DNA from: an uncultured Gammaproteobacteria bacterium
Lineage (GTDB): Bacteria > Pseudomonadota > Gammaproteobacteria > Arenicellales > UBA868
NCBI GenBank assembly: GCA_913051905.1
Contig: CAJXBY010000037.1
Span: 1-18,753, forward strand
Length of the DNA stretch: 18,753 bases
Reading direction: 5' to 3'
The stretch's first letter is position 1. The number at the start of each line of letters is the position of its first letter. A program made the position numbers and the translations under genes. The notes under the pieces are model-generated. The model was not told the DNA's origin and did not search any database. It saw only the letters and a list, made by a program, of their open reading frames with translations. This document shows positions 1 through 18,753 of the stretch, piece after piece.

Positions 1-788
1 TCGGTCACGAAGACATCGATACCGGCTGCGGCGATGGTCTGCTGGGTGAGGGCAGTGTGAAGTGCTACCTCATCGACGACACCGCCCCGCGATGTGTTGA
101 TGAGTATCGACGAGGGTTGCATGGCCTCTAGTTCGCGCGTTGAGACCAACCCGGTGGTTTCAGCGTTTAGCGGGCAGTGGAGGGTAAGAATATCGACAGC
201 CGGCAGCGCCTCATGCAGGTCGGAGACCTGCGTGCACCCTCTCGATCGAATCTGTTGAGGATCGACGTAAGGGTCATAAACGAATACGTTCATGTCGAAG
301 GCGAGTGCTCGCGATGCGACGCGGGTTCCGATTCGTCCGAATCCGACAATCAGCAAAGATTTCCCACTGATTTCAGTCGTCAAGGGTCGGTGCCGGTAGC
401 TGAAGTCACCGCGCCGGGCAGCGGCATCGTATTCGTCACCCTGCTTGGCCAAGGTGAGTATCAGGTAAAAGGTTTGTTCGGCAACCGAGATGGCATTGCC
501 GCCAACCGCAATGGCCAGGGGTATGCCTCTTGCGGTTAGTGCATCGACATCGACCGAGTTGAAGCCGACACCGTGTCTGGAAACCACTTTGAGATGCGGT
601 GCGCTGTCGATAACCGCGGCGCTGATGCGGGCCGAACGGACAAGAATTGCATGCACGTCACTGACAAGGCCTGCGAGGGTGGATTCGTCGAAGGCCTCAG
701 TGATCTCGACCGACAGGCCTTCTCGTTTCTCAAAAAGGCTCAACCCATCGGCGTGGATATTGCCCGCGACCAGTACTTTTTCGGCCAA
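1..788 (-). CDS. D-2-hydroxyacid dehydrogenase (NAD-dependent), C-terminus cut by window edge
   Basis: Member of the D-isomer-specific 2-hydroxyacid dehydrogenase family (phosphoglycerate/glyoxylate reductase-like), which interconverts a 2-hydroxy acid and a 2-oxo acid with NAD(P) in the cytosol. About 262 residues are visible. The N-terminal substrate segment carries SRHGVGFNSVD near residues 70-80. The Rossmann fold has GFGRIG (149-154) followed by an acidic residue, Asp172, at the end of beta2, which favours NAD over NADP. The substrate-binding Arg lies in NTSRGGVVDE (about 234). The catalytic Glu and His would fall beyond position 1 of the window. No ATG fits the N-terminus; I chose TTG at 788, and a second TTG at 794 is equally possible with a weak GAG ribosome site. 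It starts just after the stop of the RraA-like gene, so the two are very probably cotranscribed. The exact substrate is unknown. Confidence 0.88.
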   Translation of the reverse strand, partial: MAEKVLVAGNIHADGLSLFEKREGLSVEITEAFDESTLAGLVSDVHAILVRSARISAAVIDSAPHLKVVSRHGVGFNSVDVDALTARGIPLAIAVGGNAISVAEQTFYLILTLAKQGDEYDAAARRGDFSYRHRPLTTEISGKSLLIVGFGRIGTRVASRALAFDMNVFVYDPYVDPQQIRSRGCTQVSDLHEALPAVDILTLHCPLNAETTGLVSTRELEAMQPSSILINTSRGGVVDEVALHTALTQQTIAAAGIDVFVT

Positions 789-799
789 TGCCAAGGATC

Positions 800-1501
800 T
801 CAGGTGATGTTTGCTGACTGGCTGAACGCTTTCCGCAGCATTTCGATATCAAGATCAGGCTGGCGGGCTGCGTCTAGCAGGATGGCTTCCTTGCGGATCA
901 TCAGGTCGACCGCATCGGGTAGCAGGGCGACCGCTTCGTTCGGAACGACCACTGCGCCGTGGCGGTCTGCGTGGATCAGATCGTCATGGTCCACCACCAT
1001 GCCAAGCACCTCGACCTGATTGCCGAAATCGACGACCCGGTTGTGGATGTGACTCGGGACGACCCTTCGGGCGAGTAGCTGAAATTCAGCCGCACAATCG
1101 TCAAGGTCCCGCATAGCTCCACTGGTAACGCCGCCTACACAACCCAGGCCCTTATGGATGTTGGTTTGTACCTCGCCCCAGAACGCACCGACTCCGGAAT
1201 CGTGGTCGATATCTTCGATCACCGCGATAGTCGGATGAGGTGGTCCGGCGACGTACTCGTAATAAGCCAGGCGTCTGCTTTGCAGTTCTTCCGGGCTTTC
1301 CTGTGGGGGTGTGCGTGTCGCACAACGTACGGTACGGGCGTAGCCGATGACGGGTTTCAAGTCAGGGGCAAGGCAGACGGCCTGTTCGACAGTGAAGCCG
1401 AAACCGCGGCGCTCGGGCATGACAAGCTCCAGGGCGTTGCACACGGTGGGTGTGTCCCACTGTGTCAGAATCTCGATTTGCTGGGCAGAAGGTGTGTTCA
1501 T
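800..1501 (-). CDS. RraA-like / HMG-CHA aldolase family protein
   Basis: A 233-residue protein of the RraA/dimethylmenaquinone methyltransferase-like fold. Members are often metal-dependent 4-hydroxy-4-methyl-2-oxoglutarate (or 4-carboxy-4-hydroxy-2-oxoadipate) aldolases or oxaloacetate decarboxylases, and others are RNase E inhibitors. Visible family signatures are the WDTPTVCNAL start (15-24), GEVQTN (109-114), GGVTSGAMRDL (123-133, with Arg131-Asp132 in the substrate/metal site) and HADRHGAVVVP (177-187). The residue before Gly in VTSGAMRD is Ser, where the aldolases usually have Asp or Asn. It is flanked by RidA upstream (92 bp gap) and a 2-hydroxyacid dehydrogenase downstream, which favours a catabolic lyase over an RNase E regulator. 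I infer cleavage or decarboxylation of an oxo acid; the substrate is not determinable. Confidence 0.85.
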   Translation of the reverse strand: MNTPSAQQIEILTQWDTPTVCNALELVMPERRGFGFTVEQAVCLAPDLKPVIGYARTVRCATRTPPQESPEELQSRRLAYYEYVAGPPHPTIAVIEDIDHDSGVGAFWGEVQTNIHKGLGCVGGVTSGAMRDLDDCAAEFQLLARRVVPSHIHNRVVDFGNQVEVLGMVVDHDDLIHADRHGAVVVPNEAVALLPDAVDLMIRKEAILLDAARQPDLDIEMLRKAFSQSANIT

Positions 1502-1593
1502 AGGCTGGTGGCTATCCAGGCGGGATTAAATTGTGTTGATTAACGGCAGCGTTTGGGGGATCGGGTGTAGCGCTGTACCGCGCGCTGGACTGT

Positions 1594-1977
1594 TCAGTCG
1601 ATGACGGCTTCTGCTTCGATTTCGACTTTGAGGTTGGGTGTCACCAACGCAGAAACCTCGACCAGTGTGGATGCCGGTCGATGGTCTCCAAAGTACCTCT
1701 GCCGGATGGGGTTGATTCGGGTCCGGTCACTGACGTCGGTGAGGAACACCTGCACTTTGACGATGTGTTCGGGGCGGCCGCCTGCCGCACGCAGGGCACG
1801 GTCAAGATTGTCCATGGCAATTTGGAACTGTTCGACAACATCATCCGGTGCGCTACCATCGGGCCTCATACCCACGGTACCCGACAGCCAAATCCTGTCG
1901 CCGGCCTTGACGACATGACAATAATGACTGACCGGAGCCGGTTGGTCATCCAGCAGAAAGCGTTCGATGTTGCTCAT
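1594..1977 (-). CDS. RidA/YjgF family enamine-imine deaminase
   Basis: A 127-residue protein of the RidA (YjgF/YER057c/UK114) family. These small homotrimers hydrolyse reactive enamine/imine intermediates released by PLP enzymes or amino acid oxidases to 2-oxo acids and ammonia; some subfamilies act in specific catabolic pathways. Visible hallmarks are the WLSGTVG segment (30-36), the catalytic-type Arg in HRPASTLVEV (Arg100) and the C-terminal KVEIEAEAVI strand with the conserved Glu. Start ATG at 1977 has a GGAG site 11 nt upstream. It heads the minus-strand operon with the RraA-like and 2-hydroxyacid dehydrogenase genes and is divergent from the MFS gene. Because it sits with catabolic genes it may be a pathway-specific RidA rather than the housekeeping copy. 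Confidence 0.9.
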   Translation of the reverse strand: MSNIERFLLDDQPAPVSHYCHVVKAGDRIWLSGTVGMRPDGSAPDDVVEQFQIAMDNLDRALRAAGGRPEHIVKVQVFLTDVSDRTRINPIRQRYFGDHRPASTLVEVSALVTPNLKVEIEAEAVID

Positions 1978-2097
1978 GAAAGCGGGACTCCGTGGTGAGA
2001 ACTTGCTGGTACGCTAGCACGGCGGTGCAGTTAAAGACAAATCCAGAATGTGGAATTACGGGAAACCGAGTGAGCCGAATTACAGGCATTGCATGCA

Positions 2098-3354
2098 ATG
2101 AACCGTCCTTCAGCTGACCTAGCAGTTCAACCCGGGCGGGGAGGGTTGAGAGTGCTGTTGGCCAATCGGGAATTTCGCCTGCTCTGGCTCATTGGTGCAG
2201 CCAGCAACACGTTGCGTTGGCTTGAGATACTGGCGGTCGGCGTGGTGGTGTTCGACATGACCGAATCACCGTTCCAGGTGGCCTTCATGGTGATCCTGAG
2301 GTTTCTGCCGATGGTGGTGCTGGGCGCGGTGACCGGCGTCGTGGCCGAAAGGCTTAACCGCCGCCACTTCCTGATTGTGGCACTGGCGGTTATGGGAGCG
2401 AGTTCCTCGGGACTGGCGCTTCTTGTATACAACGATCTGCTGAATCTATGGGTCATTGCTGCGAGTGTCATTCTGAACGGGTTGTTCTGGACGGTGGATA
2501 ACCCCGTTCGGCGAACACTACTCGGCGAGGCGGTGCGGCCGGACCAGATCGGCATCGCCATGAGTCTGGACACTGTGACCAACAGCATGACGCGCTTTTT
2601 GGGTCCTCTGCTGGGCGGGGCTTTTCTTGCGTTCGCGGGACTGGGCGGGGTCTTTCTCCTGGGTGCGGTTCTCTACTTTGTGGCCCTGGTACTGGCGGTA
2701 TTGGTACGCACAGGTTCTTCAGTCTCAAGAGTGGTCCGGTCCAAGGGTGGCATCATTGCGTTTCTGAGCGATGGGGTCCATCTTCTGAAAACCAATCGTG
2801 TGGTGGCGGGAGTGCTCGCTATCACGGTCATCTACAATGTCTGGGGGTTTCCATTCGTTTCCATGATTCCGGTGATTGGGAAAAACGGGCTGGGCCTGGG
2901 TCCGTTACATGTCGGAGTGCTGGTCAGCGCGGAGGGAGCCGGCACATTAATTGGTGCCTTGCTGGTACTGATAGCGCGGACCGGAACGCACTACCGCCGG
3001 CTGTATACTTTTGGTCTCGCCCTTTGTCTTGTCATGGCATTAGCCTATTCGCAGTCCGGGTCGGTCGTCTCTTCGGGGGTGTTCCTGGCGCTAGAGGGTA
3101 TCGGCGCGGGATTCTTTGCGGCCATGCAGGCGGCGCTGATTCTGCTCAATACGCCACCGGCTCTGCATAGCCGGGTAATGGGACTGCTGTCGGTCTGTGT
3201 GGGCCTTTGTACGGTCGGGTTTCTGCACATCGGGCTGCTTGCTGACTGGGTGGGGGCGCAGAACGCGGTAGCGATCAGTGCCTGTGAGGGCTTATTGGTC
3301 CTGTTGCTGGTCTGCTGGATCTGGCCAGAGATCACCCGACGTCAGCCGGTGTGA
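2098..3354 (+). CDS. MFS transporter, MFS_3 / EntS-like type
   Basis: A 418-residue major facilitator superfamily protein resembling the MFS_3 group (enterobactin exporter EntS and relatives). It starts with a cytoplasmic segment, LLANREFRLLW, that leads into the first helix, as is typical of this group. About 12 hydrophobic segments can be counted. The loop 2-3 motif is GVVAERLNRRHFL, followed later by FWTVDNPVRRTLL and the charged central loop between the two six-helix halves. Substrate is unknown; efflux or export is the usual role. I chose ATG 2098 because an AGG lies about 11 nt upstream; an in-frame TTG at 2089 is the alternative. It is the first gene of a plus-strand operon, 22 bp before the DHA2 permease. 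Confidence 0.85.
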   Translation: MNRPSADLAVQPGRGGLRVLLANREFRLLWLIGAASNTLRWLEILAVGVVVFDMTESPFQVAFMVILRFLPMVVLGAVTGVVAERLNRRHFLIVALAVMGASSSGLALLVYNDLLNLWVIAASVILNGLFWTVDNPVRRTLLGEAVRPDQIGIAMSLDTVTNSMTRFLGPLLGGAFLAFAGLGGVFLLGAVLYFVALVLAVLVRTGSSVSRVVRSKGGIIAFLSDGVHLLKTNRVVAGVLAITVIYNVWGFPFVSMIPVIGKNGLGLGPLHVGVLVSAEGAGTLIGALLVLIARTGTHYRRLYTFGLALCLVMALAYSQSGSVVSSGVFLALEGIGAGFFAAMQAALILLNTPPALHSRVMGLLSVCVGLCTVGFLHIGLLADWVGAQNAVAISACEGLLVLLLVCWIWPEITRRQPV

Positions 3355-3376
3355 CAGAAACTGCCTGAAAATATCC

Positions 3377-4939
3377 ATGGCACAAATCAGCAAACCCAAT
3401 TCAACGGTAGATCTGGACAGCGGGGCTGTGCAGCGCGGGCTGATCCTGGCCACCTGTACGGTAGTCACGGTGCTCTACGCGATGACCATCACCATCGCCA
3501 ATGTGTCGTTGCCACAGTTGCAGGGCGCGCTGTCCGCAACCCAGGACCAGATCACCTGGGTGGTGACCTTCAATATTGTTGCGACGGCTGTGGCAACACC
3601 GATGTCCGGCTGGCTGGTTGCCAGGCTGGGTCGCCGGCGGCTGCTGATCTTCAGTATCCTGGGGTTTACCGTGTCGTCTCTGCTGTGTGGGACAGCGGAC
3701 TCTCTGGGCGCTCTCGTTTTGTTTAGGATACTCCAGGGTGCGTGTGGTGCGCCTTTGGCTCCCGTCTGTCAGGCGATCGTCCAGGACACCTACCCGAAAC
3801 ACCAGCATGGGACGGTGATTGCGCTGTTTGGAATGGGTGTGATCATCGGGCCGATCATCGGTCCCGTGGCCGGAGGGTATCTCAGCGAGGCTTACAGCTG
3901 GCGCTGGGTGTTTTTCATGATCGTGCCGTTCTCCTTGCTCGCGCTGGCCGGTGTTCTGGTGTTCATTCGGGAAACAGGAGAGCGTAGTCAAGTTTCCCTC
4001 GACTGGATCGGATTCTTGAGTCTTTCAGCGGCGGTTTCCTGTCTGCAGGTTGTGCTGGACCGAGGAGAACGCGCGGACTGGTTTGCGTCCTACGAGATCA
4101 TCATTCTGACCTGTCTCGCAGTCGGCGCTCTGTATCTTTTTGTCGGCCACGTCACCACGACCGAGCGGCCGTTTCTTCGTCCTGCGCTGTTCCGCGACAG
4201 AAACTTTCTGCTGGGCGTGATCCTGATGTTTGCTTTCGGCCTTTTGAACTTCACGCCGATCACGCTCTTGCCGACAATACTGCAGAATCTCCGCGGCTAT
4301 CCGGATTCTGTTATTGGTTATGTGCTGTCTATTCGCGGCATGGGGACCTTTGCTGGGTTTATTTTCATGATCTGGGGCAGCCGACTGGATCCCAGAGTGA
4401 TGATCACTGTGGGGTTCCTGACTCAAGCTATATCAGGTTGGTACATGGGGCAGATGGATCTCAACGTCACAATGTCCGACATCTTCTGGCCCATGGTGAT
4501 CCAGGGTCTCGGCGTGGGGTTGTTATGGCCGTCCATCACGGTGGTCACATTCTCAACGCTCAGGCAGGAGTATCTCGTTGAGGGTACCGCGCTGTATCAT
4601 CTCATTCGGAATTTTGGCAGCAGTATTTACATCTCGTTAAGTGTTGCACTGGTCATGCGAACCGCCGGGCAGAACTATTCCCAAATGAGTCAATTTGTCT
4701 CGCCATTCAATGATTCGTTCCGCATGCCGTGGGTGAGCGGGCAGTGGAATATGGACACTGTTGAAGGGCTCTCCCATCTGAGCGGTGAAATCACCCGGCA
4801 GGCAGCGATGATCGGTTACCTGAATTCGTTTCAGTTGTTCTCAGTAACCGCTGTGCTGGCATTGCCGCTGATTCTCTTGATCCGCTGGCAAAGGCCCGAC
4901 ACCGCTTCACAGGAAACGGACAAGGAGGAAAAACGTTGA
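3377..4939 (+). CDS. DHA2 family MFS drug efflux permease (EmrB/QacA-like)
   Basis: A 520-residue inner-membrane proton antiporter of the 14-helix DHA2 family. Visible signatures include LYAMTITIANVSLPQLQ in helix 1, the motif A loop GWLVARLGRRRLLI, the arginine segment FRILQGACGAP in helix 4 and the antiporter motif C region GVIIGPIIGPVAGGYLSEAYSWRW in helix 5. In Gram-negatives such proteins pair with an EmrA-type membrane fusion protein and an outer membrane channel to expel hydrophobic or weak-acid toxins. The EmrA-like partner is at 6054-7202 on the opposite strand. ATG 3377 gives the normal N-terminus; upstream in-frame codons overlap the preceding gene. Its stop TGA shares bases with the TTG start of the next gene. 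Confidence 0.9.
   Translation: MAQISKPNSTVDLDSGAVQRGLILATCTVVTVLYAMTITIANVSLPQLQGALSATQDQITWVVTFNIVATAVATPMSGWLVARLGRRRLLIFSILGFTVSSLLCGTADSLGALVLFRILQGACGAPLAPVCQAIVQDTYPKHQHGTVIALFGMGVIIGPIIGPVAGGYLSEAYSWRWVFFMIVPFSLLALAGVLVFIRETGERSQVSLDWIGFLSLSAAVSCLQVVLDRGERADWFASYEIIILTCLAVGALYLFVGHVTTTERPFLRPALFRDRNFLLGVILMFAFGLLNFTPITLLPTILQNLRGYPDSVIGYVLSIRGMGTFAGFIFMIWGSRLDPRVMITVGFLTQAISGWYMGQMDLNVTMSDIFWPMVIQGLGVGLLWPSITVVTFSTLRQEYLVEGTALYHLIRNFGSSIYISLSVALVMRTAGQNYSQMSQFVSPFNDSFRMPWVSGQWNMDTVEGLSHLSGEITRQAAMIGYLNSFQLFSVTAVLALPLILLIRWQRPDTASQETDKEEKR
4922..4928 (+). promoter_or_regulatory. Shine-Dalgarno AAGGAGG fixing a TTG start
   Basis: A full AAGGAGG lies at the 3' end of the DHA2 permease gene, 7 nt before TTG 4936. 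The permease stop overlaps that TTG (TTGA), so translation of the two genes is probably coupled. This site decides the otherwise unlikely TTG start of the enolase-superfamily enzyme. Confidence 0.85.
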
Positions 4940-6030
4940 AGATAGTGGACGTGCTGGTCGAGCAATTCCGAGTGCCCTTGCCGGTAACCCTGTCGGACGC
5001 AACCCACGGGGAGATGACTCATTTCGGTCTGGTTACCGTGCGTGTCGTGGATGAGCAGGGACGGGAGGGCCTCGGCTATACCTACACGGTGCACGGAATC
5101 GGAGGCTCGGCCATTCATGCCTTGATCAGAGATGATCTTGGGCCTTTTCTGCTCGCGAGTGACCTCGAGTCCCTGGATGAATTCTGGGAGTCGATGTGGT
5201 GGCAGATCCACTTCGTCGGCCGGGGCGGGATCGGGGCGTTTGCAATGGCCGCGATCGACATCGCGCTGTGGGATCTGAAGGCCAGATCCGCCGGTCAGCC
5301 ATTGTGGCGATTTCTCGGCGGTACTAAACGCCAGGTGCAGACCTACGCCGGCGGTATCGACCTGGATTTCTCTATTGATGAACTGATCGCCCAGAGCGAA
5401 CGTTTTCTCTCTCAGGGCTTCAGGGCCATCAAAATGAAGGTTGGTCGGGCGGTTCTGGATGAGGACGTTTCTCGGGTGCGGGCGATGCGTGAATGTCTCG
5501 GGTCTGAGTTTCCATTGATGGTTGATGCCAACATGCGCTGGACGGCAGACGCGGCGGAACAAGCGGCCAGAGCCCTGGCACCCATGAGCCTTTTCTGGCT
5601 CGAGGAACCGACCATCCCGGATGACGTCGAAGGGCATGCCCGTGTCGCGCGTGTCGGTGGGATACCGATCGCAAGCGGCGAAAACCTGCACAGCGTTTAC
5701 GAGTTCGAGGAGTTGATCAAACGCGGTGGTGTGACCTACCCTGAGCCCGATGCCGCCACGTTGGGCGGGATCACACCGTGGCTCAAGGTGGCCGGCCTGG
5801 CCGAATCATCCGGTCTTCAGGTGACCTCTCACGGTGTTCACGACATTCATGTCCACCTGCTGGCTGCGGTCAGCAATGCGTCCTATCTCGAGGTGCACGG
5901 ATTTGGTTTGGAGCGGTTCATCGCCGAACCACTGGTCCTGGAAGACGGCGTGGCGCTGGCGCCCGAACGCGATGGTCACGGCGTGAGCCTTGATTTTGCG
6001 GCGTTGGCGCCGTACCGGGTGTCAAACTAA
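4936..6030 (+). CDS. Mandelate racemase / muconate lactonizing enzyme family (enolase superfamily)
   Basis: A 364-residue Mg-dependent enolase-superfamily enzyme with the N-terminal capping domain and TIM barrel. The mandelate racemase-type residue set is complete: KMK (Lys166, Lys168), Mg ligands Asp197 (VDAN), Glu223 (WLEEP) and Glu249 (SGEN), the Asp272-His299 dyad (PDAATLGG and TSHG) and Glu319. This places it in the MR subgroup, which abstracts the proton alpha to a carboxylate and racemizes, epimerizes or dehydrates acid-sugar or hydroxy-acid substrates. The TTG start is supported by the AAGGAGG at 4922-4928 and the overlap with the permease stop. It is the last gene of the MFS-DHA2 operon, an unusual position for such an enzyme. 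Acid-sugar dehydratase is the likeliest role, but the substrate cannot be read. Confidence 0.9.
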   Translation: MKIVDVLVEQFRVPLPVTLSDATHGEMTHFGLVTVRVVDEQGREGLGYTYTVHGIGGSAIHALIRDDLGPFLLASDLESLDEFWESMWWQIHFVGRGGIGAFAMAAIDIALWDLKARSAGQPLWRFLGGTKRQVQTYAGGIDLDFSIDELIAQSERFLSQGFRAIKMKVGRAVLDEDVSRVRAMRECLGSEFPLMVDANMRWTADAAEQAARALAPMSLFWLEEPTIPDDVEGHARVARVGGIPIASGENLHSVYEFEELIKRGGVTYPEPDAATLGGITPWLKVAGLAESSGLQVTSHGVHDIHVHLLAAVSNASYLEVHGFGLERFIAEPLVLEDGVALAPERDGHGVSLDFAALAPYRVSN

Positions 6031-6053
6031 CGGGCAGCGCGACCTCTACCGGG

Positions 6054-7202
6054 TCAGTTCGTGGCGGGTCCTGCCCAGGCCAATGCTTTTTGTCCGATGC
6101 CGCGAATCATACCCAGGACATCCCGGTCGCCGACGACGTCACGCATCTGGCTCGACAGCTGTCTTTCACGGCGTGTGTCTATACGCACGGTCACCGTCAT
6201 GCCTGCCCTCAGGCGGTGCAGAGGATCGTTATTGTCGATCTGGAGACGGATCGGTACACGCTGTACGACCTTGACCCAGTTACCGCTGGCGTTCTGTGGG
6301 GGTAATACCGAGAATTCGGCGCCGGTGGCAGGGGCGATGCTGGCGACGGTCGTTTCCCAGGTCCTGTCCGGGTAGGCATCAGCCACGACGCTCGCCAGCT
6401 GGCCTGTATGGATATGGGTCAGCTGGGTCTCCTTGAGGTTGGCTTCGACCCATACGGGATCGTCTTGGATCAGGCTGAAGACCGGCTTACCGGCCTGGGC
6501 GTATTCCCCGACCTGTAGTTTCATATTGCTGACCACACCTGATGCCGGGGCCCGCAAGGTGGTGCCGGCGAGGTCTACAGCGGCCTGTTCGTGAATCGAT
6601 TGTGCCGCAAGATATCGCGGATGCTGTTCAACTGGGAGGGCAGCATCACCGCCCAGGGCAGCCAGGACTTTCTGCACGCGCTGCTGGTTGATCTGCACCT
6701 GCTTTTTCGAGAGCTGCAGTGCATGGTAGGCCTCGTCATACTGTTCTTCGATACCGAGGCCCTGATTCCTCAGCTTTTTCTGACGCTCCAGGCGGCGTTT
6801 GAAATGCTTGACCTTCTCGTTGGCTTGCTCTGTCTGAACCTCGGCCTCACGGTAGTCGGCCCGTAGCGAGTTCAATTCGGTCCCGATCACATCCATTCTC
6901 GCCCTCGTTCTCGCAAGTTCGATCTCGTAGGGACGGGCATCGAGTTTTAGCAGCACCTGGTCCAGGGCTACGGGCTGGTTGTCTTCGATCCCGACCATGG
7001 TCACCCGACCGGAGATCTCGGGACTGATGATGATCACGTTCGCCTTGACGTAGGCGTTCTCGGTGGTGACATAGCGGCCACCTGCCGCATAAAGGTAAAG
7101 CCCGACGCAAAGCATCACAAGGGGAATCATCACGAGCAGTACCGAGCGAAGCAGAATCCGTCTGCTGGGCCAGAACCGTTTTGACAGGTCGGTCACTTGC
7201 AT
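6054..7202 (-). CDS. EmrA-like HlyD family membrane fusion protein
   Basis: A 382-residue periplasmic adaptor of tripartite efflux pumps. It has a basic N-terminus, one transmembrane helix (about 17-41), the strand YVTTENAYVKANVIIISPEISG, a lipoyl half-motif, a long alpha-hairpin coiled coil (about 95-185, rich in Glu, Lys, Arg and Gln), then the second lipoyl half (LRAPASGVVSN) and a beta-barrel. The segment GAEFSVLPPQNASGNWVKV is characteristic of EmrA. Its ATG (7202) overlaps the MarR stop as TGATG; a GTG one codon earlier is possible. It converges with the racemase-family gene, leaving 23 bp between them. The cognate permease is probably the DHA2 gene at 3377-4939, so pump halves lie in opposed operons. 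No outer membrane factor is present in the window. Confidence 0.92.
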   Translation of the reverse strand: MQVTDLSKRFWPSRRILLRSVLLVMIPLVMLCVGLYLYAAGGRYVTTENAYVKANVIIISPEISGRVTMVGIEDNQPVALDQVLLKLDARPYEIELARTRARMDVIGTELNSLRADYREAEVQTEQANEKVKHFKRRLERQKKLRNQGLGIEEQYDEAYHALQLSKKQVQINQQRVQKVLAALGGDAALPVEQHPRYLAAQSIHEQAAVDLAGTTLRAPASGVVSNMKLQVGEYAQAGKPVFSLIQDDPVWVEANLKETQLTHIHTGQLASVVADAYPDRTWETTVASIAPATGAEFSVLPPQNASGNWVKVVQRVPIRLQIDNNDPLHRLRAGMTVTVRIDTRRERQLSSQMRDVVGDRDVLGMIRGIGQKALAWAGPATN

Positions 7203-7678
7203 CACCCCCGGTTTCGGGATCTGGGTTGTGATTCGCCGTTGACTTGAAGCGACAGCAGATTGGCTTTGATATCGATCAGAGTGTCCACGAATTGCTCACG
7301 CTGTTTATGGCTGAGGCCGTCCAGCGCATCGCTGCGGAAATCGGCAGCAATGCGCCGGAGCGATCTCATTGCAGGCTTTACTTCCTCGGTCAGATAGACT
7401 CGTTTGCTCCGTCGGTCTGCCGGGTCGGCTTCCCGTCGCAGCCAGCCTTTGTCTTCAAGGCGGTCGATCAACCGGCCGAGGGTAGGTTTTTCGATTTCGA
7501 GTATGTCGGCCAGTTCAGACTGGTTTAGGCCATCCCTACGGTATAAATGTGTCAGTACCCACCACTGTGAGCGGGTCAGGCCTATCGATTTGGCCCGCCG
7601 GTCGAACGTGGTACGAAGAAGTCGGGCGACATCGTTCAGGATGAAGCCGAAGTTCCGCTCAAGATTTTCTTCTACCAT
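7202..7678 (-). CDS. MarR family transcriptional regulator
   Basis: A 158-residue winged-helix repressor of the MarR family, which dimerizes and loses DNA binding when small aromatic or acidic ligands bind. Visible features: N-terminal dimerization helix (1-25), the segment LTRSQWWVLTHL (34-45), HTH around LNQSELADILEIEKPTLGRLI (51-71) and the wing signature DPADRRSKRVYLT (85-97). It is translationally coupled to the EmrA-like gene and divergent from the SDR at 7740, with palindromes in the 61-bp gap, so it probably represses both directions. No Shine-Dalgarno precedes its ATG, and the best -10 (TAAATT, 7690-7685) would put transcription start at or next to the start codon, so a leaderless message is possible. 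Confidence 0.92.
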   Translation of the reverse strand: MVEENLERNFGFILNDVARLLRTTFDRRAKSIGLTRSQWWVLTHLYRRDGLNQSELADILEIEKPTLGRLIDRLEDKGWLRREADPADRRSKRVYLTEEVKPAMRSLRRIAADFRSDALDGLSHKQREQFVDTLIDIKANLLSLQVNGESQPRSRNRG

Positions 7679-7739
7679 TAGATCAATTTAATGTCCTAGC
7701 TTATAATAAGCAAGTCTATTGTAACTGAGGTTACTATCT
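7679..7739. promoter_or_regulatory. Divergent promoter with MarR-type palindromic operator
   Basis: This 61-bp gap separates marR (minus) from the SDR (plus). At 7699-7711 lies the perfect inverted repeat GCTTATAATAAGC, extendable to 17 bp with one mismatched pair. It contains a consensus TATAAT (7702-7707) for the plus-strand promoter; the -35 is weak (TAGATC, 7679-7684, 17 bp spacing). On the minus strand TTGCTT (7713-7708) and TAAATT (7690-7685) are 17 bp apart. A second inverted repeat, GTAAC-4-GTTAC (7721-7734), covers the GAGG ribosome site of the SDR. MarR proteins typically bind such palindromes over -10/-35 elements; that this one does is inference. Confidence 0.65.
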
Positions 7740-8498
7740 ATGAACCAGATCGACCTGAACGGGCGAAGGGCCGTCGTCACCGGCGGAGCTCAGGGGATCG
7801 GGCTGAGCGTCACACAAAGACTGCTGGACTCCGGCGCTACGGTCAGCCTCTGGGATCAGGATGCTGATCTTCTGAAGAGCACCTGTTTAGAACTTTCCGA
7901 CACTGCGGCCGACTCAATCTATAGCCAGGTCGTCGACGTGACTGATCCGGCCTCGGTGGCTGTTGCCGCCAGCGACACGGCCACCCGGATGGGAGGCGTC
8001 GATATTCTGGTCAACAATGCCGGGATTGCCGGCCCTACGGTGCCCTCCTGGGAGTACCCGATCGAGGACTGGCAACAGGTGATCAATGTGGATCTTAACG
8101 GCGTCTACTACTGCTGCCGGGCCGTGGTGCCGATGATGCGGGAACAGAAGTACGGACGGATCGTCAACGTGGCCTCTATCGCCGGGAAAGAGGGCAACCC
8201 GAATGCAGCCGCGTACAGCGCAGCCAAAGCCGGGGTCATCGCTCTCACCAAGTCCCTGGCCAAGGAGACTGCAGACCTGGATATTGCGGTCAATTGCATC
8301 AGTCCGGCTGCTGCGAAGACCCGTATCTTTGATCAGATCAGTCAGCAGCACATCGACTATATGCTGTCTAAGATCCCGCGCGGGCGTTTTGTGCGGGTCG
8401 AGGAGATCGCGGCGATGGTCGCCTGGATGGTGTCGGAAGAGAACTCTTTTACCACGGGTGCTGCATTTGACTTAAGTGGTGGTCGCGCGACCTACTAG
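7740..8498 (+). CDS. Classical SDR family oxidoreductase (FabG-like)
   Basis: A 252-residue short-chain dehydrogenase/reductase, a soluble NAD(P)-dependent alcohol/ketone oxidoreductase. Motifs are complete: TGGAQGIG (14-21), NNAG (92-95), Asn116, Ser146, and Tyr159-Lys163 in AAYSAAKAG, with a C-terminal FDLSGG segment. Asp at the end of the second strand (LWDQD, about 39) suggests NAD preference. The ATG at 7740 has GAGG 9 nt upstream inside an inverted repeat. It is the first gene of the operon with a second SDR and an HCCA isomerase-like protein, divergent from marR and probably under its control. Substrate is unknown; a hydroxy or oxo acid or aromatic alcohol intermediate would fit the context. 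Confidence 0.9.
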   Translation: MNQIDLNGRRAVVTGGAQGIGLSVTQRLLDSGATVSLWDQDADLLKSTCLELSDTAADSIYSQVVDVTDPASVAVAASDTATRMGGVDILVNNAGIAGPTVPSWEYPIEDWQQVINVDLNGVYYCCRAVVPMMREQKYGRIVNVASIAGKEGNPNAAAYSAAKAGVIALTKSLAKETADLDIAVNCISPAAAKTRIFDQISQQHIDYMLSKIPRGRFVRVEEIAAMVAWMVSEENSFTTGAAFDLSGGRATY

Positions 8499-8500
8499 GC

Positions 8501-9229
8501 ATGAATGGCGATAAAGTGGTCGTGGTGATGGGGGCTGGCGATGCTACGGGTGGTGCAGTCGCCGAACGATTCGCAAGAGAAGGCTATATCGCATGTGTTT
8601 CCCGCCGCAACCCGGACAAGCTGAAACCGCTTGTCGGGCGGATAGAGGCCGCCGGTGGACGTGCCGTGGCTTTCGGTACCGATGCTCGCCGTGAAGAACA
8701 GGTCAAGGAGATGTTCCGGACGATCGAAGAAGAGATCGGCCTGTTGGAGGTGTGCGTCTTCAATATCGGAGGCAATGTCCGCTTTCCGATTAACGAGACG
8801 ACGACCAGGGTTTACTACAAAGTTTGGGAAATGGGTTGTTTTGCGGGGTTTCTGACCGGCCGCGAAGCCGCCCACTACATGAAACCCCGTGGCCGCGGCA
8901 CTATACTGTTCACTGGGGCTACGGCAAGTCTGCGGGGTGGCGTAGGGTACAGTGCGTTTGCGGGTGCTAAATTCGGGCTACGTGCACTGGCCCAGTCGAT
9001 GGCGCGGGAACTTGGGCCGGAAGGTATTCATGTGTCGCATATCGTCATTGATGGCGCCATCGACACTGAGTGGATTGAGAAGATGTTTCCTGACGTTTAC
9101 GCCCGCAAGGATCAGGACGGGATACTGAATCCACATGATATTGCCGAGGTCTACTGGCAGCTGCACTGCCAGAAACCCTCAGCATGGACTCAGGAAGCTG
9201 ATCTTAGACCGTGGATTGAGCCGTACTAG
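8501..9229 (+). CDS. Divergent SDR family protein lacking the catalytic Tyr
   Basis: A 242-residue Rossmann-fold SDR that starts 2 bp after the previous SDR stop, with no clear ribosome site, so it is probably translationally coupled. The cofactor loop is GAGDATGG (11-18) instead of TGxxxGxG, NNAG is replaced by NIGG (88-91), and the YxxxK motif reads FAGAK (153-157), with Phe where the catalytic Tyr belongs. Lys157 and a Ser/Thr pair (141-143) remain; Tyr150 is three residues early. The adjoining helix FGLRALAQSMARELGP is well conserved, so this is not decay. From memory a set of bacterial SDRs shares this pattern; their activity is uncertain. It may be a non-catalytic partner of the neighbouring SDR or use another acid. 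Confidence 0.85.
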   Translation: MNGDKVVVVMGAGDATGGAVAERFAREGYIACVSRRNPDKLKPLVGRIEAAGGRAVAFGTDARREEQVKEMFRTIEEEIGLLEVCVFNIGGNVRFPINETTTRVYYKVWEMGCFAGFLTGREAAHYMKPRGRGTILFTGATASLRGGVGYSAFAGAKFGLRALAQSMARELGPEGIHVSHIVIDGAIDTEWIEKMFPDVYARKDQDGILNPHDIAEVYWQLHCQKPSAWTQEADLRPWIEPY

Positions 9230-9242
9230 GGAGGGTTAGCGG

Positions 9243-9833
9243 GTGACGCGCGTGGTGGAATTTTTCTTTGATTTCGGCAGCCCGGCAGTCTACCTTGCTG
9301 CGATGCAGCTTCCGAAGATTGCGGAGCAGGCCGGTGCGAAGATCGTATGGCGCCCCATGCTGCTGGGTGGTGTGTTCAAAGCCACCGGGAACCAGAGCCC
9401 GGTCATGATTCCAGCCAAAGGCGCCTACATGATGGGCACCGACCTTGTACGATTTTCAGCACGTTACGGGGTACCGTTTGAACACAACCCTTTCTTTCCC
9501 ATCAATACGCTGGCGCTGATGCGTGGTGCCGTGGCTTATCAGAATACGGACCGGTTCAAGGTCTATCGCGACACTATTTTCAAAGCCATGTGGGTGAGAC
9601 CTCGCGATCTCAACGATCCGCAGGTGGTTGGTGAGGTGCTGTCCGAGACGGGGTTCGATCCGGAGGACTTCATCAACCGGATCGGTGAGCAGTTGGTGAA
9701 GGACGAACTCAAGGCCAGCACTGAAGAAGCCGTGGAACGTGGTGCCTTCGGTGCACCGACATTCTTTGTCGATGGCGAAATGTTCTTCGGGCAGGATCGG
9801 CTCGATTTTGTTGCCGAAGCGCTATCCGCGTGA
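9243..9833 (+). CDS. 2-hydroxychromene-2-carboxylate isomerase family (DsbA-like) protein
   Basis: A 196-residue thioredoxin-fold protein of the HCCA isomerase/kappa-class glutathione transferase family. The N-terminal VEFFFDFGSPAVYLA has the family Ser-Pro pair (Ser13-Pro14), with the active Ser in the position of the DsbA cysteine. The C-terminal GAFGAPTFFVDGEMFFGQDRL is the typical cis-Pro loop and substrate-binding end. NahD-type members isomerize 2-hydroxychromene-2-carboxylate with glutathione in naphthalene degradation, but most family members are uncharacterised. GTG 9243 is set by GGGAGG at 9229-9234, 8 nt upstream. It is 13 bp after the divergent SDR and ends that operon. No other polyaromatic degradation gene is present, so a general glutathione-dependent isomerase is likelier. 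Confidence 0.9.
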   Translation: MTRVVEFFFDFGSPAVYLAAMQLPKIAEQAGAKIVWRPMLLGGVFKATGNQSPVMIPAKGAYMMGTDLVRFSARYGVPFEHNPFFPINTLALMRGAVAYQNTDRFKVYRDTIFKAMWVRPRDLNDPQVVGEVLSETGFDPEDFINRIGEQLVKDELKASTEEAVERGAFGAPTFFVDGEMFFGQDRLDFVAEALSA

Positions 9834-9874
9834 GTCGGTATAGACGATAGTCGCCCACACCGTTGAGGCACTTG

Positions 9875-9896
9875 CAGCTCCCAGCGCCTAGAGCTG
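9875..9896 (+). repeat. Hairpin before the 46-aa microprotein
   Basis: CAGCTC (9875-9880) and GAGCTG (9891-9896) form a perfect 6-bp inverted repeat around a 10-nt loop. There is no following T-run, so it is not a convincing intrinsic terminator. Its right arm covers the only purine-rich stretch ahead of ATG 9907. Confidence 0.4.
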
Positions 9897-9906
9897 GAAA
9901 TCGCTC

Positions 9907-10047
9907 ATGACCCGCCCCCGGAAACCCAAGCTACTGCGGAAATTGCTTCTCCTACTGGCGTTTCTGATTGCCAGCGTGGGTATCCTGTTCGTCGTTATCA
10001 ATCTCTTCTATGGCCTTTTCGGCGGATTTTGGACGCCCGCCGCATGA
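9907..10047 (+). CDS. Small single-pass membrane protein (46 aa), unknown
   Basis: Unrecognised short open frame. It begins MTRPRKPKLLRK, a strongly basic cytoplasmic-type start, then about 27 hydrophobic residues (13-40, rich in Leu, Ile, Val and Phe) ending in FYGLFGGFW and a short tail. The layout is that of a single-pass, N-in membrane microprotein. It has no strong Shine-Dalgarno; the only nearby purine run (GAGCTGG) is in the right arm of a hairpin at 9875-9896. It sits between the HCCA isomerase-like gene and the TRAP large permease, in the same direction, which suggests a link with the transporter. Expression is unproven. Confidence 0.4.
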   Translation: MTRPRKPKLLRKLLLLLAFLIASVGILFVVINLFYGLFGGFWTPAA

Positions 10048-10163
10048 TCGGGATGATTCGTCCGCCGAGTCGTTCCTGTGACGAGAGAGCCTGTCTTGTC
10101 TGCTAAAGACATTCGCAATTGCCCACACGGGGTGCCACCGTATGGGTCCACAGTAGGCGAGTG

Positions 10164-11522
10164 ATGTTTGCCGAGTATCTACCGCTGCTGATGTTTGCTG
10201 TGCTAATGCTGTTGGTATTCAGCAGTTACCCGATTGGTTTTGTTCTGGGAGGTGTCGCGGTTCTATTCGGGATTTTTGGCTGGTTTGCAGGCGTTTTCTC
10301 GCTAATCGAGTTTTTCAACTTCCTGCCCAGAATCTGGATGATTGCAGACAACTTTGCGATCATTGCTGTGCCGCTTTTCGTTTTTATGGGTGTGATGCTC
10401 GAACGGTCCGAGATCGCTAAGGATCTTCTCGAGACCCTGCAGATACTGCTGCGGCGCGTGCCTGGTGGGATGGCCATGGCGGTTACGGTGATGGCGACGA
10501 TATTTGCCGCTATCACCGGCGTGGTGGGGGCCTCTGTTGTCGTGATGACGTTGATCGCGTTGCCGCCTATGTTGAAGGCGGGCTACCGCCCGACCTTGGC
10601 GCTGGGTACGATCGCGGCATCGTCAACGCTTGGTATTCTGATTCCGCCGAGTATTCTGCTGGTTTTTCTTGCCGAGTTGCTGCCAATGTCGATTGGTATG
10701 CTGTTCGCGGCGGCGCTCTATCCGGGTTTCCTCTTGTCTGCGCTCTACCTGCTTTACATCGGCGTCTATACCCTGATCGTCCCGGAAGCCGCTCCCAGAA
10801 TGCCTGTCCAGAGTGAGCGACTGTCGGGTGGAGAGATTGTCGGAATTTTCCTCCGGGGTGTTCTGCCGCCGGTGGTTCTTATTTCGATGGTGCTGGGCTC
10901 GATACTGACTGGCTTTGTCACAATCACCGAGTCGGCGGCTGTGGGTGCCGCAGGTGCCATGCTGCTGGCATGGGCGCGTGGCAAGCTGAGTCTTTCGACG
11001 CTGACCGATTGTGTGCGTCGAAGCGCGATGATGATCGGCATGATCTTTTTTCTCTTTATCGGTGCGACCTGTTTCTCCTACGTGTTCCGGGTCCTCGGTG
11101 GAGACGAACTGATATTGGCCTTGGTTAACGAGGCGGGTCTCAGTAACTGGGGCGTCCTGATTTTCGCGATCCTTTTGATCTTTGTTATGGGTTTCTTTTT
11201 CGATGTTCTTGAGATTCTTCTCGTTGTCGTCCCGGTGTTCGCACCGCTGGTTGCCTTGCTCGAATTCGGCGGCCATATTCCCCAGGCGGATGTCATCTAC
11301 TGGTTCTCGGTCCTGGTTGCGGTCACACTGCAGACCTCGTTTCTGACGCCACCGATGGGCCTGGCATTGTTTTATGTGAAAGGCGTATCGCCGGAATCGG
11401 TGACGATGAGTCAGATCTATGTCGGCATCATCCCGTTCGTGATCATGCAGCTGCTCTGTGTCGGTCTGATCATGGCTTTTCCCGACATCGCGATGTGGCT
11501 GCCACATCGCCTTTTTGACTGA
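10164..11522 (+). CDS. TRAP transporter large permease subunit (DctM family)
   Basis: A 452-residue multi-spanning membrane protein of the DctM family, the ion-coupled channel subunit of TRAP transporters for organic acids. It is closest in look to the mannitol/chloroaromatic (FcbT3/TakM-like) subgroup. Family segments include MADNFAIIAVPLFVFMG-like AVPLFVFMGVMLE, TGVVGASVVVMTLIALPPML, TLGILIPPSILLVFLAEL and GFVTITESAAVGAAGA, and near the end LQTSFLTPPMGLALFYVKG. ATG 10164 is preceded by AGG at 10155-10157 with 6 nt spacing; a GTG at 10161 is possible. It lies 16 bp upstream of the small permease gene. This M-then-Q order is the reverse of the common P-Q-M arrangement, and no periplasmic binding protein gene is nearby. 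Confidence 0.93.
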   Translation: MFAEYLPLLMFAVLMLLVFSSYPIGFVLGGVAVLFGIFGWFAGVFSLIEFFNFLPRIWMIADNFAIIAVPLFVFMGVMLERSEIAKDLLETLQILLRRVPGGMAMAVTVMATIFAAITGVVGASVVVMTLIALPPMLKAGYRPTLALGTIAASSTLGILIPPSILLVFLAELLPMSIGMLFAAALYPGFLLSALYLLYIGVYTLIVPEAAPRMPVQSERLSGGEIVGIFLRGVLPPVVLISMVLGSILTGFVTITESAAVGAAGAMLLAWARGKLSLSTLTDCVRRSAMMIGMIFFLFIGATCFSYVFRVLGGDELILALVNEAGLSNWGVLIFAILLIFVMGFFFDVLEILLVVVPVFAPLVALLEFGGHIPQADVIYWFSVLVAVTLQTSFLTPPMGLALFYVKGVSPESVTMSQIYVGIIPFVIMQLLCVGLIMAFPDIAMWLPHRLFD

Positions 11523-11538
11523 ACCGGTGCGTTGAACT

Positions 11539-12177
11539 ATGGATCAACCCTCAGAAAACATTCGCCGGTGCCGACTCTGGTTGAAAGCGGCCTTCTGGCT
11601 CGAGTTTCCGGTGGTTTGGCTGGGCCGGGCGACCGCCTGGCTGATGCTACCGTTGATTGGCGTCATTATCTTCGATGCCATATCTAGGAAGTTCCTGCGC
11701 AAGCTGCCCTTTGTGATTGAGACGGGCCTTTACCATCTGATGAATTCACCCAAACTGCAGGATTCCGAGTGGCATATGCATGCCGTTATGTTTCTTGTCG
11801 CGATGGGCTATGCCTATGTGTACAACGCCCACGTTCGTCTGGACCTCTTCAGACCCCGTCTGGGTGCCAAAGGCAGGCTGTGGGTGGAGCTTTTTGGCGG
11901 GGTACTGCTCCTCCTGCCGTTTCTGGGGGTTCTGATTTTTTACGGCTGGCACTTCGTGATGTCTGCGTGGATAACTGATGAAGGCACCTCGGTTCTGATC
12001 GGAATAGGCAACCGGTGGTTTATCAAGTCCTTTCTAGTGGTGGGGTTCTTCCTCTTGTTGTTTTCTGCTCTGTCACTGCTGATCCGGTTCGCAGTTCGTT
12101 TATGGGGGCCGGAAGAACTGGCGGCCGCGACGAACTCAGACGCGTTTACGCGGGATTCCCATTCCGCTTTTGAATAG
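11539..12177 (+). CDS. TRAP transporter small permease subunit (DctQ family)
   Basis: A 212-residue four-helix membrane protein of the DctQ family, which supports the large permease. Four hydrophobic segments are visible (about 30-50, 75-95, 110-140, 165-190). The family motif region reads LQDSEWHMHAVMFLVAMGYAYV followed by NAHVRLDLF (about 74-104), typical of the mannitol/chloroaromatic TRAP subgroup. The C-terminal tail is hydrophilic. It follows the large permease by 16 bp and ends 59 bp before the convergent SDR stop. I saw no clear intrinsic terminator in that convergent gap. Confidence 0.92.
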   Translation: MDQPSENIRRCRLWLKAAFWLEFPVVWLGRATAWLMLPLIGVIIFDAISRKFLRKLPFVIETGLYHLMNSPKLQDSEWHMHAVMFLVAMGYAYVYNAHVRLDLFRPRLGAKGRLWVELFGGVLLLLPFLGVLIFYGWHFVMSAWITDEGTSVLIGIGNRWFIKSFLVVGFFLLLFSALSLLIRFAVRLWGPEELAAATNSDAFTRDSHSAFE

Positions 12178-12236
12178 GAAATTAGAACCGTTGCGGGCTT
12201 TGGCCTAAACCCAAAAGTTCAGATGAGGTTCGGGCG

Positions 12237-13010
12237 TCAGGCAGAATCCCCCCCGTCGATATAAAAAGTCTGGCCCGTGATGTAGTCGGCCTCGCCGGAT
12301 GCCAGAAAAGCGGCGACATTTGCGACATCGTCGGCCTGGGCAGGTCGTTTCAGGGGTATGATCTCAGTCCGTTTCCGGATGGACTCGCCGATGCCTCGAT
12401 TCCACATCTCTGCCATGCGCTGGTCGATGTATGACCACATTTCCGTATCGACGATGCCGGGCGCCAGTGCGTTGACCGTAATGCCACTATCAGCCAACGC
12501 CAGCGCCATCGAACGGGTCAAGGATACGACGGCCGTCTTGCTGGCAGCATAGGCGGCGATCTCGGGACGCCCGCGGTGCGCGGCCAGGGAGGCCGTGTTG
12601 ATGATCTTGCCCCCACCGTTCTCGACCATGTGACGTGCTACGGCCTGACCGCACAGAAACACCCCTTTGAGATTCACGTCCATCACCTCGTCCCAGTCCG
12701 ACTCTTTGATGTCAAAAAATTCCTGAACCCTGATGATTCCGGCATTGTTGAAAAAGATGTCAATGCGGCCAAAGGTTTCGATCATCTGACTCACCATCTG
12801 GTCCACCTGGGTCTTATCGACGACATCGACCGGAATCACGAGTCCTCGACGGTTGTGGGACTGAACGGTATTCAGCACCTTGGGCAGATGATCGGTCCGG
12901 ATATCCGCTAGGGCGACATCGGCGCCTTCTCGGGCGAGTCTTTCGGCGATCGCGCGGCCGATTCCTCCGGAAGCACCCGTCACGAGCCCAACCTTGCCTT
13001 CGAGTTTCAT
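12237..13010 (-). CDS. Classical SDR family oxidoreductase (3-hydroxybutyrate/FabG-like)
   Basis: A 257-residue classical SDR with an intact active site: TGASGGIG (11-18), NNAG (88-91), Ser141, and Tyr154-Lys158 in AYAASKTA. Asp36 (LADIR) suggests NAD as cofactor. The C-terminus has DYITGQTFYIDGG, a standard closing segment of the family. I chose ATG 13010, preceded by AGGA about 11 nt upstream, over the in-frame GTG at 13040 because the usual N-terminus (MKLEGKVGLVTG) begins there. It is the second gene of a minus-strand pair, 32 bp behind the SDR at 13043-13804, and its 3' end converges on the TRAP small permease gene. Substrate is unknown. Confidence 0.9.
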   Translation of the reverse strand: MKLEGKVGLVTGASGGIGRAIAERLAREGADVALADIRTDHLPKVLNTVQSHNRRGLVIPVDVVDKTQVDQMVSQMIETFGRIDIFFNNAGIIRVQEFFDIKESDWDEVMDVNLKGVFLCGQAVARHMVENGGGKIINTASLAAHRGRPEIAAYAASKTAVVSLTRSMALALADSGITVNALAPGIVDTEMWSYIDQRMAEMWNRGIGESIRKRTEIIPLKRPAQADDVANVAAFLASGEADYITGQTFYIDGGDSA

Positions 13011-13042
13011 GGTCGACAATATCCTTTGTTGCGGTCGCACAT

Positions 13043-13804
13043 TTACTGAGCAGTCATGCCCCCGTCGATGACGAGTTCTGCACCGGTCATGAAGCTGGAT
13101 TCGTCAGATGCCAGGAAAACACAACCCCAGGCGATATCCTCGGCAGTGCCCATCCGTCCGAGTGGTGTCTTATCCACCCGTATCTTCCATTGGACAGGGT
13201 CACCGTGTATTTCAGCGGTCATTTGTGTGTCTGCGAAGCCCGGGTGCACGGAATTGCAGCGGATCTTCTCCGGCGCGTACTGGACCGCTGCAGCTTTGGT
13301 GAACGTACGAACTGCACCTTTGGACGAGTGGTACGCCGTGGACCCGATGCTGCCGACGATGCCGTAGATCGAGGAGATATTGATGATAGAGCCGCCGCCG
13401 GCGGCCCGCATTGGTGCAATGGAGTGCTTGGTGCCCAGAAATACACCTGTTGAGTTGACGGCGTGTGTCCGGTTCCAGGCATCCAGCGTGGTATCTTCGA
13501 CCGCGGCCTGGTTTCGTGGGCTCGGCACCCCGGCACTATTCAGCGTGATGTCCAGGCCGCCATATCGTTCGAGTGTGGCTGCAATCGCATCGATCCACTG
13601 CTGTTCGTCGCTCACATCAAGGTGTACATAGATGGCTTGTCCACCGTCATCCTTGATCTCCTCGACCACCTGCCTGCCCAGATCGTCATCGACGTCTGCG
13701 ATCACGATACCGCTGGCGCCCGCCTTCGCAAAAAGGTGTGCGCTGGCGGCCCCAATGCCGGAGGCACCCCCTGTCACAAGAGCCACTTTTTCTTTGAGTC
13801 GCAT
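13043..13804 (-). CDS. Classical SDR family oxidoreductase (cyclohexanol/glucose dehydrogenase-like)
   Basis: A 253-residue SDR with TGGASGIG (11-18), NSAG (89-92, a common variant of NNAG), Ser145, and Tyr158-Lys162 in AYHSSKGAV. Asp37 (IADVD) suggests NAD preference. The C-terminal SSFMTGAELVIDGGMTAQ is typical of secondary alcohol or 3-oxoacyl dehydrogenase-type members. ATG 13804 has GGAG 8 nt upstream; that site lies in an ATTCTC-5-GAGAAT inverted repeat (13810-13826). It heads the SDR pair and is divergent from the E1alpha gene across 172 bp. Two SDRs back to back suggests sequential oxidation steps, or acts on both stereoisomers of one substrate; this is inference. Confidence 0.9.
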   Translation of the reverse strand: MRLKEKVALVTGGASGIGAASAHLFAKAGASGIVIADVDDDLGRQVVEEIKDDGGQAIYVHLDVSDEQQWIDAIAATLERYGGLDITLNSAGVPSPRNQAAVEDTTLDAWNRTHAVNSTGVFLGTKHSIAPMRAAGGGSIINISSIYGIVGSIGSTAYHSSKGAVRTFTKAAAVQYAPEKIRCNSVHPGFADTQMTAEIHGDPVQWKIRVDKTPLGRMGTAEDIAWGCVFLASDESSFMTGAELVIDGGMTAQ

Positions 13805-13976
13805 GTTTGATTCTCCGTCTGAGAATTGCCTGAATTTGGGGTCAATTGTGGACCACATCTGGCCCAGGAACCAGCCTGGATAACATTGAGCAGGGTGACT
13901 GGCAATCGGAATGGGTTCTCCTCTACACTTGTCTGATCACGCACTGGGTGCTGCATGACAAAAACAGGGGGAGCTC
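13805..13976. promoter_or_regulatory. Divergent intergenic region, SDR pair / E1-E2 operon
   Basis: This 172-bp gap must carry promoters for both directions. I see an inverted repeat ATTCTC-5-GAGAAT (13810-13826) over the SDR ribosome site, and GGTC-7-GACC near 13840-13856. No convincing sigma70 pair and no sigma54 element (TGGC-N-TTGC) could be found, although acetoin dehydrogenase operons are often sigma54-dependent. The E1alpha ribosome site AGGGGGAG is just before ATG 13977. Confidence 0.4.
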
Positions 13977-14951
13977 ATGGATCTATCAGCTGAAGTGTGC
14001 CAAAAGATGTATTCCGATATGTGGCGGATACGGCTTTTCGAAGAAGAAGCCGATCGCCAGACCCACCTGGGCAACGTCGTCGGTACGCTGCACATGTACT
14101 GCGGCGAGGAGGCGGTGGCGGTCGGGGTCTGTTCAAATTTGACTGATGAAGACTATGTTCTTGGGACGCATCGCAGCCATGGACATTGCCTTGCCAAGGG
14201 CGCCCAGTCAGACCGCATGATGGCCGAGTTATTCGGCAAGGCGACTGGAACGTGCGCCGGCAAAGGGGGTTCTATGCACATCGCGGACTTCTCCCGTAAT
14301 ATGCTGGGCGCCAATGGCATTGTCGGTGCCGGGCTGGGCCCGACCACCGGGACAGCGCTGGCCACAAAACTGCGCGGTACCGATCAGGTGTCTGTCTGTT
14401 TCTTCGGAGATGGCGCGGCTGCCCGGGGGACTTTCCATGAAGCTATCGCTATGGGGTCGCTCTGGGACCTGCCGGTGGTTTACGTCTGCGAGAACAATCA
14501 GTACCAGCAGTGGGTTCCTCGCAAAAATGTTGCCGTCGTGGATTCGGTGGCTGATATGGCGGGGTCGTATTCCATACCTGGCGTATCGGTCGATGGCCAG
14601 AACCTGGTCGAGGTCTGTGAAGCCTCGGCCGAGGCGATCAGTCGCGCCCGTAGCGGCGCCGGCCCGACCCTGCTCGAGGCCCGCACCTACCGGTTTCACG
14701 GCCACAGCCTGGGCGATGAACAGCAGTACCGATCGACCGAAGAGGTGCAGGAGTGGACCAACGACCGCGATCCAATCAACTTGGCTGCAGACTTCATGCG
14801 TAAACGCGACTGGCTGAGTGACGACGAGGACCAGGCGATTCAGGCTGACGCTGCGGCGGAGATCGCTGCGGCGGTGAAGTTCGCTGAAGAAAGCCCCTGG
14901 CCGACGGCGGACGATGTCGCTACCGATGTGGTGGCAAGGGAGGTGGCGTGA
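13977..14951 (+). CDS. Thiamine diphosphate-dependent dehydrogenase E1 component, alpha subunit (acetoin/pyruvate type)
   Basis: A 324-residue E1alpha subunit of a heterotetrameric 2-oxoacid or acetoin dehydrogenase, which binds thiamine diphosphate and decarboxylates or cleaves the substrate before transfer to lipoyl-E2. The ThDP motif runs from GDG (144-146) to NN (173-174). HRSHGH (65-70), the GKGGSMH segment (96-101) and the loop RFHGHSLGDEQQYR (239-252) match the family. The length is that of AcoA/BCKDH-like short E1alpha proteins. Its TGA overlaps the ATG of the beta subunit, as expected for equimolar subunits. Sequence alone does not separate acetoin from pyruvate or branched-chain substrates. 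An E1-E2 operon beside catabolic SDRs favours a catabolic 2-oxo acid or acetoin. Confidence 0.92.
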   Translation: MDLSAEVCQKMYSDMWRIRLFEEEADRQTHLGNVVGTLHMYCGEEAVAVGVCSNLTDEDYVLGTHRSHGHCLAKGAQSDRMMAELFGKATGTCAGKGGSMHIADFSRNMLGANGIVGAGLGPTTGTALATKLRGTDQVSVCFFGDGAAARGTFHEAIAMGSLWDLPVVYVCENNQYQQWVPRKNVAVVDSVADMAGSYSIPGVSVDGQNLVEVCEASAEAISRARSGAGPTLLEARTYRFHGHSLGDEQQYRSTEEVQEWTNDRDPINLAADFMRKRDWLSDDEDQAIQADAAAEIAAAVKFAEESPWPTADDVATDVVAREVA

Positions 14952-15922
14952 TGCGGACCCTGGCATTTAACGAGGCGCTACGCGAAGGCCTGCACGAGGA
15001 GATGACCCGCGACGACTCGGTGTTTGTGATCGGCGAAGACGTGATCGCTCACGGCGGTCCCTACAAGGTGACCGATGGCGTGGCCGAACGGTTTCCTGGC
15101 CGCATCTTTGAGACGCCGATCGCCGAAGCGGGCATCGTCGGTGTAGGTGTGGGCGCTGCGATGGCCGGCATGCGGCCGGTCGTAGAACTGATGTACCTCG
15201 ATTTTGTGACCTGCGCGATGGACGAGGTCGTCAACCAGGCGGCCAAAATGCGGTATATGAGCGGTGGGCAGGGCAGTGTGCCGATGGTCATCCGGCTGCC
15301 CTGTGGAGTCGGCCGGTTACTGGCGGCCCAGCATTCCCAGATCATGGAGTCCTGGTTTATGCATGTGCCGGGGCTGCAGGTGGTGGTGCCGTCGAATCCG
15401 GCTGATGCCAAGGGGCTCTTCAAGACTGCGGTGCGCACACCGGATCCGGTTCTTTTCTTTGAGTACAAACGGATTTACACCATGAAAGGTGAAGTGCCGG
15501 ACGGGGATTACACCATTCCGATCGGCCTAGCCGATGTGAAGCGCGAAGGTGAGGATGCCACGATCATTGCAGTGGGACCGATGGTCGAGAAGTCGCTGCA
15601 GGCCGCGGTAGCGCTGGAAGACGACGGATGGGATGTCGAGGTCGTCGATCCACGCTCGTTGTCACCGCTGGATACCGAGACGCTTTGCGAATCCGTGAGA
15701 AAGACCGGTAGAGCCGTGGTCTGCGGAGAAGACTCAGTCTTTGCCGGCGCCGTGTCGGAGATCTCGGCGATGGTCAGCGAGCAGTGTTTCAGTGACCTCA
15801 AAGCCCCCGTCGTGCGCGTCGGTAGTCCCCACGTGCCGATGCCGTTCAGTGCAGAACTCGTTAAACACGTTGTTCCCGATGCCGATGCCGTATCGGCCGC
15901 GGTGCGCCAGGTGATGGCCTGA
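14951..15922 (+). CDS. 2-oxoacid/acetoin dehydrogenase E1 component, beta subunit
   Basis: A 323-residue E1beta subunit that completes the thiamine diphosphate site with the alpha subunit. Visible features are the VIGEDV start of the pyrimidine-binding domain, the catalytic Glu in ETPIAEAGIVG (about Glu59), ELMYLDF, the QHSQ loop, PGLQVVVPSNPADAKGL and the C-terminal transketolase domain with VVDPRSLSPLD. ATG 14951 overlaps the alpha stop as TGATG; a GTG one codon upstream is the alternative. It is followed 12 bp later by the E2 gene. All catalytic residues seen are intact. Confidence 0.93.
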   Translation: MRTLAFNEALREGLHEEMTRDDSVFVIGEDVIAHGGPYKVTDGVAERFPGRIFETPIAEAGIVGVGVGAAMAGMRPVVELMYLDFVTCAMDEVVNQAAKMRYMSGGQGSVPMVIRLPCGVGRLLAAQHSQIMESWFMHVPGLQVVVPSNPADAKGLFKTAVRTPDPVLFFEYKRIYTMKGEVPDGDYTIPIGLADVKREGEDATIIAVGPMVEKSLQAAVALEDDGWDVEVVDPRSLSPLDTETLCESVRKTGRAVVCGEDSVFAGAVSEISAMVSEQCFSDLKAPVVRVGSPHVPMPFSAELVKHVVPDADAVSAAVRQVMA

Positions 15923-15934
15923 CAGGAGATCATC

Positions 15935-17092
15935 ATGGCGACGCCGTTTCGACTTGCCGCACTCGGGCATACCATGGAGAAGGGCCGTATCGTTGAGTGG
16001 CATATCGACGAGGGTCAATCGGTCGACGAGGGTGACCTGCTGGTTTCTGTAGAGACCGACAAGACCGTGGTCGAGGTGAATTCTCCACTCTCCGGCGTGT
16101 TACTGAAACAGGTGGCTTCGGTTGATGGGGAATATGACGTCGGCGATGTGCTGGCCTGGGTCGGGGAAGAAGGAGAGAGCGTGCCCGAGGTGCCGGACCC
16201 GAAAGTTGCAGACGGTGCTGCGGCACCGGCAGGGCCGCGAGTGACACCGGTCGCCCAGAGACTGGCCGATCGGCACGGCATTGATGCCGAAGCCCTCGCG
16301 GGTTCCGGTCCCGATGGACGGGTGACCAAGGAAGACGTGCAGCGGGCGATCGATTCTGGCACGGCAACCTCTGTGGCCGATGCCGAGGATTCTGCGGATT
16401 CCGACGCAGAGATCGTTCCCCTAACCGGAATCCGACGCACCACGGCCGAGCGGCTGAGTGCCAATTGGGCACAGGCACCGCATGTATCGGAAGGTGTCGA
16501 AGTGGATTTCACCGATTTTTCTGCCACCCAATCCGGGCAGGAAGCCACCTGGCGCGATGCCCACGACTTAGTGCCAGGGGTGAACGATCTGGTCCTGGCT
16601 GCGGTGGCTAAAGCACTTCAGGACTATCCCGATCTAAATGCGGGTTATGTGGACGGGGCCATGCACCGCTACCGCGCCATCAACCTCGGCGTCGCCATTG
16701 ATACCGAAGCCGGCCTGGTGGTGCCGGTCATCAAGGATGCAGACCGGCTTGATCTGATTCAGATTGCGCGGGCTGTACGCGAGTATGCGGTTAAGGCCCG
16801 CGAGGGCAAACTGATGCCGGACGATCTGGGCGGCGCGACTTTCAGTATCAGTAACCTGGGGGGTCTGGGCGTCGACTGGTTCACCCCGGTACTGAACCCA
16901 CCACAGTGTGCGATTCTGGGCGTCGGCCGGGTTCACCGTGAACCCCGCTGTGTGGGAGAGGCAATCGTGGCCCGTGATGTGGCAACGCTGGTCCTGACCT
17001 TCGATCACCGGCTCGTTGACGGTGCGCCATGTGCCCGGTTTCTCGGCCGGTTACGGGAACTACTGGAAGCACCTGAATCCCTGCTGCCGTAA
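15935..17092 (+). CDS. Dihydrolipoamide acyltransferase (E2), 2-oxoacid dehydrogenase complex
   Basis: A 385-residue E2 core protein with one N-terminal lipoyl domain (1-78, lipoylated Lys43 in VETDKTVVEV), an acidic/Ala-Pro linker, the E1/E3-binding domain (about 103-139, VTPVAQRLADRHGI to DGRVTKEDV) and the catalytic acyltransferase domain (about 160-385) with DHRLVDG (His358, Asp362). It transfers the acyl group from lipoyl to CoA and forms the complex core. The canonical catalytic domain differs from the alpha/beta-hydrolase-type AcoC of some acetoin systems, so an acyl-CoA product is likely. CAGGAG lies 7 nt or so before ATG 15935. No dihydrolipoamide dehydrogenase (E3) follows; a housekeeping E3 must serve. 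Confidence 0.92.
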   Translation: MATPFRLAALGHTMEKGRIVEWHIDEGQSVDEGDLLVSVETDKTVVEVNSPLSGVLLKQVASVDGEYDVGDVLAWVGEEGESVPEVPDPKVADGAAAPAGPRVTPVAQRLADRHGIDAEALAGSGPDGRVTKEDVQRAIDSGTATSVADAEDSADSDAEIVPLTGIRRTTAERLSANWAQAPHVSEGVEVDFTDFSATQSGQEATWRDAHDLVPGVNDLVLAAVAKALQDYPDLNAGYVDGAMHRYRAINLGVAIDTEAGLVVPVIKDADRLDLIQIARAVREYAVKAREGKLMPDDLGGATFSISNLGGLGVDWFTPVLNPPQCAILGVGRVHREPRCVGEAIVARDVATLVLTFDHRLVDGAPCARFLGRLRELLEAPESLLP

Positions 17093-17102
17093 GTCTTTAT
17101 CG

Positions 17103-17138
17103 CTGTGGCAGGACTATCTGCCGCCTGCCATGGTTTTA
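17103..17138 (+). terminator. Intrinsic terminator of the E1-E2 operon
   Basis: TGGCAGG (17106-17112) and CCTGCCA (17124-17130) pair perfectly around an 11-nt loop. Counting G-U pairs the RNA stem extends to 10 bp (17103-17112 with 17124-17133), followed at once by TTTTA. It lies 11 bp after the E2 stop and fits rho-independent termination of the plus-strand operon. Confidence 0.7.
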
Positions 17139-17172
17139 TCGAAGATGGCAGTCCCAGAGGCTGTATTTACCG

Positions 17173-17301
17173 TTAATTCCACTCACTCTCCGCGCCTAGA
17201 GCAATCAACGCTTCGCCGCCGATCTCTTCACCGATTTTTTCCTGTCGTGCTTCATTATCGGATACGTGATTGATGAACTGCTCAAGATTCTCTTTACTCA
17301 T
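17173..17301 (-). CDS. Nif11-like leader peptide (RiPP precursor-type), 42 aa, apparently without core
   Basis: A 42-residue peptide beginning MSKENLEQFINHV and containing EKIGEEI and EALIALGAE. This matches my memory of the Nif11/nitrile-hydratase-type leader family, whose members begin MS-x-E-x-L-x-x-F and continue to an ALxALAxExG-like segment. These leaders normally guide modification of a C-terminal core after a double-Gly site. Here the frame stops (TAA, 17175-17173) just where the leader should go on into the Phe/Thr-Val part, so there is no core. ATG 17301 is set by a full AAGGAGG (17314-17308), 6 nt away. Its transcript direction matches the pilin-like and VOC genes upstream. No maturase or exporter is in the window. 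A remnant in another frame lies directly downstream. Confidence 0.72.
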   Translation of the reverse strand: MSKENLEQFINHVSDNEARQEKIGEEIGGEALIALGAESEWN

Positions 17302-17410
17302 TCTGAGCCTCCTTCTTCAATTGAGTATCCAATATTAAGTTTGTCATAAAACCTACTTAACAGATTGGGGAATACCAAGCATTCTTCTGTCGGTCATAGT
17401 AGAGAGAACA

Positions 17411-17641
17411 CTAAATCCGCCAACAGAAACAACACCCGCAAATGGAGTCTCCTGCGAATCCGGGTTGCCCGTCACTTTGCACCAATTCGATATGGCCACT
17501 TGAGGTCTTCAGCCCCGTTTTCTCTGCTGCCTCCGCTCTTCGGTTATAGGTCAGGTACTGTGGGACCGCGACACCTGCCAGAATGGCGATGATCACCGCC
17601 ACGATGATCAGGTCTAGCAGCGTCAAGGCTTTCTGTTGCAT
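17411..17641 (-). CDS. Truncated type IV pilin-like protein (prepilin N-terminal domain), 76 aa
   Basis: A 76-residue peptide with the N-terminal helix of type IV pilins/pseudopilins: a short basic leader MQQKA, then LTLLDLIIVAVIIAILAGVAVPQYLTYNRRAEAAE, of which only the first half is given by name here (LTLLDLIIVAV, 6-16, and VPQYLTY, 26-32). The residue before the presumed cleavage site is Ala rather than Gly, and position +5 of the mature form is Asp rather than the conserved Glu. The C-terminal beta-sheet domain of ordinary pilins (total 120-160 aa) is missing. The tail ends in a cysteine cluster (68, 70, 71, 73). ATG 17641 has AAGGAG 7 nt upstream (17654-17649). It lies 71 bp behind the VOC gene on the same strand. 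I read it as a truncated or frameshifted pilin, with a small functional pseudopilin-like peptide as the alternative. Confidence 0.6.
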   Translation of the reverse strand: MQQKALTLLDLIIVAVIIAILAGVAVPQYLTYNRRAEAAEKTGLKTSSGHIELVQSDGQPGFAGDSICGCCFCWRI

Positions 17642-17712
17642 GAGGCCTCTCCTTGTTCCAAAGTCATTGTCGTTCCAAACGTCGGTTAGGTTGGTGCAAT
17701 ACACCTGGAGTG

Positions 17713-18237
17713 TCAGGGCCACTCGTCTCGGATCGGTTCGCTGCCGTCCCAGTCCACCGCCGCAGCCCGTACCGTATCGAAAATACGCCGCCGCTCCGGT
17801 GTTAGATGCGCCATCTCGATGACTGTTCCGGGGTGTCCTTCGTTGAAGAAGTAGACGAACCGCCCTCGGGGGCTGTCAGCTTCCTGCCCGACCTCGTATC
17901 CCGCGTCCAGGGCCTCGCGGTAGACGCTGTCGAAATCCTCGGGCCAGCTCGACCAGTGCTGCAGTCCTTCGTTTCCTGCGTTGAGGAAATCCTGGTACAT
18001 GGTGGGTGAGTCATCACGCTGCTGGATCAGTTCTACCTGGACGTAGCCCGAATTCGCCAGCCCGATCGAGAGGTGTGGATCGCCCGACTGGCCCCGGTAG
18101 TGAAAATCCTGGAGGGGAAGTTTGTCGATGTAATACCAAGGGCCAATACCGCAGACCTCGATCCAGTGCTGCATCGCAGCCTCCACATCCCGCACAACGT
18201 ATCCCATCTGCCTGATGGGTCCAAAGAGCCTGCTCAT
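17713..18237 (-). CDS. VOC family protein (glyoxalase/methylmalonyl-CoA epimerase-like)
   Basis: A 174-residue vicinal oxygen chelate protein with two beta-alpha-beta-beta-beta modules. The first begins RQMGYVVRDVEAAMQHW (9-25). Likely metal ligands are Gln10, Glu69 (VQVELIQQ), His94 (GLQHWSSW) and Glu141 (GTVIEMAH), a set like that of methylmalonyl-CoA epimerase. The family includes epimerases, lyases, dioxygenases and glutathione transferases, and this subgroup is usually annotated only as VOC protein. ATG 18237 has AGGAG about 12 nt upstream. It may be cotranscribed with the pilin-like and Nif11-like genes downstream. A TATGAT hexamer near 18276-18281 on the minus strand could serve as -10, but no good -35 is seen. 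Confidence 0.88.
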   Translation of the reverse strand: MSRLFGPIRQMGYVVRDVEAAMQHWIEVCGIGPWYYIDKLPLQDFHYRGQSGDPHLSIGLANSGYVQVELIQQRDDSPTMYQDFLNAGNEGLQHWSSWPEDFDSVYREALDAGYEVGQEADSPRGRFVYFFNEGHPGTVIEMAHLTPERRRIFDTVRAAAVDWDGSEPIRDEWP

Positions 18238-18263
18238 GATCTGTGCGAACTCCTGTAGTGTGA

Positions 18264-18753
<490 letters not shown>

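Follow-up and report, generated by a model that had tools for sequence, protein, structure and literature searches.

The closest described counterparts of the locus analysed here are the N11P, or Nif11-like leader, RiPP precursors (PF07862, TIGR03798), reported by Haft, Basu and Mitchell in 2010 (PMC2887384); Table 3 of that paper gives the motif type ELSDEELEAVAGG. In marine Synechococcus, prochlorosins and other Nif11 precursors likewise combine a Nif11 leader and a GG motif with a non-conserved core, as described in PMC10783134. A further described component is the NHLM bacteriocin export system (TIGR03794, TIGR03796 and TIGR03797). Many prochlorosin-type Nif11 precursor genes are located away from their maturase. 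In the literature searched, we found nothing linking Nif11 with Arenicellales.

We analysed a stretch of DNA of 18,753 nucleotides (the window) from an uncultured gammaproteobacterium, in which a short minus-strand open reading frame (ORF) encodes a Nif11 leader that ends before any cleavage motif or core (Table 1). New here is the finding that this ORF sits in a 620-nt stretch that is missing from eight related genomes. We propose that it is probably an acquired, frameshifted relic of an N11P precursor and no longer gives rise to a product.

Table 1 Features of the Nif11 locus and its flanks (positions are those of the window).
Feature	Position	Strand	Description or basis
Nif11 leader ORF, 42 residues	17173..17301	-	MSKENLEQFINHV...ALIALGAESEWN, stop TAA; translation, Pfam, NCBIfam, homologues
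Codons S-E-W-N-stop	17173..17187	-	Best alignment: relatives' CGCEFT codons minus one base
5' region	17302..17361	-	AAGGAGG ribosome site 6 nt before ATG; upstream block; TAATAT
DNA after stop	17093..17172	-	Neither leader tail nor core recognisable; ...MAGGR-stop in shifted frame
620-nt stretch between E2 and glyoxalase genes	17093..17712	.	12-49 nt in 8/8 relatives
Pilin-like ORF, 76 aa, second gene of the stretch	17411..17641	-	End ICGCCFCWRI; GGAGAGG-type ribosome site
E2 gene, dihydrolipoamide acyltransferase-like (name by eye)	15935..17092	+	Synteny anchor
Glyoxalase-superfamily gene (Glyoxalase_4, 66 bits)	17713..18237	-	Synteny anchor

Domain tests and close homologues

Translation of the minus strand from 17301 to 17173 gives MSKENLEQFINHVSDNEARQEKIGEEIGGEALIALGAESEWN, followed by TAA, and the hexamer CTCAGA separates the AAGGAGG ribosome site from the ATG. 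An earlier reading made from the sequence only had described this frame and its Shine-Dalgarno, and its coordinates, strand and length were all correct. It had also called the frame a Nif11-like leader and suggested comparing it with two profile models, which gave different answers. With the Nif11 model of Pfam (PF07862), the ORF scored 26.9 bits against a gathering cut-off of 23.8 (E 5.8e-6), with residues 1-38 on profile positions 1-38 of 48, the same N-terminal domain as in N11P precursors. With the NCBIfam model of N11P RiPP precursors (TIGR03798), it scored 16.6 bits, under the cut-off of 32.3, and is thus no complete precursor by the curated test of that model; the score of an intact relative, L007, was 42.8 bits. 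Unlike N11P precursors, the ORF contains no in-frame double-glycine cleavage motif and no C-terminal core, as had been recognized from the letters alone. Its last residues are ...LGAESEWN, so that the stop lies four residues past LGAE, 23 residues short of the second Gly expected from family spacing, and the Nif11 domain lacks the last ten profile positions.

A protein-collection search with the ORF, which admits proteins only up to about 73 residues, returned six homologues. Three of them are also 42 residues long, are 98, 95 and 90% identical to the ORF and end in GAESEWN; these clusters (P0002, P0003 and P0004) hold 12, 2 and 1 member sequences. The other three homologues, of 48-69 residues, likewise have no GG motif. 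The frame recurs in these clusters, and its ribosome site, which is like that of the relatives, is kept; the sequence-only reading had left the conservation of both to be checked. On contigs of species genomes, relatives sharing 48-65% identity are encoded at nine loci, none of them in the 42-aa form. Together with its ribosome site, the ORF matches the intact precursor gene L007 of another genome at 75% DNA identity across 126 bp (E 5e-19), and a 69-bp stretch (17302-17344 plus the first 26 coding bases) is 80% identical to the region of the L009 precursor gene. Upstream, the TAATAT is possibly a -10 element, which would place a promoter there; a sigma-70 promoter scan that included the upstream region of the ORF found no site.

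The parent leader family

Querying the proteins a second time, with 15 aligned leaders and precursors, gave 1,354 homologues at E<=0.001 among 7,991 scored candidates, and we read the features of the family from 120 listed members of the 1,354. All 120 have the leader and a GG, and in every one the span from LGAE to the end of the GG is 31 residues. A strict LSDxELxxVAGG-type pattern fits 112 of these 120, and the other 8 deviate by a residue or two (for example, LSEEELDGVAGG). The sequences after the GG vary widely among the listed members, with some short C-termini recurring. Compared with the Synechococcus precursors, the relatives of the window ORF have a leader sequence of their own, and the window copy has no core. 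Their ELSDEELDxVAGG-type motif is like the published N11P motif type, and the parent leader family is of the N11P type of Haft and colleagues (PMC2887384).

Loci L001-L009 and clusters P0008-P0127 represent a very large gammaproteobacterial N11P family with a near-identical leader and widely differing C-termini. Source names of some family records are those of Nif11-like precursors of Arenicellales or Gammaproteobacteria. Judged from sample names, the family is presumably marine, and a Tara source is given for one cluster. No match came from 274 genomes sampled at class level and searched at a strict cut-off.

Several family genes stand singly amid ordinary genes, those at L003, L007, L008, L009 and L072 among them (roles of the neighbours judged by eye on their translations), and others stand in tandem, as at L001. 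The catabolic neighbours of the window ORF, to which the sequence-only reading had drawn attention, are thus not unusual for the family. An in-frame GG is missing from 5 of the 15 distinct genome-borne family loci that we read, with the identical L003 and L004 taken as one and other Nif11 subfamilies excluded: the second copy at L001 (TAG before the GG), L005 (TGA at codon 8), L006, L038 (truncated at its 5' end by the contig) and L041. Two of the five lack it through in-frame stops. That loss of the GG is this common in the family was counted in favour of a relic.

Several of these loci have features of their own. In the tandem second precursor copy at L001:3056-3280(+), the in-frame TAG lies between the leader and NAELSDEELDGVAGG, and the frame is open beyond it. 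L038:1426-1626(-) and L041:1441-1788(+), from two genomes, encode Nif11-leader proteins without a GG that have a common Cys-rich end, CKDPT(H/R)CATDWMWCRQVVG; given this end, the two may be a separate subtype and not a product of decay. On the minus strand of L020, two more ATGAGC starts with strong ribosome sites lie beside the Nif11 gene of genome G009, where an array is only a guess since a single L020 frame matched the family profile.

The end of the frame and a putative deletion

BLAST alignments of the ORF end lack a single base at the same place against both L038 (62 bp, E 3e-6) and L009 (41 bp, E 0.11 for that piece), aligning AGT GAG TG- GAA TTA ACG with codons for C-G-C-E-F-T. We also anchored the DNA after LGAE to 11 family tails and judged the fit by shuffles and by sliding positions that included the true one. 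For the first 24 nt, 2 of 500 shuffles and 1 of 199 positions matched the real score; for 30 nt, 22 of 500 and 6 of 197 did as well; and for 81 nt, 3 of 60 and 2 of 27. A 1-nt deletion just after LGAE fits these data best and is likely, with moderate support.

Unanchored searches for the missing tail were not significant. The best real score of a tail profile in the shifted frames was -0.2 bits, equalled or beaten by 86 of 2,000 shuffles, and local alignment of the downstream 90 nt with eight family tails was equalled by 424 of 1,000 shuffles for the best score and by 308 of 1,000 for the sum. Taken against these null results, the gap and the anchored alignments make a one-base deletion likely but unproven, with the core gone.

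A gap of exactly one base is also what would be expected if a full precursor were made by programmed frameshifting from the 42-aa frame, an option of the sequence-only reading, and the shifted frame is open for about 20 residues. It reaches only a weak MAGG-R, however, with a stop one residue past the GG and hence no core; the tail-profile score falls within the reach of shuffled sequences, and the sequence past the stop does not fold with unusual stability (z -0.65). We therefore regard programmed frameshifting as very unlikely.

Constraint on the leader

Residues 1-7 and 22-27 and the ALIALGAE segment of the ORF are almost unchanged. Elsewhere, all four members of the 42-aa clade have replaced Leu19 by Arg (Leu in 120 of 120 listed members), Asp28 by Gly (Asp in 97%) and Glu18 by Ala (Glu in 92%). 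Over the first 38 codons, second-codon-position differences number 7-9 in the 8 pairs that include the window versus 1-6 in the other 28 pairs. The pN/pS ratio of the window and L007, its nearest DNA relative, is 0.35, the highest of 36 pairs; the seven other pairs with the window, at 0.17-0.29, fall inside the 0.07-0.30 range of the 28 pairs without it. Saturation affects the silent sites of most pairs, and interruptions are present in two of the genes compared. On the second-position differences and the replaced leader residues, constraint on the leader looks somewhat relaxed.

These data bear on a second option of the sequence-only reading, a free-standing leader-like peptide with its own role. 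In the form considered here, a 42-residue Nif11 peptide under selection would bind where a maturase or exporter recognizes leaders, inhibiting or activating it or serving as a leader in trans. Consistent with this, the same length and end recur in the window and three other clusters, indicating that the truncated form outlived some divergence, which argues against a relic, as do the preserved start, ribosome site and upstream block and the unclear separation of the window by pN/pS. Seven of the eight window ratios are no outliers, which, like the nearly unchanged leader segments, counts in favour of such a peptide. Against it, the close homologues could represent strains of a single species, Leu19 and Asp28 have been lost, the second-position changes exceed those of any pair without the window, no maturase was recognized by eye among the window's ORFs and the near relatives described below lack both Nif11 and C39 matches. 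On balance, we consider a free-standing peptide unlikely.

The 620-nt stretch and its absence from relatives

Among 109 genomes of the order of G007, a genome that carries the leader family, 15 had a match to the window's E1-beta protein above cut-off, and eight of these, at 82-92% identity, served as near relatives. The E2 and glyoxalase genes are spaced by 12, 13, 13, 24, 48, 49, 49 and 49 nt in these relatives and by 620 nt in the window, so the 620-nt stretch, which carries both the Nif11 ORF and a pilin-like ORF, is probably an insert. Nif11 (PF07862) and C39 peptidase matches were absent from all eight near relatives, genomes whose completeness is not stated. The stretch was probably gained by insertion and not lost in all eight. 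That the stretch is found in the window and missing from its relatives helps to explain the orphan state of the Nif11 ORF. GC content falls to 41-44% in windows from 17200 to 17499. There are no repeats of at least 12 bases in 17060-17760, no tRNAs in the window and no Rfam matches on the window or on 17000-17800. Plasmid records contained no match for the Nif11 region or the pilin-like protein, phage records none for the Nif11 peptide, and viral contigs none for either peptide.

A short frame in a stretch that is missing from eight compared relatives might suggest a chance ORF or an assembly artefact. Against this stand the curated Nif11 match, the three other near-identical clusters, the ribosome site like that of relatives and the existence elsewhere of the pilin-like neighbour (P0128, 13 members, 99% identical), which together render chance or artefact highly improbable.

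Export and maturation genes

Across the 109 genomes of the order of G007, Nif11 occurs in 14, C39 in 37 and the window's leader family in 7. G007 encodes an NHLM operon at L064, with two TIGR03794 proteins, a TIGR03796 protein with a C39 peptidase and a TIGR03797 protein, all four above cut-off, on a different contig from its Nif11 gene. Just behind this operon (L064:5386-13989(+)), at 14084-14203(-), is a Nif11-like fragment that scores weakly (18.3 bits) and has apparently decayed. Beside another C39-bearing operon, L065:3035-3331(+) is a 98-aa frame with ILGDDQLQAIIGGG and no NCBIfam match, and is a possible further precursor. We rejected the idea that a C39 exporter tracks the family: in 20 chosen genomes, it was found in 7 of 11 carriers versus 0 of 9 others, but the order-wide association was weak (8 of 14 versus 29 of 95; one-sided Fisher p 0.051).

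Among the window's ORFs, we recognized by eye neither an NHLM/C39 exporter nor a LanM, YcaO or radical SAM maturase. A LanM dehydratase model matched 0 of 20 genomes, and its controls were equally empty, so this result is no evidence of absence. An exporter and maturases could be present in the window organism's own genome, which would count against a relic, although the exporter is presumably absent there.

A probable relic

Family membership of the leader, the likely 1-nt deletion, the changes at invariant positions and the lack of Nif11 and C39 matches in all eight relatives together argue for a relic, and the suggestion of the sequence-only reading that the ORF is a remnant of a RiPP precursor is accordingly the best supported of its options. 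The ancestor would have been a precursor of about 80-130 aa with a Nif11 leader, an LSDEELDxVAGG-type cleavage motif, a variable core and its own ribosome site. In intact members of the family, the leader is presumably recognized, the core modified by an enzyme, the peptide cleaved after the GG and the product exported by NHLM; modification, cleavage and export of the ancestor may similarly have relied on an NHLM/C39 system encoded elsewhere in the genome. The precursor gene would have entered this genome on a short DNA stretch. A one-base deletion just after LGAE may then have brought in a stop four codons on, after which the tail and core would have degenerated and function been lost. The present-day output, if any, would be a leader fragment of 42 residues that lacks a cleavage site and yields no product.

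Such a relic would illustrate how, within a large RiPP family, precursor genes may be moved about and lost: one microgene at a time, placed between genes that have no relation to it. The leader-only stubs left behind score under the cut-off of the precursor model and may pass for novel families of small proteins. Both the parent family, with more than 1,000 homologues at E<=0.001, one leader and variable C-termini, and the peptide ending in ICGCCFCWRI merit study of their own.

The pilin-like neighbour

The 76-aa pilin-like microgene is the more unusual item of the stretch. Its start resembles a type IV pilin: the Pfam N_methyl model scored 15.7 bits, under the cut-off of 21.2, and the best alignment member gave E 3.1e-10. 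Neither the string CGCCFCWRI nor GCCFCW was found in the literature searched, and the 76 loci searched held no match to the ORF. Among the matches listed for the order's genomes, alignment to the pilin-like profile reaches at most position 65 of 75, so that only the pilin-like part was matched. A terminator scan gave one terminator-like site, inside this ORF, with 0.7 expected by chance.

If the leader-only Nif11 peptide acted in trans on the 76-aa peptide, with the conserved Cys-rich end ICGCCFCWRI as the modified core, the two would form a cassette in which RiPP leader and core are split onto two genes; we consider such a cassette scarcely probable. Separately, we rejected the idea that the Nif11 and pilin-like genes travel together, as a pilin-like frame lies near only 1 of 15 family loci and that one is without the ICGCCFCWRI end.

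The pilin-like ORF has 30 homologues, 23 of them of 75-76 aa, and ICGCCFCWRI is common to 20 of the 21 that were aligned, the exception being P0157; on this length and shared end we rejected a truncated pilin relic. All ten residues are invariant in a 17-row alignment from which P0157 was left out. The GFTLIE-type prepilin motif has been lost in 20 of 22 aligned rows, the window included.
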